Positions 1 to 64,000 of a stretch of 64,000 nt of DNA are shown piece after piece. The position numbers and the translations under genes are program-made. The stretch is from an uncultured Paracoccaceae bacterium. Its GTDB lineage: Bacteria > Pseudomonadota > Alphaproteobacteria > Rhodobacterales > Rhodobacteraceae. How positions within the stretch are numbered: position 1 is the stretch's first letter; every line of letters starts with the position of its first letter. The stretch lies in the NCBI GenBank assembly GCA_947498645.1, contig CANMKS010000001.1, positions 2,332,032 to 2,396,031 of the forward strand. The letters run 5' to 3'. Below the pieces are notes generated by a model, which searched no databases, had not been told where the DNA came from, and was given only the letters and a program-made list of their open reading frames with translations.

Positions 1-1856
1 CCAAAGATCGACACGACGGTAAAGACAACTGCCCCAACCGTCACCAGCGGCATGATCGGGTTGCCGGCGATGAAATGCATGAAATAGCCGAATGGTGTGC
101 GGCGGTAACCTGCTTTGATCTGCCGCTGTTTCCGTTCGATCCGAGCGGCCCCCATTGTGATCGACAAGAGGAAGGCGCCGCCAAGGAACATGACCATACC
201 GGGAAGCGAGTCAAAGAACCCGCCTGTCTGCACGGCTTCTCCTGACAGATAGCCGGGGTTCAGCGTGAGCATTGCGCCGGTAAACACCACCATCATTGCC
301 GGAAACACCAATACTGCGCGAACAACCCAAGGCAGACGCGCGCGCAGCGCATCCGATGCGTTCCCGAACATCCGGCTCATCCGACCGGTCACGCCGCCCA
401 TGACGGGCAGGTAGATCAGCGCGACCACAAGCGACGCGGACAGCACGAAAATCAGCGTGACTGGCAGCATCCCCATGAACTGCCCCGGCACACCGGGCCA
501 GAACAACATGGGCAGAAAGGCGCAGAGCGTGGTCGCAGTGGAGGAAATGATCGGCCAGAACATCCGTTTGGCGGCTTCCACATAGGCGTGCATCGGGCCT
601 GTGCCCTCTTTGATGCGCTTGTCGGCGTATTCCACCACTACAATGGCCCCATCGACCAGCATCCCCACGGCCAAAATCAGACCGAACATGACAATGTTCG
701 AAATGGTGATTTCCATCACCGCAAGCAGCGCAAAACACAAAAGGAATGAGGTCGGGATCGCAAAACCGACAAGAAGGGCAGGGCGGGTGCCGAGTGCGGC
801 AAGCACCACGATCATCACCAGCGCGATGGCCGTCAGAACAGAGCCTTCCAACTGGCTGACCATCGAGGCCACGTTGCGGGACTGATCGTTTGAAGTGCCG
901 ACCTGAATGGCGGCCTGCAATTCCGGCGACCAGCTTGCGCGTTCATCCTCGACCACCTCTTGCACAAGGGCCGCGGTGTCGATCAGGTTATAGCCTTTGC
1001 GTTTGACGACCTGCAAAGCCACCGTGTTGACCCCATTGAAACGGGCGGTGCCTGCGCGGTCTTCAAAGGTCAGCCGGATCGTGGCCAGATCACCCAGCGT
1101 GATCACCCGGTCGCCATTGGTTTTCACCGGCAGGTTATAGACGTCCTGCGGTTCATCAAAGGACGAGGGGATCTTGACCGCAAACGTACCCTGGGCAGAT
1201 TCCACCTCACCTGCGGCAATCAGCAGGTTGTTGTTGGTCACAACGCCGATCAATTCTCCGGCGGTGACGTTATAGGCCTCAAGCCGCAACGGATCTATCA
1301 CGACCTCAAGCATCTCATCGCGCTGTCCGGCGAGGCCGGCCTCAAGCACCGCATCAAGCCCTTCAATGCGGTCTTGCAGATCTTTGGCGACCCGCAGCAG
1401 CGTGCGTTCGGGCACATCGCCCGTCAGATTGACAATGACGATCGGGAATTCAGAGAAGTTGATCTCGTTGATCGAATACTGATCGGCGCCAGAAGGAAAC
1501 TGCGCCTCTGCATTATTCATGGCCGAGCGGATATCGGCGAGGATCTTGGTTTTGTCCCAGCCAAACTCGAACTCCAATGCGACACCGGCATAGTTCTCGG
1601 CGGCTGTGGCAGACATGGTTTTCAGGCCGTCAAGGTCGGAAAGCTCTGCCTCCATCGGTTTGACAAGCAGGGTTTCGCTGTCTTCGGCAGAGATACCGGG
1701 GAAGGGAACCGACACAAAGATGGCAGGAATTTCAATGTCAGGCTCGCCCTCTTTGGGCAGGCCGACATAGGCCATACCCCCCGCCAAAAGCGAGAGGCCG
1801 ATAAAGGCAAGAACCATGCGGGCGCGCGAGGCGGCCCAGTCAACTAAACCGGTCAT
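1..1856 (-). CDS. RND efflux transporter permease, partial (3' end outside window)
   Basis: This is the inner-membrane pump of a resistance-nodulation-division efflux system and would export its substrates together with the fusion protein encoded just upstream. About 618 residues from the N terminus are visible. They show a first membrane helix after the start, a long periplasmic porter domain (about 30-325), then a cluster of hydrophobic helices. The helix-4 signature reads GMLVDGAIVVVEY, so only one Asp (residue 402) stands where AcrB has two adjacent Asp residues; single-Asp versions are known in other RND branches. The ATG overlaps the stop of the fusion-protein gene by four bases (ATGA), so the two are translationally coupled. 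The substrate cannot be read from the sequence. The frame is open to the left edge. Confidence 0.93.
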   Translation of the reverse strand, partial: MTGLVDWAASRARMVLAFIGLSLLAGGMAYVGLPKEGEPDIEIPAIFVSVPFPGISAEDSETLLVKPMEAELSDLDGLKTMSATAAENYAGVALEFEFGWDKTKILADIRSAMNNAEAQFPSGADQYSINEINFSEFPIVIVNLTGDVPERTLLRVAKDLQDRIEGLDAVLEAGLAGQRDEMLEVVIDPLRLEAYNVTAGELIGVVTNNNLLIAAGEVESAQGTFAVKIPSSFDEPQDVYNLPVKTNGDRVITLGDLATIRLTFEDRAGTARFNGVNTVALQVVKRKGYNLIDTAALVQEVVEDERASWSPELQAAIQVGTSNDQSRNVASMVSQLEGSVLTAIALVMIVVLAALGTRPALLVGFAIPTSFLLCFALLAVMEITISNIVMFGLILAVGMLVDGAIVVVEYADKRIKEGTGPMHAYVEAAKRMFWPIISSTATTLCAFLPMLFWPGVPGQFMGMLPVTLIFVLSASLVVALIYLPVMGGVTGRMSRMFGNASDALRARLPWVVRAVLVFPAMMVVFTGAMLTLNPGYLSGEAVQTGGFFDSLPGMVMFLGGAFLLSITMGAARIERKQRQIKAGYRRTPFGYFMHFIAGNPIMPLVTVGAVVFTVVSIF

Positions 1857-3094
1857 CCTTTGGCCTCTGAAAATGTCGGCGCAACCTTCACGCCGTCGAT
1901 CACGAATTCCTGCCCGACCGTGATGATATCCACCGTCTCTGGCAAATCGGTCACCCAGACGCCTTCGGCTGTATCACGCAGCAGTGTCACAGGCATGAAT
2001 TTGGCGATGTTGCCTTCGCTGACTGTCCGCACACCCAACACGCCGTCATCATCCAGTGTCAGCGACGATTGGGCGATAAGATGTGCCGTGCGCCCATCGG
2101 ACGCGATCAGGATTTCGGCGGTTTGCCCGTCGCTGATTGCCAGATCGGGGTTGTCCACTGTGACTTCCACACGGAAGGTCCGGGTCAGCTCGTCGGCACT
2201 GCGCGACCGAAAGGTGACGCGGCCTTGTACCTCTTGCCCATCCGAAAGCCGCGCGCCGGCCAAAGCGCCGACGGTCACTTTGGAGACGTCGGCTTCGGGC
2301 GCAAAACCCACCAGCTTGATCTCATCAAGCTGAATGATCGTCGCGCAGGGTGTGCCGGGTTGCATCAACGCACCCAATTCGGCGGTATCCGTTTCCAACA
2401 AGCCCGAGAAGGGCGCGCGGATCGTCAGTTTTTCAATCTCGCGTGTGGCCGAGGCCACGGCGGCCTGCGCCGATTGGATACCGGCCTGCGCCGATGCGAC
2501 AGCGGAACTGGCGCGCTGCACGCCTGCGGTTGCGGCTTCCATTGCGGCCTGTGCGCTGACAACCCGTGTTTCAGACGCAAACCCGTCTTCTGACAGGCTG
2601 CGCGCGGCGTTCAGGTTGATCTCTGCCTCGCGGACCCGCGCATTCGCCTCCAGCACGCCCGCTTCTGCCTCGGGGACGCGCCCTTGCGCTTCGGCAAGCC
2701 GTGCGCGCGCTTCTGCCAGCGAGGCCTGGCGCGTGCCGGGATCAAGGCGGCAAAGCGCGTCGCCTTCATTCACCGATGCGCCCTTGCGCAGAGGTTCTGA
2801 AATCACGAGGCCGGATGTTTCGGAGGCAACCGTGACCTGACGCGCGGCTTCTGTTCTGCCACGCAGGATTACGGCGCTGTCGATTGTTTGCGCGACAGAA
2901 TGTGTGGCGACCACACCGACGGCAGATTCGCCCGGTGTCGTAGCGCTGCTCTCTGCGGTAACTTCAGCGGTCTCTGGCGTTTGCGCATCCGCGGGGGCGG
3001 TCTGTGCAAAATCAAGCAGGCGATCACGTTCAAACACAACAAAATACAGGCCTGCAAGCACCAGGATTGCAGTAATGACCGGAATGATCTTCAT
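1853..3094 (-). CDS. RND efflux periplasmic adaptor (membrane fusion protein, HlyD/AcrA type)
   Basis: The protein has 413 residues from the ATG at 3094, which is preceded by AGAGGT at good spacing; an in-frame upstream ATG at 3184 would add 30 residues without a visible ribosome site. An N-terminal membrane anchor (about 4-20) is followed by a low-complexity linker. Next come the first lipoyl half (about 70-120, RKGASVNEGDALCRLDPG), an Ala/Glu-rich coiled-coil hairpin (about 125-235), the second lipoyl half with IRAPFSGLLE, and a beta-barrel domain. It would bridge the RND pump encoded downstream to an outer-membrane channel that is not in this window. The start region faces the yfgM-like gene across a 270-bp divergent intergenic stretch, where no regulator gene is present. 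Confidence 0.93.
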   Translation of the reverse strand: MKIIPVITAILVLAGLYFVVFERDRLLDFAQTAPADAQTPETAEVTAESSATTPGESAVGVVATHSVAQTIDSAVILRGRTEAARQVTVASETSGLVISEPLRKGASVNEGDALCRLDPGTRQASLAEARARLAEAQGRVPEAEAGVLEANARVREAEINLNAARSLSEDGFASETRVVSAQAAMEAATAGVQRASSAVASAQAGIQSAQAAVASATREIEKLTIRAPFSGLLETDTAELGALMQPGTPCATIIQLDEIKLVGFAPEADVSKVTVGALAGARLSDGQEVQGRVTFRSRSADELTRTFRVEVTVDNPDLAISDGQTAEILIASDGRTAHLIAQSSLTLDDDGVLGVRTVSEGNIAKFMPVTLLRDTAEGVWVTDLPETVDIITVGQEFVIDGVKVAPTFSEAKG

Positions 3095-3364
3095 TGTTGT
3101 GACCTCTGAACGTGCCGCAAATCGCTTTTGCCGCGCTGTGTTTCTCGATGTTGTCTTTACGTGGACCGCAAGAATGCGGATCATAATATCATACTAAACC
3201 ACTCAGTTCAGATTATAGCGAACCTTCCCTGACGGCAAGCGTCCTTTTCTGCGGTTGCGCAAGGAAACGTGATGGCATTTTTGCCTCTGCCCTTGTTCAT
3301 TGCGCCAGCTTCACGATATGAACGCCAAAAGGCGCATAATGACCTGCGAAGTGTGAGGCCCAAG

Positions 3365-4021
3365 GTGAGCAACAACGACAGTTTTATCGAGGAAGTCACC
3401 GAAGAGGTGCGGCGCGAGAAGCTATACGGCTATCTGCGCCGGTACGGCTGGATTGCCGTAGTATGTGTTCTGCTTCTGGTGGGTGGGGCGGCCTGGAACG
3501 AATATCGCAACGCGCAGGCGCGCAATGCAGCACAGGCGCTGGGCGATGCGCTTGTCGATGCGCTGAATGAAGATGCGCCAGAGGCGCGCGCGGCAGCACT
3601 GGCCGAGGTGCAGGCGGAAGGGGCCTCTGCGGCTGTTACGCTGCTGTTGCGGGCGGCCACCCAGCAAGAGGCCGGTGATGCCGCTGGTGCGGCGGCGACA
3701 TTGAATGCACTTGCTGTCGATCCCGATGCGCCAGAGATGTACCGCGATCTGGCGGCGTTCAAAGCGGCCATTCTGCCGACGGATGATGTTGAGGCCCGTA
3801 TGGCCGCGCTGGATGCCCTGTCACTGCCCGGCCAACCGTTCCGCCTGCTGGCGCTTGAGCAAAAGGCCTATCTGACGCTGGAAGGTGGCGACGTCGAAGC
3901 TGCCATCGCAATCATGCGGCAGGTCGAAGAAGATGCTGCCGTCACACGTGGCTTGCGCGAGCGTGTGCAGACGCTCATGGTGGCGCTGGGTGAACCTTCG
4001 CCCGAACCTGTGGCCCAATAA
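3365..4021 (+). CDS. YfgM-like tetratricopeptide membrane protein
   Basis: This is a single-span inner-membrane protein of 218 residues with a long periplasmic TPR-like, Ala-rich region, related to YfgM/TPR_21 proteins that associate with the Sec translocon and periplasmic chaperones. The start is taken as GTG at 3365 with GAGG six bases upstream, because homologues begin at SNNDSFIEEVTEEVRR. The longer frame from ATG 3269 adds a non-homologous tail. One membrane helix lies at about residues 30-48 (WIAVVCVLLLVGGAAW). The order yfgM-bamB-der matches the conserved order in gammaproteobacteria, which strongly supports the call. Confidence 0.85.
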   Translation: MSNNDSFIEEVTEEVRREKLYGYLRRYGWIAVVCVLLLVGGAAWNEYRNAQARNAAQALGDALVDALNEDAPEARAAALAEVQAEGASAAVTLLLRAATQQEAGDAAGAAATLNALAVDPDAPEMYRDLAAFKAAILPTDDVEARMAALDALSLPGQPFRLLALEQKAYLTLEGGDVEAAIAIMRQVEEDAAVTRGLRERVQTLMVALGEPSPEPVAQ

Positions 4022-4042
4022 AGCGCTGATTGGATCTGACCC

Positions 4043-5341
4043 GTGATTTCTAGAATACGCCTTGCCACAGTCTTGAGCATGACCCTTCTGGCAGCTTGCG
4101 GCGAAGACGACATTATCCTGCCGGGCGAGCGGTTTGATATTCGTCCGCAATCCGTCGAGGTCAACCAAGCCTTGCCGATCAATCTGCCGGCTGTTCGCAC
4201 CAATGCAGAGTGGACACACCACAATGGGTCTGCGGCCCATAGTGTCGCCCATCCAGCACTTGGCACCACGCTGCGCCCGGTGTTTGTGGCCGATATCGGC
4301 GAGGGTGACAGCAAAAGCGCGCGGATTACCTCGCACCCTGTTGTGTCCGGCGGCGTGATCTACACCGTTGATGCCCGCGCTACCGTCACGGCAACAAGCA
4401 CCTCTGGCGCGGCCTTGTGGTCGCGTGATCTGACGCCGCGCACGGACAACCCCGGTGACGCCTCTGGCGGTGGTATTTCAGTGGCGGGTGGACAGGTTTA
4501 CGTGACCACCGGTTTTGGTGAGGTGACCGCCCTTGATGCGGCCACAGGCCAAACCGTTTGGGTGCAGGATCTGGATGCGCCCGCAAATGCGTCCGCAACC
4601 GTGCGTGGCGATTTCGTCTATGTGGTGGCGCGCGACAGCATGGCCTGGGCGCTGGATGCCACAAACGGGCGCATTCGCTGGCAACAATCAGGCTCGCCAT
4701 CAACGGCGAACTTCAGCGGCGGTGCTGCACCCGCTGTTTCGGGAGAATTTGTTGTTTTCCCATTCCCATCGGGTGAAGTGCTGGCGACATACCCGCTGGG
4801 CGGTATCCCGCGCTGGACCACCGTTGTCTCTGGCGACCGTGTTGGAAGTGCTTCGGCGAACATCAATGATATCGCGGGTGATCCGGTGATCCTGGGTGAC
4901 CGTGTTTATCTGGGCAACTTTGGCGGGCGCACAGTGGCAATTGAGTTGTCCACCGGTGATCGCCTCTGGACAGCGCCCGAAGGGACTGTCAGCCCGGTCT
5001 GGCCTGTCGACAATTCCGTTTTCCTGATCAATGACATCAACGAACTGGTGCGGCTGGATCGCGCAACCGGCGATCCTGTCTGGCGCACAGCCCTGCCTGC
5101 CTTTGTGGAAGATCAACGCACCCGCCGCCAGAAACGTGTTTTCGCGCATTATGGTCCGGTCCTTGCCGGGGGGCGTCTGATTGTCACCTCATCGGACGGG
5201 TTTATCCGGCAGTTCGATCCGACCTCTGGGGCCTTGCTGGGCCAGATTGCACTGCCCGGCGGCGCAGCCTCTGGCCCTGTTGTGGCGGGCCAGACGCTCT
5301 ACGTCGTGAGCAAGTCCGGCCAACTACACGCTTTCCGTTAG
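4043..5341 (+). CDS. bamB: Outer membrane assembly lipoprotein BamB (PQQ-like beta-propeller)
   Basis: The protein has 432 residues from a GTG start. A lipoprotein signal ends in LLAAC (Cys about residue 19), so the mature protein should be lipid-anchored to the periplasmic face of the outer membrane. The rest is a repeat protein with recurrent blades such as ALDAATGQTVW, ALDATNGRIRW, IELSTGDRLW and RLDRATGDPVW, each ending in the Trp-containing motif of PQQ-type eight-bladed propellers. BamB scaffolds the BAM complex that inserts beta-barrel proteins. It lies 21 bases after the yfgM-like gene and 49 bases before der, consistent with one operon. Confidence 0.92.
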   Translation: MISRIRLATVLSMTLLAACGEDDIILPGERFDIRPQSVEVNQALPINLPAVRTNAEWTHHNGSAAHSVAHPALGTTLRPVFVADIGEGDSKSARITSHPVVSGGVIYTVDARATVTATSTSGAALWSRDLTPRTDNPGDASGGGISVAGGQVYVTTGFGEVTALDAATGQTVWVQDLDAPANASATVRGDFVYVVARDSMAWALDATNGRIRWQQSGSPSTANFSGGAAPAVSGEFVVFPFPSGEVLATYPLGGIPRWTTVVSGDRVGSASANINDIAGDPVILGDRVYLGNFGGRTVAIELSTGDRLWTAPEGTVSPVWPVDNSVFLINDINELVRLDRATGDPVWRTALPAFVEDQRTRRQKRVFAHYGPVLAGGRLIVTSSDGFIRQFDPTSGALLGQIALPGGAASGPVVAGQTLYVVSKSGQLHAFR

Positions 5342-5390
5342 GCCTGAACTGGTGTAACGCGCGGGTCCAGACCCGTCAGGAGCCGAGAAA

Positions 5391-6848
5391 ATGAGCTTTA
5401 CCCTCGCTATCGTGGGACGTCCCAATGTGGGCAAGTCCACCTTGTTCAACCGTCTGGTTGGCAAGAAGCTGGCTTTGGTCGATGACCAGCCGGGGGTCAC
5501 ACGCGATTTGCGCGAGGGTGAGGCGCGTCTGGCGGACCTGCGCTTTACCGTGATCGACAGTGCCGGTCTGGAAGAAGCCACCGACGACAGCCTGCAAGGG
5601 CGTATGCGCCGCCTGACCGAACGTGCGGTCGAGATGGCGGATGTGTGTCTCTTTATGATCGACGCGCGGGCAGGGGTGTTACCCGCCGATGAGGTCTTTG
5701 CCGATATTTTGCGCAAGAAGAATGCCAATGTGATCCTTGCGGCCAACAAGGGCGAAGGCAAAGCGGCGGATGCGACGATCCTGGAGGCCTACGCGCTGGG
5801 TCTGGGTGAGCCGATCCGCATGTCTGCCGAACATGGCGAAGGCATGGGCGAATTGCTGGACGAGCTGCGCCCGCTGGCGGATGCATTTGAAGAGCGCGCA
5901 GCGGCGGATGCGCCCGACGTTGATGTGGATGTCGGCGAGGATGACGAGGATGCCCCGCGCATCCCGACGAAAGCCAAACCCTTGCAGATTGCGGTTGTGG
6001 GCCGTCCCAACGCGGGCAAATCCACGCTGATCAACCAGATCATCGGTGAAGAGCGTTTGCTGACCGGCCCCGAGGCCGGGATCACACGCGATGCCATTTC
6101 TGTCCAGCAGGACTGGGGTGGCGTCCCGATGCGTATTTTCGATACCGCCGGGATGCGCAAGAAAGCCAAAGTGCAGGAAAAGCTGGAGAAACTGTCGGTT
6201 TCCGATGGTCTGCGCGCGGTGAAATTCGCCGAAGTTGTTGTTGTTCTGCTTGATGTCGAGATTCCCTTTGAACAGCAGGATCTGCGCATCGCCGATCTGG
6301 CAGAGCGCGAAGGCCGTGCAGTGGTCGTTGCCGTGAACAAATGGGATGTTGAGGGCGAAAAGCAAAGCAAACTCAAAGAGTTGCGCGAAAGTTTTGAGCG
6401 ACTTTTGCCGCAGTTGCGCGGCGCGCCCTTGGTGACGGTATCGGCCAAGACGGGCAAGGGGCTGGATCGTTTGCAGCAGGCGATCATGCGCGCGCATGAG
6501 GTCTGGAACCGCCGCATTTCAACCGCGAACCTGAACCGTTGGCTGATTGGTATGCTGGAACAGCACCCGCCGCCCGCACCCGGCGGCAAGCGCATCAAGA
6601 TGCGCTATATGACCCAGGTGAAGACCCGCCCGCCTGCGTTTGTGGTGATGACCTCGCATCCTGATCAGATGCCCGAAAGCTATAAACGCTATCTGATCAA
6701 TGGGTTGCGCGTCGATTTTGACATGCCCGGTACGCCGATCCGGCTCTTCCTGCGTGATCAGGGGGACAAAAACCCCTATAAGGACAAGAAGTCCTCGCAA
6801 CCATCCCGCCTGTCAAAGCACCTCAAGAAAGGGCCCGGCGTGCGCTGA
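5391..6848 (+). CDS. der: Ribosome biogenesis GTPase Der (EngA)
   Basis: The protein has 485 residues with two tandem GTPase domains and a C-terminal KH-like domain, the hallmark of Der. The first P-loop is GRPNVGKST (residues 9-17) with switch motif DSAGLEE. The second is GRPNAGKST (about 203-211) with DTAGMR and the base-recognition motif NKWD. An acidic linker ([13 protein letters not shown]) separates the two domains. Der is an essential factor in assembly of the 50S subunit. The stop lies 26 bases inside the 3' end of the convergent membrane-protein gene, so the two tails overlap. Confidence 0.98.
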
Positions 6849-7542
6849 GGCTTTGGCGGGTCATCAGGCCCAGCAGAATGAGGATACCAACAGCGGCCAA
6901 GGCTGATACGGTCCATTGTGCCATGCCATTGGCCACGATGATGGCGACAAGCGCCCAGATAACGGTGAGCCCATATGCCCGCGCCCGTGTCGCGATCAGC
7001 ACCGGAACGCTCAGCCCAAGTGCGCCGATGATCCCAAGATAAGCCCACCCCAACTGGTCCGTCACGATGCCATAGCCGGCCGCGGTGCTGCCCAAAGACA
7101 CGAAAGATGCCGCAGTCAGCCAGCCTGCGTAGATGCCCACAGGTACGGCAAAGAACCAGATGTCGGTTTTCGGCGCACGTAACAAGGCCAAGATCGCACC
7201 GCCTGCCATGATGAATATTGTGATCGTCGCCCAGATCGCGCTTGTGTTGGCAATGGCCAACCATGGTGTCCCGACAGCGAGGCTGACAATCAGTGCAATG
7301 CGGGCAGGGGTCCATTGGCTGTCATCGGCGCGTTTTGTGGCGCCAAACACAGCCGACACAACCAGCCACGCATAGATCAGCCCCCAGATCGCAAAGGCAT
7401 AGCCCGCAGGCTGCACCGGCGGCGCAATTTGCGGGATGGGCAGTTGATCGGCCCGAAACCCGCTGAATGGCTGCGTCAGGGCGGGTGAGATCACGAAAGT
7501 GATCGTCAGGATAAGTGTGAGATAGGCAAATTTTCTGGTCAT
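6823..7542 (-). CDS. TspO/MBR-related (tryptophan-rich sensory protein-like) membrane protein
   Basis: The protein has 239 residues from ATG 7542; the longer frame to 7752 would run into the divergent gene and is not used. It is almost entirely hydrophobic, with about seven or eight predicted helices and a conserved-looking [19 protein letters not shown] segment. That segment is reminiscent of bacterial proteins annotated as TspO-like or tryptophan-rich sensory proteins. The ligand and role are unknown. It is convergent with der (26-bp overlap) and divergent from the DUF2235 gene; the intergenic stretch contains two short palindromes. The family call is by motif resemblance only. Confidence 0.6.
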
Positions 7543-7563
7543 GCGGTGTAACCTAGGGCGTCT

Positions 7564-7587
7564 GGACGCGCGTCCACCCTTGGGTGG
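7564..7587. promoter_or_regulatory. Adjacent palindromes in a divergent promoter region
   Basis: A perfect 12-bp palindrome (GGACGCGCGTCC, 7564-7575) is followed at once by CCACCC-TT-GGGTGG (7574-7587). Both sit between the divergent starts at 7542 and 7657. They may bind a regulator or form a transcript hairpin upstream of the DUF2235 gene. No function is established. Confidence 0.3.
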
Positions 7588-7656
7588 GGAAAAGCCGACT
7601 TGCACGACGGATGACCCTGCGTCAGCATCGCCGCACTTCAAACGGGGACAGTTGGA

Positions 7657-8853
7657 ATGAAGCGTATTGCGATTTTTTGTGATGGCACATGGAACCGCCA
7701 TGATGCGGTTAATCCCACCAATGTCGTACGTCTGGCCCAGGCGGTCAAACATACAGCCGATGATGAGCGCAAGCAGCAGGTGTTTTATGTGCTGGGCGTC
7801 GGGGCCGGGCGCGGTTCGAACGCCGTGGCGCGCACGCTGGACCGCTTTGCAGGTGGGGCATTGGGGTGGGGGCTGATCGAGAATATTGAGGATGCCTATC
7901 GCGCCTTGGTGTTTTGCTATGAGCCGGGCGATGAGATTTTCATTTTCGGGTTTTCGCGGGGCGCTTACACCGCACGATCCCTTGCTGGTCTGCTGCGCTC
8001 TTGCGGTATCCCGCCGCGTGAAAACGTGGGCCGCATCGGCGAGGCGATCAAACGCTACAGATCACGCGCAAAGGATACCAAGCCGGATGATCCCAAGAGC
8101 TTTGAGTGGCGCCGCGATTTTGCGCCTTTCACAGCGACAAGTGAGGCAGAGTGGAACTGGCGGCAAAAAACCCGCCCCGGTTTATGCGTCAACCTGACCG
8201 TCAAATATCTGGGTGTCTGGGATACTGTGGGCGCGCTGGGTGTGCCGGGCTATTGGGCCGCGGCCCCTTTGTTTAACAAAAGGCATCAGTTTCACGATGC
8301 TGATTTGTCGCGTTCTGTGCTGTCGGCGCGTCATGCGGTGGCCATTGATGAACGCCGCAAGACCTTTCCGGCGGCCCTATGGTCGGACAAGCTTGATGAT
8401 ATGAACCGCCATGCGATGGGGTTGGATGAGGATACGACACTACACCCGGATACCCGCGAAGACTGGGCCTATCGCCAGGAATGGTTTCCCGGCGATCATG
8501 GCTCGGTGGGCGGGGGTGGTGACAGACAGGGGTTGTCGTCCTTCAGCTTTGACTGGATCGCGGAAGGAGCCCGGCGCGCGGACCTATGTATGGACACTTC
8601 CGTGCTGGAAGAGGTGCAACTGGGGCGCAATATCCGTGAGGCACTGACGAACCATTCCAATGTCGGTTTCATGACCAAGCTGATGCGGTGGAGTGCCACG
8701 GACCGCAAAGGCCCGACCCGCGTGGTTGATGTCAGCCAGACCACGCTGGACCGCGTGGCCTGTGATCCGACGTACCTGCCTAAGACGCTGGAAAACGTCC
8801 TGCCAAAGCTGCAAGAGACCATCACCAAGGACGACCTCTTGCCGCCGACCTAG
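7657..8853 (+). CDS. DUF2235 domain alpha/beta-hydrolase-like protein
   Basis: The protein has 398 residues. The N terminus [13 protein letters not shown] and the nucleophile-elbow-like [10 protein letters not shown] (GxSxG, Ser about residue 106) are typical of DUF2235. That family includes type VI secretion phospholipase effectors (Tle1-like), but most members in alphaproteobacteria are cytoplasmic and uncharacterised. No signal peptide, membrane helix, VgrG or immunity gene is present here, so an effector role is not supported. The stop overlaps the stop of convergent serS by four bases. Confidence 0.85.
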
Positions 8854-10142
8854 GCCATCTGACCGTCAGCGTCGATCCGTGTCTTGCCACGCAGGTAGGG
8901 GTGCAGTGCAGCGGGCAGATCAACTGATCCGTCCTCTTGCTGGCCGTTTTCAACAACAGCGATCAGCGCGCGACCCACGGCCAGACCCGATCCGTTCAGT
9001 GTATGCACAAATTGCGGTTTGCCACCTTCGGCAGGCTTGTAACGCGCATTCATGCGGCGCGCCTGATAGTCGCCAGCAACAGAGACAGAGCTGATCTCGC
9101 GGTAGGTGTTCTGACCGGGCAACCAGACCTCGATATCGTGGGTTTTGCGCATACCGGCACCCAGATCGCCAGTGCAAAGCACAACGGTGCGATAGGGCAG
9201 TTCCAGCTTTTCAAGGATGGCCTGTGCCTGCGCCGTCATGCGGTCATGTTCCGCTGCACTGTCCTCTGGCCGGGTCACGCTGACCATCTCGACCTTTTCA
9301 AACTGGTGTTGGCGCAACATGCCGGATGTGTCACGACCTGCTGACCCGGCTTCGGAACGGAAGCACTGCGTATGAGCGACATAGCGGCGGGGCAGGTAGC
9401 TTTCCTCGATCGTCATGCCGTTGACGATGTTGGTTAATGTGACCTCGGCGGTGGGGATCAGCCACCAGCCATTGGTCGTCTGATAGCTGTCTTCGCCAAA
9501 TTTGGGCAGCTGACCCGTGCCATACATCATCTCTTCGCGCACCAGCACCGGTGTGATGGTTTCGGTCAGCCCATGTTCTTCGACATGCACATCCAGCATG
9601 AACTGTGCCAAGGCGCGATGCAGGCGGGCGACAGCGCCCGACAGCAGAACAAAGCGACTGCCGGAAAGTTTGGCCGCGGTTTCAAAATCCATGCCGGGAC
9701 GGATTGCGGGAATCTCGAAATGCTCGACCGGCGCAAAGGAAAAGTTGCGCGGGCTGCCGTGGCGGTGGATTTCGACATTGTCATCTTCGTCGTCGCCATC
9801 GGGGATGCTGTCATCCGGCAGGTTTGGGATGCCCATCAAAAGATCCGTCAGGGCGGCGTCTTCGGCCTTGGCTTCTTCATTCAGCTTGGCGATTTCGGCT
9901 TTCTTCTCGCCGACGAGCGCACGCAGGCGTTCGAATTCTGCCTCATCACCACGGCCCTTGGCGGCACCCACTTCTTTGGCGGCTTTGTTGGCCTCGGCCT
10001 GTGCGGTTTCGGCGGCAAGAATTTTGGCGCGGCGGGCTTCATCCATGGCCAGGATCTGCGAGGATGCCGGCGCAATCCCACGACGAGACAAAGCCGCATC
10101 AAAGCGGTCAGGGTTGTCACGGATGGTGCGAATATCATGCAT
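8850..10142 (-). CDS. serS: Seryl-tRNA synthetase
   Basis: This is a class II aminoacyl-tRNA synthetase that charges tRNA-Ser and tRNA-Sec. The 430 residues have the expected layout. An N-terminal antiparallel coiled coil spans about 30-100 (rich in Ala, Glu and Lys). Motif 2 is [15 protein letters not shown] followed by HQFEKVE. Motif 3 is [14 protein letters not shown]. The length is normal for bacteria. It is transcribed towards the DUF2235 gene and has a 179-bp upstream region shared with the divergent outer-membrane protein gene. Confidence 0.98.
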
Positions 10143-10321
10143 AGCATCGGTCCTTGGATGAAGTTTCAGTGTCGGTCATATGCCTGATTGTGGGGGGCAA
10201 GTGAAGGCGGGAAAAAGACAGGGCGCAGGGTAAGGATTACCTGACGGCGCATTTGGCAGGAAATATGCCATCATCGCGCCATTCAGAGCAGTTGCTCAAA
10301 CAATTTTCAGAAAGGTATTTC

Positions 10322-11251
10322 ATGTTACGTTTGTTAACAATCGCGGCCGTTACTGCGGCCATTGCCGTTCCTGCCACAGCGCAAAACCTGACCTATGGCA
10401 ATGCACAACTTGAATTGAACCGCCTCGAATCGGATGGTGACGAGATCAGTTCCAACATTCTGGAAGGCGACGTTGAGTTCAGCGCCGATCAGTTTCTTTT
10501 TGGGGCCGAGGTCAAGTGGCAGGATCTTGAATTCAGTGGTGGCAGTGGCGGTGAAATCACGAATTACAGTGCATTTGGCGCCTACAGCGTTATCCCGGAA
10601 TTCATGATTGGTGCCGGTCTGAACGGGATCGATTTTGACGGGTCAGACATCAGCGGATACGAACTTTTCGCCCAGTACACGACGCCTCAGTTTGGTGTTG
10701 CCGTCAACTACAACAACCCTGACAGCGACAACGACGACTTTTACCTGACGACGGCTTATGTCGAAGGTCAGGTTGCGCCGGCTGTGACGCTTGGGGCCGT
10801 GGTCGAGGCGTTCAACAATGTTGACGATAAGTTCTACGCGCTGACGGCAGAATATGACGACGGGCCAGTTTTCGCGCGTGCCTATTACAATGGAATCACG
10901 GGTGTTGATGGTGGCTTGTTTGGTGTGCGGGGTGCCTACGGTGTTACTGACATGGTGGATGTCACCGCAAGCGTCGAGCGAGGCAGCGAGGATTTTTTTG
11001 GTGACCTGACCACTTATTGGATTGGTGCAGAGTATATGATCTCCGAGGGTCTGGCCGTCGATGGTGCCATAGGCCAGCTGGAAATTGGCAGCACCACGGC
11101 CCAGTTTATCCAGCTTGGTGTTTCCTATGAGGTTGGCGAACGGATGCGTCTTGATCGCAAGGTCAATGATGCCCTGCGCGAAGATCGCAGCAAGGGCATT
11201 GGGGCCATATTCGCGGACGTTGGCATCGGCGCTGGGTTCGGGTTTTTCTAG
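10322..11251 (+). CDS. Putative outer-membrane beta-barrel (porin-like) protein
   Basis: The protein has 309 residues from ATG 10322, preceded by AGAAAGG. A clear Sec signal ends at ATAQN (residues 1-21). The rest is rich in alternating hydrophobic/polar strands and Gly/Asp/Tyr turns typical of beta-barrels, for example AYVEGQVAPAVTLGAVVEAF. A basic patch near the C terminus (RKVNDALREDRSKG) precedes a terminal Phe, a frequent feature of BAM substrates. It resembles short roseobacter porin-like proteins, but I cannot assign a channel specificity. An imperfect hairpin follows the gene. Confidence 0.7.
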   Translation: MLRLLTIAAVTAAIAVPATAQNLTYGNAQLELNRLESDGDEISSNILEGDVEFSADQFLFGAEVKWQDLEFSGGSGGEITNYSAFGAYSVIPEFMIGAGLNGIDFDGSDISGYELFAQYTTPQFGVAVNYNNPDSDNDDFYLTTAYVEGQVAPAVTLGAVVEAFNNVDDKFYALTAEYDDGPVFARAYYNGITGVDGGLFGVRGAYGVTDMVDVTASVERGSEDFFGDLTTYWIGAEYMISEGLAVDGAIGQLEIGSTTAQFIQLGVSYEVGERMRLDRKVNDALREDRSKGIGAIFADVGIGAGFGFF

Positions 11252-11274
11252 GATCCAACCCATGCGGCAAAACG

Positions 11275-11302
11275 GGGCCTGCACATCAGTGTGGGCCCTT
11301 TG
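11275..11302 (+). terminator. Candidate terminator after the porin-like gene
   Basis: An imperfect hairpin (GGGCC TG CACA / TGTG GGCCC, loop TCAG) is followed by a short T-rich stretch, 24 bases after the stop codon. Confidence 0.5.
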
Positions 11303-11513
11303 TTATTGGCCTGAACGGGGGCTTTGATTGCCTGTGCAAACGACGAAGGTGCTGCAAATTTTCACCGAATGATTGCTTTCCCTCAATTCGCCCCCCATAT
11401 GGCACAAAAGCCTGACGTGATCCGGCCAATCGCGGTTGCCAATCAAGGGGCGCGGACATACTGTGCCGCGACTTTACCAAGGCGATACGCCACACGACCA
11501 AAAGGGATGGGAT

Positions 11514-11795
11514 ATGAGACCTGAAGACCTGATTATGCTCCTTCTGATCTTCGCGATCATGTATTTTCTGCTGATCCGTCCGCAGCAGAAAAAACTGAAA
11601 CAGCATACCGCCATGCTTGAGGCGCTGCGCCGCGGCGATCAGATTGTCACGCAGGGTGGCGTGGTCGGAAAAGTTGTCAAAGTGCATGACGACAAGAACG
11701 AGATTGAGGTCGAGATCGCCAAAGGTGTCAACGTCCGCATTATCAAGTCCACCATCGCCACCGTGATGAACAAGACCGAACCGGCAAAAACCTAA
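11514..11795 (+). CDS. yajC: Sec translocon accessory protein YajC
   Basis: The protein has 93 residues from ATG 11514, with AAAGGGATGG upstream. One N-terminal membrane helix (about 6-22, IMLLLIFAIMYFLLIRPQQ) is followed by a soluble basic domain with RRGDQIVTQGGVVGKV, the YajC signature. It is the first gene of yajC-secD-secF and forms the SecDF-YajC accessory complex at the inner membrane. Only about 25 bases separate it from secD. Confidence 0.96.
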   Translation: MRPEDLIMLLLIFAIMYFLLIRPQQKKLKQHTAMLEALRRGDQIVTQGGVVGKVVKVHDDKNEIEVEIAKGVNVRIIKSTIATVMNKTEPAKT

Positions 11796-11819
11796 AACCT
11801 GCCGGAAAAGGCCTCTGTG

Positions 11820-13481
11820 ATGCTCAATATTTCGTTTCCCAAGCTTGTGATGATCTGGCTGACGGTTGTTGTCGGCCTGACATTTGCGATGCCCAACGCC
11901 TTTTATGGCCGGGTTGAGGCCCACAATGATGCGATGGCCATCATTGAAACCGGGCAAACGAACGCAGAGCTTGAGGCTGATGCAGCACTTTGGCCCGGTT
12001 TTCTGCCTTCAAACCTTGTCAATCTGGGCCTTGATCTGCGTGGCGGTGCCCATTTGCTGGTCGAAGTGCAGGTCGAAGACGTGCATGAGTCTTTCCTTGA
12101 AGGGTTCTGGCCGGAAGTACGCGATGTGCTTTTGACGGCGCGTGACACCGTTGGATTTGTCGAGCGTCTGGACAGTGCGCCGACCGAGTTGCGGGTCAGT
12201 ATTTCACAAGCCGAAGGTGCGACCCGTGCCTTTGAACTGGTCCGTGGTCTGGGCCGTCCGGTTACGTCTTTCACAGGCGCCGCCGCCTCGAACATTGATG
12301 TGCGCATTGACGGCACGATCCTGACCATCACGCTCAGCGAAGCAGAGAAAGCCGCATTGGACGAGCGCACGATCCTGCAAACGCTTGAAATCATCCGCCG
12401 CCGGATTGATGAGGTCGGCACCCGCGAACCCACCATCCAACGGCAAGGGGCAGAGCGTATTCTGGTGCAGGTTCCCGGCGTCGGATCGGCCAATGAAATT
12501 ATCGACCTTCTGGGCACCACTGCACAGCTGACCTTTAACCCCGTCCAAGGGCGGGCCAGTGACCCCGACACATCGCCCGGCACAGGCAATATGCTGGTCC
12601 CGTCGCAAGAGCAGGACGGCGTGTTCTATATCCTGGAACGCCGCCCCGTTGTGACTGGCGAAGATCTTGAGAATGCACAGCTTGATTTCGACCAGAATGG
12701 GCGGCCTGCCGTGTCTTTCCGCTTTAACACCTCTGCCGCGCGCAAGTTTGGTGATTTCACGCTGGAAAACATCGGCAGCCCCTTTGCGATTGTGCTGGAT
12801 GATGAGGTGATCTCGGCACCCACAATCCAAAGCCATATTCCCGGCGGGTCCGGCATTATCACTGGTAACTTCACCGTTGAGGAAGCCACCAATCTGGCCG
12901 TTCTGCTGCGTGCCGGTGCCTTGCCTGCCGAGTTGACGTTCCTTGAAGAACGCACGATCGGCCCCGAGCTGGGGCAGGACAGCATTGATGCAGGCAAGAT
13001 TGCCTGCATTGTCGCGGCGATTGCGATTCTTGTTTACATGATCCTGAGCTACGGTCTGTTCGGCGTCTTTGCCAATGTTGCGCTGATCATCAATGTCGGC
13101 CTGATCTTTGGCCTGCTCAGTATCGCCGGTGTCACGCTGACCTTGCCGGGTATTGCGGGTATCGTGCTGACCATCGGTATGGCCGTCGATGCCAACGTGA
13201 TCGTGTTTGAGCGCATCCGCGAGGAACTCAAGACCGCCAAAGGACCGGCCCGCGCGATTGAGTTGGGATATGAGAAGGCGCTGTCGTCCATCATCGACGC
13301 CAATATCACCACATTCATCACTGCTGTTATCTTGCTGGTCATGGGCTCTGGCCCTGTGCAGGGTTTTGCCTGGACGCTGATGTTCGGGATCATGTCATCC
13401 GTTTTCACCGCGATTTTCGTCACCCGATCAATTATCTCGATCTGGTTCGCGCGCGCCCGCCCCAAGACAATCGAGGTTTGA
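11820..13481 (+). CDS. secD: Protein translocase subunit SecD
   Basis: The protein has 553 residues from ATG 11820; a GTG directly upstream at 11817 is an alternative, and the ribosome site AAAGG fits the ATG better. One N-terminal helix precedes a large periplasmic domain with LGLDLRGGAHLLVEV and the P1-head region. Five more helices follow at the C terminus (about 395-550), including GIVLTIGMAVDANVIVFERI, the conserved SecD/RND motif. SecD uses the proton gradient to aid release of translocated proteins. It lies one base before secF. Confidence 0.97.
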   Translation: MLNISFPKLVMIWLTVVVGLTFAMPNAFYGRVEAHNDAMAIIETGQTNAELEADAALWPGFLPSNLVNLGLDLRGGAHLLVEVQVEDVHESFLEGFWPEVRDVLLTARDTVGFVERLDSAPTELRVSISQAEGATRAFELVRGLGRPVTSFTGAAASNIDVRIDGTILTITLSEAEKAALDERTILQTLEIIRRRIDEVGTREPTIQRQGAERILVQVPGVGSANEIIDLLGTTAQLTFNPVQGRASDPDTSPGTGNMLVPSQEQDGVFYILERRPVVTGEDLENAQLDFDQNGRPAVSFRFNTSAARKFGDFTLENIGSPFAIVLDDEVISAPTIQSHIPGGSGIITGNFTVEEATNLAVLLRAGALPAELTFLEERTIGPELGQDSIDAGKIACIVAAIAILVYMILSYGLFGVFANVALIINVGLIFGLLSIAGVTLTLPGIAGIVLTIGMAVDANVIVFERIREELKTAKGPARAIELGYEKALSSIIDANITTFITAVILLVMGSGPVQGFAWTLMFGIMSSVFTAIFVTRSIISIWFARARPKTIEV

Positions 13482-13482
13482 T

Positions 13483-14451
13483 ATGCGCTTAAGACTGGTT
13501 CGCGAAAACACATCAATCGATTTCTTCAGCCGCGCCCGCATCTGGCTGGGAATTTCGATGGTCCTTATGGTCGTTGCCTTTGCCTCGTTCACGATCCAGG
13601 GGCTGAACTACGGCATCGACTTCCAGGGCGGGACAAGCATCCGGACCCAATCCGAGCAACCGATTGATGTTGCCGCCTATCGCGCGGCGCTGGATCCGCT
13701 GGAACTGGGCGATGTTTCAATCGCCGAGGTGTTTGATCCGTCCTTTGAGGAAAATCAGAACGTTGCGATGGTGCGTATTCAGGCGCAGGAAGGTGATGAG
13801 CGTATCGCGTCCGAGACGATTGAAGCGATCCAAGAAGCGTTGCGCACAATTGATCCGGGTATGACATTTCCATCGGTCGAATCCGTTGGCCCCAAAGTAT
13901 CAGGCGAATTGATCCAGACCGCGGTTATTGCGGTGGCTTTGGCCGTTGTTGCGATCCTGCTTTATATCTGGCTGCGTTTTGAGTGGCAGTTCGCCATCGG
14001 TGCGGTGCTGGCGCTCAGCCATGACGTGATCCTGACCATCGGCATCTTCTCGGAGCTTCAGATCAAGTTTGATCTGGCCATCATTGCGGCCTTGCTGACC
14101 ATCGTGGGCTATTCGATCAACGACACGGTGATCGTGTTTGACCGCGTCCGGGAAAACCTGCGCAAGTACAAGAAAAAGGACCTCAAGGAGGTTCTGAACA
14201 TCTCGATCAATGAGACGCTGAGCCGGACATTGATGACCTCGGTGACAACCTTGTTGGCGCTGATTGCCCTCATTGTGTTGGGCGGTGATGTGATCCGTGG
14301 TTTCGTCTTTGCGATGATCTGGGGCGTGATCATCGGCACGTACTCCTCGATCTTCGTCGCTTCGGCCATTCTGCTGGTGCTGGGGGTCAAGCGGGACTGG
14401 TCCAAGAAAGACCCAAGTGCGGGCACGAAATACGGGCATATCGACACCTGA
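13483..14451 (+). CDS. secF: Protein translocase subunit SecF
   Basis: The protein has 322 residues. An N-terminal helix is followed by GIDFQGGTSIRTQ in the periplasmic loop, then five C-terminal helices carrying GYSINDTVIVFDRVRENLR and the SecF-type ISINETLSRTLMTSVTTLL. It is the partner of SecD and is co-transcribed with it (one-base spacing). The next gene starts 13 bases downstream, so the Sec genes and the ccm genes may form one transcript. Confidence 0.97.
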   Translation: MRLRLVRENTSIDFFSRARIWLGISMVLMVVAFASFTIQGLNYGIDFQGGTSIRTQSEQPIDVAAYRAALDPLELGDVSIAEVFDPSFEENQNVAMVRIQAQEGDERIASETIEAIQEALRTIDPGMTFPSVESVGPKVSGELIQTAVIAVALAVVAILLYIWLRFEWQFAIGAVLALSHDVILTIGIFSELQIKFDLAIIAALLTIVGYSINDTVIVFDRVRENLRKYKKKDLKEVLNISINETLSRTLMTSVTTLLALIALIVLGGDVIRGFVFAMIWGVIIGTYSSIFVASAILLVLGVKRDWSKKDPSAGTKYGHIDT

Positions 14452-14464
14452 AATGGGGTGAGCC

Positions 14465-14818
14465 ATGCGATTGAATGAAATCGACTACAACGATGCAGTG
14501 CCCATAGATGCCTATGGGCCCGGCTTCTTTCGTGTGGGCGGCAAGAAATACGAGGGTGCTGTGCTTGTATCCCCCGCAGGTGTTGTGGCCTGGGGTGGTT
14601 ACGACGACACCGACAATGCGCTGGCGCTCAGCGATCAGATTGATGTGCTGTTTGTGGGCACCGGGGCCGAGATTGCCCATCCTGACAAAACCTTCCGCAC
14701 CACAATGGAAGAGGCTGGGATCGGGGTTGAGGCTATGGCATCCCCTGCTGCCTGTCGCACCTATAATGTTCTGTTGTCGGAAGGGCGCCGCGTTGCGGTG
14801 GCCTTGCTGCCTGTCTGA
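14465..14818 (+). CDS. Mth938-like domain protein
   Basis: The protein has 117 residues. The motif GPGFFRVGGKKYEGAVLVSP and the following segment match the small Mth938/DUF498 family (relatives of mitochondrial NDUFAF3 and AAMDC). In alphaproteobacteria it is commonly located next to secDF, as here. Human NDUFAF3 is a complex I assembly factor; the bacterial role is not established. The stop codon is followed directly by the ATG of ccmA with no gap. Confidence 0.85.
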   Translation: MRLNEIDYNDAVPIDAYGPGFFRVGGKKYEGAVLVSPAGVVAWGGYDDTDNALALSDQIDVLFVGTGAEIAHPDKTFRTTMEEAGIGVEAMASPAACRTYNVLLSEGRRVAVALLPV

Positions 14819-15433
14819 ATGCTGCGTGTCACTGATCTGAGTTGCGAACGCGGTGGATTGCCGGTTTTGACCGGCATCGGTTTTGAGGTCGCGGCAGGGC
14901 AGGCGCTGATTCTGCGTGGTCCCAATGGCATTGGCAAGACAACGCTGTTGCGCACTTTGGCGGGGTTGCAGCCTGCCGTTGCCGGCACTGTGACCTTTCC
15001 AGAGGATGAAGGCGCTTATGCCAGCCATGCTGACGGGATCAAAACCGCGTTGAGCGTCACAGAGAACCTGAGGTTCTGGGCTGATGTCTACGGGGCCGCC
15101 TTGCCCGGTGATATTCTTGAGACATTCGATTTGGCGGATCTGGCGGACCGTCTGGGCGGCACGTTGTCCGCCGGGCAGAAACGCCGCCTTGGGTTGGCGC
15201 GCTTGGGCGTGATCGGACGCAAGGTGTTGTTTCTGGATGAACCGACGGTGTCGCTCGATGGGTTCTCGGTCAAGCTCTTTGCCAAATGGTTGCAAGAAAC
15301 GCATCTGGCAGGCGGTGGTGTTGCGGTGATCGCAACGCATATCGATCTGGGGCTGAAAGCACCCGAACTGGACCTGACCCCGTTCAAGGCGGATGTGGAC
15401 GCGGGCGGCGGCATGGATGAGGCGTTCTTGTGA
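14819..15433 (+). CDS. ccmA: Heme exporter ATP-binding protein CcmA
   Basis: This is the ATPase of the CcmABCD complex, which releases holo-CcmE during cytochrome c maturation (System I). The 204 residues contain Walker [13 protein letters not shown] (about 39-50), ABC signature LSAGQKRR and Walker B VLFLDEPT. The length is that of CcmA, shorter than most ABC ATPases. It overlaps ccmB by four bases. Confidence 0.96.
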
Positions 15434-16086
15434 TCGCGCTGCTTTTGCGTGACCTGCGTTTGGCCGTGCGGGCCGGGGGCGGCTTTGGACTTGGGCTTGC
15501 GTTCTTCTTGATCGTGGTGGTGCTGGTGCCTTTTGGCGTGGGGCCGGACACGGCTGTCCTGTCGCGCATCGCACCCGGCATTCTCTGGGTTGCGTCTCTG
15601 CTGGCCGCGCTCCTGTCGCTCGACCGGATTTTCGCGCTGGACTATGAGGATGGATCGCTGGCGCTGCTCGCCACATCGCCACTGCCCCTGGAAGGGGCGG
15701 CGATGATGAAGGCGCTGGCACATTGGGTCACAACCGGCCTGCCGCTGACGCTGGCGGCCCCTGCATTGGGGTTTCTGCTCAGCCTCGCGCCCGAGGCTTA
15801 CGCCTACCTGTTTCTTTCACTTCTGATCGGTACGCCGGCCCTCTCGATGATCGGCACCTTTGGGGCGGCGCTGACGGTTGGTTTGCGGCGCGGGGGCTTG
15901 TTGCTGTCACTTCTGGTCTTGCCGCTTTACGTCCCCACGCTGCTTTTCGGGGCAGAGGCCGTGCGGCGCGGCGCAGATGGGCTCGACCCAAGTGGTGCGT
16001 TGATGCTGATGGGGGGGATCACGGCAGGGTGCTTTGCTTTGCTGCCTTTCGCGACTGCGGCAGTGTTGCGCATCAATCTGCGGTGA
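15430..16086 (+). CDS. ccmB: Heme exporter membrane protein CcmB
   Basis: The 218 residues form about six membrane helices. It starts inside the last codon of ccmA (four-base overlap, GTGA), which supports translational coupling. The segment [20 protein letters not shown] is characteristic of CcmB. With CcmA it forms the membrane part of the ABC complex at the cytoplasmic membrane. Confidence 0.95.
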
Positions 16087-16128
16087 TCGGGGATTGAGGG
16101 TGTTCAGCGGGCAGGATAGATAAGCAAA

Positions 16129-16857
16129 ATGTCGATGTGGGAATACGCCAATCCGAAACGGTTTATGGGCTGGACCCGGCCTGTGTTGCCGTGGACCTTT
16201 GGCCTTGCGGGGCTGTGCGTTGTGGTGGGATTGATCTGGGGGTTTTTCTTTACGCCAGACGATTTCCGCCAAGGTTCAACCGTCAAGATCATCTATCTGC
16301 ATGTGCCTGCCGCCTTGATGGCGATCAATGCGTGGATCATGATGCTTGTGGCGTCCTTGATTTGGGTCGTGCGCAGGCACCACGTGTCAGCGCTGGCGGC
16401 ACGCGCCGCAGCGCCGGTGGGTGTGGTGTTCACGCTGATCGCTCTCTTCACGGGTGGCATCTGGGGCCAACCGATGTGGGGGACCTATTGGGCATGGGAT
16501 CCGCGCCTGACGTCTTTCCTGATCCTGTTTCTGTTCTATCTGGGCTACATTGCACTTTGGGAGGCGATTGAAGACCCGGACACCGCTGCGGACCTCACCT
16601 CGGTTCTTTGCATGGTTGGATCGGTCTTTGCGATCCTGTCACGCTATGCGGTGCTGTTCTGGAACCAGGGGTTGCACCAGGGGGCGTCGCTGTCGCTGGA
16701 CAAGGAAGAAAACGTAGCGGATGTCTTTTGGTTTCCGCTGTTGGTCTGTATCGCGGGGTTTGTGCTGCTCTTTATTGCATTGGTGCTGATGCGCACCCGC
16801 ACCGAAATTCGCGCGCGCCGCATCCGCGCGCTGGAAGCGAGGGCGCGCCGTGCCTGA
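16129..16857 (+). CDS. ccmC: Heme handling protein CcmC
   Basis: The protein has 242 residues and six helices. The WWD-type heme-handling motif is present as GTYWAWDPRLTS (about residues 120-131), flanked by conserved His residues in loops (LHVPAA and NQGLHQG). CcmC delivers heme to the chaperone CcmE on the periplasmic side. ccmE is not in this window. The 3' end overlaps ccmD by eight bases. Confidence 0.96.
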   Translation: MSMWEYANPKRFMGWTRPVLPWTFGLAGLCVVVGLIWGFFFTPDDFRQGSTVKIIYLHVPAALMAINAWIMMLVASLIWVVRRHHVSALAARAAAPVGVVFTLIALFTGGIWGQPMWGTYWAWDPRLTSFLILFLFYLGYIALWEAIEDPDTAADLTSVLCMVGSVFAILSRYAVLFWNQGLHQGASLSLDKEENVADVFWFPLLVCIAGFVLLFIALVLMRTRTEIRARRIRALEARARRA

Positions 16858-16993
16858 CTTGGGTGAATATGCTGTTGAAGTGTCGGCCGCCTATGGGGTG
16901 AGCATCCTGTTGTTACTGGCGATTATCGCGATCAGCTGGCGCCGTTACGTGCGTGTGCGCGCGGCCTTGGAGGCGGTTGAGAAGAATGGCTAA
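16850..16993 (+). CDS. ccmD: Heme exporter small subunit CcmD
   Basis: This is a short frame of 47 residues with a GTG start, overlapping ccmC by eight bases at its 5' end and ccmG by eight bases at its 3' end. It has an N-terminal acidic stretch (PDLGEYAVEVSAAYG), one helix (VSILLLLAIIAISW) and a basic C terminus, the usual make-up of CcmD, which stabilises the CcmC-CcmE adduct. Position between ccmC and ccmG makes the call secure despite its size. Confidence 0.9.
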   Translation: MPDLGEYAVEVSAAYGVSILLLLAIIAISWRRYVRVRAALEAVEKNG

Positions 16994-17522
16994 AGTCTCG
17001 CCTCTGATGATCTTGCCGCCGGTGATCTTTGCGGCCTTTGCCGGGTTGGCGCTTGCCGGGATGCTGCGCGACAACCCTGATGAGATGCCATCGACCTTTG
17101 TTGGCAATCAAGCCCCACCTGTACCGGTTGAGGCGGTGCAGGGCACAGTGCAGCTGACCGACGATGACTTGCGATCAGGCGAGGTGACCATCGTGAATTT
17201 CTGGGCCAGCTGGTGCCCGCCATGCCGTGCCGAGCATCCGAATTTGCTGGATTTGGCGGCGCAGGGCTACCGCGTTGCGGGGATCAATTTCCGGGATCAG
17301 CAGGAACAGGCCGCGCCCTATCTGGCGGAGTATGAAGATCCGTTCTTTGCCACCGGCTTTGATGAGCGGGGCAGGGTGGCGATTGACTGGGGCGTGACCG
17401 CGCCGCCGGAGACGTTCATCGTTGATGGGGACGGGACGGTGTTGTTCCGGTTCGTCGGCCCCTTGGTGGGGTCTGACTACGAACAGCGGTTTTTGCCGGA
17501 GTTGGCGAAGGCGGTGGAATAG
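16986..17522 (+). CDS. ccmG: Thiol:disulfide interchange protein CcmG/DsbE
   Basis: The protein has 178 residues from ATG 16986. A single N-terminal helix anchors a periplasmic thioredoxin fold with active site WASWCPPCRAEHP (Cys pair about 79 and 82) and the cis-Pro region GVTAPPETFIVD, both typical of CcmG. It keeps apocytochrome c cysteines reduced for heme ligation. It is the last gene of the ccm run and is followed by the 42-bp palindrome. An upstream ATG at 16953 would lie deep in ccmD and is not used. Confidence 0.95.
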   Translation: MAKVSPLMILPPVIFAAFAGLALAGMLRDNPDEMPSTFVGNQAPPVPVEAVQGTVQLTDDDLRSGEVTIVNFWASWCPPCRAEHPNLLDLAAQGYRVAGINFRDQQEQAAPYLAEYEDPFFATGFDERGRVAIDWGVTAPPETFIVDGDGTVLFRFVGPLVGSDYEQRFLPELAKAVE

Positions 17523-17533
17523 GTACATATGCG

Positions 17534-17575
17534 CGTGGGTTTCACCCACCCTACGTAGGGTGGGTGAAACCCACG
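17534..17575. repeat. Perfect 42-bp palindrome (REP-like element)
   Basis: Both 21-base arms are exact reverse complements with no loop; the centre is TACGTA at 17552-17557. The core GGGTGGGTGAAACCCAC resembles short palindromic extragenic repeats scattered in many bacterial genomes. It sits between the convergent ccmG and acnA genes, directly before a second hairpin. It could act as a bidirectional transcription block or mRNA 3'-end stabiliser. Confidence 0.85.
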
Positions 17576-17585
17576 TCTAAATGCA

Positions 17586-17617
17586 AAAAAGCCCGGTCGC
17601 AATGACCGGGCTTTTGC
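17586..17617. terminator. Bidirectional terminator between ccmG and acnA
   Basis: A 12-bp stem AAAAGCCCGGTC / GACCGGGCTTTT with a five-base loop has A-rich and T-rich flanks, so it can end transcription on both strands, chiefly that of acnA whose stop is 18 bases away. Confidence 0.85.
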
Positions 17618-17634
17618 TGTTCCGCGAACGGGAC

Positions 17635-20325
17635 TTAAGCAGCCTTCGCCAAGTTCCGAAGTACATAGTGCAGCACGCCACCGTTTTCGATGTACTCGAT
17701 CTCAACAGCGGTATCGATGCGGCATTTCACGGTGATATCTTTGACCGACCCGTCGGCCATTGTGATCTGTGCTGTCATCTCTTGCAGTGGTTTGACGTCC
17801 GCGAGCCCGGTGATGGTCACCGTTTCCTCGCCTGTCAGACCCAGCGATTTGCGGGTGTCGCCGCCGGTGAATTCGAATGGCACCACGCCCATTCCAACAA
17901 GGTTGGAACGGTGGATGCGTTCAAAGTTCTCAGCGATCACAGCCTTGACGCCCAACAGGGCTGTACCCTTGGCCGCCCAGTCACGCGATGACCCTGCACC
18001 ATATTGTTCGCCCGCAAAGACAACCAGCGGTGTTCCATTGGCCTGATGCGCCATGGCGGCGTCAAAGATCGCCGTCTGATTGCCGTCGGGCCCTTTGGTG
18101 TAGCCGCCTTCGACCCCATCCAGCATTTCGTTCTTGATGCGGATGTTGGCGAATGTGCCGCGCATCATCACCTCGTGGTTGCCGCGGCGCGATCCGTAAG
18201 AGTTGAATTCGCGCACAGGCACCTGCCGTTCGATCAGGTATTGTCCGGCAGGGGTCGTGTCTTTGAACGAACCTGCTGGGCTGATGTGGTCGGTTGTGAC
18301 CATATCGCCAAGAACGGCAAGGACTTTGGCGTCAACCACATCCTTGATGGATCCCGCCTCTTTGGACATGCCTTGGAAGTATGGCGGGTTCTGGACATAT
18401 GTGGATGTCGCGGGCCAATCATAGGTTTCACCGTCAGAGGTTTCTACCGCCTGCCATTTTTCATCGCCTTTGAAGACGTCAGCGTATTTGCTGATGAACG
18501 CCTCGCGGGTCACGGTTTTTTCGACCAAAGCGTTGATCTCGGCAGAGGTGGGCCAGATATCTTTCAGGAACACGTCACTGCCGTCCTTGTCCTGCCCCAG
18601 CGGGTCACTGGACAGGTCGATGTCCATTGTACCTGCCAGCGCATACGCGACAACCAGCGGCGGAGAGGCAAGGTAGTTGGCCCGCACGTCGGGCGAAATC
18701 CGCCCTTCGAAGTTCCGGTTACCGGACAGCACCGATGTGGCGACCAGATCACCTTCGGCAATCGCGTCGGACAGTTCTTTCTGGATCGGGCCAGAGTTGC
18801 CGATGCAGGTTGTGCAGCCATAACCCACAAGGTTGAAGCCGATCTTGTCGAGGTCGTCTTGCAGGCCAGCGGCCTCCAGATACTCTGAAACGACCTGCGA
18901 ACCAGGGGCCAGCGATGTTTTGACCCAAGGCTTGCGATCCAGACCCAAAGCAGCCGCTTTGCGTGCCACAAGGCCCGCGCCGATCATAACGTAGGGGTTG
19001 GATGTGTTGGTGCAGGATGTGATCGAGGCGATCACGACCTTTCCGCTTTCCATGGTGTAGTCTTCGCCGGCGACGGCGACTTTCTTGCCCATTGGCCGCT
19101 TGAAGGTATTTTCCATCTCGTTGGCAAACGCGGTCTTGGCGTTGGTCAATGCCACATAGTCCTGCGGGCGCTTGGGGCCCGAGATTGCAGGAACGATTGT
19201 ACCCATGTCGAGGTGCAGCGTGTCGGTGTAGATGGGTGCATAATCATCGCCCCGCCAGAAACCGTTTTCCTTGGCGTAGGCTTCGACCAATGCGATGCGG
19301 TCTTCGTCGCGGCCTGTGTTGCGCAGATAGCGCAGGGTTTCGTTGTCGATAGGGAAAAAGCCACACGTCGCACCATATTCCGGTGCCATGTTGGCAATCG
19401 TTGCACGGTCTGCCAGCGGCAGCACGTCGAGACCAGAGCCATAGAATTCAACGAATTTCCCGACAACGCCAAGCTCGCGCAGCATTTCAACGACTTTCAG
19501 CACAAGGTCGGTGCCTGTGGTGCCTTCCACCATTTCGCCGGTCAGCTCAAAGCCCACAACTTCGGGGATCAGCATCGACACCGGTTGCCCCAGCATCGCG
19601 GCTTCCGCCTCGATCCCGCCAACGCCCCAACCAAGAACGGCAAGGCCGTTGACCATGGTGGTGTGACTGTCTGTGCCGACAAGCGTATCTGGGTAGGCGA
19701 CTTCTTCGCCGTTCTGGTCCTTGTCTGTCCAGACGGTCTGCGACAGATACTCAAGGTTCACCTGGTGGCAAATGCCGGTCCCCGGTGGCACAACGCGGAA
19801 GTTGTTGAACGCGCCCTGACCCCATTTCAGGAACTGATAGCGCTCCATGTTCCGTTCATACTCGCGGTCCACGTTCATCTGGAAGGCGCGCGGGTTGCCG
19901 AATTCGTCGATCATCACAGAGTGGTCGATGACCAGATCAACAGGGTTCAGCGGGTTAATCTGCTGAGCGTCGCCGCCCAAAGCCACGATGCCGTCGCGCA
20001 TGGCGGCAAGGTCAACCACGGCAGGGACGCCGGTGAAGTCTTGCATCAGAACGCGCGCAGGGCGGTAGGCAATTTCGCGGGGGTTCTTGCCGCCATTGTC
20101 TGCCCAGGCAGAGAAGGCCTTGATGTCGTCCACGGACACCGAAAAACCGTCGTCTTCGAAACGCAGCAGGTTTTCCAGCACGACCTTGAGCGCCGCCGGC
20201 AGTTTCGAAAAGTCACCCAGGCCCGCGGCTGCTGCCGCCGGAATGGAGTAGTAGGCGACGGACTGGTCCCCAACTGTGAGGGTTTTGCGGGTTTTGGCGG
20301 TGTCTTTGCCGACTGTGATCGTCAT
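17635..20325 (-). CDS. acnA: Aconitate hydratase AcnA
   Basis: This TCA-cycle enzyme interconverts citrate and isocitrate through a [4Fe-4S] cluster. It has 896 residues from ATG 20325, preceded by AAAGGGAA; the longer frame to 20505 lacks a ribosome site. Cluster ligands are seen in [12 protein letters not shown] and [12 protein letters not shown], and the swivel domain has [10 protein letters not shown]. Length and domain order fit the AcnA/IRP1 type, not AcnB. It stands alone in its transcription unit, with terminator hairpins behind it. Confidence 0.98.
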
Positions 20326-20557
20326 GGCGTTCCCTTTCATGGCATATGCGTGAGCAAGGCTATTGGGGGGCTTTTGCCCCATGCCGCAAAGGCAATCAAG
20401 GGGGGCAGGCCAGTTTTTGTATACCATTGCACACAATTTGACGTGTTTCCGCAGGCGTGGTTGAAACATTCCTAACGGTGCCCTCGCAATTCGTTGATTG
20501 GTCATTACAGGAAAAGCTGACTACACCGGACGGACAATCTAAATATCAGGATTAACC

Positions 20558-21250
20558 ATGCGCCTCTTCATTGCTGTTCTTTCGTTCATGGGGTTGCTTC
20601 AGGCGACCCAGGCTATTGCACAAAATGGACCGGTGGTGATTGAGCTTTATACCTCGCAAGGGTGTTCTTCCTGCCCGCCTGCCGATGCGCTGCTGCATGA
20701 TCTGGCGGCGCGCGATGATGTGATCGCGCTGGCGCTGCATGTGGATTATTGGGATTATCTGGGCTGGAAAGACGACTTTGGCCGCCCGGAGAATACCGCC
20801 CGCCAGCATAGTTATGCGCGCGCGTTTCGTGCAGCAACAGTTTATACACCACAGATGATCTTTAACGGCCAGGACGATGCCGTTGGATCGCGGACGATGC
20901 AGGTCATGGACCTGTTGCAGGCGCATCAGCGCCGCGGGAACCCTGTGGATGTGTCGCTGACCCGTCGGGGCGAGCGTGTGATCATCAATGCCGAAGCCGA
21001 TGCACGGGGCGACTATATCGTGCAACTGGTACGCTACACGCCCGAACAGACCGTTGATGTGCGCCGGGGCGAGAACGCAGGCAAGGTGCTGAGCTATGCC
21101 AACATCGTCACATCATGGGATGCGATCAGCCGCTGGGATGGGCGCGCGCCACTGGCGCTTGATGCCGCGGCACCGGGGAATGCGCCTATTGTTGTGATTG
21201 TGCAGCAGAATGGCCACGGCCCGATTGTGGGTGCCGCAGAGCTGCGCTAA
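20558..21250 (+). CDS. DUF1223 thioredoxin-fold exported protein
   Basis: The protein has 230 residues. A signal peptide (about 1-21, ending QAIAQ) is followed by VIELYTSQGCSSCPPADALL, a CxxC thioredoxin-like motif that defines DUF1223. Conserved HVDYWDYLGWKD follows. It should be periplasmic; the redox partner is unknown. Its stop overlaps the stop of the convergent acyltransferase gene by four bases. AGGA lies upstream of the ATG. Confidence 0.88.
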   Translation: MRLFIAVLSFMGLLQATQAIAQNGPVVIELYTSQGCSSCPPADALLHDLAARDDVIALALHVDYWDYLGWKDDFGRPENTARQHSYARAFRAATVYTPQMIFNGQDDAVGSRTMQVMDLLQAHQRRGNPVDVSLTRRGERVIINAEADARGDYIVQLVRYTPEQTVDVRRGENAGKVLSYANIVTSWDAISRWDGRAPLALDAAAPGNAPIVVIVQQNGHGPIVGAAELR

Positions 21251-22131
21251 CGCTGCTTTTTCCCTTTCCATCGCTTATGCACCCAGAACCATTGTTCAGG
21301 GTTGCGCGCGATCTGTGCCTCAAGCCGTGCGTTCATTTCGGGCAGCATTTGTTCTGGCGTGCTATGGGCAATGGGTGCTTCGACCTCGACAGCGAATGAC
21401 AGCCCATCAGCTTGCCTGATCCCGAAATAAGGGATCATGACCGCGTCGAGTTTGAGCGCGATCTGTGCTGCAGAAAGCGAGGTGCGCGCAGGGTGACCCA
21501 TGAACGGGATCATCTGACCGGGGGCCGACACATCATAAAGCAATGTGCCCAGGCCGCCGCCGCGCAAGTGCCTGACAAACCCCATGGTGCCGCGATTGCC
21601 CTGCGCAAAGACAGGACCGCCCCAGCTGGTCATGGTCTTGGCATAGTGATCGTTGAAATAGGCGTTCTGCATCGGTCGATAAAGACCGCCGATCGTATGG
21701 CCCATGGCCGTGAGAACCTGACGCGGTGCTTCGTGATTGCCAAAATGGGCGGTGACGAAAATCACCGGGCGCTTGGCTTTGGTCGCGTCCGCAAGGGCCT
21801 CAAGCCCGGCACCTGTGGGTCTGGTGGTGCTGAGTTTTTCGCCAAACTCGCGCCAGGAGTAGTTCTCGATGATCGTGCGCCCGAAGTTGTCGCAGCAGGC
21901 AGAGGCCAGCTGCCTGCGTTTGGCCGCGGCCATGTCGGGATAGACCAGCGCTAGGTTATCCTCGGCGCGCTGGCGATACCCCGCCAGCGGTCCGATGGTC
22001 CGGCGCAGAGCGCTGCCCATCATGGGCACGCGCCTGTCGTAGGGAAGGCGCATGACCGCGCTGATCAGCCCGCGCAATGCGCGATCTGCCAGCCAGTCGG
22101 CGGTAGAGCCTGCTGGTGATGCCGCGGTCAC
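21247..22131 (-). CDS. Lipid A biosynthesis acyltransferase (LpxL/HtrB family)
   Basis: The protein has 294 residues from GTG 22131, whose GTGA overlaps the stop of the nitrile hydratase alpha gene. The longer frame to 22413 would read through that gene in another frame and has a non-homologous Arg-rich leader. The catalytic HxxxxE motif is visible as HFGNHE, with a downstream FAQGNRGTMGF region and the conserved basic C terminus (WFWVHKRWKGKKQR). It would add a secondary acyl chain to lipid A at the inner membrane. Placement after nitrile hydratase genes is unexpected. Confidence 0.9.
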   Translation of the reverse strand: MTAASPAGSTADWLADRALRGLISAVMRLPYDRRVPMMGSALRRTIGPLAGYRQRAEDNLALVYPDMAAAKRRQLASACCDNFGRTIIENYSWREFGEKLSTTRPTGAGLEALADATKAKRPVIFVTAHFGNHEAPRQVLTAMGHTIGGLYRPMQNAYFNDHYAKTMTSWGGPVFAQGNRGTMGFVRHLRGGGLGTLLYDVSAPGQMIPFMGHPARTSLSAAQIALKLDAVMIPYFGIRQADGLSFAVEVEAPIAHSTPEQMLPEMNARLEAQIARNPEQWFWVHKRWKGKKQR

Positions 22132-22772
22132 GCACTGTCCGGGGTTTTGGCCAATCCTGTGCCAATCATGCTGTCGCGTGTCACCAGCGCGGCAAGCCTG
22201 TCTGCATCCCAGCCATCGGTCCCTGCGGGACGGGCCGGGATTACGACATAGCGCATGTCGGCGGTGCTGTCGTGGACGCGCACCTGGGTCGCGTCGGGCA
22301 AATCCACGCCGAATTCGGCAAGAACCTTGCGGGGTTCTTTGACGGTCCGGGATCTGTAGGCGCGCGATTTGTACCAATCGGGGGGCAATCCAAGCAGGTT
22401 GCGCGGATAACAAGAGCAGAGGGTGCAGACGACGACATTGTGGACCTCTGCGGTATTCTCCAACGCGATGAGCTTCATCGGTCCGATATCAAAGCCCATG
22501 TCGCGGGTCGCGGCGCTGGCGTCTTTAAGCAAGTCTTCGCGGAAAGCTGGATCAGTCCAGGCTCTGGCCACTACCGCCGCACCATTGGCAGGGTTGCGGG
22601 CATCCATCGCGTCAATCTGCGCGTTGATCTCGGCCGCGGTGGTGACGCCTTTTTCAATCAGCAACTCGCGCACGGCAATTTCCATCTGCTGCCAATAGGT
22701 CAGCGGGTGATCGTCATCGGCGCGGTAAGGGTGCCCAGAAGGCGAAAGGTGGTCGTGGTGATCATGGGGCAT
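22128..22772 (-). CDS. Nitrile hydratase alpha-type subunit (Co-type metal site)
   Basis: The protein has 214 residues from ATG 22772. The metal-binding claw is VCTLCSCYP (about residues 114-122). In this family Thr in CTLCSC marks the cobalt form and Ser the iron form. The middle Cys residues would be oxidised to sulfinic/sulfenic acid in the mature enzyme. The His-rich start (MPHDHHDH) could help metal loading, which is inference. The enzyme hydrates nitriles to amides, or, in the related three-subunit thiocyanate hydrolase, converts thiocyanate. It overlaps the beta C-terminal gene by 11 bases and lpxL by four. Confidence 0.9.
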   Translation of the reverse strand: MPHDHHDHLSPSGHPYRADDDHPLTYWQQMEIAVRELLIEKGVTTAAEINAQIDAMDARNPANGAAVVARAWTDPAFREDLLKDASAATRDMGFDIGPMKLIALENTAEVHNVVVCTLCSCYPRNLLGLPPDWYKSRAYRSRTVKEPRKVLAEFGVDLPDATQVRVHDSTADMRYVVIPARPAGTDGWDADRLAALVTRDSMIGTGLAKTPDSA

Positions 22773-23049
22773 GGGGCGCCTCCGCCGGTTCGAGCCAATG
22801 GGCGTAAATTTCTGCGTCGATCGTGTCATCGGGGTGGCTGGTGTCTGCACCCCAGACCTCTGCCATAGTAAAGCGGACACGCAGCAGCGGCAGCGCCTGA
22901 CCTTCAAGGCCGTAGGCCAATGATTCGGGATTGGGGAAGGGGCCAAGCCTACGCTCGACCCAGCCGGTTTTGCCGCGCAGGTAGGCGGGTGTGCGCACAT
23001 GACCGGGCGGCATGTCAGCGCGGACGCGCATGAACTGTGGCGCACTCAT
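22762..23049 (-). CDS. Nitrile hydratase beta subunit, C-terminal half as separate protein
   Basis: The 95 residues correspond to the SH3-like C-terminal domain of the beta subunit: FMRVRADMPPGHVRTPAYLRGK, then VRFTMAEVWG and a closing acidic region. It starts with an ATGA overlap on the N-terminal half gene. Splitting of beta into two chains is known in thiocyanate hydrolase (ScnB and ScnA) and in toyocamycin nitrile hydratase. No frameshift is needed, because both pieces have proper start and stop codons. Confidence 0.85.
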   Translation of the reverse strand: MSAPQFMRVRADMPPGHVRTPAYLRGKTGWVERRLGPFPNPESLAYGLEGQALPLLRVRFTMAEVWGADTSHPDDTIDAEIYAHWLEPAEAPHAP

Positions 23050-23393
23050 CTGTTGGCCTCACCGTAGGTCGCACCACGTTTTGTGACCTCTGACATACGC
23101 TGCGCCAGCTCTGCGGTAGAGTAGACGCCAGCCTCTATCAGGTTCTGGTTCACCGACGCGATCCATCGTTCGTAGTAGGTCATGGTTTCAAAGGCCTCTG
23201 GCCCCATGTCCTCTAGCACACGGCGCAGGCCGTCCACGGTGAAATGCCCCTTGGAGGAAGCAAGGATCATCAGCGCATCCACACGCTTTTCCCAAAGTGA
23301 GAAATCATGCTGGTCGGTTGGGACCGGGCCTGCGGCCTCGCCACCCATATCGTGCCAGCGGCGGCCATCGAATGTGTTTGGTTCCTTTGTCAT
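23046..23393 (-). CDS. Nitrile hydratase beta subunit, N-terminal half as separate protein
   Basis: The 115 residues match the helical N-terminal domain of nitrile hydratase beta (WHDMGGEAAGPVPTD, WEKRVDALMILA, TYYERWIASVNQNLIEAGV). The start is ATG 23393; a TTG six bases upstream is possible. It is the first gene of the three-part hydratase set and follows fliG by 56 bases on the same strand. No activator or metallochaperone gene is seen near the set. Confidence 0.85.
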   Translation of the reverse strand: MTKEPNTFDGRRWHDMGGEAAGPVPTDQHDFSLWEKRVDALMILASSKGHFTVDGLRRVLEDMGPEAFETMTYYERWIASVNQNLIEAGVYSTAELAQRMSEVTKRGATYGEANR

Positions 23394-23449
23394 AGCCAAA
23401 GGTTAGCGCATTCCGTCAGCGGGGTGAATCACATTTCGCTAGGCTGGCT

Positions 23450-24502
23450 TTATGTTTCTTCCTGGTCCTCACCGGCTTCATCGGGGTCGATCAATGTGAT
23501 CGTTCCTGCGTCGGCCATTTCACGAATGGCTTTGGTGATCTCAGACATCGCTGCTTCGGCTTCCGCCTTTTTGATGGGGCCGAGTTCAGCGGCATCATCA
23601 CGGATCTGGGCCGCCATACGCTGCGAGATGCTGTCCAGAATGAACTCTGCCGACGCGACAATCTGTTCATCCCCTGCAAGGCCTGCGGCGATTGCGGTGG
23701 TCATGATCTGGGTATCCACCGCGCGGATGCAATTGGGAATATCAGTGGGTTTGACCCGCGGCGCAATGTCCTTGAAGGTAAAGATCGCCTTGCGGACATT
23801 GTTGGCAAATGCGGGATCTGTTGTGCCCAGGCCGGCCAGCACATCTTCGCGGGTATCCGTTGGGGTTGCGTTGAGGATTGCACCCAGTCGTTGCACCGGC
23901 GCTTTTTCAAAGGCGAGCGCATTGGGCAAACCATAGTCCTGCGCAAGTGCCGCACCAATGCGGCGCACGGCATCCGGAGCGACGGCGGCCGTTTGCGACA
24001 TTGCATATGTGATGCGGCGCGCGCGATCGCCGGGTGTTTTGGTCAATACGTCAGCTGCCTTTGCCACAGGCAATTTCGAAAGCGTGATTGCGCAAACCTC
24101 GATGCTTTCGGCGCACATGATGGCAACGATCTCAGCGATGTCCAGATTGATGACAGTGGGCCAGTGGTCACCATTACGCACGTCCTGCGTTTGTTTGCGT
24201 AACCTGTCGGCCAATGGGCCGCTGAGGTGATCGGCCAAGGCCATGACAGCACCGTCATGGGTACCGGGGGCCGAAAGGCCAATTGCGTCCAGCTCTGCCA
24301 GGAATTCTTCTGCGACGGTGGTGACGGTGTCCCGATCCACCAACCGCAAGGTACCCAGTTCCTGTGTCAGCAAAAGTTGCAGGTGTTCCGGCAATTGCGA
24401 CAGTGACAGATGCGCGCCGTCGCCAATCAGCATCTGCACGACCATCGCCGCCTTGCGGCGGCGCGAGGGCGGAGCAGCTTTGGGAAGTGTCTGTGTATCC
24501 AT
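23450..24502 (-). CDS. fliG: Flagellar motor switch protein FliG
   Basis: The protein has 350 residues. The C-terminal domain has SQRMAAQIRDD (about 285-295), which lines up with the E. coli torque helix and keeps the Arg and paired Asp residues that face the stator. The N-terminal and middle domains are more diverged. FliG forms the cytoplasmic C-ring of the flagellum with FliM and FliN. No other flagellar gene is present here. It lies 34 bases behind the truncated LuxR-like gene, so the two are probably co-transcribed. The acidic tail DPDEAGEDQEET is unusual. Confidence 0.85.
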   Translation of the reverse strand: MDTQTLPKAAPPSRRRKAAMVVQMLIGDGAHLSLSQLPEHLQLLLTQELGTLRLVDRDTVTTVAEEFLAELDAIGLSAPGTHDGAVMALADHLSGPLADRLRKQTQDVRNGDHWPTVINLDIAEIVAIMCAESIEVCAITLSKLPVAKAADVLTKTPGDRARRITYAMSQTAAVAPDAVRRIGAALAQDYGLPNALAFEKAPVQRLGAILNATPTDTREDVLAGLGTTDPAFANNVRKAIFTFKDIAPRVKPTDIPNCIRAVDTQIMTTAIAAGLAGDEQIVASAEFILDSISQRMAAQIRDDAAELGPIKKAEAEAAMSEITKAIREMADAGTITLIDPDEAGEDQEET

Positions 24503-24536
24503 GGCGCAGTGTTATGCGCACTGCGTAAAAGAACAG

Positions 24537-25025
24537 TTAGGAACCGGGGTGGGTCACCATAATTGACATCTTTTTGAGTTGCTCGACTGTGTCGGGCTTG
24601 AGCGCCTGCTGATCACTGGTCGCGATATGCAACGCCTCAAACCGTTCAACAATTTCATCGATCTCGGCATCGGTGAATTCGCGGTCGGGGCGGGCAAATC
24701 CTGACATGCTGTGACTGCCGCCCGTTGTTGTTGCATAAAGCATGCCGTATTTCATGCCATACTCAGCCGCCTGACCCAGAATATTCGCCGGATCGTCCAG
24801 TTCTGACCAACGGCATGTGCCGGTGTTCTCAAAGCACCATGACACGGTGGGGTCATTCACCAAAAGACCCGCTTGCGAGTAGTGCTCAAGCCACGGACGT
24901 GGATAGCTCTGAAAAAAGAATGCAGGTGTGGTAAACTTGATATGCAAGCCCATTGCATAGCCAGATTCCGACCGTTCTTTGAATTCTCCCAGGACTTTAC
25001 TGAGGTCAAACTTCGCGGCTTTCAT
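24537..25025 (-). CDS. LuxR-like autoinducer-binding domain protein without HTH
   Basis: The protein has 162 residues that align throughout with the N-terminal ligand domain of the neighbouring LuxR. The pocket residues expected in TraR/LasR-type domains are kept: Trp and Tyr in WLEHYSQ, Asp-Pro in VNDPTVSW, and Trp in CRWSEL. The frame ends about where the linker to the helix-turn-helix should start, and no HTH remnant follows before fliG. Such proteins can sequester AHL or form inactive heterodimers with full LuxR proteins, as TrlR does to TraR; that role is inference here. It is transcribed away from luxR. Confidence 0.85.
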   Translation of the reverse strand: MKAAKFDLSKVLGEFKERSESGYAMGLHIKFTTPAFFFQSYPRPWLEHYSQAGLLVNDPTVSWCFENTGTCRWSELDDPANILGQAAEYGMKYGMLYATTTGGSHSMSGFARPDREFTDAEIDEIVERFEALHIATSDQQALKPDTVEQLKKMSIMVTHPGS

Positions 25026-25163
25026 TTCAAATCTCGCTTTCAGGTTGCCAAGCTCTTACATTTGAAAGTATTCCACTACAGGCTTTATAGAAAGATAGTC
25101 TAAAGGTAAGGTTGTAGCAGCAACAAGGCAATTCTTCCGTTTGGGGCTCGTCGAGGAATTTGA

Positions 25164-25772
25164 ATGGCGGCATTATTGGGTCCAGACGAAATAGGGCAAC
25201 TTGCCCCGTCTGGATATTACATAGCCCTAAGGATTGGGTTCGCTTTCCCTATGGAGGAAGTCAATGCTTTGCCCCCTGACTGGGTAGAGCACTATACCAA
25301 TCAGCGCTTCATGCTTTTTGACCCTGTGATCAGATGGGCCTACGCAAATGTCGGCGCATCGCGCTGGAGCGCGTTGGAGCTGGATGATCCCAAGAAGGTC
25401 ATCGCACAGGCGCAAACTTTTGGTCTGCGCTATGGGGTCACGGTCGCAGTGCTTGATTCGGGTGCAAAGGCGCAGCGTTCATTTGCATCTTTCGCAAGGG
25501 CGGATCGAGAGTACACCGAACTTGAAATCAAGCTGCTACAGGCTTTTGTGACGCGACGTCACAATGAGACCGCCCCCCCGACCAACCTGACCCGCGCCGA
25601 ATTGGAGGCTCTGGGCATGGTCAAAGACGGCAAGCGCCTTAAGGAAATCGCCTATGAGTTGAGCGTCAGCGAAGGTGCGGTCAAACAGCGCCTGAAGAAC
25701 GCAAAACTGAAACTTGGGGCAAAAACAGGCACCCAAGCGGCGGCACTGGCAAATCAATTTGGCTTAATCTAG
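25164..25772 (+). CDS. LuxR-family quorum-sensing transcriptional regulator
   Basis: The protein has 202 residues. The N-terminal autoinducer-binding domain (about 1-130) has WVEHYTNQ, LFDPVIRW and SRWSALE. The C-terminal domain (about 137-200) has the GerE-type HTH region RLKEIAYELSVSEGAVKQRL. It is shorter than typical LuxR (about 240 residues), mostly at the N terminus. It should bind an AHL, probably made by the next gene. It sits 124 bases before luxI and is divergent from the HTH-less homologue. Confidence 0.9.
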   Translation: MAALLGPDEIGQLAPSGYYIALRIGFAFPMEEVNALPPDWVEHYTNQRFMLFDPVIRWAYANVGASRWSALELDDPKKVIAQAQTFGLRYGVTVAVLDSGAKAQRSFASFARADREYTELEIKLLQAFVTRRHNETAPPTNLTRAELEALGMVKDGKRLKEIAYELSVSEGAVKQRLKNAKLKLGAKTGTQAAALANQFGLI

Positions 25773-25822
25773 GCAAAATTCAGGCTTTTTTTCCCCTTTC
25801 AGAACAATTAGACCTAAATAGT

Positions 25823-25841
25823 CAATGATTTTTGGTCATTG
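25823..25841. promoter_or_regulatory. Candidate operator (inverted repeat) upstream of luxI
   Basis: CAATGA and TCATTG are separated by seven bases, 56 bases before the luxI start codon. The 19-bp size is close to that of lux boxes, though the arms do not match the Vibrio consensus. It may be a binding site for the adjacent LuxR; this is untested. Confidence 0.35.
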
Positions 25842-25896
25842 GTTGGTGGCGCAGTGGGGGCTGACGTCGCAAGGGACTCAACCAGAGGGGAAGACA

Positions 25897-26568
25897 ATGG
25901 AGAAGATCACTTTTAACCTGACGGAGCTTCATAAGTATGGAACTGCGTTTTTCGAATATCTCGCGCTGCGCAAGCAGTTTTTCGTAGATCAGCTGGGTTG
26001 GGACATCCCGCATGATGACGATGTGGAGATGGACCAATACGACAATCCAAAGGCGTATTATTCGCTTGTCCTCAAGGACGGCAAAGTCGTCGCCGGCGGC
26101 CGGGCAATGGCGACCACTGCGCAGTGGGGATCACATACCTACATGTTGCGCGATGCGGTTGAGGGCAAAATCATTGGTATCCCGAACACAATTGTGAACG
26201 AGGTCGAGGTCACTGCCCGTGTATGGGAGTGCACGCGCGTTGTTGTCTCTTCGGAAATCCGGGACCCGGCAGAGAGTGCCGAGTGTCTTGCGCTGATCGT
26301 CAATGGTCTTGCCGAACAGGCGCTTGAGCAAAACGGAACAGAACTGATGGCGCTGAGCCGCCCATCGCTTTTGCGGGCGTTGCGCAAGATTGGATACAAC
26401 CCACGCGCGATTGGTGAACCCTATGTCAATTCGGATGATGGCCGCCGCTATGTCGCGATGAGCATGCCACTGGTTGAAGAGATCGCCGAGAAACCGCATC
26501 ACATGCCAGTGCCGAAAGCCACGCATATCGCAAAGCACAGTCTGGTTCACGCACCTATCAAACTCTAG
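25897..26568 (+). CDS. luxI: Acyl-homoserine-lactone synthase (LuxI family)
   Basis: The protein has 224 residues from ATG 25897, preceded by GAGGGGAAG; the longer frame to 25825 has no ribosome site. Conserved LuxI core residues are visible: Arg/Phe/Trp in LRKQFFVDQLGWD, the two Asp residues in MDQYDNP, Arg in AGGRAM, and Glu/Arg in VWECTRVVVS. It would make an AHL from acyl-ACP and SAM. The sequence belongs to a divergent branch seen in roseobacters, so the acyl chain cannot be predicted. The pairing with luxR supports the function. Confidence 0.85.
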   Translation: MEKITFNLTELHKYGTAFFEYLALRKQFFVDQLGWDIPHDDDVEMDQYDNPKAYYSLVLKDGKVVAGGRAMATTAQWGSHTYMLRDAVEGKIIGIPNTIVNEVEVTARVWECTRVVVSSEIRDPAESAECLALIVNGLAEQALEQNGTELMALSRPSLLRALRKIGYNPRAIGEPYVNSDDGRRYVAMSMPLVEEIAEKPHHMPVPKATHIAKHSLVHAPIKL

Positions 26569-26608
26569 ACTCCAGCCGTCTGGTGACCTGCTGAGTTGCT
26601 GCCCCTAA

Positions 26609-26631
26609 AGCTGACTGATCCTCCGTCAGCT
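26609..26631 (-). terminator. Hairpin spanning the purB stop codon
   Basis: AGCTGAC and GTCAGCT pair across a nine-base loop, in the 57-base gap between the convergent luxI and purB genes, and overlap the purB stop. No strong T run is seen. Confidence 0.35.
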
Positions 26632-27930
26632 GCCAAAGACCCGGTTGAAAATCGTGTCGACGTGTTTGGTGTGATAACCGAGATCGAATTTCTCTTCGAT
26701 CTCGGCCTTTGACAGTGCGGCCAGTACATCGGCATCGCCAAGCAGCTCGGTCTGGAAGTCGGCACCTTGTTCCCAGACTTTCATGGCATTGCGCTGGACC
26801 AGCCGGTAGGCGTCCTCGCGGCTGACGCCTGCCTGGGTGAGCGCCAAAAGCACACGCTGCGACATGACCAACCCGCGGAACTTGTTCATGTTGGCCAGCA
26901 TGTTGTCGGGGTAGATGACCAGCTTTTCGATGACACCCGCAAGGCGATTCAGGGCGAAATCCAGCGTCACGGTTGTGTCCGGTCCGATGGCGCGCTCAAC
27001 CGATGAATGGCTGATGTCACGCTCGTGCCAAAGGGCGACATTCTCCATCGCTGGCACAACGGACATGCGCACCAGGCGCGCAAGACCGGTCAGGTTCTCT
27101 GTCAGCACGGGGTTGCGTTTATGTGGCATTGCCGACGAACCCTTCTGGCCCTTCGAAAAGAACTCTTCGGCTTCCAGCACTTCGGTGCGCTGCATGTGCC
27201 GGATCTCCGTTGCAATGTTTTCGATGCTGGAGGCGATGACGCCAAGCGTGGCAAAGAACATGGCATGGCGGTCACGGGGAATAACCTGCGTACTGATCGG
27301 CTCGGGCTTGAGGCCCAGTTGCGCGCAGACGTGTTCCTCGACGGAGGGGTCGATATTGGCGAAGGTGCCAACGGCACCTGAAATTGCCCCTGTCGCGATT
27401 TCCTCGCGGGCATTGATCAGTCGCGCACGGCCCCGATCCATTTCCGCATAGAAACGGGCAAAGGTCAGACCCATGGTGGTAGGTTCGGCGTGGATGCCGT
27501 GGCTACGCCCGATGCGCACGGTGTCCTTATGCTCATATGCGCGGGTCTTGAGTGCCGCCAACACGCGGTCCATGTCAGCAATCAGCAGATCAGCGGCGCG
27601 GACAAGTTGCACGTTCAATGTGGTATCCAGCACATCGGATGATGTCATACCCTGATGCACAAACCGCGCGTCTTCGGATCCGATGTGTTCGGCCAGATGC
27701 GTAAGGAATGCGATCACGTCATGTTTGGTGACGGCTTCAATCTCATCAATCCGGGCGACATCAAATGTCACGTCTTTTGCTTTCCAGACCGCTTGGGCGT
27801 TTTCCTTGGGGATCACACCGATGGCAGCCTGGGCGTCGCAGGCATGTGCCTCAATCTCGTACCAGATGCGGAATTTGGTGGCTGGCTCCCAAATAGCGGT
27901 CATGTCAGGACGAGAATAGCGGGGGATCAT
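26626..27930 (-). CDS. purB: Adenylosuccinate lyase
   Basis: The protein has 434 residues. It catalyses two steps of purine synthesis, cleaving SAICAR and adenylosuccinate. The fumarase/aspartase superfamily signature is GSSAMPHKRNP (about 260-270), and the catalytic His region is GRSHGIHAEPTT. Length and start are standard. It is a single-gene unit convergent with luxI. Confidence 0.98.
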   Translation of the reverse strand: MIPRYSRPDMTAIWEPATKFRIWYEIEAHACDAQAAIGVIPKENAQAVWKAKDVTFDVARIDEIEAVTKHDVIAFLTHLAEHIGSEDARFVHQGMTSSDVLDTTLNVQLVRAADLLIADMDRVLAALKTRAYEHKDTVRIGRSHGIHAEPTTMGLTFARFYAEMDRGRARLINAREEIATGAISGAVGTFANIDPSVEEHVCAQLGLKPEPISTQVIPRDRHAMFFATLGVIASSIENIATEIRHMQRTEVLEAEEFFSKGQKGSSAMPHKRNPVLTENLTGLARLVRMSVVPAMENVALWHERDISHSSVERAIGPDTTVTLDFALNRLAGVIEKLVIYPDNMLANMNKFRGLVMSQRVLLALTQAGVSREDAYRLVQRNAMKVWEQGADFQTELLGDADVLAALSKAEIEEKFDLGYHTKHVDTIFNRVFGS

Positions 27931-28016
27931 GGGCAGGCACCTTATTGATGGGGTGGGCAGACTTTCATACGCGCGTCATAAGGTGGTGGGCGGGAAGCCT
28001 CAAGGGAGAGATGGGC

Positions 28017-28346
28017 ATGTTGCGGTTCTTTGCGGTTTTTATCATCTGCGCGGCACCGGTCGCAGCGCAGGAGTGGCATGCCATGTCGGGGGCCGAGATC
28101 GCAGCGGCGCTGACGGATCGTCGTTTGCAGTATGACAACGCGACGCAGCATTTCTATGCCTCGGGACGCACGCTATACAACGCAGGGCAGGACAGTTGGG
28201 GGTATTGGGCCGTGCGCGAGGATCAGTATTGCAGCCAGTGGCCGCCCGGTGCGCAGTGGGATTGTTATGATATGGCCATGGCAAGTGGTGTGATACGTTT
28301 CATCGGTGGCGACGGAAGCACAACAGACGGGGTTTACGCAGAGTGA
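28017..28346 (+). CDS. Small exported protein of unknown function
   Basis: The 109 residues begin at ATG 28017, which is better spaced from AGGGAGAG than ATG 28011. A signal peptide (MLRFFAVFIICAAPVAAQ) leads into a compact domain with YDNATQHFYASGRTLYNAG, WGYWAVREDQYCSQWPP and WDCYDM. The two Cys residues could form a disulfide. Aromatic-rich short domains of this type are frequent in Rhodobacterales, but I do not recognise a function. The stop overlaps the start of the next gene. Confidence 0.75.
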   Translation: MLRFFAVFIICAAPVAAQEWHAMSGAEIAAALTDRRLQYDNATQHFYASGRTLYNAGQDSWGYWAVREDQYCSQWPPGAQWDCYDMAMASGVIRFIGGDGSTTDGVYAE

Positions 28347-28774
28347 TGCTGAGGCCGGATGATTTTGCAGGGCTTTGGCAGGTCACGCGCGAGATAGATG
28401 ATCGCTACAGCGGTCAGATCGGGCGGTTCGAGGGCGAAGTGCGGTTTGGTGGCGATAGGGCCGACACGCTGCACTACAACGAAAGCGGAACGATGCGCTT
28501 TGGCGGTGGTCCGGATCTGCAAGCCACGCGCAGCTACTTCTGGCATTTTCATGCCGATCATGTCGACGTGACATTCGCGGATCGCAAACCCTTTCACCGT
28601 TTCCGGGCCGAAGGGCAAGGCCTGGGCACCGATCATCCCTGTGGTGATGATCTATATACAGTCCGCTATGATTTCACCGGGTGGCCGCGGTGGACGGCCG
28701 TCTGGACCGTCAAAGGGCCGCGCAAGGACTATGTTTCAACGTCGCTTTACACGCCTGTCCAGTCCCAAAGCTGA
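28346..28774 (+). CDS. DUF6314 family protein
   Basis: The protein has 142 residues. The start is ATG 28346, sharing an A with the upstream TGA; GTG 28343 is an alternative. The sequence has the lipocalin-like pattern of DUF6314: FAGLWQVTREI, FEGEVRFGG, a central HFHADHVDVTFADRKPFH, and HPCGDDLYTVRYDF near the end. The function is unknown; no signal peptide. It is coupled to the small exported protein. Confidence 0.75.
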   Translation: MLRPDDFAGLWQVTREIDDRYSGQIGRFEGEVRFGGDRADTLHYNESGTMRFGGGPDLQATRSYFWHFHADHVDVTFADRKPFHRFRAEGQGLGTDHPCGDDLYTVRYDFTGWPRWTAVWTVKGPRKDYVSTSLYTPVQSQS

Positions 28775-28874
28775 TCCAGGACAAGGCAAATGGGGTGTTA
28801 GCGCCATCTCACTTGCGCCGCGTCGCAGCATGGGCAATAAATGCGCAACGAAATAAACAAGGGGAGAGCGGCAG

Positions 28875-29480
28875 ATGGCCCTCGCACTTAACGATAAAGT
28901 TCTGACCGAGGCCTTTGGCCCCTCCGAAGGCACCGCTTTGCGCGTCAAGCAGGTGCTGATGGTTGTTTTGGGGATCGTGGCCTTGTCCATCCTTGCCAAG
29001 GTCAAAATCCCGATGTGGCCTGTGCCGATCACCATGGGTACATTTGCTGTGCTGACAATCGGCGCAGCCTACGGCCCGCGTCTGGGTCTGGCGACCATTC
29101 TTGGCTACATGATCATTGGTGCTCTGGGCTTTGATGTCTTTGCAAGCTCTTCGGCTGAAAATGCAGGCCTGACATATATGATGGGCGGCACTGGCGGCTA
29201 TCTGCTGGGTTATGTGTTTGCCACATTGGCGCTCGGCTTTGCCGCGCGCGCGGGTTGGGATCGTTCTGTTGTGCTGATGGCTTTTGCTCTGCTGATCGCC
29301 AACGCGCTGATCTATGTTCCGGGTGTTGCTTGGCTGACCGTGCTTTACGAAGGCAAAGGGCTGGCTTGGGCGGTTGAAGTTGGCCTGACACCTTTCCTGA
29401 TTGGTGACGCGCTGAAGCTGGGCCTTGCGGCGCTGCTGGTGCCCGGTCTGTGGAAGCTGATCGGTGACGCGCGGTCATAA
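28875..29480 (+). CDS. bioY: Biotin transporter BioY
   Basis: The protein has 201 residues and about six helices. The BioY pattern is clear: KIPMWPVPITMGTFAVLTIGA near the N terminus, AYGPRLGLA, and GGTGGYLLGYVFA (residues about 95-110). BioY is the S component that binds biotin and can work with or without EcfAT. No bioM/bioN genes are adjacent. A good ribosome site (AAGGGGAGA) precedes the ATG. I see no BioR-like operator in the 100 bases upstream. Confidence 0.95.
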   Translation: MALALNDKVLTEAFGPSEGTALRVKQVLMVVLGIVALSILAKVKIPMWPVPITMGTFAVLTIGAAYGPRLGLATILGYMIIGALGFDVFASSSAENAGLTYMMGGTGGYLLGYVFATLALGFAARAGWDRSVVLMAFALLIANALIYVPGVAWLTVLYEGKGLAWAVEVGLTPFLIGDALKLGLAALLVPGLWKLIGDARS

Positions 29481-29502
29481 GAACCCGCAAGCGGAATTGA
29501 AG

Positions 29503-29531
29503 AAGGCGCTGCGGTCCGCAGCGCCTTTTTT
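29503..29531. terminator. Terminator between bioY and the convergent hydrolase-OsmC gene
   Basis: A 12-bp stem AAGGCGCTGCGG / CCGCAGCGCCTT is followed by a T run on the plus strand. It ends bioY and touches the stop of the opposite gene. Confidence 0.9.
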
Positions 29532-30736
29532 CATGCCAGAACGGTTTTGACCGTCGATGCGCGCTCCAACGTGCGGTGGACCGGGCATTTGTCTGCGATC
29601 TCTAGCAGACGCGCACGTTGTGCGTCGTCCAGATCCCCGCTGAGGTGGATAACCCGTTCAAAGTGGTCAACCTTTTCACCCGGTTTTTCGGCATCCACGG
29701 CATGTTCCTTGGCGTGCTGGACATCGACGCTGACCCCGGTCAGGGGCCAACCTTTGCGCCGTGCATACATGCGGATGGTCATGGAGGTACAAGCGCCCAA
29801 ACCAGCAGAGACAAACCCATAGGGCGTCAGCCCTTTGTTGGTGCCGCCAAACTTCGCGGGTTCATCAGCCAGCACATGATGCGGGCCTGACTGCACGTCT
29901 TGCAGGAAACCATTGGCGTCAGCCTCTGTCACGCGCATCACGCCTTCGGGCGCTTGGGCGGGTTTCTTGGGTTGTTCCAGTTTCAGATACCGCTTGGACC
30001 ACGCCGCAATCACGTCTGCCGCGTATTCTGCATCCGCAGGACGGGTGATCAGGTGGTCGGCATCGTCCAGTGTGACAAAGCTCTTGGGGTGTTTGGCGGC
30101 AAGAAATATCTCAGAGGCATTTTCAACACCGACAGTTGCATCGCGCGGGGCGTGCAGCACCAGCAGGGCGGCGCCCAGTTTCGCGATAGAGGATTTGAGG
30201 TTGGCCTGGCTCACATCCTCGACAAAACCTTTGCCGATGCGGAAGGGACGACCGCCAAGCGAAACCTCGGCGACACCTTGATCGACGATTTGGGGAATTG
30301 AGTCCGAGAAGTTATGGGTCACATGCCCCGGATCATAAGGTGCGCCGATGGTCACGACGGCCTTGACGCTGTCCATCATCGGGGCCGCTTTCAGCACAGC
30401 CGCACCGCCGAGCGAATGCCCGATGATCAGTGTGGGCGACATCCCCCGCGCGTCCAGAGCCTTACCGGCGGCGATCAGATCGTCGACGTTGGAGGTAAAG
30501 CTGGTGTTCTCAAACTCGCCTTCGGAATGCCCCAAACCTGTGAAATCAAACCGCAAGACTGCGATGCCCATCGACGACAGTCGCGCCGCGATCCGGCGCG
30601 CTGCGGTGATGTCCTTGGAGCAGGTAAAGCAATGCGCAAACAGGGCCGTCGCCAGATGCGGGCCATTGGGCAAATCGAGGCGCGCGGCGAGCGTGTCGCC
30701 CGCGTGACCGGAGAAGGTGAGTTTTTCAGTTGGCAT
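29531..30736 (-). CDS. Alpha/beta hydrolase-OsmC fusion protein
   Basis: The protein has 401 residues from ATG 30736. The N-terminal part (about 1-245) is an alpha/beta hydrolase with nucleophile elbow GHSLGG and a final catalytic-His region DADHLITRP. The C-terminal part (about 265-400) is an OsmC-like domain with the signature GLTPYGFVSAGLGACTSMT, including the resolving Cys, and CPVHRTL with a second Cys. OsmC proteins reduce organic peroxides with a Cys pair. The fusion is known in several proteobacteria; a joint function, such as ester/peroxide detoxification, is inference. Confidence 0.9.
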   Translation of the reverse strand: MPTEKLTFSGHAGDTLAARLDLPNGPHLATALFAHCFTCSKDITAARRIAARLSSMGIAVLRFDFTGLGHSEGEFENTSFTSNVDDLIAAGKALDARGMSPTLIIGHSLGGAAVLKAAPMMDSVKAVVTIGAPYDPGHVTHNFSDSIPQIVDQGVAEVSLGGRPFRIGKGFVEDVSQANLKSSIAKLGAALLVLHAPRDATVGVENASEIFLAAKHPKSFVTLDDADHLITRPADAEYAADVIAAWSKRYLKLEQPKKPAQAPEGVMRVTEADANGFLQDVQSGPHHVLADEPAKFGGTNKGLTPYGFVSAGLGACTSMTIRMYARRKGWPLTGVSVDVQHAKEHAVDAEKPGEKVDHFERVIHLSGDLDDAQRARLLEIADKCPVHRTLERASTVKTVLA

Positions 30737-30852
30737 TTGAGGGGACCTTTCCTTGGCGGTCTGCTTGAAATCTGCGCAAGAGATGGGCGTAAGATGCGCG
30801 TCCGGCAATGTTAAACAGAAACAATCGCGGCAAGGTGAGAGATGTTACGAAT

Positions 30853-31716
30853 ATGAGATTTCTGGTTTTGATGATGCAGGCAGGGGCGATGTGCCTGTTG
30901 CTGGCGGTACTGCTTAGCTTTGCAGGCGCGCTGCACCCGGTTTTTGACAGCCTGTCACTGATGCGTTTGCCGTTGGCGGCGCTATGCCTGCTGGTGCTTG
31001 TTTTTCCCATGGGCGCGCGCCTACGGCTGATGCTGGCGGCGGCGGTGATGCTGGGCGCCGGAACGACGGTGCCGATGTTCTTTGGGCCACAGATGGCTGG
31101 TGACCTGCGCATCTATTCCAAGAATATGCAGTTCGCGAACCGCGAGTTGGAGGCATTGGCCAACGATATACGGGCCAGTGGGGCGGATGTGGTCACCTTG
31201 CAAGAGGTGTCGCGCGCCAATCGGGCGATGATGGCGGCGTTGCGGGATGTCTATCCGCATCAGCATATTTGCACTTTCTCGGGGTGGAACGGGATCGCCG
31301 TTCTGTCGCGCAATCCAGTCGTGCAGACCGCATGTTCCGACCGGCGTGCCGTTGCGGCGGCACAGGTGCAAACCGGGCAGGGGTTGGTTTGGGTGGCCTC
31401 GGTCCATCTGAGTTGGCCATTTCCATATGGCAATGCCCGGTCCGGTGCGGCTGCGGCAGACCTGCTTGCGCAGCTGGAAGGGCCTGTCGTGATGGCCGGT
31501 GACTTCAACATCTTCCCTTGGGCCAATAGTGTGCAAGGGATGCAACAGGCCGCCGCCTTGCAAGTGGCCCAGCCTGTGCGCCCGACGTTTGATTTGCGCG
31601 GTGTGCCGCTGTTGCTGGATCATGTGCATGCGCCGGGTGGCGGGGCAGCACAGTATCGGGGGCTGTTTGGGTCAGATCACCTTGGGGTGCTGGCGGATGT
31701 CTCGCTGAGCCGTTAG
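30853..31716 (+). CDS. Endonuclease/exonuclease/phosphatase family membrane protein
   Basis: The protein has 287 residues from ATG 30853; GTG 30838 or the longer frame to 30808 are alternatives. Three hydrophobic helices (about 1-85) precede an EEP domain with LQEVSRAN (metal Glu), ASVHLSWPFPYGN, AGDFNIFPW (Asp/Asn) and GSDHLGVLAD (catalytic His). The active site probably faces the periplasm. EEP enzymes cut nucleic acids, phosphoinositides or sphingomyelin; the substrate here is not known. The layout resembles YbhP/VanX-like periplasmic EEP proteins. Confidence 0.82.
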   Translation: MRFLVLMMQAGAMCLLLAVLLSFAGALHPVFDSLSLMRLPLAALCLLVLVFPMGARLRLMLAAAVMLGAGTTVPMFFGPQMAGDLRIYSKNMQFANRELEALANDIRASGADVVTLQEVSRANRAMMAALRDVYPHQHICTFSGWNGIAVLSRNPVVQTACSDRRAVAAAQVQTGQGLVWVASVHLSWPFPYGNARSGAAAADLLAQLEGPVVMAGDFNIFPWANSVQGMQQAAALQVAQPVRPTFDLRGVPLLLDHVHAPGGGAAQYRGLFGSDHLGVLADVSLSR

Positions 31717-33053
31717 AGTCCCATCAATGCAGGGTCATGGGGGTATTTGGTCAGGTTTTCAAAGCCGTCTTCGGTGATCAGAACCTGATCTTCCAGCTTG
31801 ATGGAAAAATCGCCGCCTTCGGGGCTGATCAGCGCCTCGACACAAAGCGTCATGCCCGGTTGCAGTTCATAGTCAAATGCACCGGGCACCATCTTGTCGG
31901 GGTAGGCAACCAAGGGCCATTCGTCGCAAAGACCGACACCGTGCATCAGGCAGCCATACTTCAGCTTTTGATATTTGTCGGGCAGCACATGGGTGTTGCG
32001 CGACAGCTCTTCGATATTCACGCCGGGTTTGAGCATTTGCATATTTGTTTCAATATGCTCCACACCGATCTTCATCGCCTCGATCATATCCGCGCGCGGC
32101 TTGGCGTCGCCGATCCACCACGTGCGGCTGATGTCGACGCAGATACCGTAAGCGCCCACCAGATCTGTATCAAAGGCGACGATCTCATTGTTTTGCACGA
32201 TCCGCCCGCCGCACTCCTGAAACCACGGGTTCGTCCGCGGGCCGGATGATAACAGCCGCGTTTCGATCCACTCGCCGCCGCGGCGGATGTTTTCGGCATG
32301 AAGGACGGCCCAGATATCATCCTCGGACATATCGCCATTTGGCACGCCCGCACGTGCGGCGTCTTCCATGGCGTAGCACGCTGCCTCGCAGGCATGGCTG
32401 GCGCAGCGCATGGCGAGGATTTCGTCAGGGCCTTTGATGCTGCGGGCCTTTTCGGTCAGTTCCTCGCCGGGGTGGACGGTGAAGCCGACAGCCTCCAATG
32501 CGCGCAAACCGTGCAACATGGGTTTATCAACACCCAGTGCCATGTTGCCGCCGCCATGCTCGCGGATTACATCGCGCACCTCATTGGCAAAGTTATCCGC
32601 CGCCGGTTCCAGTTTGTCGCCGCGGTCGAAATAGAACAGGTCCGCGCCGGTGCGTTGTTCATTCACCAACGGGTTGAATTTGCTTAGAAACATGCCGTTC
32701 TTGTAGTCCCACATCACCATATAACCGTCTGCGCAGACGATGCAGGCGCGGAATGGGTTGTGGCTGTTCCACAGCTGCATATTGGTGCTGTCGGTTGCGT
32801 AGCGGATGTTGAGCGGATCAAACATCAGGATGCCGCCGTAGTTGCGGGCATTCACCGCATCAACCAGCCGCTTGTGCCGCCAAGCGCGCATGGCGGGTAG
32901 ATCGGGCAGTTGCAGACCTGCGGCCTCCCATTCCTTGAAAGCCAGTTGGGTGGGGCCAATTTCGACCCTGTCCTGATCGTTGGGGGTGCCATCGGCAAGT
33001 GTTGCGCCGCGTGAAGGGTCGATTTTGCGGGTGTCGCGGTAGTGGGTATTCAT
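31713..33053 (-). CDS. dddP: Dimethylsulfoniopropionate lyase DddP
   Basis: The protein has 446 residues from ATG 33053, preceded by AAGGAC. It belongs to the M24 (creatinase/aminopeptidase) fold but carries the near-invariant roseobacter DddP blocks: DTRKIDPSRGATL at the start, DPLNIRYATDSTNMQLWN, GGEWIETRLLSSGPRTNPW and HGVGLCDEWPLVAYP. The metal ligands are all present: the two Asp in AFDTDLVG and ICVDIS, the His in LMHGVG, and the Glu in VEALIS and LEDQVL. DddP cleaves the algal osmolyte DMSP to dimethyl sulfide and acrylate, providing carbon and sulfur to marine bacteria. No dmdA or acrylate genes are adjacent. Confidence 0.95.
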   Translation of the reverse strand: MNTHYRDTRKIDPSRGATLADGTPNDQDRVEIGPTQLAFKEWEAAGLQLPDLPAMRAWRHKRLVDAVNARNYGGILMFDPLNIRYATDSTNMQLWNSHNPFRACIVCADGYMVMWDYKNGMFLSKFNPLVNEQRTGADLFYFDRGDKLEPAADNFANEVRDVIREHGGGNMALGVDKPMLHGLRALEAVGFTVHPGEELTEKARSIKGPDEILAMRCASHACEAACYAMEDAARAGVPNGDMSEDDIWAVLHAENIRRGGEWIETRLLSSGPRTNPWFQECGGRIVQNNEIVAFDTDLVGAYGICVDISRTWWIGDAKPRADMIEAMKIGVEHIETNMQMLKPGVNIEELSRNTHVLPDKYQKLKYGCLMHGVGLCDEWPLVAYPDKMVPGAFDYELQPGMTLCVEALISPEGGDFSIKLEDQVLITEDGFENLTKYPHDPALMGL

Positions 33054-33106
33054 GGCGCTGTCCTTGGCATTTTCAAACCAAGTATGCGCCGATCGACCCA
33101 AACAAC

Positions 33107-33123
33107 ATGTCCGTTTTCGACAT
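33107..33123. promoter_or_regulatory. Inverted repeat upstream of dddP
   Basis: ATGTC and GACAT are separated by seven bases, 54 bases before the dddP start codon on the opposite strand. The size fits a dimeric repressor or activator site. The factor is unknown. Confidence 0.3.
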
Positions 33124-33168
33124 TTTCAGGTCAGAGTGGGGCGCATTCCGCCCCAGATCTTGTGAAAG

Positions 33169-33561
33169 CTACAGCAGGAACGCGATGAGAAAGACCAGCG
33201 CGATGAACGCGAAATAGATGTATTTGAGCGTTTTCACGACACCAAAAAAGACATCGAATACACCGCCAACCCCGCGCAGCGCGGAATTCGCCGTCGCCCC
33301 GGCGGGAGTGGATTTTGGCGGGCGGGGTGGTGTCGGTTGTGATGTCTCTGCCCGATATTTTGCGCCCCATGGCGACTGGGGCGATGGGTGTGCTGGCGCT
33401 TTGGGTTTGGGGTGTGCCGGTTGGCGCTGGCGTCCGGGCTGCGTGGCAGGATTTGCCTTGCGCAGGCTATTGAGCGGCTGTTCCGGCATCCGTTTGGCCG
33501 ATCCGCGATAGGCTGTTGAGGGGCCTTTGTAGCGCACGTCGATAGGGTGGTATTTGCTCAT
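33169..33561 (-). CDS. Hypothetical Pro-rich tail-anchored protein
   Basis: The protein has 130 residues. It starts MSKYHPIDVRYKGPSTAYRG, continues with a long Pro/Ala/Lys-rich disordered middle (about 25-90), and ends in a 20-residue hydrophobic helix (YIYFAFIALVFLIAFLL), so it is probably tail-anchored with its body in the cytoplasm. I do not recognise the family. Codon use and the AAAGA ribosome site suggest it is real. It lies between dddP and the peptide-binding protein gene, all on the minus strand. Confidence 0.65.
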   Translation of the reverse strand: MSKYHPIDVRYKGPSTAYRGSAKRMPEQPLNSLRKANPATQPGRQRQPAHPKPKAPAHPSPQSPWGAKYRAETSQPTPPRPPKSTPAGATANSALRGVGGVFDVFFGVVKTLKYIYFAFIALVFLIAFLL

Positions 33562-33665
33562 CTGGAAATCTTTGATCGGTGGAATGCTCTGCCCATTCTT
33601 GGCGGTACGATGCGGCGATTATGAGGCGCGGGCAACATGATTTGTGGCCAATGCGCAGCGGCGGT

Positions 33666-35519
33666 TCAGTCCAGACCCGGTGCAAGCGCGCCTTCGGCCA
33701 CAAGGGCCGCATATTTTTCCTGATCAAACCACCAGAAATCCACACCGCGAAAGAAGTCGTAAGGTGCAGGTTCGGCAGGTCGGCCAAAGATATCCCAGAC
33801 CGCAACGCGGTGCGCCCCAAGGTTCCAGCCGCCAATCCAGATGTGTTTGCTGCGAAAAACCCGGTCCAATGCCCGAATGGCTGTTGTCAGCTCTTCCCGG
33901 CTTTCCGCGACCACGGCACGTTCGATCAGGGCATCAACCACCGGATCAGCGATGCCGATCAGGTTGTTGCTGCCCTCGGTCGCGGCCGCGTTAGAGCCGT
34001 AGAAGGCGCGCAATTCCGCCCCCGGCGTTGTTTGCACCTGCCACGCTGTCGATGACATATCAAAATCAAAGGCACGGCGGCGCTGTGTCCATGAACTGGG
34101 GTCAAGTACGTCGAAATTGGCGTCAATTCCCAAGGCTTTGAGGTTTTCCACAAAGGGCACCATGACCCGTTCCAGACTGCGGCTGTCATCGGGCATATCC
34201 AGCGTCAGCACGGTGCCAACCGCATTCCGCCGCACGCCATCGTCGCCAACGGTCCAGCCTGCCGCATCCAGCAAGGCGGACGCATCGCGCAACGCGGCCC
34301 GGTCACGGGGCGTGGACACACCAGCGCGCGGCACATGCACCGCTTTGGTGAAAATCTCTGCTGGCAGTTGATCGCGGAATTCTTCCAGCAACGCCAGCTC
34401 TGCCCCTTCGGGCAAACCTGTCGCCTGCATATCGGTGTTTTCAAAGAAACTGTCGGTGCGCTCATAGGCGCCGTAGAAAACCGTTTCATTTGTCCATGCA
34501 AAGTTGAAGGCCAACGCGATGGCCTGCCGCACGCGGATATCCTGCAACGCCGGGCGGCGCATGTTGAACCATATGCCTTGCGCATTGGCAGGCCGGGCGT
34601 CGGGGATCAGCAACTGCTGCACCCAGCCGCGCTGCGCCGCGGGAAAATCATAACCTGTCGCCCAAGAGGATGAGCGGTATTCAACCCGCACCTGATATTC
34701 TCCGGCGGCGAAAGCCTCGAGCCCGACAGTGTCATCGACGAAGTATTCATATGTAAAACAGTCGAAATTGTTGCGGCCTACATTCACCGGCAAATCAGCC
34801 GCCCAGTAATCATCCGTCTTGCAAAACCGCAACGTACGGGGCGGGTCCGCTGCCGTGACCTCATAGGCGCCAGAGCCAAGGGGGATATTCATCCAGCTTT
34901 CGCCAAAGGCAACGTCTTCGTAGAAATGCGCAGGCAGAACCGGCAGTTCGGCAATATCAGCCAGCAACCCGCTGCCAGCACCTGGTGCCAGATCAAAACG
35001 CACCCGGTGATCGGTTTGGGCGGTCACATCGGTGATGTCGGACAACAGATTGCCATAATAGGGGTGGCCTTCGGTTCTGAGCGCGTTGATCGTGAAAACG
35101 ACATCATTGGCGGTAACGGGTACACCATCATGGAAACGGGCCTGGGGGCGCAGATCGAAGGTGACGTAGGACAGATCATCGGGGTAGGAGATCGTCTCGG
35201 CCAGCAACCCATAAAGCGCGTCAGGTTCATCATGGGCACGGACCATCAGGCTGTCATAGATATGCACGCCGACCTCGGGCGCGCCGTCGCCCTTGATGAC
35301 AAAGGCGTTCAGGCTGTCGAAGGTTGGCGTGCCATAAAGCTGGCGCTGGGTGAGGGTGCCGCCTTGGGGGGCGTCAGGGTTGGCGTAATCGAAATGGGTA
35401 AAGTCGGGGCCATACTTCAGATCGCCAAAGGTGGCATAGCCGTGGCTGGTGGTGGTGTCCGAAAAGGCAGGTGTAGACAGCGCGATCAGCGTCAGTAGGG
35501 CGGGTATGCGAATGGTCAT
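33666..35519 (-). CDS. ABC transporter substrate-binding protein, family 5 (YejA-like)
   Basis: The protein has 617 residues from ATG 35519. A signal peptide ends TPAFSD (residues 1-20). HGYATFGDLKYGPDFTHFDYANPDAPQGG at the mature start and the SYPDDLSYVTFDLRPQARFHDG region are typical of YejA-type oligopeptide or murein-peptide binding proteins. It would be periplasmic. No permease or ATPase gene (yejBEF) is adjacent, so it is an orphan or the partner genes are elsewhere. An AGAGG ribosome site precedes the start. Confidence 0.9.
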   Translation of the reverse strand: MTIRIPALLTLIALSTPAFSDTTTSHGYATFGDLKYGPDFTHFDYANPDAPQGGTLTQRQLYGTPTFDSLNAFVIKGDGAPEVGVHIYDSLMVRAHDEPDALYGLLAETISYPDDLSYVTFDLRPQARFHDGVPVTANDVVFTINALRTEGHPYYGNLLSDITDVTAQTDHRVRFDLAPGAGSGLLADIAELPVLPAHFYEDVAFGESWMNIPLGSGAYEVTAADPPRTLRFCKTDDYWAADLPVNVGRNNFDCFTYEYFVDDTVGLEAFAAGEYQVRVEYRSSSWATGYDFPAAQRGWVQQLLIPDARPANAQGIWFNMRRPALQDIRVRQAIALAFNFAWTNETVFYGAYERTDSFFENTDMQATGLPEGAELALLEEFRDQLPAEIFTKAVHVPRAGVSTPRDRAALRDASALLDAAGWTVGDDGVRRNAVGTVLTLDMPDDSRSLERVMVPFVENLKALGIDANFDVLDPSSWTQRRRAFDFDMSSTAWQVQTTPGAELRAFYGSNAAATEGSNNLIGIADPVVDALIERAVVAESREELTTAIRALDRVFRSKHIWIGGWNLGAHRVAVWDIFGRPAEPAPYDFFRGVDFWWFDQEKYAALVAEGALAPGLD

Positions 35520-35701
35520 GGCAGCCTCTGATGTTGGGTTCACAAAGGACAACCCTGATAGGCTTGCGTGTCAAGTAAAGGTGAGAGTTTGGGCTGACCC
35601 ATGCGCCCCAAAATCGCTGATGCTGGTGGTATTTGGAGCTATAGTGGGGGTGGCTTTGGGAAGTGATACATCGGGTTCAAAGACGGCGATCAAATATGAA
35701 G

Positions 35702-35735
35702 AACCCCCGCCAGAATGCTCGGGCGGGGGTTTTCG
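35702..35735 (-). terminator. Terminator of glnA
   Basis: A 10-bp stem AACCCCCGCC / GGCGGGGGTT with a 10-base loop follows the glnA stop by 14 bases. Confidence 0.85.
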
Positions 35736-35744
35736 TTTCAGGAC

Positions 35745-37151
35745 TTAGCAGCTGTAGTACAGCTTGTATTCCATTGGGTGCGGTGTGTGCTCGTAGGCGT
35801 AGACCTCTTCCCACTTCAGTTCCATGTAGCCTTCCAGCTGGTCTTTGGTGAAAACATCACCGGCCAGCAGGAAGTCGTGGTCGGCTTCCAAGGACTCCAG
35901 TGCTTCGCGCAGGGAACCACAAACCGTTGGGATCGCGGCCAGCTCTTCTGGTGGCAGATCATAGAGGTCTTTGTCAGAGGACGGACCGGGATCAATCTTG
36001 TTCTTGATGCCGTCAAGGCCAGCCATCAACAGGGCTGCAAAGCACAGGTAAGGGTTGGCTGCGGGATCGGGGAAGCGGGCCTCGACACGCTTTGCCTTTG
36101 GGCTTTCGGCCCATGGGATACGCACACAACCCGACCGGTTGCGGGCAGAGTAGGCGCGCAGAACGGGCGCTTCAAAGCCGGGGATCAGGCGCTTGTAGCT
36201 GTTTGTGGATGGGTTAGTGATCGCGTTCAGCGCCTTGGCGTGCTTGAGGATACCGCCGATGAAATACAGCGCCTCTTGTGACAGATCAGCGTATTTATCG
36301 CCCGCGAACAGGGGTTTGCCGTCTTTCCAGATCGACATGTTCACATGCATCCCCGTGCCGTTATCGCCCGCAATGGGTTTTGGCATGAAGGTCGCGGATT
36401 TGCCGTAGGCCTGTGCGACGTTGTGTACAACGTATTTGTATTTCTGCTGTTCATCAGCCTGATGTGTCAGCGTGCCGAAAATCAGCCCCAACTCATGCTG
36501 GCAGGACGCAACCTCGTGGTGGTGCTTGTCGACCTTCATGCCCATCCGCTTCATGGTGGACAGCATTTCAGAGCGCATTTCCTGCGCGTCGTCGATTGGG
36601 TTGACGGGGAAATAACCACCCTTGACGCCGGGACGGTGGCCGGTGTTGCCCATTTCGTATTCGGTGTCGGTGTTCCATGCGCCGTCGATCGCATCAACTT
36701 CAAACGCAACCTTGTTCATGGAGACGCTGAAACGCACGTCATCAAAAACGAAGAATTCTGCCTCGGGGCCGAAATACGCTGTGTCACCGATGCCGGACGA
36801 CTTGAGGTATTCCTCGGCTTTCACGGCGGTCCCGCGCGGGTCGCGGCTATAGGGTTCCATCGTGTCGGGTTCAACGATGTTGCAGTTGATGCAGACCGTT
36901 TTCTCGGCATAAAACGGGTCCACATAGGCGCTGCTGGCTTGCGGCATCAGTTTCATGTCGGACTGATCAATGGATTTCCAACCGGCGATGGACGATCCAT
37001 CAAACATGAAACCTTCCTCAAGGAAGTCCTCATCAACCAAATCAGCAACAACCGTGACGTGCTGCAGTTTGCCGCGCGGGTCAGTGAAACGGATGTCGAC
37101 GTAGTCGGCTTCCTCGTCTTTGATCAGTTTCAGAACAGCTTTGTTGTCCAT
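35745..37151 (-). CDS. glnA: Glutamine synthetase type I
   Basis: The protein has 468 residues. It makes glutamine from glutamate and ammonia as a dodecamer. Signatures include [16 protein letters not shown] near the N terminus, the ATP-binding [14 protein letters not shown], and the adenylylation site LYDLPPEEL (Tyr about 397), so it is of the type regulated by GlnE. It lies 33 bases after glnB and is followed by a terminator, giving the standard alphaproteobacterial glnBA operon. Confidence 0.98.
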
Positions 37152-37184
37152 CTAGGATGTCCTTTTTCTTGGCGTAGATTTGAA

Positions 37185-37604
<420 letters not shown>

Positions 37605-37696
37605 TCAAGCCAGATTGGTGAAATCACCCAAGTTGCCTAAATTTTGTGCAGTTAGTCTGATTTCAGGGCAATTTGCGAAAACAAGGTGTGAAGACG

Positions 37697-39301
37697 ATGA
37701 CTGAATTGCTGACCGCCACCCAAATGCGCGCCATTGAGCAGGCCGCGATTGCCTCGGGCGAGGTCACCGCGCTGGAACTGATGGAGCGGGCCGGGCGGGG
37801 CGTGGTTGAGGCGATTTTTGAGGAATGGCCAGAGCTGGGGGATGGAGTGCATCGTGCTGTGGTGCTCTGCGGGCCGGGCAACAATGGTGGGGATGGGTTT
37901 GTCATTGCGCGGTTGTTGAAAGAAGCCGGGTGGGAGGTTGAGGTGTTTCTGTATGGGGATGCCGAGAAGTTGCCGCCGGATGCGAAGGTGAATTATGAGC
38001 GGTGGGGCAGTGCCGAGCCTTTGAGTGATGCGGCCATGGCGGCCGTATCTAAAGCTGCAATCATCGTAGACGCGATATTCGGAACCGGCCTGTCACGTCC
38101 ACCAAATGCTCTGGGTCGGGTCTTGCGAGATCTATGTGATTGCCGAGATGCAGGGGGCTGGCTGCCTTTGGAGGATCGCTTGCGAACAAATTCGCCACTG
38201 GTCGTCGCTGTTGACGCCCCTAGCGGTTTATGCGCCAACAGTGGCAGGGCACTAGAGGACGAAGGGACAAACCGCGCCGCAATCATGCGTGGCTCCTCCG
38301 CGACGATGGCGGCGGCGGATTTAACAGTTACGTTTCATGGGGTCAAACTGGGCCATTATCTGGGCCAAGGTCCTCGCCATTGTGGTCGGCTCGTTGTCGC
38401 GGATATCGGGTTAAGAGGTAGCAAGGTGCAGCGAAAGGCAGCTGTAGAAGTGGTATCGTCGCCCTATGGTCTCGGAAAGTGGCGTGACCACAAATACACC
38501 CACGGTCACGCCCTCATCCTGTCCGGGGGGGTCGGCAAGGGTGGGGCGGCCCGCCTTGCAGCCCGCGGCGCGTTGCGCGTTGGGGCAGGGGCTGTGACCG
38601 TCGGTTGCCCGCCTGTCGCGCTGATCGAGAATGCGGCGCAGTTGAATGCAATCATGCTGCAAAAGGTGAAGGATGCAGAAGGGCTCACCGCCATTCTGGA
38701 CGATACCCGCATCAACGCTCTTTGCTTGGGGCCGGGCATGGGTACGGGGGCGCGTCAGGCGGCTTTGCTTGCAGCCGTGCTTGGCGGGACGGAACCTCGC
38801 CCGACGGTTCTGGATGCGGATGCTTTGACGTTGCTGGCCCGCGATGCAGCCCTTTTTGCAAAGCTCCATAAGGATTGCGTGCTAACCCCACATGCGGGTG
38901 AATTTGCGCGGTTGTTCCCGGATCTGGCGGAAAAGCTGAGTACCCCCGCCACCAAAGGCCCCGCTTATTCCAAAGTTGATGCCACGCGCGACGCAGCAAG
39001 GCGGGCAGGCTGCGTTGTGCTGTTCAAAGGGGCGGACACGGTGATCGCTGATCCAACCAGGCGGTGCAGCATCAATGCGTCCCTCTATGAACGCAGCGCG
39101 CCTTGGCTCGCGACTGCCGGATCGGGCGATGTTCTTGCAGGGTTCATCACCGGCCTTTTGGCGCGGGGTTTCAACCCGATGCAGGCGGCCGAATCCGGGG
39201 CCTGGCTGCATACGGAATGCGCGCTTTCCTTTGGTCCCGGCCTGATTGCCGAGGACTTGCCCGAGGAATTGCCAAAAGTCTTTCGCAGCCTTGGAATTTA
39301 G
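37697..39301 (+). CDS. nnr: Bifunctional NAD(P)H-hydrate epimerase/dehydratase
   Basis: The protein has 534 residues from ATG 37697. The N-terminal epimerase domain (about 1-225) has CGPGNNGGDGFVIARLL. The C-terminal ADP-dependent dehydratase (about 255-530) has CLGPGMGTG, LTPHAGEFARL and TAGSGDVLAGFITGLLARG. Together they repair damaged NADHX/NADPHX. The stretch at about 38040-38460 uses codons rare in the flanks (TTA, CTA, AGA, AGG) and has an extra loop after LRDLCDC, so it looks like an internal replacement. The reading frame stays open throughout. Confidence 0.93.
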   Translation: MTELLTATQMRAIEQAAIASGEVTALELMERAGRGVVEAIFEEWPELGDGVHRAVVLCGPGNNGGDGFVIARLLKEAGWEVEVFLYGDAEKLPPDAKVNYERWGSAEPLSDAAMAAVSKAAIIVDAIFGTGLSRPPNALGRVLRDLCDCRDAGGWLPLEDRLRTNSPLVVAVDAPSGLCANSGRALEDEGTNRAAIMRGSSATMAAADLTVTFHGVKLGHYLGQGPRHCGRLVVADIGLRGSKVQRKAAVEVVSSPYGLGKWRDHKYTHGHALILSGGVGKGGAARLAARGALRVGAGAVTVGCPPVALIENAAQLNAIMLQKVKDAEGLTAILDDTRINALCLGPGMGTGARQAALLAAVLGGTEPRPTVLDADALTLLARDAALFAKLHKDCVLTPHAGEFARLFPDLAEKLSTPATKGPAYSKVDATRDAARRAGCVVLFKGADTVIADPTRRCSINASLYERSAPWLATAGSGDVLAGFITGLLARGFNPMQAAESGAWLHTECALSFGPGLIAEDLPEELPKVFRSLGI

Positions 39302-39386
39302 ACGATTTTCCTCTCGCATCCCTCGCATTCCTTTGCTAGACAGCGCGCAACCGGGGGCAGGCCCAAAACCTGCCCCTTTTGATCAT

Positions 39387-39471
39387 GCGGGTGTGGCGGA
39401 ATTGGTAGACGCACCAGATTTAGGTTCTGGCGCCGCAAGGCGTGGGGGTTCAAGTCCCTTCACCCGCACCA
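39387..39471 (+). tRNA. tRNA-Leu (anticodon UAG)
   Basis: The acceptor arms GCGGGTG / CACCCGC pair fully, and CCA is encoded. The anticodon stem CCAGA/TCTGG holds the loop TTTAGGT with anticodon TAG at 39421-39423. A long variable arm (GCGCCGCAAGGCGT) and GGTTCAAGTCC T arm mark it as a class II tRNA. It reads CUA (and other CUN by wobble). It lies 24 bases before the trigger factor start. Confidence 0.97.
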
Positions 39472-39495
39472 AAGTTTGTAGATGAAGGACAGCAC

Positions 39496-40827
39496 ATGCA
39501 GGTCACCGAGACCCTGAACGAAGGCCTCAAGCGCGGGTATGCGATCACCGTGACAGCCGCCGAACTGGACGCCAAGGTTGAAGAAAAGCTGAAAGAAGCC
39601 CAGCCAACGGTCGAAATGAAGGGCTTTCGCAAGGGTAAGGTGCCAATGGCACTGCTGCGCAAGCAGTTTGGTCAGCGCCTGATGGGCGAAAGCATGCAGG
39701 AAGCCATCGACGGCGCACTGACATCGCATCTGGAAGAGACAGGCGACCGCCCTGCGGCCCAGCCTGAGATGAAGATGACCAATGAAGATTGGAAAGAGGG
39801 CGACGACGTTCTGGTTGACGTGTCTTACGAGAAACTGCCTGAGATCGAAGACGTCGATTTCTCCAAGATCAAGCTGGAGCGTATGGTCGTGAAGGCCGAT
39901 GAGGACAGCGTCAAGGAAGCCCTTGATAACCTCGCTGAAAGCCCGCAGGCCGTGACTTACGAGCCCAAAAAGACCCAAGCCAAGAAAGACGACCAGGTTG
40001 TGCTGGACTTTGTGGGCAAGGTTGACGGCGAAGCCTTTGAAGGTGGCGCGGCAGAGGATTATCCGCTGGTGCTGGGCTCCAACTCTTTCATTCCCGGTTT
40101 TGAAGACGGGTTGCTGAAGGTCAAAGAGGGCGACGAAAAAGACGTCGAAGTGACCTTCCCCGAGGATTATCAGGCAGAGAACCTTGCCGGTAAGAAGGCT
40201 GTATTCTCTTGTACCATCAAATCCGTGAACGGCCCCAAAAAGCCGAAGATTGATGATGAATTGGCCAAGAAGTTTGGTGCAGAAGACCTTGAAGGTTTGA
40301 AAACCCAGATCACGGAGCGTCTGGAAGCGGAATACACTGGCGCATCCCGCGCCGTGGCCAAGCGTGCGCTGCTGGATGCGTTGGACAAGAAGGTCAAATT
40401 TGACCTGCCAGCGTCACTGGTCGAAGCTGAAGCAGGCCAGATCGCCCATCAGCTGTGGCACGAGGAAAACCCTGACGTCGAAGGCCATGATCACCCCGAG
40501 ATCAAGCCGAGCAAAGAGCACAACAAACTGGCCGAACGTCGCGTGAAGCTGGGCCTGTTGTTGGCTGACATCGGCCAGAAGGCCGAAGTGCAGGTCACCG
40601 ATCAGGAAATGACCCAAGCGATCATGAATCAGGCACGTCAGTATCCGGGCCAGGAGCGCCAGTTCTTTGAATTTGTGCAGCAAAACGCCCAGTTCCGCCA
40701 GCAGTTGCAGGCGCCAATGTTCGAAGACAAGGTTGTTGACCACATCTTTGAGCAGGCCGCGATGAAGGACAAAGAAGTGTCCAAGGACGATCTGCAAAAG
40801 GCTGTTGAGAAGCTCGAAGAAGAATAA
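39496..40827 (+). CDS. tig: Trigger factor
   Basis: This ribosome-bound chaperone has 443 residues from ATG 39496. The ribosome-docking motif is [17 protein letters not shown] (about 44-60). The FKBP-like PPIase domain (about 160-245) has [23 protein letters not shown] and [11 protein letters not shown] long helical C-terminal domain follows. The frame extending up to 39442 would run into the tRNA and is not used. Unlike in enterobacteria, clpP/clpX are not downstream. A strong terminator ends the gene. Confidence 0.98.
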
Positions 40828-40848
40828 GTCACGCCATCGCGCGATGTG

Positions 40849-40876
40849 AAAGGGCACCCGTTTGGGTGCCCTTTTT
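40849..40876 (+). terminator. Terminator of tig
   Basis: An 11-bp stem AAAGGGCACCC / GGGTGCCCTTT with loop GTTT is followed by a T run. Confidence 0.93.
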
Positions 40877-40915
40877 CGTTATGGTGTGTTGGATGTGGGG
40901 CGCGAAGCCCATTCA

Positions 40916-40970
40916 TTCACCTCTATGGTTGATTGATGGAATGAAAGTTGTTATTCACCCATATGGTTGA
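40916..40970 (+). repeat. Direct repeat in the arsR-type promoter region
   Basis: TTCACCTCTATGGTTGA (40916-40932) recurs as TTCACCCATATGGTTGA (40954-40970), 15 of 17 bases equal, 38 bases apart. The second copy covers the start codon. TTCATTC / GAATGAA (40912-40918 and 40939-40945) form an extra inverted repeat. These are candidate binding sites for autoregulation. Confidence 0.5.
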
Positions 40971-41310
40971 ACGAATCGAAGCTGATCAATTAAGTGACAT
41001 ACTCAAAGCGGCGAGTGACCCCACCCGCCGCAAGATTTTGACGCATCTGGCCCAGAATGGCCCGATGCGTGTCACTGACATTCATGCGCAGTTTGACATG
41101 AGCCTGAATTCTGTCTCCAAGCACATCAAAATGCTGGAACGGGCCGGGCTGGTGGCGCGACGCACGGAATGGCGTGAACATTTGATCGAGGTTCAGATGG
41201 ACCCGCTGCGCGAAATTGATCGCTGGTTCGCCGACCTGCGCTCAATCTGGGATCTCAGATTGGAAGCGCTGGATGACCTGATGTCAGATGGAGGAACAGA
41301 CAATGACTGA
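40963..41310 (+). CDS. ArsR-family winged-helix transcriptional regulator
   Basis: The protein has 115 residues from ATG 40963; TTG 40948 is a less likely start. The winged helix has AASDPTRRKILTHLAQ, MRVTDIHAQFDMSLNSVSKHIKMLERAGLV and RREWREH-like wing residues. It lacks the Cys metal site of ArsR/SmtB and matches the SdpR-like branch that is paired with SRPBCC proteins. The stop overlaps the start of the SRPBCC gene by eight bases. Confidence 0.92.
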   Translation: MVERIEADQLSDILKAASDPTRRKILTHLAQNGPMRVTDIHAQFDMSLNSVSKHIKMLERAGLVARRTEWREHLIEVQMDPLREIDRWFADLRSIWDLRLEALDDLMSDGGTDND

Positions 41311-41740
41311 ACTCACGCTTACCGTAGAACGCACGATCAAAGCCGCCCCGGAGAAGGTATTCGAGGCCTGGCTGCGCCCGGACATGCTACAGAAATTCAT
41401 GCTGCCGGCGGAGGGGATGACCGTACCCAAAGCATCAAACGACCCACGCGAGGGCGGCCGGTTCGAATTGGTGATGCAAGCGGGCGACCAAGAGATCCCC
41501 CATGCGGGCACCTATCACGAAATCAATCCGCATGATCGCATCGTGTTTGGCTGGGAAAGCCCGTATTCCACGGATGGCAGCACTGTTACGCTGGATTTCA
41601 AACCGGTTGCGGAGGGCACGCATCTGACGCTGACCCATGTGCGGTTTCCCGACGCAGAGTCGCGTGACAATCATCAAGGTGGATGGGGTAATATCCTTGC
41701 CGCTCTTGATGCGAATCTTACCCAGTCCGAGGACGCATAA
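41303..41740 (+). CDS. SRPBCC (AHSA1-type) domain protein
   Basis: The protein has 145 residues with GGAGGA before ATG 41303. The START-like fold is seen from ERTIKAAPEKVFEAWLRPDMLQKFM and the closing HQGGWGNILAALDA. Such proteins bind hydrophobic ligands or act as Hsp90 co-chaperone relatives, and are frequent partners of ArsR regulators. The ligand is unknown. Confidence 0.9.
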   Translation: MTELTLTVERTIKAAPEKVFEAWLRPDMLQKFMLPAEGMTVPKASNDPREGGRFELVMQAGDQEIPHAGTYHEINPHDRIVFGWESPYSTDGSTVTLDFKPVAEGTHLTLTHVRFPDAESRDNHQGGWGNILAALDANLTQSEDA

Positions 41741-41741
41741 G

Positions 41742-42119
41742 ATGGATGTGGCGTTGTTAAATTGGGCCGCGGTTGCGGCTGGCACTGTAGGTGCGTTTGC
41801 TCTTGGCATGTTGTGGTTTAGCCCTGCGATGTTTGGAAAGACCTGGGCTGCGGGATCGCATAACCTGCAACCGCCCCAGACCGCCCCGTGGTTGGCAATG
41901 GTGGTTCAGTTCATTGGGCTTGCTTTGCTTGCTGTTGTCGTGGGCATGACCGAAACAGTGGGCGCGATTGGTGTTGCGATTGCAGCGATCCTCGCCGTGG
42001 CGGTGATTGTCGCGGGTATGGATATGTTTAGCCAGAAAACCGGCCGCGCGGTACTGATTGATGCGGGTTATGTGGTGGCCTGTGGGGTTGTGATGATCCT
42101 TGCCCAAGGGCTGTTGTAA
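41742..42119 (+). CDS. DUF1761 family membrane protein
   Basis: The protein has 125 residues and about four helices. ALGMLWFSPAMFGKTWA is the DUF1761 signature. It follows the SRPBCC gene by one base, giving a three-gene operon under the ArsR regulator. The function is unknown; the longer frame to 41637 lies within the upstream gene. Confidence 0.85.
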   Translation: MDVALLNWAAVAAGTVGAFALGMLWFSPAMFGKTWAAGSHNLQPPQTAPWLAMVVQFIGLALLAVVVGMTETVGAIGVAIAAILAVAVIVAGMDMFSQKTGRAVLIDAGYVVACGVVMILAQGLL

Positions 42120-42150
42120 TACCCTCTGACGACGCATTCTGCTGCTGCAA

Positions 42151-42182
42151 CTGTAGGGTATTGCGGGGACGCAATATCCACA
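42151..42182 (+). terminator. Candidate hairpin after the DUF1761 gene
   Basis: An imperfect inverted repeat (CTGTagggTATTGCG / CGCAATAtccACAG, loop GGGA) starts 31 bases after the stop. It lacks a clear T run. Confidence 0.4.
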
Positions 42183-42267
42183 GTTTTTGCATGATGTTGC
42201 CCTAAAGGTAGCTGGTTTTGGCTGTGTTCTGCCAACAGGGTTGGGCATTCATGCAAAGGAATATTTG

Positions 42268-42747
42268 ATGCTACGGTCAATTTTCATGGCGATTTTTATC
42301 GCAGTTGGCTTTTCAACGTCGGCCATCGCGTGCCCCGATTTTAATGCGTCTCCGCAGGCGTCATATCAGGCGTCGGGCAAGCAACTGTATTCACTACGGA
42401 CTTTCGACGTCGTTGCGGGTGGTGACAATTACATCTGGGATTGCCCGAATGTGCAGCCCGGCACCGATACCGGGGCGGGCTATTTCCCGACGTCGCCCGA
42501 TTTCTCGTTTCAGCTGTCCGATATGAACGCCTACCAACTTGTCGTCAGCGTTGTGAGCGAATGCGATGCGGCCTTGTTGATCAATACTGCTTCTGCGAAC
42601 TGGTATTACGACGATGACGATCGGGGCAACTATGACCCGCGCATCGTGCTGACCCGCCCGGCCAATGGTCGCATTGATATCTGGATCGGCACCTATGATG
42701 GCGAGTATTGCAACGCGCAGCTTGAGATGGAGACATTTGACCGCTAA
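42268..42747 (+). CDS. Small exported protein of unknown function
   Basis: The protein has 159 residues from ATG 42268, with AAAGGA upstream. A signal peptide ends SAIA, followed directly by CPDF; the Cys may be at the mature N terminus, but the preceding residues do not form a strict lipobox. The body is Asp/Tyr-rich (NWYYDDDDRGNYDPRI) and ends GRIDIWIGTYDGEYCNAQLEME. This pattern resembles the pre-peptidase C-terminal type beta-sandwich seen in small roseobacter secreted proteins. I cannot assign a role. Confidence 0.75.
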   Translation: MLRSIFMAIFIAVGFSTSAIACPDFNASPQASYQASGKQLYSLRTFDVVAGGDNYIWDCPNVQPGTDTGAGYFPTSPDFSFQLSDMNAYQLVVSVVSECDAALLINTASANWYYDDDDRGNYDPRIVLTRPANGRIDIWIGTYDGEYCNAQLEMETFDR

Positions 42748-42764
42748 CGCCCACCCAACGAAAA

Positions 42765-42790
42765 AGGCCGCCCCAGATATGGGGCGGCCT
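42765..42790. terminator. Bidirectional terminator after rplI
   Basis: A 10-bp stem AGGCCGCCCC / GGGGCGGCCT with an A run on its left side serves the minus-strand ribosomal operon and the convergent secreted-protein gene. Confidence 0.88.
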
Positions 42791-42813
42791 GATCTTTTGC
42801 AAAGGAAAGAAGA

Positions 42814-43446
42814 TTACTCTTCTTTTTCTTCTTCAGCAGCTTCTTCTGTCTCAACACCGGCAGATTCGGCCAATGCGTCGTCCTCGGACGCCGCAGCACC
42901 GATATCGTCAAAGAGTTCCTGAATTTCGAACTCAGCAGCGGCTTCTTCTTCTGCCGCAAGCTCGGCGATGGATTTACCAGCTTCCTGCAGTTCTGCCTCT
43001 TCCACGGAACGCGCGACGTTCAGCGTGATTGTGGCTTCGACTTCGGGGTGCAGTTTGACGGATACGTCGTGCAGGCCCAGTTCTTTGATCGCGCCAAGCA
43101 GGACAACCTGCTTTTTGTCGACAGAGAAACCAGCGTCAGTTGCGGCTTCGGCTGCGTCACGTGTGGTGACAGAACCGTAAAGCGAACCCGCATCGGATGC
43201 AGAGCGGATCACGATGAACTTTTGACCATCAAGCTTGGCAGCAAGTGCGTCAGCTTCTTTCTTGGTCTCAAGGTTACGTGCTTCCATTTGGGCTTTTTCG
43301 GCCTCAAAGCGGGCAAGGTTTGCCGCGTTGACGCGCAGAGCTTTGCCCTGTGGCAGCAGAAAGTTACGTGCGTAGCCTTCCTTGACAGAGACAACTTCGC
43401 CCATCTGGCCCAGTTTCGCGACACGCTCGAGTAGGATGATATCCAT
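42814..43446 (-). CDS. rplI: 50S ribosomal protein L9
   Basis: The protein has 210 residues. It starts [32 protein letters not shown], the L9 signature. The first 150 residues fit L9 and the last 55 are an acidic Glu/Ala extension, which is common in Rhodobacterales. It is the last gene of rpsF-rpsR-rplI. Confidence 0.97.
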
Positions 43447-43458
43447 GGGATGTTTTCC

Positions 43459-43686
43459 TTATTTTACGGCGTATGGCAGCAGGGCAAGGAAACGAGCACG
43501 CTTGATCGCACGGGCGAGAGCACGCTGGTTTTTTGCACCAACAGCGGTGATACGGGCGGGAACGATTTTGCCGCGCTCAGAGATGTAGCGCTGCAAAAGG
43601 CGGGTGTCTTTGTAGTCGATCTTGGGGGCGTTATCGCCCTCAAACGGATCGGACTTACGACGGCGGAAAAATGGTTTAGTAGCCAT
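43459..43686 (-). CDS. rpsR: 30S ribosomal protein S18
   Basis: The protein has 75 residues with the S18 core [19 protein letters not shown] and [10 protein letters not shown]. It lies 12 bases before rplI and 28 bases after rpsF. Confidence 0.97.
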
Positions 43687-43714
43687 GATTGATGTCCTTT
43701 CTTGTGATCAACGA

Positions 43715-44068
43715 TTAGCGGCGCTCGCGGCGATCGCCACGTTCTTCGCGTTTTTGCATTTGCACAGAAGGACCTTCCTGATGTGCGTCGACCTTGATGG
43801 TCAGCACGCGCATCACGTCTTCGTGCAGGCGCATCAGGCGTTCCATTTCCTGCACAGCAGGGGCAGGGGCGTCTGTGCGCATCAAGGCATAGTGGCCTTT
43901 GCGGTTCTTGTTGATCTTATAGGCCATCGTTTTGACGCCCCAGTATTCGTTCTCCAGCAGCTTGCCGCCGTTGTCGGCAAGAACGGTTCCGAAATGTTCG
44001 ATAAGGCTTTCAGCTTGCGTGTTGGACAAATCCTGACGCGCAATCATGACATGCTCGTATAGCGGCAT
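43715..44068 (-). CDS. rpsF: 30S ribosomal protein S6
   Basis: The protein has 117 residues starting MPLYEHVMIARQDLSNTQ. The S6 fold motif GVKTMAYKINKNRKGHY is present. The C terminus is basic and Arg-rich (REERGDRRERR). It heads the ribosomal operon; the 267-bp region upstream to the next gene contains no other visible gene. Confidence 0.97.
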   Translation of the reverse strand: MPLYEHVMIARQDLSNTQAESLIEHFGTVLADNGGKLLENEYWGVKTMAYKINKNRKGHYALMRTDAPAPAVQEMERLMRLHEDVMRVLTIKVDAHQEGPSVQMQKREERGDRRERR

Positions 44069-44335
44069 GCGTACTCCAGTTCATATATCGGCGCATTTCA
44101 AAGGATGGGCGGTTAACCTTGCGTGCGTCCCATCCACGAGAGGCTGCGCAGTTCATACGTGTTGCAGCAAGGATGGCGTCTTATACAGTCGCTTTGGCCT
44201 GATGCAAGCCCTCAAACCCCTGAATCAGCAGCGTTTTGGCAACAATCCGAGATTTCTTGACGCTGCCTTGTCCTTGCCCATTTGTTGCCCCCTTCCCATG
44301 GCAGTTTACTCACAAGAAACGGAAGGAGTGGGCAA

Positions 44336-44908
44336 ATGACTGATGCAACAGTAGAATTCGGGACAAAAATGGCGAAGCCATCAACATTTGAAGTCGACGA
44401 CGTCTTTTGGGGTTACAAGATCAAGTCAGGTCGCGGACCATCCTTTGCGGTTGCTTTTGGTCAGGCGACCTCGTTCTTTTTTGGTGTTTGCCTGCTGACC
44501 GCGTCAATCGGCATTCTGGCCTTGCCAACGCTGTTTTTTGATGGCCCCCTCGGTGCGATGCGGATCGGTTCTGCCGCTTTGCTTGGTGCGGCTGCCGCCT
44601 ATCTGTTGTGGTTTGCCAGCCGTGGCACCAAGACCGAGGTGCATGTTGATACCAGCCTTGGCGAAATCCGCGAAGTCATCTGCAACCGTGCGGGGCGGCC
44701 GACAACTGTTGGCTCCTACGGCTTTGATACAATCGGCGGTGTTCTGGTTGAACAAGATCCATCCACGGGCCTGTCGCGGCTGATCATGCAATCGCATAAT
44801 TCATCCCACAACGTCGTTGTCGCCGAAGGGACCGATGCACAGCTGCTGTCGCTGCGCGATCAACTGGCCCATGATCTGTTGGGGTACTCAGGCGCGCAGG
44901 CCGCATAG
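44336..44908 (+). CDS. Hypothetical membrane protein, two helices
   Basis: The protein has 190 residues from ATG 44336, with a strong GGAAGGAG site. Two helices lie at about 45-72 and 78-96. The cytoplasmic C-terminal domain (about 100-185) has EVHVDTSLGEIREVICNRAG and a beta-rich segment resembling membrane proteins with PH-like domains. I do not recognise a named family. It stands alone between divergent rpsF and yceI. Confidence 0.7.
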   Translation: MTDATVEFGTKMAKPSTFEVDDVFWGYKIKSGRGPSFAVAFGQATSFFFGVCLLTASIGILALPTLFFDGPLGAMRIGSAALLGAAAAYLLWFASRGTKTEVHVDTSLGEIREVICNRAGRPTTVGSYGFDTIGGVLVEQDPSTGLSRLIMQSHNSSHNVVVAEGTDAQLLSLRDQLAHDLLGYSGAQAA

Positions 44909-45043
44909 GATCACCCCCTTATTTTCGGCGGTTTGTCGCTCTCTGTGGCTGCGAACACGATCTGTTCATTTTTGAGGAATTGCTTTGGCGCGGCAGGCGC
45001 GATCTATCCTTGCATATAGAATAACTTATGCTTGGAGCCCCTT

Positions 45044-45622
45044 ATGAAACAGCTATTTGCGACCGCAGCACTCGCGGCAGCCACCATGTCGACACCTGCT
45101 TTTGCCGCGCCTGAAACCTATGTTCTTGACGCAGGTCACAGCCAGATTGTGTTTAGTTACAATCACCTGGGCTATTCTACCAACTATGGCATGTTCTCTG
45201 GTTTTGAAGGCACGATTGCCTTTGACCAGGACAACCCCGCCGGGTCTTCTGTGAATGTCTCTTTCCCGGTGCGCAGCATGATGACGGGTTGGGAAGCCCG
45301 TTTCGAACACTTCATGGGAGAGGATTTCTTTGGCGCGGACGAGGAAGAGATGGTCACATTCACCTCGACATCCATTGAAGTGACAGGCGACACGACAGCC
45401 TTGATTACGGGTGATCTGACCCTGAATGGCGTCACCAAACCGGTCGTTCTGGACGCCACGCTGAATCAGGTCGGCGATCACCCGATGGCAAACAAGCCAT
45501 GGGCCGGGTTTGATGCAACAACCACGCTGATCCGCTCTGAGTTCAACGTCGGTAACTTTGCCCCATTCGTGAGCGATGAGGTTGAAGTGAAGATCTCGGT
45601 CGAGGCAATGAAGGCCGAATAA
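45044..45622 (+). CDS. YceI family periplasmic protein
   Basis: The protein has 192 residues from ATG 45044. A signal peptide (MKQLFATAALAAATMSTPAFA) precedes a lipocalin-like YceI barrel: YVLDAGHSQIVFSYNHLGYS, then TGDLTLNGVTKPVVLDATLN. YceI proteins bind isoprenoid lipids. A terminator follows, and the convergent gene encodes another YceI domain fused to cytochrome b561. Confidence 0.93.
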   Translation: MKQLFATAALAAATMSTPAFAAPETYVLDAGHSQIVFSYNHLGYSTNYGMFSGFEGTIAFDQDNPAGSSVNVSFPVRSMMTGWEARFEHFMGEDFFGADEEEMVTFTSTSIEVTGDTTALITGDLTLNGVTKPVVLDATLNQVGDHPMANKPWAGFDATTTLIRSEFNVGNFAPFVSDEVEVKISVEAMKAE

Positions 45623-45642
45623 ATCGCGCCAATGACTGCACG

Positions 45643-45677
45643 AAAGGCCGCGCCTGAACCCGGGCGCGGCCTTTTTC
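45643..45677 (+). terminator. Terminator of the yceI gene
   Basis: A 12-bp stem AAAGGCCGCGCC / GGCGCGGCCTTT with an eight-base loop is followed by T residues. It also lies just beyond the stop of the convergent gene. Confidence 0.9.
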
Positions 45678-45684
45678 ATTGCTT

Positions 45685-46863
45685 TTACCGTGTGGCTGTC
45701 AGGCTGATGGCCACGTCAACGGCAAAGGCAAGGTTGCTTTCGTCGCTCATGGTTTGCCCAATCTGAAAGCTGCGCCGGTCCAATGTGACGTTACCCGCCA
45801 TTTGCGCTGTGTCGCCATCAATCGCCAGTGTGAAGGGCAGGACCATCGGCACGGTGTTTCCTTTGATGGTCAGCGTTCCGTCCGCCATATAGGCATCGCC
45901 GTTGGCACGGATTTTTGCAGCAAAGACAGCCGTTGGAAACGCCTCTGCATCAAAGAAATCAGCGCCCATCGCCTGACCGGTGACCGACCCAAGTTGAAGT
46001 GACCCGATCGAGATCGTCGTGGTCACGTCGCCCATAACACCAGTGGCGTTTTCGTCAAAGGTAATGGCCGAGGTCCAGTCCTCGAACTGGCCGCTCACCG
46101 GGTTGCCGAATTGCGTGATTGAAATGCCAATCTCGCCCTCTGTCACGACCCAGTCCGATGTCACCTCGGCCAGACTGGCTTGTGCGACTTCTTCCTTGGC
46201 TGTGTAAAGCCCCGCGGCTGCGCCGCCGCCTGTCGCAAGCAGGTAGAGGATGACGGCGGCAATGGGGGCCACCTTACCGGATTGATGTGACCCGGCCGCA
46301 GTGGTCTGGGAGGCCCCGAACCACATGCGTTGCAGCGTTGTGTCCTTGTCGATGAACTGGTGTTTGAGCGCCCCTGCCACATGCAAAAGGACCGATCCGA
46401 CCATGATCTTGCTCCACACCCAATGCAGCCCGCCAAAGAACTTGGCAACGCCTTCGTCCTTGGGCACCAGCGGCAAGTCCTGCCCGATGGGCAGCAGAAT
46501 CGGTGCGAAACCGCTTGTGGCCGCATGATGAATCCAACCTGTCAGGGGGACAGCGACCAGCGAGATGTAAAGCAGCCAATGCACCAGCTCTGCCAGCAAT
46601 GTTTCGGCTTTGCGTTCAGGATGCAGCGGTGCGGGTTTGGTTTGGGTCAGCGCCCAGAGGATCCGCCCCAATGCTACCAGAAAGATCATAACGCCAAGGG
46701 TTTTGTGAAACGAAAACAGCTGAGCCTTCAAGGCGAGCTGTTCATTGGTTTCGTAAGGCAGTCGGTTTGCGATGGCACCCAGCGGTATGACGGTCAGAAT
46801 CAAAAGGGCTGTCAGCCAGTGAAAGATCTTGGTGACGGTCCCATAAGTCGTTGCGGATTGCAT
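45685..46863 (-). CDS. Cytochrome b561-YceI fusion protein
   Basis: The protein has 392 residues. Residues about 1-180 form a four-helix cytochrome b561 with heme His candidates in KIFHWLTALL, FHKTLGV, HWLLYISL and LLHVAGALKH. One more helix (about 200-218) leads to a periplasmic YceI domain (about 225-390) with GTLTIKGNTVPMVLPFTL. It probably moves electrons between the quinone pool and a lipid or quinone bound in the YceI barrel; this is inference. A stand-alone YceI gene is its convergent neighbour. Confidence 0.92.
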   Translation of the reverse strand: MQSATTYGTVTKIFHWLTALLILTVIPLGAIANRLPYETNEQLALKAQLFSFHKTLGVMIFLVALGRILWALTQTKPAPLHPERKAETLLAELVHWLLYISLVAVPLTGWIHHAATSGFAPILLPIGQDLPLVPKDEGVAKFFGGLHWVWSKIMVGSVLLHVAGALKHQFIDKDTTLQRMWFGASQTTAAGSHQSGKVAPIAAVILYLLATGGGAAAGLYTAKEEVAQASLAEVTSDWVVTEGEIGISITQFGNPVSGQFEDWTSAITFDENATGVMGDVTTTISIGSLQLGSVTGQAMGADFFDAEAFPTAVFAAKIRANGDAYMADGTLTIKGNTVPMVLPFTLAIDGDTAQMAGNVTLDRRSFQIGQTMSDESNLAFAVDVAISLTATR

Positions 46864-47017
46864 GCGAAAGATCGTCCTTTTACGGTGATTTGTCCGAACC
46901 CTACCATAGGTTTGGCTGTGGCAAAGGCACAGTCTTTGTTCAGTTGTGCGTTTGCTTGTGCGCGCGCGCGGGGCAGGCTAAGTCCTTAGGTAACAAGACA
47001 GAACGTAGGGGGCATTC

Positions 47018-47956
47018 ATGCGCGCATTTGTATTTCCGGGCCAGGGGGCGCAGACCATTGGCATGGGTAAGGCACTGGCAGACGCTTATCCGGCGGCCAA
47101 GGCCGTCTTTGATGAAGTTGACGCGGCCTTGGGTGAAAACCTGTCCGGCTTGATCTGGGGCGGTGACGCCGAAGAGCTGACACTGACAACAAATGCCCAA
47201 CCGGCGCTGATGGCGACGTCACTTGCCGCGATCAAGGCGCTGGAAGCAGAAGGCGTTGGCGTTGATGCCGCCAGTTTTGTTGCAGGGCATTCGCTGGGTG
47301 AATATTCCGCATTGGCGGCCGCTGGTGCGATCAGTATCGCGGACACCGCCCGCCTGTTGCGCGCGCGCGGCAAGGCGATGCAGGATGCGGTGCCGGTGGG
47401 CGTGGGGGCAATGGCGGCGATCCTGGGGCTTGACCTTGAGGCGGTGCAGGCTGTGGCGGAAGAGGCCGCGCAAGGCGATGTCTGTCAGGCCGCCAACGAC
47501 AATGATCCTGCACAGGTTGTTGTATCGGGCCACAAGGCTGCCGTTGAACGCGCCGTTGATATTGCCAAGGCAAAGGGCGCAAAACGCGCGCTGCTGCTGC
47601 CGGTGAGTGCGCCATTCCATTGCAGCCTGATGGCGCCAGCCGCCGAAGCGATGACCGGTGCATTGGCCGCTGTTGAAATCAAGACGCCTGTAGTGCCCAT
47701 CGTGCCCAATGTTGTGGCCCGCGCTGTCAGTGACCCGGCCGAAATTCGGTCATTGTTGGTGGATCAGATCACGGGCTCCGTGCGGTGGCGCGAAAGTGTG
47801 ATCCATATGGGTGGCGAAGGTGTGACAGCCATTTACGAGATTGGCGCCGGCAAGGCCTTGTCGGGGATGGTCAAGCGGATTGATCGCGGGATTGCGACGG
47901 CGGCGGTTGCGACGCCTGATGATGTCGCGGCGGCGGCTGAAGCATTGAAGTCATAA
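47018..47956 (+). CDS. fabD: Malonyl CoA-acyl carrier protein transacylase
   Basis: The protein has 312 residues. FVFPGQGAQTIGMG at the N terminus, the nucleophile motif GHSLGEYSAL (Ser about 92) and the catalytic His in PFHCSLM are all present. It transfers malonyl groups to ACP for fatty acid synthesis. It is the first gene of the fab cluster, 19 bases before fabG. Confidence 0.98.
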   Translation: MRAFVFPGQGAQTIGMGKALADAYPAAKAVFDEVDAALGENLSGLIWGGDAEELTLTTNAQPALMATSLAAIKALEAEGVGVDAASFVAGHSLGEYSALAAAGAISIADTARLLRARGKAMQDAVPVGVGAMAAILGLDLEAVQAVAEEAAQGDVCQAANDNDPAQVVVSGHKAAVERAVDIAKAKGAKRALLLPVSAPFHCSLMAPAAEAMTGALAAVEIKTPVVPIVPNVVARAVSDPAEIRSLLVDQITGSVRWRESVIHMGGEGVTAIYEIGAGKALSGMVKRIDRGIATAAVATPDDVAAAAEALKS

Positions 47957-47975
47957 CATAAAGAAGGGTCTGTAA

Positions 47976-48713
47976 ATGTTTGATCTGAATGGAAAGAACG
48001 TCCTTGTGACGGGCGCATCTGGCGGCATCGGCGGCGCGATTGCAAAGGCGCTTTACGATGCCGGCGCGACGGTCGCATTGTCAGGGACACGTGTGGCCCC
48101 GTTGGAAGAACTTGCGGCATCATTGGGTGATCGTGCGCATGTGCTGCCATGCAATCTGAGTGACGCCGATGCGGTCAACGCCTTGCCCAAGCAAGCCGCG
48201 GATGCAATGGGATCGGTTGATGTGCTGGTCAACAATGCTGGTATCACCCGCGACAATATCTTCATGCGGATGTCGGACGAGGAATGGGCCTCTGTGCTTG
48301 AGGTCAACCTGACCTCGACCATGCGCCTTTGTAAGGGCGTGATCCGGGGCATGATGAAATCCCGCTGGGGTCGCATCGTGAATATTTCTTCCGTTGTGGG
48401 AGCCACCGGCAATCCGGGGCAGGCCAACTATGCGGCCTCCAAGGCCGGGATGGTGGGAATGTCCAAATCAATTGCCTATGAGGTGGCAAGCCGTGGGATT
48501 ACCGTTAACTGTGTGGCACCTGGGTTCATTACCACCGCGATGACTGACAAACTTACCGATGAGCAGAAATCAGCGATTTTGACGCAGGTTCCCGCCGGTC
48601 GGATGGGCGAAGCAGAGGAAATCGCAGCTGCCGTGCTTTATCTTTCCAGCCCTGAGGCGGCTTATGTCACCGGTAGCACCTTGCATGTGAATGGCGGCAT
48701 GGCCATGTTGTAA
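47976..48713 (+). CDS. fabG: 3-oxoacyl-ACP reductase
   Basis: This SDR enzyme has 245 residues. It has the TGASGGIGGAIA cofactor motif (about 12-23), NNAGITRDN, catalytic Ser in ISSVVGATGNPGQ, and YAASKAG with the Tyr and Lys. It reduces 3-ketoacyl-ACP with NADPH. It is co-transcribed with fabD. Confidence 0.97.
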   Translation: MFDLNGKNVLVTGASGGIGGAIAKALYDAGATVALSGTRVAPLEELAASLGDRAHVLPCNLSDADAVNALPKQAADAMGSVDVLVNNAGITRDNIFMRMSDEEWASVLEVNLTSTMRLCKGVIRGMMKSRWGRIVNISSVVGATGNPGQANYAASKAGMVGMSKSIAYEVASRGITVNCVAPGFITTAMTDKLTDEQKSAILTQVPAGRMGEAEEIAAAVLYLSSPEAAYVTGSTLHVNGGMAML

Positions 48714-48743
48714 CTGGTTGTGAATTTCCACAACCGAAACCGT

Positions 48744-48771
48744 TTGCCTAAGGGGAATTCTCTGTTATAGG
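48744..48771 (+). promoter_or_regulatory. Candidate promoter of acpP
   Basis: TTGCCT and TATAGG are separated by 16 bases, in the 202-bp gap between fabG and acpP. The highly expressed acpP usually has its own promoter. Confidence 0.45.
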
Positions 48772-48915
48772 CCACGCAGATTTGCTGAAAGGCGCGTATG
48801 ACGTTACGTCAGATAATACGCTGCGCAGATCAGCAATGCGCCCGAATGGGCGTTTAGAGAGGGCGCAAGCCTAAGGAACAACGGGTTTTAGCCCAGAAAG
48901 ACATGAGGAATTGAT

Positions 48916-49149
48916 ATGAGCGACGTTGCAGACCGCGTACGCAAGATCGTTGTAGAGCATCTTGGTGTTGAAGAAGACAAAGTGACGGAAGCTGCGTCCT
49001 TTATTGATGATCTTGGCGCAGACAGCCTTGATACGGTTGAGCTGGTCATGGCTTTCGAAGAAGAGTTCGGGATCGAGATCCCTGATGATGCTGCCGAAAC
49101 AATCCAGACATTTGGTGATGCGGTAAAGTTCATCGACGGCGCAAAGTAA
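48916..49149 (+). CDS. acpP: Acyl carrier protein
   Basis: The protein has 77 residues, acidic, with the phosphopantetheine site [12 protein letters not shown] (Ser 37). It carries acyl intermediates of fatty acid synthesis. The AHL synthase at 25897 could draw its acyl chain from this carrier. Confidence 0.98.
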
Positions 49150-49164
49150 GCGCGACATCAGAAT

Positions 49165-50094
49165 TTAGTGTGAAACGGCGTCCTTCGGGGCGCCGTTTTT
49201 CGTTTTCAGCGGTGCTTTGCTTGCGCAAACTGATTCGACGTCTGCCACCGGGATGGGCTTGTGAAATTTTATGCCGCTGTAATGTGCGTTGCTCCACATG
49301 GCGGTGCCGCCAATCCACTTGTCGCAGATTTCGATTTGGACATTTTCACCTTGTGACAGCGGGTTCTCTGCCCCGCGCCGCAGTTTGCTGCCGAAGCAGT
49401 TGATGTCGATCAGTACGCCATCGTTCCGGTGCTTGCCCGCCATATATTGCGTTGCATAGGACACGCTATGCCGCTTTGCCCGCCGCCGTTGTGCCCTTTG
49501 GCGCCGCCTGAAAAGTGTGACGGCCAGCGGTGCTGACGTTCCCAGCAGCACGAATAGCAGCAGTGTCTGCGGACGAAGTACCTTATCTGCAATGCGCCTG
49601 ATCGTCTCGACAACCTCTTGCATGTCGCTGCCATCATCGGTTTCGTCATGGGGTGGTTCCCCTGTGTTGGGCGCACCGTGCGAGAACTGCGGGGCGTTGC
49701 ATCCGGTGTTGTTTAGGTGCGTGCCAACGCGCCAGAGGTTTTGGCGCGTTTCGCTGTCAAAATGAGGGCGAACGGTTTGGGGATCTTCCGGGCTGGCCCG
49801 TTGCAAAAGCAATCTGGTATTCTGGATAAAGCGCAGGAAATCGACCTCAATGTGAGGGGCATTGAAGCCTTTGATAGCCTCTAAGACCTCACGGCTATTG
49901 ATGGTGCTGCTCAACGCTTGAAGCTGATTAATATCCGTTTGAAAGAGAACGGTATCGGGGTTGCGCGCCAGTCGGGTTTGCATGACATGCAGCATCTCAA
50001 GCTGGTCAAACACGGCGCAATCAGCATACACCGCCCGTCCGGCGCCAACCGTGCAGATTGCAAGACTTGCGGCCAATCCAAGACGCCTGATCAC
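49165..50094 (-). CDS. Membrane protein with extracytoplasmic domain and C-terminal PilZ-like domain
   Basis: The protein has 309 residues. The start is GTG 50094, preceded by AAAGGGAACACC; the frame to 50133 has no ribosome site. A signal sequence (about 1-24, ending VYADC) leads into a helical periplasmic domain (about 25-145) that is shared with the next gene. A charged linker, one helix (LLLFVLLGTSAPLAVTLF, about 177-195), and a cytoplasmic domain follow. That domain starts RRRAKRHSV and has DINCFG and SGIKF, a pattern like the PilZ RxxxR and (D/N)xSxxG motifs with Cys for Ser. It may sense a periplasmic signal and bind c-di-GMP, which is inference. No named family is recognised for the N-terminal domain. 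Confidence 0.7.
   Translation of the reverse strand: MIRRLGLAASLAICTVGAGRAVYADCAVFDQLEMLHVMQTRLARNPDTVLFQTDINQLQALSSTINSREVLEAIKGFNAPHIEVDFLRFIQNTRLLLQRASPEDPQTVRPHFDSETRQNLWRVGTHLNNTGCNAPQFSHGAPNTGEPPHDETDDGSDMQEVVETIRRIADKVLRPQTLLLFVLLGTSAPLAVTLFRRRQRAQRRRAKRHSVSYATQYMAGKHRNDGVLIDINCFGSKLRRGAENPLSQGENVQIEICDKWIGGTAMWSNAHYSGIKFHKPIPVADVESVCASKAPLKTKNGAPKDAVSH
49173..49200. terminator. Terminator after acpP
   Basis: AAACGGCG / CGCCGTTTTT with a loop containing TTCG lies 23 bases after acpP and overlaps the end of the convergent PilZ-like gene. Confidence 0.85.
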
Positions 50095-50289
50095 GGTGTT
50101 CCCTTTCGCGTTCAGTATCAGCCTTAACCGCAATGCCTTAAGTCGCGGTGAAGCGACCTGTCTGATTTATGCTGCTGGTGGGATGTGCAGCGCAGAAGGG
50201 GCGCGGCGCGCCCGCCTTTTGCGGCAGTCGGATGCGACAGCATTTGATATCAGGCAGCATCGCGGTGTTCATGTTGAAAGCCGCGTGGC

Positions 50290-50880
50290 TTAGTTGAGCG
50301 TGAACCGCTTGCCTTTGTCGCGCTGGTGTATGGTGCGCGCGCCTATGGCGATGGACAAGATCACTAAGCCAAACAGCAGGATCGCGGCAATGATCAGCGC
50401 GCGGGGAATGAAGCCACCAGAGGTATCCAGTTTTGCGGCTTGGGGGAGGGACGCGGCAACGCGCGCGCCATTGATTTGCGCCGTTGTGCAGCGCAACCCG
50501 TTCATATGAACGCCTATCGCTTGCAGGTTTTGTTGTGTTTTTGTGTTGAAATGCGGACGGACTGATTGCGGATCGTCCAGGCTTGCCCGCACAAGCAAAC
50601 GGTTTGTGTTGTCCAGAAACTGTCGGAACGTCGCCCCATGGCCAATCCAGCGGTTTCCGCCCACGGCGCGCAGCACCTCTGGCGTGCCCAGACCGTCGGA
50701 CAAGAGCCTTAACCGCCGGATTTCATCGCCAAAAAACAGGGCGTTGGCGTTGCGAACCATCCGCATTTGCAGCTGATGCATCTGGTCAAGTTTTGACCTG
50801 ACAAGGCAATCTGCCGAGGCAGGTTGCGTGACCCCCAAAAGAGCACCGACAAAAATAAAAACGGTCAAGATCTGCCGCAT
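50290..50880 (-). CDS. Paralogue of the preceding membrane protein, lacking the PilZ-like domain
   Basis: The protein has 196 residues from ATG 50880; the frame to 51015 would overlap the fabF upstream region and adds no homologous sequence. A signal sequence ends ASADC. The periplasmic domain aligns with that of the 49165-50094 protein, with shared blocks such as LLVRASLDDPQSVRPHF against LLQRASPEDPQTVRPHF. One helix (about 160-182) and a short basic tail (RDKGKRFTLN) end the protein where the paralogue has its PilZ-like domain. The pair are tandem on the minus strand between acpP and fabF. Confidence 0.72.
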   Translation of the reverse strand: MRQILTVFIFVGALLGVTQPASADCLVRSKLDQMHQLQMRMVRNANALFFGDEIRRLRLLSDGLGTPEVLRAVGGNRWIGHGATFRQFLDNTNRLLVRASLDDPQSVRPHFNTKTQQNLQAIGVHMNGLRCTTAQINGARVAASLPQAAKLDTSGGFIPRALIIAAILLFGLVILSIAIGARTIHQRDKGKRFTLN

Positions 50881-51042
50881 CGTTGATTCACCATCCGCTG
50901 TGAGCGGAAACTCTCGCACCGAAGCCTTAAATCTGGGTAAAATCCCGCGCCAACCTATGGCACTGCGCAATTGCTGCCCTTGCCCCGTCCACCAACGCTG
51001 GGGTATCAGTGGCACAAATACGCCAAGAGGTGAGGGCAGATT

Positions 51043-52302
51043 ATGCGTCGTGTGGTTGTTACAGGCTTGGGGTTGGTTACACCCCTTGCGGATGGTGTCG
51101 AAAATTCCTGGGAACGTATTCTTGCAGGCCAGTCAGGTGCGGGAAAGATCACAGGCTTTGATCCCAGCAGATTGACCACCCAATACGCGTGCGAAGTCCC
51201 CTTGGGCGATGGGTCAGACGGCACATTCCATGCCGATACCTACATGGACCCCAAAGAACAGCGTAAGGTTGATACCTTCATTTTGTTTGGCATGGCTGCC
51301 GCCCAGCAGGCGGTTCAGGATGCCGGATGGATGCCAGAGGATATCGAGGACCTTGAACGCACTGGCGTGCTGATCGGGTCTGGCATTGGCGGTCTCAACT
51401 CCATCTCCAACACTGCCCAGATGATGGCCGAGAAGGGCCCGCGCCGTGTGTCGCCGTTTTTTGTGCCCGGTGCGCTGATCAATCTGATTTCAGGGCAGGT
51501 GTCGATCCGCTATGGCTTCCGCGGCCCGAACCATTCGGTTGTGACCGCCTGTTCGACCGGCGCGCATGCGATCGGGGATGCTTCCCGGCTGATCCAGCAT
51601 GGTGATGCGGATGTGATGATTGCAGGCGGTGCAGAAGCCGCGATTTGCGAGCTTGGCATGGCTGGCTTTAACGCCTGTAAGGCGTTGAGCACAAAGCACA
51701 ATGATGACCCAACTGTGGCCAGCCGCCCATGGGATGCAGACCGTGACGGCTTTGTCATGGGTGAGGGTGCGGGTATTGTCGTGCTGGAAGAATATGAGCA
51801 CGCCAAGGCGCGTGGTGCAAAGATCTATGCCGAGATTTTGGGCTATGGCCTAAGTGGCGATGCCCATCACATTACCGCCCCGCCACCGGATCACGAGGGC
51901 GCAGAGCGCGCCATGCGTGCGGCCTGCCGGAACGCGGGGATTGAGCCGGCGCAAATTGATTATGTGAACGCACATGGCACATCGACCATGGCCGATACCA
52001 TCGAATTGGGCGCGGTTGAGCGTCTGGTGGGTGATGCTGCATCATCGCTGGTGATGTCGTCGACAAAATCGGCCACCGGTCACCTTTTGGGTGCTGCCGG
52101 CGCGATTGAGGCGATCTTTTCGATCCTGGCGATCCGCGATCAGGTGGCCCCGCCCACCATCAACCTGGATAATCCAGCTGTTGAGACGGTTGTTGACCTT
52201 TGCGCGAACGAAAAGCGCCCGTGTGAGATCAAGATCGCCCTGTCGAACTCATTCGGCTTTGGTGGCACGAACGCCAGCCTTCTCCTTGGGAAAGCCGACT
52301 GA
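51043..52302 (+). CDS. fabF: 3-oxoacyl-ACP synthase II
   Basis: The protein has 419 residues. MRRVVVTGLGLVTPL opens the frame; the active-site Cys is in VVTACSTGAHAIGDA (about 168), with His residues in NAHGTSTMADT and KSATGHLLGAAG. It elongates acyl-ACP. It shares one base with mltG, so the two are coupled. Confidence 0.98.
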   Translation: MRRVVVTGLGLVTPLADGVENSWERILAGQSGAGKITGFDPSRLTTQYACEVPLGDGSDGTFHADTYMDPKEQRKVDTFILFGMAAAQQAVQDAGWMPEDIEDLERTGVLIGSGIGGLNSISNTAQMMAEKGPRRVSPFFVPGALINLISGQVSIRYGFRGPNHSVVTACSTGAHAIGDASRLIQHGDADVMIAGGAEAAICELGMAGFNACKALSTKHNDDPTVASRPWDADRDGFVMGEGAGIVVLEEYEHAKARGAKIYAEILGYGLSGDAHHITAPPPDHEGAERAMRAACRNAGIEPAQIDYVNAHGTSTMADTIELGAVERLVGDAASSLVMSSTKSATGHLLGAAGAIEAIFSILAIRDQVAPPTINLDNPAVETVVDLCANEKRPCEIKIALSNSFGFGGTNASLLLGKAD

Positions 52303-53459
52303 TGTGGCGCCATATTGCGGCCAACGCACTGACGTTTCTGACCGTGGCCTTGTTTCTGCTGGTTGGTGTCATTGCGTGGGGTACGCGCGAATACCGCGCG
52401 CAAGGCCCGTTGGAGGCCGCAATATGCCTGGAGGTGCCCCGGGGTGGCAGCATCAAGGGGTTGAGCGCTGATCTGACCGAAAAGGGTGCGATTTCATCCG
52501 CCTTTGTTTTCGAGATTGGCGCGGATTACACCGATAAATCCGGCGATGTGAAATTTGGCCGGTTTCGGGTGCCTGAACAGGCCTCGATGGAAGATATCGT
52601 TGATATTGTGACCCGTGGCGGCCGCAATACCTGCGGTGCAGAGGTGATCTATCGCGTAGGTATCAACCGCACGCTTGTTGATGTCCGTGAGTTGGATCCG
52701 GCCTCAAATGAGTTTGTTGACCTCGTCAGCTTTGAGGCTGGCGGGTTGGAAGTCCCGCCGACCTATGCCGAGGTACGGGCCGATGGCAGTGCGACCTATC
52801 GTGTTGTGATTGCCGAAGGGGCGACCAGTTGGCAGATCGCCAATGCCTTGTCCCAGATTGATATCCTGCGCTCTGACGTCACGGATGTGCCGCCAGAAGG
52901 GGTGTTGGCCCCGCGTGACTATGACCTGCGCGAGGGTGATACGGTGTCGTCTGTGTTGGAACGCATGCGCGCGGCGCAGACCGAGATATTGACCGAAGCC
53001 TGGGAAAACCGGGCAGACGGGTTGCCTTTGGCGTCGGCCGAAGAGGCGCTTGTTCTGGCCAGTATCATTGAAAAGGAAACCAGCGTTCCGGATGAGCATC
53101 CTCAGGTTGCCAGCGTCTTTGTGAACCGCCTGAACCGGGGCATGCGTTTGCAGACCGACCCGACGGTGATCTATGGCATCACCAAGGGCGAAGGTGTGCT
53201 GGGGCGTGGTTTGCGTCAGAGCGAGCTTCGCGCGGCAACGCCTTGGAATACTTATGTTATTGAAGGTTTGCCGCCGACGCCGATTGCCAACCCCGGCAAG
53301 GCCGCTATTGAAGCCGCACTGAACCCTGACACCACGGAATATATCTTCTTTGTGGCTGACGGTACGGGTGGTCATGCCTTTGCGACCAATCTGGACGATC
53401 ATAATCGCAATGTCGCCCGCTGGCGCGAGATCGAGGCGGAGCGTGCCAACGACGGCTGA
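52302..53459 (+). CDS. mltG: Endolytic transglycosylase MltG
   Basis: The protein has 385 residues with one N-terminal helix (about 5-25). A LysM-like region is followed by the YceG domain with catalytic Glu in ASIIEKETSV and the closing TDPTVIYGIT and NTYVIEGLPPTPIANPG. It cuts nascent peptidoglycan strands at the inner membrane and helps set glycan length. The fabF-mltG order is conserved in alphaproteobacteria. Confidence 0.96.
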   Translation: MWRHIAANALTFLTVALFLLVGVIAWGTREYRAQGPLEAAICLEVPRGGSIKGLSADLTEKGAISSAFVFEIGADYTDKSGDVKFGRFRVPEQASMEDIVDIVTRGGRNTCGAEVIYRVGINRTLVDVRELDPASNEFVDLVSFEAGGLEVPPTYAEVRADGSATYRVVIAEGATSWQIANALSQIDILRSDVTDVPPEGVLAPRDYDLREGDTVSSVLERMRAAQTEILTEAWENRADGLPLASAEEALVLASIIEKETSVPDEHPQVASVFVNRLNRGMRLQTDPTVIYGITKGEGVLGRGLRQSELRAATPWNTYVIEGLPPTPIANPGKAAIEAALNPDTTEYIFFVADGTGGHAFATNLDDHNRNVARWREIEAERANDG

Positions 53460-53470
53460 CCGTGAATTCG

Positions 53471-53485
53471 TTAATGAAATCATAA
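53471..53485 (+). promoter_or_regulatory. Possible CtrA-like site before the GTA remnant
   Basis: TTAA-N7-ATAA resembles the CtrA consensus TTAA-N7-TTAA with one mismatch. CtrA controls GTA expression in Rhodobacter. The match is weak and could be chance. Confidence 0.3.
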
Positions 53486-53515
53486 GGTTCCGCCCGCACG
53501 ACAGCCAAAGTCTGA

Positions 53516-53544
53516 TTGACATTTGGCTGATTTTTCTCTAGCTT
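53516..53544 (+). promoter_or_regulatory. Sigma70-like promoter before the GTA g1 gene
   Basis: A consensus -35 TTGACA and -10 TAGCTT are separated by 17 bases, 86 bases before the g1 start codon. Confidence 0.55.
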
Positions 53545-53629
53545 TGTCGGGCTAGATGACGGGTGCCTATCAGTTTTGATGCCCCCGCACTCGACTGTAA
53601 CGGAAGTCCCCTTACAGGCAGATTTTACC

Positions 53630-53980
53630 ATGAACGCATTGAATGACGTGGGGCGTGATCCCCCGGCTTTGGCGGCTGACCGGCTGTCGGAGATTGAAAC
53701 GCTGTTTGAGATGATCCGCAAAGCGCTCCAGCAGGCGGTGGCCGAGATCGGTGAACCAACCGCCGAAATGCCCAAGGCCATCAAGAAGCGGCTTGATGAT
53801 TTGATTGATGCCCATCTGAAGATACTGTCGGCAGAGGACGCGTTTCATGCAAAAATTGGAAAAACCGAAGACGGCGAAGCCGTTGACTATGACGCGATCC
53901 GGGCTGAAATCGGGCGCCAACTTGATCGCATCCGAGCAAGCCTCAACGCAGAAGGCATTTTTATCCGACCTGACCGATAA
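53630..53980 (+). CDS. GTA small terminase-like protein (g1 homologue)
   Basis: The protein has 116 residues from ATG 53630. It is mainly helical (LSEIETLFEMIRKALQQAVAEI, AIKKRLDDLIDAHLKILSAEDAF) and its position directly in front of a large-terminase start matches ORFg1 of the RcGTA-like cluster, the small terminase. It would recruit DNA to the packaging motor if the rest of the particle existed. The next gene starts inside it in another frame. With the downstream structural genes gone, it may be a relic. Confidence 0.7.
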   Translation: MNALNDVGRDPPALAADRLSEIETLFEMIRKALQQAVAEIGEPTAEMPKAIKKRLDDLIDAHLKILSAEDAFHAKIGKTEDGEAVDYDAIRAEIGRQLDRIRASLNAEGIFIRPDR

Positions 53981-56339
53981 GCAACTGCAAGCGCTGCCCT
54001 ATCTGTTTGAGTTCTGGGCGATGCCGCATCAGGTGCCGCCCGCGGGCGACTGGCGGTCATGGGTCATTCTGGGAGGGCGCGGTGCGGGCAAGACCCGCGC
54101 CGGTGCTGAATGGGTGCGCAGTATGGTTGAAGGACCAACGCCCCATGCGCCGGGCAGCGCCCGCAGGGTGGCATTGGTGGGTGAAACCATGGATCAGACC
54201 CGCGAGGTCATGGTATTTGGTGACAGTGGCATTCTATCCGTTTGCCCCGCTGACCGCCGCCCTGAATGGGTGGCGGGGCGCAAGTTGCTGGTCTGGCCCA
54301 ACGGGGGGCAGGCGCAGCTTTTCTCTGCCTATGACCCCGAAAGCCTGCGTGGCCCGCAGTTTGATGCGGCATGGGCGGATGAAATGGGTTGCCCAGCTGT
54401 CGACAAAGGAGCGAACCAACCGCATCGCAAGCTAAGCAGCGCTGCCGAACTGACACTGCCCGATGGATCCACGGGCGCGCGTGATGATCTGATGCAGATG
54501 CAATATTTGCGCGCCATAACAACGCATTTTGCTGACGAAGCGCACAACCCGACAGCTGCCGTTGATGGGGGGCGCATGGTCAATCTGGATCGTATGCATG
54601 TCTGGGGTTGGGACGCGCGACCCTATCCGTTCTGGCCCGGCAATCAGGCGCTATGGAGCGATGGAGAGCGCTATGCGCGCGGGCCATGGCTCAATGGGCG
54701 GGCGAGCAACAGGTCGCTGGCATCGGTGGTGGCCGAAATCTGTGATCGGTCCGGCGTGACGCGCTGTGATACATCCGCGCTTTTTGGGGTCGTGCGGGGG
54801 TATATGGTCAGCGACATTGGCACGGGGCGGGCGGCCTTGCAGCCGTTGATGCTGGCCTATGGCTTTGATGCGATCGAACGCGATGGCGTGCTGGTGTTTC
54901 GCAATCGCAGCGGTGCGGCGGATCATCACCTCACAGATGCCATGCTGGCCCTTGATCCGGAAACGGATCAGGCCTTGTCGTTGACCCGTGCTGCCGGGGC
55001 AGAGGTGGCGGGTCGTGTCCAGATGGCATTCCTGCATGCGGATGGCGATTATGACGCTATCGCCGCAGAAACTGTTCTGCCCGATGATGTGACGCTTGGT
55101 ATCACCCGCAACGAGGCGCCGCTGGTCCTGACCCGTAACGAAGGGCAAGCCACTGTCGCACGCTGGTTGCAAGAGGCGCGCATCGGTCGTGACACGGCCC
55201 GGTTTGCATTGCCGCCCTCGCAACTGGATGTTGGTGCCGGGGATGTTGTCGCACTAGATACCGAACGCCACGTGGGCACCTACCGGATTGACCGTATTGA
55301 AGAGGCGGGCGTGCGGTTGGTTGATGCCACGCGGGTTGAACCCTCTGCCTATGCGGCACCGGCGGTACTGGACGACAACGTCGCCTTGCAGCCCTATGTG
55401 GGGCCAATCCCTGCAGAGATGCTGTTTCTTGATCTGCCGCTACTGACCGGTGATGAACAGCCCCACGCGCCTTATGTGGCCGCCGCTGGGCGGCCCTGGC
55501 CGGGCAGTATCGCACTTTATGGCGCACCACAGGACAGTGACTATGCCTTGCAGGAGATACTCAATGAGGCCGCGGTGGTCGGCGTCACGCAAAGCGCCTT
55601 GGCACGAGGCCCGGTTGGTATCTGGGACAGGCAGGCCGCCGTTGAGGTCACGCTAGTGGATGGCAGCCTCAGCTCTGCAACTCCCGAGGCGTTGCTGGCG
55701 GGGGCGAACCTGATGGCTATAGGCGATGGCAGCGCGGACGGATGGGAGGTATTCCAGTTCCGACACGCAGAGCCGCTTTTTACTCGCGGTTTTGGCCTGT
55801 CAGGCCTCTTGCGTGGACAAGCTGGAAGCCGGGGATTGATGCCGGAGATCTGGCCTGTCGGATCGCGGGTGGTCTTGCTGAATGGCGTCCCAGAGCAGAT
55901 CACCATCCCGACGGCATCACGCGGTATCACGCGGCACTTCCGCTACGGTCCCGCCAAACAGCCGATAACCGACCCAAGCTATCGCTACATCAGCCATGCA
56001 TTTGCCGGCAACGGCCTGCGGCCTTATCCGGTTGCGCATCTGCGCGCGCAGACAACCGGCGCTGGGCTTGATCTGTCATGGATCAGGTGCAGCCGGATCG
56101 ACGGCGATATCTGGGCGGATGGAGAGATTCCACTGGGCGAGGATATCGAGGCCTATACCGTGCGGGTCATCCAGGGCACTGCAGTGCGGCGCGAAGTGGT
56201 CGTGAACAGCCAAGGCTGGTCATACACCAACGCACAGATTGCAGCGGATGTAGGCGGTGCTAGCTATGATATCGCAGTGGCGCAATTGTCCGACCGATAT
56301 GGGGCTGGGCCATTCACCACTGTGACCGTGACCCCATGA
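53847..56339 (+). CDS. Chimeric GTA gene: large terminase N-terminus (g2) fused to host-specificity protein C-terminus (g15)
   Basis: One open frame of 830 codons joins two GTA proteins. Residues about 1-180 are the ATPase half of the large terminase: ALPYLFEFWAMPHQVPP, Walker A GGRGAGKT (76-83), EWVAGRKLLVWPNG, and Walker B region FDAAWADEM. From about residue 181 (nucleotide 54387) the sequence becomes the rear half of the phage-tail/host-specificity protein g15: GCPAVDKGANQP, DDLMQMQYLRA, VWGWDARPYPFWPGN and YARGPWLNGR. It then continues to the normal g15 end. The terminase nuclease domain and everything from g3 to the first half of g15 are missing. AGAGGAC precedes ATG 53847; ATG 53889 is also possible. 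The product is unlikely to package DNA. Confidence 0.88.
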   Translation: MQKLEKPKTAKPLTMTRSGLKSGANLIASEQASTQKAFLSDLTDKQLQALPYLFEFWAMPHQVPPAGDWRSWVILGGRGAGKTRAGAEWVRSMVEGPTPHAPGSARRVALVGETMDQTREVMVFGDSGILSVCPADRRPEWVAGRKLLVWPNGGQAQLFSAYDPESLRGPQFDAAWADEMGCPAVDKGANQPHRKLSSAAELTLPDGSTGARDDLMQMQYLRAITTHFADEAHNPTAAVDGGRMVNLDRMHVWGWDARPYPFWPGNQALWSDGERYARGPWLNGRASNRSLASVVAEICDRSGVTRCDTSALFGVVRGYMVSDIGTGRAALQPLMLAYGFDAIERDGVLVFRNRSGAADHHLTDAMLALDPETDQALSLTRAAGAEVAGRVQMAFLHADGDYDAIAAETVLPDDVTLGITRNEAPLVLTRNEGQATVARWLQEARIGRDTARFALPPSQLDVGAGDVVALDTERHVGTYRIDRIEEAGVRLVDATRVEPSAYAAPAVLDDNVALQPYVGPIPAEMLFLDLPLLTGDEQPHAPYVAAAGRPWPGSIALYGAPQDSDYALQEILNEAAVVGVTQSALARGPVGIWDRQAAVEVTLVDGSLSSATPEALLAGANLMAIGDGSADGWEVFQFRHAEPLFTRGFGLSGLLRGQAGSRGLMPEIWPVGSRVVLLNGVPEQITIPTASRGITRHFRYGPAKQPITDPSYRYISHAFAGNGLRPYPVAHLRAQTTGAGLDLSWIRCSRIDGDIWADGEIPLGEDIEAYTVRVIQGTAVRREVVVNSQGWSYTNAQIAADVGGASYDIAVAQLSDRYGAGPFTTVTVTP

Positions 56340-56617
56340 GGGCCGTACAACTGGCCGACATAGACATCGCAGCGCGGGCATTGCTGGCTGTGGATGCCAA
56401 TGCGCGGGCAGGGGTGATGAATGAACTGCTGCGCCGCGCCGACATTGCCGACAGGTATCGCAAGAAATTGCGGCGCCCACACGCGCAATTTGGCACGGGC
56501 ACCTTGATGTCGGCGGCGTCGCGATTTGACATTGCACCGCGGCCCAGCCGGATCAGCGGCGAAGTGTTGCGCGCGTATGCCTTTGTTATCAATACCTTAT
56601 GCGATCAATCTGCGTGA
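56336..56617 (+). CDS. Small protein following the GTA g15 gene (DUF7742-like)
   Basis: The protein has 93 residues and starts with an ATGA overlap on the chimeric gene. It is helical and Arg-rich (VDANARAGVMNELLRRADIADRYRKKLRRPH) and ends CDQSA. Small proteins like this follow GTA clusters in Rhodobacterales. The function is unknown. Its survival marks the right boundary of the deletion. Confidence 0.65.
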   Translation: MRAVQLADIDIAARALLAVDANARAGVMNELLRRADIADRYRKKLRRPHAQFGTGTLMSAASRFDIAPRPSRISGEVLRAYAFVINTLCDQSA

Positions 56618-56698
56618 TATGGCCCATCACGGCTTTATTCTTGGCTTGACGCCCTTATCTGATCTAGATGTAAGGGCGAAAAACGCGAGGATGCAGCG

Positions 56699-57502
56699 AT
56701 GGCTCATGTGCAAACAAATCTGACCGAAGTTGACCCGGTTTGGCATCGCATCTGCGAAGAGGCAGAGGCGGCCATTGCCAGCGAACCCCTGATGGGTGGT
56801 TTGGTGCATGCAGGCGTGCTGCACCACAAATCCTTTGAGCGGGCCTTGGCCTATCGCATCTCGATGAAACTTTCGTCGCCAGAGATGTCGGAACAGATTT
56901 TGCGTGAAATTGCAGACCATGCCTATCTGGAAGCGCCCGAACTGGCATCGGCGGCGCGCGCCGATATCGTGGCGATCTATGACCGTGACCCGGCCTGCCA
57001 CCGGTTCCTGCAACCTTTGTTGTTCTTCAAAGGGTTTCAGGCAGTGCAGGCCTATCGCCTTGGACATTGGCTGTTCCAGAATGACCGCCGCGATCTGGCC
57101 TATTTCATCCAGATGCGGGCGAGTGAGGTTTTCGGCGTCGATATCCACCCCGCCGCCCGGATCGGGAAGGGGATCATGATTGACCACGCACATTCGATTG
57201 TTGTGGGTGAAACGGCCGTTGTGGGCGACAATGTCTCAATGCTGCACTCGGTCACTTTGGGCGGGACCGGCAAGGAAGATGATGACCGCCACCCCAAGAT
57301 TGGCGATGGGGTGCTGATTGGTGCGGGCGCTAAGGTGCTTGGAAATATCACGGTTGGTCAATGCAGCCGGATCGCAGCAGGTTCCGTTGTGCTGGAAGAA
57401 GTGCCACCGATGAAAACCGTGGCAGGGGTTCCGGCGAAAATCGTGGGAGAGGCCGGGTGTTCCCAGCCATCCATAACGATGGATCAAATTTTGAACACGT
57501 AA
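56699..57502 (+). CDS. cysE: Serine O-acetyltransferase
   Basis: The protein has 267 residues. The helical N-terminal domain (about 1-140) is followed by a left-handed beta-helix of hexapeptide repeats with DHAHSIVVGETAVVGDNVSMLHSVTLGG and the catalytic His/Asp. It makes O-acetylserine for cysteine synthesis and is feedback-inhibited by cysteine. Its position at the right end of the GTA region fits the arrangement in other Rhodobacterales. Confidence 0.97.
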   Translation: MAHVQTNLTEVDPVWHRICEEAEAAIASEPLMGGLVHAGVLHHKSFERALAYRISMKLSSPEMSEQILREIADHAYLEAPELASAARADIVAIYDRDPACHRFLQPLLFFKGFQAVQAYRLGHWLFQNDRRDLAYFIQMRASEVFGVDIHPAARIGKGIMIDHAHSIVVGETAVVGDNVSMLHSVTLGGTGKEDDDRHPKIGDGVLIGAGAKVLGNITVGQCSRIAAGSVVLEEVPPMKTVAGVPAKIVGEAGCSQPSITMDQILNT

Positions 57503-57509
57503 AACAGCA

Positions 57510-57537
57510 AACGCCGGATCAGCAATGACCCGGCGTT
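57510..57537. terminator. Bidirectional terminator between cysE and pdhC
   Basis: AACGCCGG / CCGGCGTT with a 12-base loop and TTTTC on its right flank lies between the two convergent stops. Confidence 0.8.
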
Positions 57538-57557
57538 TTCGTTAGTGTTTCAGCGGC

Positions 57558-58853
57558 TTACGCCAGCATCGTCATCGGGTTTTCAAGGTTGTCCTTGATC
57601 GCATTCAGCAGGTTCGCACCCAAGGCCCCGTCAATCACACGGTGATCGACCGAGAGCGTCGTAGACATCACCGTACCAACCGTCAGCTCGCCATCATCCC
57701 CAACAATTGGCTTTTTCGTGCCTGCACCCACGGCCAGGATCGCGGCGTGTGGTGGATTGATGATCGCATCGAAGTTGTCGATGCCGAACATGCCAAGGTT
57801 CGAGATTGCAAAGCTGCCGCCGACATATTCATGCGGGGCCAGTTTGCGGTCGCGGGCGCGGGTGGCGAGGTCTTTCATCTCTGCCGATAGGGCAGACAGT
57901 GATTTCATCTCGGCATCCTTCAGGACCGGTGTGAAAAGGCCGCCTTCAATGGCCACCGCGACGGCAACGTCCGATTTCTCGAACTTCAGCGTCCGGTCAC
58001 CGGCCCACACCGCGTTGGCTTCAGGTTCTTGCTGGAGTGCAAGCGCGCAGGCCTTGATTATGAAGTCATTGACCGACAGCTTCACACCGCGCGGTTCCAA
58101 CTGCTTGTTCAACTGGCTGCGGAACTTCAAGAGCGCGTCCAAACGAATGTCACGACGCAGATAGAAATGCGGGACAGATTGCTTGGCCTCGGTCAGGCGG
58201 GCGGCAATCGTCTTGCGCATCCCGTCCAGTGACACCTCTTCGAACGGGCGGTCAGCATATGTTTTCAGCACAACATCCGTTGCAGGGCCGGCAGCCATGG
58301 CCGCAGGCGCAGGTGCGTCAGCCTTGGCGGCAGGTGCTGCCGATTTCGGCGCAGCGGTTGCGCTTTCAACATCTGCCTTGACGATGCGGCCATGCGGACC
58401 GGAGCCAGCGATGGCTGACAGATCAAGGCCCTTGTCTGCGGCAATCCGGCGCGCAAGAGGCGTTGCAAAAATGCGCTCGCCATCTTTTGCTGGCGCGGCC
58501 GGGGCGGGCTTTTGGGCCGCTGGCGCAGCACTTGGCGCGGGCTCTGGTGAAGACGGCGCGGCAGCGGCGGACGAACCGCTCGATACATCGCCGATATCAT
58601 CGGCATTTTCACCATCCTCAAGCAGAACAGCGATCACATCGTTCACCTTCACACCTTCGGTCCCTTCGGCCACGATGATCTTGCCCATCACACCTTCATC
58701 GACGGCTTCAAACTCCATGGTGGCCTTGTCGGTCTCAATCTCGGCCATAATGTCACCCGAGGAGACTGTGTCGCCCTCTTTGACGTGCCATTTGGCCAAT
58801 GTGCCTTCTTCCATTGTCGGGGACAGGGCGGGCATCAGGATTTCTGTTGGCAT
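57558..58853 (-). CDS. pdhC: Pyruvate dehydrogenase E2, dihydrolipoamide acetyltransferase
   Basis: The protein has 431 residues. One lipoyl domain (1-80, lipoyl Lys 43 in ETDKATMEF) is followed by an Ala/Pro linker and a peripheral subunit-binding domain ([20 protein letters not shown], about 130-165). The catalytic domain has the active-site motif DHRVIDGA near the C terminus. It forms the core of the complex that makes acetyl-CoA. E3 (lpd) is not in the window. Confidence 0.97.
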
Positions 58854-58865
58854 TGCGCTGGCTCC

Positions 58866-60233
58866 TTAACGGTAAGTGACTTGTTTGCAGGCCTCGACCA
58901 CTTCATCAGCGGTCAGCAGCGCATGCTTTTCAAGGTTTGCGGCATAGGGCATCGGTACGTCTTTCCCTGTGCAGGTAATGACGGGTGCATCAAGGTAATC
59001 AAACGCCTCTTGCATGATCACACTGCTGATGTAGCCGCCAACGCTGCCTTGCGGCCAGCCTTCTTCGACGGTGACGCATCGGTTCGTCTTGCGGACTGAC
59101 GCAAGGATCGTCGCCGTATCCATGGGACGCAAGCTGCGCAGGTTGATTACCTCGGCGTTGATGCCGTCCTCTGCCAGCTTCTCGGCAGCGGCGAGGGCAT
59201 AGGTCATTCCGATGCCAAAGCTGACGATTGTGACGTCGTCACCAGCGCGCTCAATCTTCGCCTTGCCGAATGGAATTGTGAAATCATCCATCACAGGCAC
59301 ATCAAAAGATTTGCCGTAGAGGATTTCATTTTCAAGAAAGATCACCGGGTTGGGATCGCGGATCGCGGTCTTCATCAGGCCTTTTGCGTCAGCAGCAGAG
59401 TAGGGCATCACGACCTTGAGGCCGGGAACCTGCATATACCATGCCGCATAATCCTGAGAGTGCTGCGCGCCCACACGCGCGGCGGCACCGTTTGGACCAC
59501 GGAACACCATGGGCGCACCCATCTGACCGCCAGACATATAGAGCGTCTTGGCGGCAGAGTTGATAATGTGATCAATCGCTTGCATGGCGAAGTTGAATGT
59601 CATGAATTCCACGATGGGCTTCAATCCACCAAAGGCGGCACCGACGCCGATCCCGGCAAAACCATGCTCTGTGATTGGCGTGTCAATGACACGTTTGGCG
59701 CCAAATTCGTCCAGCAGGCCTTGGGAAATTTTATAGGCACCCTGATATTCGGCGACCTCTTCCCCCATGAGGAACACATCCTCATCGCGGCGCATCTCTT
59801 CGGCCATGGCATCGCGCAGGGCTTCGCGGACGGTTGTCTGCTTGACCTCAACATCTGCGTCCCAGTCGGGCGTTGCATCGGCCACCGGTGCGGCAGGGGC
59901 CGCCGCTGCGGCAGGCGCTTTGGCAGGCGTGTCCTCGGCTGAGGCCTCGTCCTTGGCGGCGGGGGCTGCACCGGCTTCTGGCACGTCTTCGCCTTCTTCA
60001 ACAAGGATCGCGATCACCTCATTCACCTTCACACTTTCGGTGCCTTCTGCGATGACAATTTTGCCAACAACGCCTTCATCGACGGCTTCAAACTCCATGG
60101 TGGCCTTGTCTGTTTCAATCTCGGCCAGAATGTCACCCGAGGACACAGTGTCACCCTCTTTGACAAGCCATTTGGCCAATGTGCCTTCTTCCATGGTGGG
60201 CGAGAGGGCGGGCATCAGAATTTCGGTTGCCAT
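58866..60233 (-). CDS. pdhB: Pyruvate dehydrogenase E1 beta subunit with N-terminal lipoyl domain
   Basis: The protein has 455 residues. The first 80 are a lipoyl domain almost identical to that of pdhC (Lys 43), followed by an Ala/Pro/Glu linker. The transketolase-like beta subunit (about 130-455) has [26 protein letters not shown] and [22 protein letters not shown] lipoyl domain on E1-beta is typical of alphaproteobacteria such as Sinorhizobium and Zymomonas. It lies 12 bases before pdhC and three bases after pdhA. Confidence 0.97.
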
Positions 60234-60236
60234 TCC

Positions 60237-61247
60237 TTAAGCCTCCTGCGGAATTTCGGTTGCGTAGATATCGGTCCAAAGCTCGTCCAATGCAGGCTCC
60301 GGGCTTTCCTTGGAAAACTCTGCCGCCTCGTTCACGATTGCTTTGATCTCTTTGTCGATGGCCTTGAGGTCGTCATCGCTGGCGTGTTTGCCGGTCAGCA
60401 GCATCTCGCGGATTTGCTCGATCGGGTCACGTTCGTCGCGCATTTTCTGCACTTCTTCGCGGGTGCGGTACTTGGCCGGGTCCGACATGGAGTGCCCACG
60501 GTAACGGTATGTTTTCACTTCCAGAATATAGGGGCCCTTACCTGCACGGCAGTGGGCCACGGCACGTTCGCCTGCCTCTTTGACCGCAAGCACGTTCATC
60601 CCGTCCACTTCCTCGCCCGGAATACCGTAGGCTGCACCACGTTCCCAAAGCGAGGGCGACTTGGTCGAGCGTTTCACAGATGTGCCCATCGCATATTGGT
60701 TGTTTTCAATGACAAAGACGACGGGCAAGTCCCAAAGTTCGGCCATGTTATAGGTCTCGTAAACCTGACCCTGGTTCGCGGCCCCATCACCGAAGTAGGT
60801 AAAGGTCACACGGTCATTGCCCTTGTATTTGTCGGAAAATGCCAGACCGGCACCCAATGGCACTTGCGCCGCGACAATCCCGTGGCCCCCGTAAAAATGC
60901 TTCTCTTTCGAGAACATATGCATAGAGCCGCCTTTGCCTTTGGAAAAGCCGCCCTCGCGGCCTGTCAGCTCGGCCATGATACCCTTGGGGTCCATGCCAC
61001 AGGCCAGCATATGCCCGTGGTCACGGTAGGATGTGACGCGCTTGTCGCCTTCTTCGGCAGCGGCTTCCAGCCCCACGACAACCGCCTCTTGTCCGATATA
61101 AAGGTGGCAGAACCCGCCAATCAGGCCCATGCCGTACAATTGGCCTGCCTTTTCTTCAAATCGCCGGATCAGCAGCATTTCACGGTAATGCCCCAGCAGT
61201 TCTTCGGCTGAGACGTTGGGTTTCGCGGCGGCCTTTTTGGGCGGCAT
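60237..61247 (-). CDS. pdhA: Pyruvate dehydrogenase E1 alpha subunit
   Basis: The protein has 336 residues. The thiamine diphosphate motif runs from FGDGAANQGQVYETYNMA to IENNQYAMGTS, and the regulatory-loop region is YRYRGHSMSDPAKYR. It decarboxylates pyruvate with PdhB. It heads pdhA-pdhB-pdhC; the 144-bp gap to ftsB should hold the promoter. Confidence 0.97.
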   Translation of the reverse strand: MPPKKAAAKPNVSAEELLGHYREMLLIRRFEEKAGQLYGMGLIGGFCHLYIGQEAVVVGLEAAAEEGDKRVTSYRDHGHMLACGMDPKGIMAELTGREGGFSKGKGGSMHMFSKEKHFYGGHGIVAAQVPLGAGLAFSDKYKGNDRVTFTYFGDGAANQGQVYETYNMAELWDLPVVFVIENNQYAMGTSVKRSTKSPSLWERGAAYGIPGEEVDGMNVLAVKEAGERAVAHCRAGKGPYILEVKTYRYRGHSMSDPAKYRTREEVQKMRDERDPIEQIREMLLTGKHASDDDLKAIDKEIKAIVNEAAEFSKESPEPALDELWTDIYATEIPQEA

Positions 61248-61391
61248 ATGCTATCCTCCGGCAGTGTCATATATAGTTTAGTATTAAACTATCTTCTAAA
61301 CCATGCCCGCAAGAATTGCGAGAGTCAAAGTGACCCTTCGTCAAGCGCCGCTGGAATAGCTGCGTTGCGTGAGGTGAGTAACTGGCGTGGG

Positions 61392-61691
61392 TTAGCGAAT
61401 GACGATCTCATCCGCGCGGATCATGCCCAACACATCGCGGGCCTGTTGGTCCAGCAGGTCAAGATCAAGATACGTATCCGACAAACGGCGGGTAAGGTTT
61501 TCCATCCGGGCAACCTCGGCCTCAAGGCTGGCAAGCTCGGCCACCAGCGCCTGTCCTTCGGCGCGCACTTCGATCCGCTTGAACAAGCCGTAGTCGCCCT
61601 GCACGGCGGCAAAGGTAAAATACAAGCCCAGCATGATCATGCCAAGAAAGTAGAAAAGAGCACCCAGTTGCGGGCGGCTGCGTCGGATCAT
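61392..61691 (-). CDS. ftsB: Septum formation initiator FtsB/DivIC family protein
   Basis: The protein has 99 residues. One N-terminal helix (FYFLGMIMLGLYFTFAAV, about 13-30) is followed by a coiled coil (ALVAELASLEAEVARMENLTRRL) and the family end LDQQARDVLGMIRADEIVI. It links FtsQ and FtsL in the division complex. Location just upstream of pdhA is usual in alphaproteobacteria. Confidence 0.92.
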   Translation of the reverse strand: MIRRSRPQLGALFYFLGMIMLGLYFTFAAVQGDYGLFKRIEVRAEGQALVAELASLEAEVARMENLTRRLSDTYLDLDLLDQQARDVLGMIRADEIVIR

Positions 61692-61978
61692 TGTTCTGCC
61701 TCAACTGCCACCTCTGACGGGTGACTGGGGCAGAGAATCGCATATCTGATTCGCAAAGGGAATCCCTAAAATGCGCAATAAACCTAGAAAAACTGGGCAA
61801 AGAAAGCACTGCGATGCCGGGCGGTTGCGGGATGCAGGCCGTTTCAAAACGTGGCGCGGGTTTGATCTGGACCTGCCAATCGTGTATTTTCGCTTAACGT
61901 AGTGACTGCTGGGTGGGCTGTCAGTCGGCCCGCGCAGGAATGCGCTACATCGCTTGACCGACGAACGGAGGACACCTC

Positions 61979-62161
61979 ATGGAAGTCATCAAGACCACCG
62001 AAATTGCCCACGCCCTCTACCGTGCCCACGGCGACAAGGCAGAATGGGAAGCCGCCCAACGCGAAATGCAGCTGAGAGAGGCTGGGGATCAGAGCCAGGC
62101 CGCGACCTGGCGTGCGATCCGGGGCAATCTGCGCCGCCTGCGCGGCGCAAACCAAAGCTAA
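61979..62161 (+). CDS. Short hypothetical helical protein
   Basis: The protein has 60 residues. It starts MEVIKTTEIAHALYRAHGDKAEWEAA and ends in a basic RRLRGANQS. An ACGGAGGACACCTC ribosome site is well placed. The whole product looks like two or three helices. Similar short proteins are common in Rhodobacteraceae, with no known role. The 287-bp upstream region contains no other visible gene. Confidence 0.6.
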   Translation: MEVIKTTEIAHALYRAHGDKAEWEAAQREMQLREAGDQSQAATWRAIRGNLRRLRGANQS

Positions 62162-62164
62162 CGT

Positions 62165-63094
62165 CTAGGCCTTGCCGCGATAGATCTCGACCAGCTTGTT
62201 CAGCATATCAAGCGCATCACTGCGTTCGCGCTGGAACGAATTGCGCCCGATGATCGATCCGTTGCCACCGCCATCGCGAATGGCGCGTGCATCATCATAA
62301 ACGGCGTCTGCACCTTTGGCGGCCCCACCCGAGAACACCATGAGACGGCGACCGTCAAAGGCGCTTTGAACGCAATGGCGCACACGTGCGGCCTGGGTTG
62401 CGACGTCGATGTCCTGCGCTTCATAGACCTTTTTGGCTTCGGGCAGGCTCAGATGATCCGTGCTCAGCTTGATCTTGATGATATGCGCGCCCAGCAGGGC
62501 CGCGATTTGTGCTGCATAAGCCCCAATGTCAATGGCCGTTTCCCCGTCCTTGTCGAGCGCCTCGCCACGCGGGTAGGACCAGATCACGGTCGCGATACCT
62601 TTGGCGGCAGCCTCGCGGCGCATCTCTGCAATATCGCCGAACATGTTCAAGGCGGCGGATGAGCCGGGATAGACGGTAAACCCGATCGCCGAACAGCCAA
62701 GGCGCAGGGCGTCGTCGACAGAGGCGGTGATCGCCTGGGTCTTGGGTGCCTCATTGGGGATCAGCGAATTGGCAGAATTCACCTTGAGGATCGTCGGGAT
62801 CTGTCCGGCAAAGGTATCGGCACCCGCCTCTAGCATCCCAAGAGGGGCGGCATAGGCATTCAGGCCAGCATCAATGGCCAGCTGATAGTGATAATGCGGG
62901 TCGTACCCGCCGGGGTTAGGGGCGAATGATCTGGCTGGCCCATGCTCAAACCCCTGATCGACGGGCAGGATGATCATCTTGCCGGTACCACCCAGTTTGC
63001 CGTTCATCAGGATGCCCGCCAGCTTGGCCTTCACGCCGGGTGTTTCGCCTTCGTAGTTGGACAGGATTTTTTGAACGACGCGGGTGGTTTTCAT
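62165..63094 (-). CDS. fbaB: Class I fructose-bisphosphate aldolase
   Basis: The protein has 309 residues. LPVDQGFEHGPARSF near the N terminus and the Schiff-base Lys region IIKIKLSTDHL mark the DhnA/FbaB type of class I aldolase. It needs no metal. It cleaves fructose 1,6-bisphosphate in the central carbon pathway. It is convergent with the 60-residue gene (three-base gap). Confidence 0.93.
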   Translation of the reverse strand: MKTTRVVQKILSNYEGETPGVKAKLAGILMNGKLGGTGKMIILPVDQGFEHGPARSFAPNPGGYDPHYHYQLAIDAGLNAYAAPLGMLEAGADTFAGQIPTILKVNSANSLIPNEAPKTQAITASVDDALRLGCSAIGFTVYPGSSAALNMFGDIAEMRREAAAKGIATVIWSYPRGEALDKDGETAIDIGAYAAQIAALLGAHIIKIKLSTDHLSLPEAKKVYEAQDIDVATQAARVRHCVQSAFDGRRLMVFSGGAAKGADAVYDDARAIRDGGGNGSIIGRNSFQRERSDALDMLNKLVEIYRGKA

Positions 63095-63145
63095 GACAGA
63101 GCCCTTGGGTAAATGAACAGATTACATTCCGGGTAAGGGGCAGAA

Positions 63146-63179
63146 GCCCCGGTTGCAAATATGTTAGCGCAACCGGGGC
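63146..63179 (-). terminator. Hairpin between the Sel1-like gene and fbaB
   Basis: An 11-bp stem GCCCCGGTTGC / GCAACCGGGGC with a 12-base loop lies in the gap. It could end the Sel1-like transcript; the T run is weak. Confidence 0.55.
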
Positions 63180-63204
63180 CAATGTTATCGCAAACAGCGG
63201 ATGA

Positions 63205-64000
63205 TCAGTTCTGTCGCAGGTAGGCAGACGGCAGATCTGTCGCGATCCAGTCGCGCAAAGCAAGGGACTGCATCTCTGCTTCGATTGCATTCCACTGCGC
63301 CTGCACCTCTGGCCCCCGTGCCCCAAATCGGGCGGTGATTTCCTTGCGCAAGGATGTGGCGGCGATGTCACCGGCAGCTTCGGCCAAAAGGGCAAAGTAG
63401 TAGGCCCGTTCATAGGACCGCGCCGCACCATCGCCGGTGAAATAGGCAAGTGACAATGCGCGCAGGTCGCGGGGATCGTCACCGCTAACCTGTTCGATGG
63501 GCGCAGGCGCGTTTATGCGGGCAAGGTAGGCGTCTTGCGCGTCCAGAACGGCACCGGTGGTCATACGCGCCTCCAGCCGGTCCAGTTGCGCGACAGTTCC
63601 CGGCTGACTGCTCGCAGCGGCGATCAGAGCATAGCCATAGGCACCGGCCACATCGCTATCCTGCAAAGCTGTGGCAAGCATGGCGGCAGCGGGACCAGCA
63701 GCCGTCTGATCATCCAGCAATGGGCGCAAAAGGTCCGGCACAATGGCGCGGCCCAAGGGCACGCCATTGCCCGCCACCAAGGCTTCTGCAAGTTGCAAAC
63801 GCGCCTCAGCGCTCTGATTTTCAGGTGCGCCGAAAGCCTCCAGATCCGCGACGGTCAAAATCTGGGATCGTGCCAGCGGGGTGCTGCGGGCTTGCAATCC
63901 CAAGGCCGCAATCAGGGTCTGCGGGGCATCATACATATCCGGCTCGATCACGATACCGGTTGGGGGAAGGTCGGCCTGCACTGTAATCTCACCCGGATCA
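63205..64000 (-). CDS. Sel1/TPR-like repeat protein, partial (5' end outside window)
   Basis: About 265 C-terminal residues are visible and the frame is open at the right edge. It is Ala-rich and helical, with Sel1-like units near the end: ALSLAYFTGDGAARSYERAYYFALLAEAAGD. Earlier segments such as AEARLQLAEALVAGNGVPLG fit the same repeat. Sel1 repeats mediate protein contacts. No signal sequence can be judged because the start is missing. Confidence 0.65.
   Translation of the reverse strand, partial: DPGEITVQADLPPTGIVIEPDMYDAPQTLIAALGLQARSTPLARSQILTVADLEAFGAPENQSAEARLQLAEALVAGNGVPLGRAIVPDLLRPLLDDQTAAGPAAAMLATALQDSDVAGAYGYALIAAASSQPGTVAQLDRLEARMTTGAVLDAQDAYLARINAPAPIEQVSGDDPRDLRALSLAYFTGDGAARSYERAYYFALLAEAAGDIAATSLRKEITARFGARGPEVQAQWNAIEAEMQSLALRDWIATDLPSAYLRQN

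Follow-up and report, generated by a model that had tools for sequence, protein, structure and literature searches.

The fused gene described here, in which the beginning of g2 and the end of g15 of a gene transfer agent (GTA) share one reading frame, was left behind when an RcGTA-type head-tail cluster lost 11 kb by deletion: the g2 sequence breaks off behind the Asp of Walker B and continues as g15 behind the Glu of WFTE. The first-pass annotation of this DNA had treated the fusion as a matter of one strain, which is wrong, since a join at exactly the same codon is present in our genome and in 77 named ones. From the sequences we infer many independent origins of the fusion, each out of the g2 and g15 of the lineage concerned. 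The explanation that we lean to, with somewhat less than even confidence, is a recurrent, young and position-exact deletion, for which an enzyme-like, site-exact recombination is proposed as the weaker part, the mechanism.

The window, that is, the whole stretch of DNA analysed, has 64,000 nucleotides, and the features of the locus in it are as follows.

52302..53459, + strand: upstream flank gene, which we take to be MltG-like; a 97% identical homologue stands at the locus of G037, the nearest relative compared.
53630..53980, + strand: g1 (GTA small terminase homologue), 91% identical to G037 g1 over 116 residues.
53847..54380, + strand: g2-derived part of the fusion, N-terminal ATPase half of the large terminase; Terminase_6N, 92.8% identical to G037 g2.
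54381..54383, + strand: Glu codon of the join, common to both parents (g2 ...WADE, g15 ...WFTE) by comparison with g2 and g15 of G037.
54384..56339, + strand: g15-derived part, with the end of the GTA TIM barrel, Phage-tail_3 and Rcc01698_C (Pfam, GTA_megatron); 93.2% identical to G037 g15.
56336..56617, + strand: small gene behind g15, DUF7742 (PF24891, E=2.4e-25); its start overlaps the fusion stop.
56699..57502, + strand: downstream flank gene, presumably CysE-like; a 96% identical homologue stands at the G037 locus.

The fusion is one open frame of 830 codons on the forward strand (53847-56339), and it is the sole match of its protein in a search of its own genome. Pfam places Terminase_6N on residues 74-180, which covers only positions 2-105 of the 215 of the profile, thus no full large terminase is encoded; in this part we take GGRGAGKT to be the Walker A motif and FDAAWAD the Walker B region. 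Residues 170-264 are the end of GTA_TIM (profile 204-299 of 299), Phage-tail_3 and Rcc01698_C lie on residues 324-486 and 576-676, and the NCBIfam model GTA_megatron aligns residues 171-827 to its positions 640-1298 of 1299 with 706 bits against a cut-off of 800, so that the frame falls short of a full g15 (megatron) as well. Compared with G037, the sequence is that of g2 until Asp178 (54378-54380) and that of g15 from Met180 (54384-54386), and Glu179 (54381-54383) is identical in both parents. The in-frame g2-g15 chimera by deletion of a GTA cluster, which the first-pass annotation had proposed, is therefore confirmed by Pfam, NCBIfam and the comparison with G037, and the junction at 54380/54384 falls inside the interval 54378-54392 where it had been placed. 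The two neighbours named there, g1 in front and a small gene behind, are also present, by homology to G037 g1 and by DUF7742 (PF24891). The g1 frame, whose name is taken from that annotation and from its position, has no Pfam or NCBIfam match; it ends at the same point as in G037 and overlaps the start of the fusion frame.

The parent state can be read in G037, which carries an intact GTA cluster, about 93% identical, at the same locus. Its genes follow the normal order of full g2, portal, prohead protease, capsid, connector, DUF2460, tail genes including the hub, and full g15; its g2 has both the ATPase and the nuclease domain (Terminase_6N 2-214 plus Terminase_6C), and 11,140 bp lie between the g2 site and the g15 site. 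Since the locus and the terminal genes are the same in our genome and the flanking proteins are 96-98% identical, the fusion locus is the remnant of an RcGTA-type cluster. The portal (PF04860) and the capsid (PF05065), both found in G037, have no HMM match in our genome (4 contigs, 99.99% complete), in line with the cluster loss that had been proposed, and the portal and major capsid of a functional RcGTA-type cluster are thus missing from it.

A degenerate DNA pattern finds the codon-exact join at 77 loci in named GTDB genomes of Rhodobacterales and Hyphomicrobiales. All 77 of these loci fit the exact join, a pattern that itself demanded the exact spacing; the searches by protein probe did not, and no near-miss join appears among their spanning matches, among the matches listed. 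The fusion is present in 4 of 56 Yoonia genomes, our own included; it is whole in G023 (71% identity), frameshifted just past the join in G045 and decayed in G031. Ruegeria has it in 10 of 54 genomes, 10/10 at the same codon (eight are among the 77 named loci, G479 was read directly and G487 fits the exact regex), and the same codon is used in Sulfitobacter, the genus of G110 (4/62), and in Roseicyclus (3/13). At the level of the family (394 genomes, about one per genus), 16 genomes besides our own have one join-spanning match among the matches listed, and all 16 are joined at the same codon. Most of the 77 loci are from Rhodobacterales, and a separate clade of 11 rows comprises Devosia, Mesorhizobium, Aminobacter, Chelativorans, Phyllobacterium and unplaced Alphaproteobacteria. 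A probe of Devosia type searched class-wide finds a match in 108 of 385 genomes, with near whole-probe matches in only two of them, G110 and our own (G000), and the fusion is therefore rare outside the family. One odd match, in G446, was considered as a possible fusion and rejected, as it is an intact g2. The join pattern has no match in IMG/VR, and there are no fused copies on plasmids or phages among the matches listed (15 of 16 plasmid and 15 of 226 phage records). As a separate observation, one plasmid record and one phage record each cover at least 80% of the fusion query by one place; of these, the plasmid record, which is among those listed (Shinella, query 151-829), begins 29 residues ahead of the join.

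That an assembly could have collapsed a complete cluster was a worry of the first-pass annotation, and nothing else speaks for an artefact. Because the same join recurs in many genomes, such a collapse is very unlikely; the independent assemblies include the one-contig G110 and the two-contig G948. Moreover, 17 of the 23 fused genomes tested lack the capsid family, and in the other six (G487, G125, G299, G199, G147, G392) the capsid matches are placed on a different contig or at a distance of about 30 kb or more. We regard an artefact as practically out of the question.

Gene trees of the g15 half bear on the number of origins. A FastTree tree of 74 fused and 34 intact rows, without duplicates and short rows, needs at least 14 state changes, 10 of which are forced by the starred branches. 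In a midpoint-rooted tree of four genera (Yoonia, Ruegeria, Sulfitobacter, Roseicyclus), the 20 fused loci make up 16 fused-only clades, which are interleaved with intact relatives, and the starred branches force at least 12 changes. Our own fused locus pairs with the intact G037 with support 100/99, and the three fusions of Roseicyclus stand interleaved with intact species. A single domesticated fusion gene, long inherited, would agree with the same architecture in two orders; however, it is contradicted by the interleaving in these four well sampled genera and by the 93% identity of our locus to an intact one, unless intact clusters were regained many times, which is itself unlikely, and we find this alternative very hard to believe.

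Another way to obtain one join in many lineages is that one old deletion was spread between species by homologous recombination, the deletion allele fitting the GTA capsid where the whole cluster does not, with the flanks later replaced by local sequence. This would account for the identical joins and for the mixed populations considered below, and PMC6209664 states that most GTA clusters exceed the length that their own particles can package. Donor tracts were looked for as a dip of identity in 60-bp windows of 11 fused-intact pairs and as an excess of identity between fused rows in four genera. Within 60 bp on either side of the join, identity between fused rows is not raised in Ruegeria, Roseicyclus or Sulfitobacter; on both sides there is rather a deficit in Ruegeria and Sulfitobacter, and nothing marked in Roseicyclus. 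An excess that no more than 30 of 500 label shuffles equal is seen in 3 of 44 windows, which is about what chance would give: 60-120 bp to the left in Ruegeria (30/500) and Roseicyclus (11/500), and the last 30 bp to the left in Yoonia (16/500), where two fused rows are slightly closer to each other near the join than to intact rows. The shuffle test took all fused rows of Ruegeria and Sulfitobacter with ties shared and L178 left out; the first test between fused rows had left out L169 and L219, as its regex wanted a later Asp codon, and both of these joins are exact. What is more, the residue right after the join Glu is that of the recipient, namely the lineage's own: Met in our genome, G037 and G034, and Leu, Phe, Tyr, Ile, Thr and more in other lineages. 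In G045 the join Glu itself is replaced by Ala, and at this place in g15 Ala or Ser stands in all four clade members whose sequence was read. With two orders involved besides, spread of one deletion allele seems improbable to us. Because fused rows of Ruegeria, Roseicyclus and Sulfitobacter do not share DNA within 60 bp of the join and the residues touching it are those of each lineage, each deletion most likely arose from the local g2 and g15.

As for the age of the fusions, the frame is open in 46 of the 53 named fusions that could be evaluated and broken in seven, 24 of the 77 having been set aside as cut by the end of the retrieved stretch. By our estimate a neutral frame of 830 codons would be lost quickly, and therefore either the fusion events are young or the protein is under selection. 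Seven other Ruegeria carry different deletions between g2 and g15, and their residual frames are mostly open too, which favours youth; open frames thus reflect youth as well as selection.

Contig ends suggest that intact and deleted forms may occur together. In G024 (about 140 contigs), the g2N contig C140 ends exactly at the join (...GGATGA), contig C65 shares a 55-nt overlap with it, continues into an intact g2 and carries the capsid, and the g15C contig C68 begins at the join (GAATTGGGCTGC). The overlap looks like the assembly k-mer, and the simplest reading, made from contig ends and not from reads, is that the ends mark a branch of the assembly graph and that intact and deleted alleles were probably present in one sample. 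The same Glu codon is where contigs of G087 and G213 start, and a contig of G032 stops next to it; the capsid has no match in these three genomes, and a mixture of alleles is there no more than hinted at.

The product of the fusion gene should be considered as well, for many deletions may occur of which only the exact in-frame fusion is useful or harmless and hence seen. Nearly all fusions are in frame, with the open frames counted above; dN/dS between paired fused rows, where computable, is 0.04-0.39, a range in which youth and constraint are not separable; and in 43 fused rows, which were chosen for long open frames, the P-loop GGRGxGKT varies at no position except one, itself nearly invariant. 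However, the predicted model (mean pLDDT 76.8, pTM 0.45, from a 43-row alignment) is confident for the tail domains and for a portion of the ATPase, falls below pLDDT 50 at residues 180-216, just after the join, and 251-287, and gives no indication of a hybrid fold; in the PDB it matches best the baseplate-tail of siphophage R4C and the GTA particle. A functional form of the terminase-tail hybrid that, according to the first-pass annotation, this strain may still make thus finds no support in the model, and the fused protein is most likely a by-product, predicted to be without function. In addition, fused lineages mostly fail to persist as clades, the non-exact deletions have mostly open residual frames too, and selection would hardly exclude joins one or two codons off. 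Selection on the product is thus, in our judgement, rather unlikely.

The DNA at the join does not point to ordinary short homology. In 43 of the 44 intact loci, which were used for this count, the run of identity across the join measures 0-8 bp (median 3), and at most 3 bp in 25 of them, whereas the same g2/g15 pairs share longest repeats of 11-15 bp elsewhere and a median of 227 8-mers; the comparison of intact loci at both sites (spacing, join residues, join run) left out 5 of 34 loci. Short-homology recombination, the possible cause offered by the first-pass annotation, is hence unsupported. Microhomology as the sole cause was rejected, the join run being shorter than the repeats available and 40-861 other diagonals per locus having better ungapped scores in 13 intact loci. 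For comparison, eight other deletions were set against the nearest intact locus (one of them, L198, is not from Ruegeria); four of the eight were resolved, with overlaps of 6, 9 and 13 bp and, in L199, a non-exact deletion of Ruegeria, ends that abut with no overlap.

The two sites do share an in-register motif, P-Q-x4-W-x2-E in protein and CCNCAR-12-TGG-6-GAR in DNA. It was looked for after the fact; when all 24-bp window pairs within 200 bp are compared in 46 intact loci, its best window (z 5.1) comes second. The crossover lies at the right-hand end of the motif in every case read. In the seven other deletions that Ruegeria shows between g2 and g15, the ends differ and never fall on either site, and because neither site alone is a breakpoint in these, it is the pair of sites that matters. 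A mutational hot spot, with slipped pairing at the imperfect in-register repeat CCNCAR-12-TGG-6-GARYTNG and no dedicated enzyme, would make use of this conserved similarity, which is near the top of its neighbourhood, of the 19-26 of 40 bases identical in register between the sites in 13 intact loci, and of the 7-8 bp of identity at the join in some Ruegeria parents. On the other hand, those 13 loci have the many better-scoring diagonals given above, the run is as short as 3 bp or less in 25 of 43 loci, the left-hand elements of the repeat, CCNCAR and TGG, show no crossover, and the deletion also happens in G045, where the Glu of g15 is probably Ala. We therefore think slipped pairing an unlikely source of the exactness.

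The recurrent, position-exact deletion that we prefer would be a frequent event, by which intact and deleted alleles would coexist in some natural populations, and the deleted lineages would be of recent origin and would not last, which is what one expects of GTA non-producers. Its exactness may come, and this is the weaker part, from enzyme-like, site-exact recombination or from a cut-and-join between the two sites; the putative activity would recognise both sites through CCNCAR-12-TGG-6-GAR and join them at a fixed point, the right-hand end. A large serine recombinase (PF07508) is absent from our own genome, and the reverse (circle) junction was not found in IMG/VR or among 436 loci; two matches to it in IMG/VR are chance matches in unrelated phages. 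No inserted element is present at the g2 site among the 120 IMG/VR matches listed, 93 of which continue as terminase by regex and the other 27 by eye, nor at the g15 site among the 80 listed, each of which has K-P and one of I, V, F, L in front. An element does lie inside g15 in G415, about 100 codons from the site. No synonymous constraint is seen at the g15 site, and the g2 site is only mildly conserved (L178 left out). The short identical core is GA only in G024, as taken from contig ends, and in G045 perhaps a single base is shared at the join, which a strict core of 2 bp would not allow. Because the circle, the large serine recombinase and the synonymous constraint at g15 are missing, and because of G045, we hold the enzyme-like mechanism as tentative, a little short of an even chance. 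A bolder form of it would be an off-switch built into the GTA, whose activity would cut or recombine the g2 and g15 sites at their shared in-register motif and excise exactly the core of 11-12.5 kb with an in-frame scar, so that non-producers would arise repeatedly in natural populations; this we consider doubtful.

Regarding the significance, a loss that is repeated and base-exact is a countable marker, since one PCR or read-mapping query gives the rate of GTA loss and its frequency in any population. Enzymatic exactness would point to a so far unknown activity that acts on GTA genes; exactness through selection would point to a role for what seems a debris protein. The pseudogenisation of GTAs and the existence of cheater lineages are already known, and PMC10883770 and PMC6209664 present the persistence of GTAs in spite of the death of producers and the origin of non-producers as an open question. 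The g2-g15 fusion has no mention in the open-licence literature as far as it is accessible, including the available parts of PMC10883770, PMC6209664 and PMC9836097. The pseudogenised clusters of 'cheater' lineages resemble our case in that GTA production is lost in scattered lineages, but the accessible part of PMC10883770 has nothing of a recurrent exact fusion. Compared with an RcGTA-type head-tail cluster (g1-g15), the fusion locus has the same position, terminal genes (g1, the start of g2, the end of g15, DUF7742) and flanks as in G037, but it is without the middle 11 kb, the portal and the capsid, and has g2 and g15 in one frame. The ordinary microhomology deletions of other Ruegeria likewise lose the interior between g2 and g15, however with scattered ends, while the exact join is always at one place with 0-8 bp. 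It looks as if no known mechanism readily explains fusion at the same codon from seemingly separate events. Programmed or site-specific excision, for example of prophage-like elements that leave a rejoined gene, is like the GTA case in its position-exact join, its in-frame scar, and the deleted and intact forms apparently in one sample. It differs in that the GTA case comes with no recombinase (PF07508, own genome), circle or conserved DNA site found, and in that excision from the GTA cluster destroys the function of the gene, where in the known systems it restores it.

Internal deletions between g2 (large terminase) and g15 (megatron) of a different kind from the exact fusion were seen in seven more Ruegeria genomes (loci L194, L195 and L199-L203), which brings the Ruegeria with a g2-g15 deletion, exact fusions included, to at least 17 of 54. 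Ruegeria species have therefore commonly lost the GTA. The fusion frame of Ruegeria sediminis (loci L101/L161) is open for 1310 codons from stop to stop; on its upstream side it extends more than 450 codons beyond the point where the terminase usually starts. A separate deletion is found in a Yoonia relative (genome G034, loci L033/L189), where the TIM barrel of g15 is fused behind g1 (small terminase homologue) sequence, and the open frame across this join has 834 codons.

In genome G415 (loci L186-L187, G415:C1:436000-470000), g15 is interrupted within its TIM barrel, at about residue 561-567, by an element of roughly 15-17 kb carrying a tyrosine-integrase-like frame and a ParA-like frame, both recognised by eye; this is another integration site within a GTA gene. 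On contig C1 of genome G808 the distance from g2 to g15 is only about 4 kb with both frames open, and this cluster is compact or partly deleted. Several additional g15-like genes per genome, with 36-43% identity to the protein probe, occur in genomes G053 and G468, and these presumably belong to prophages.
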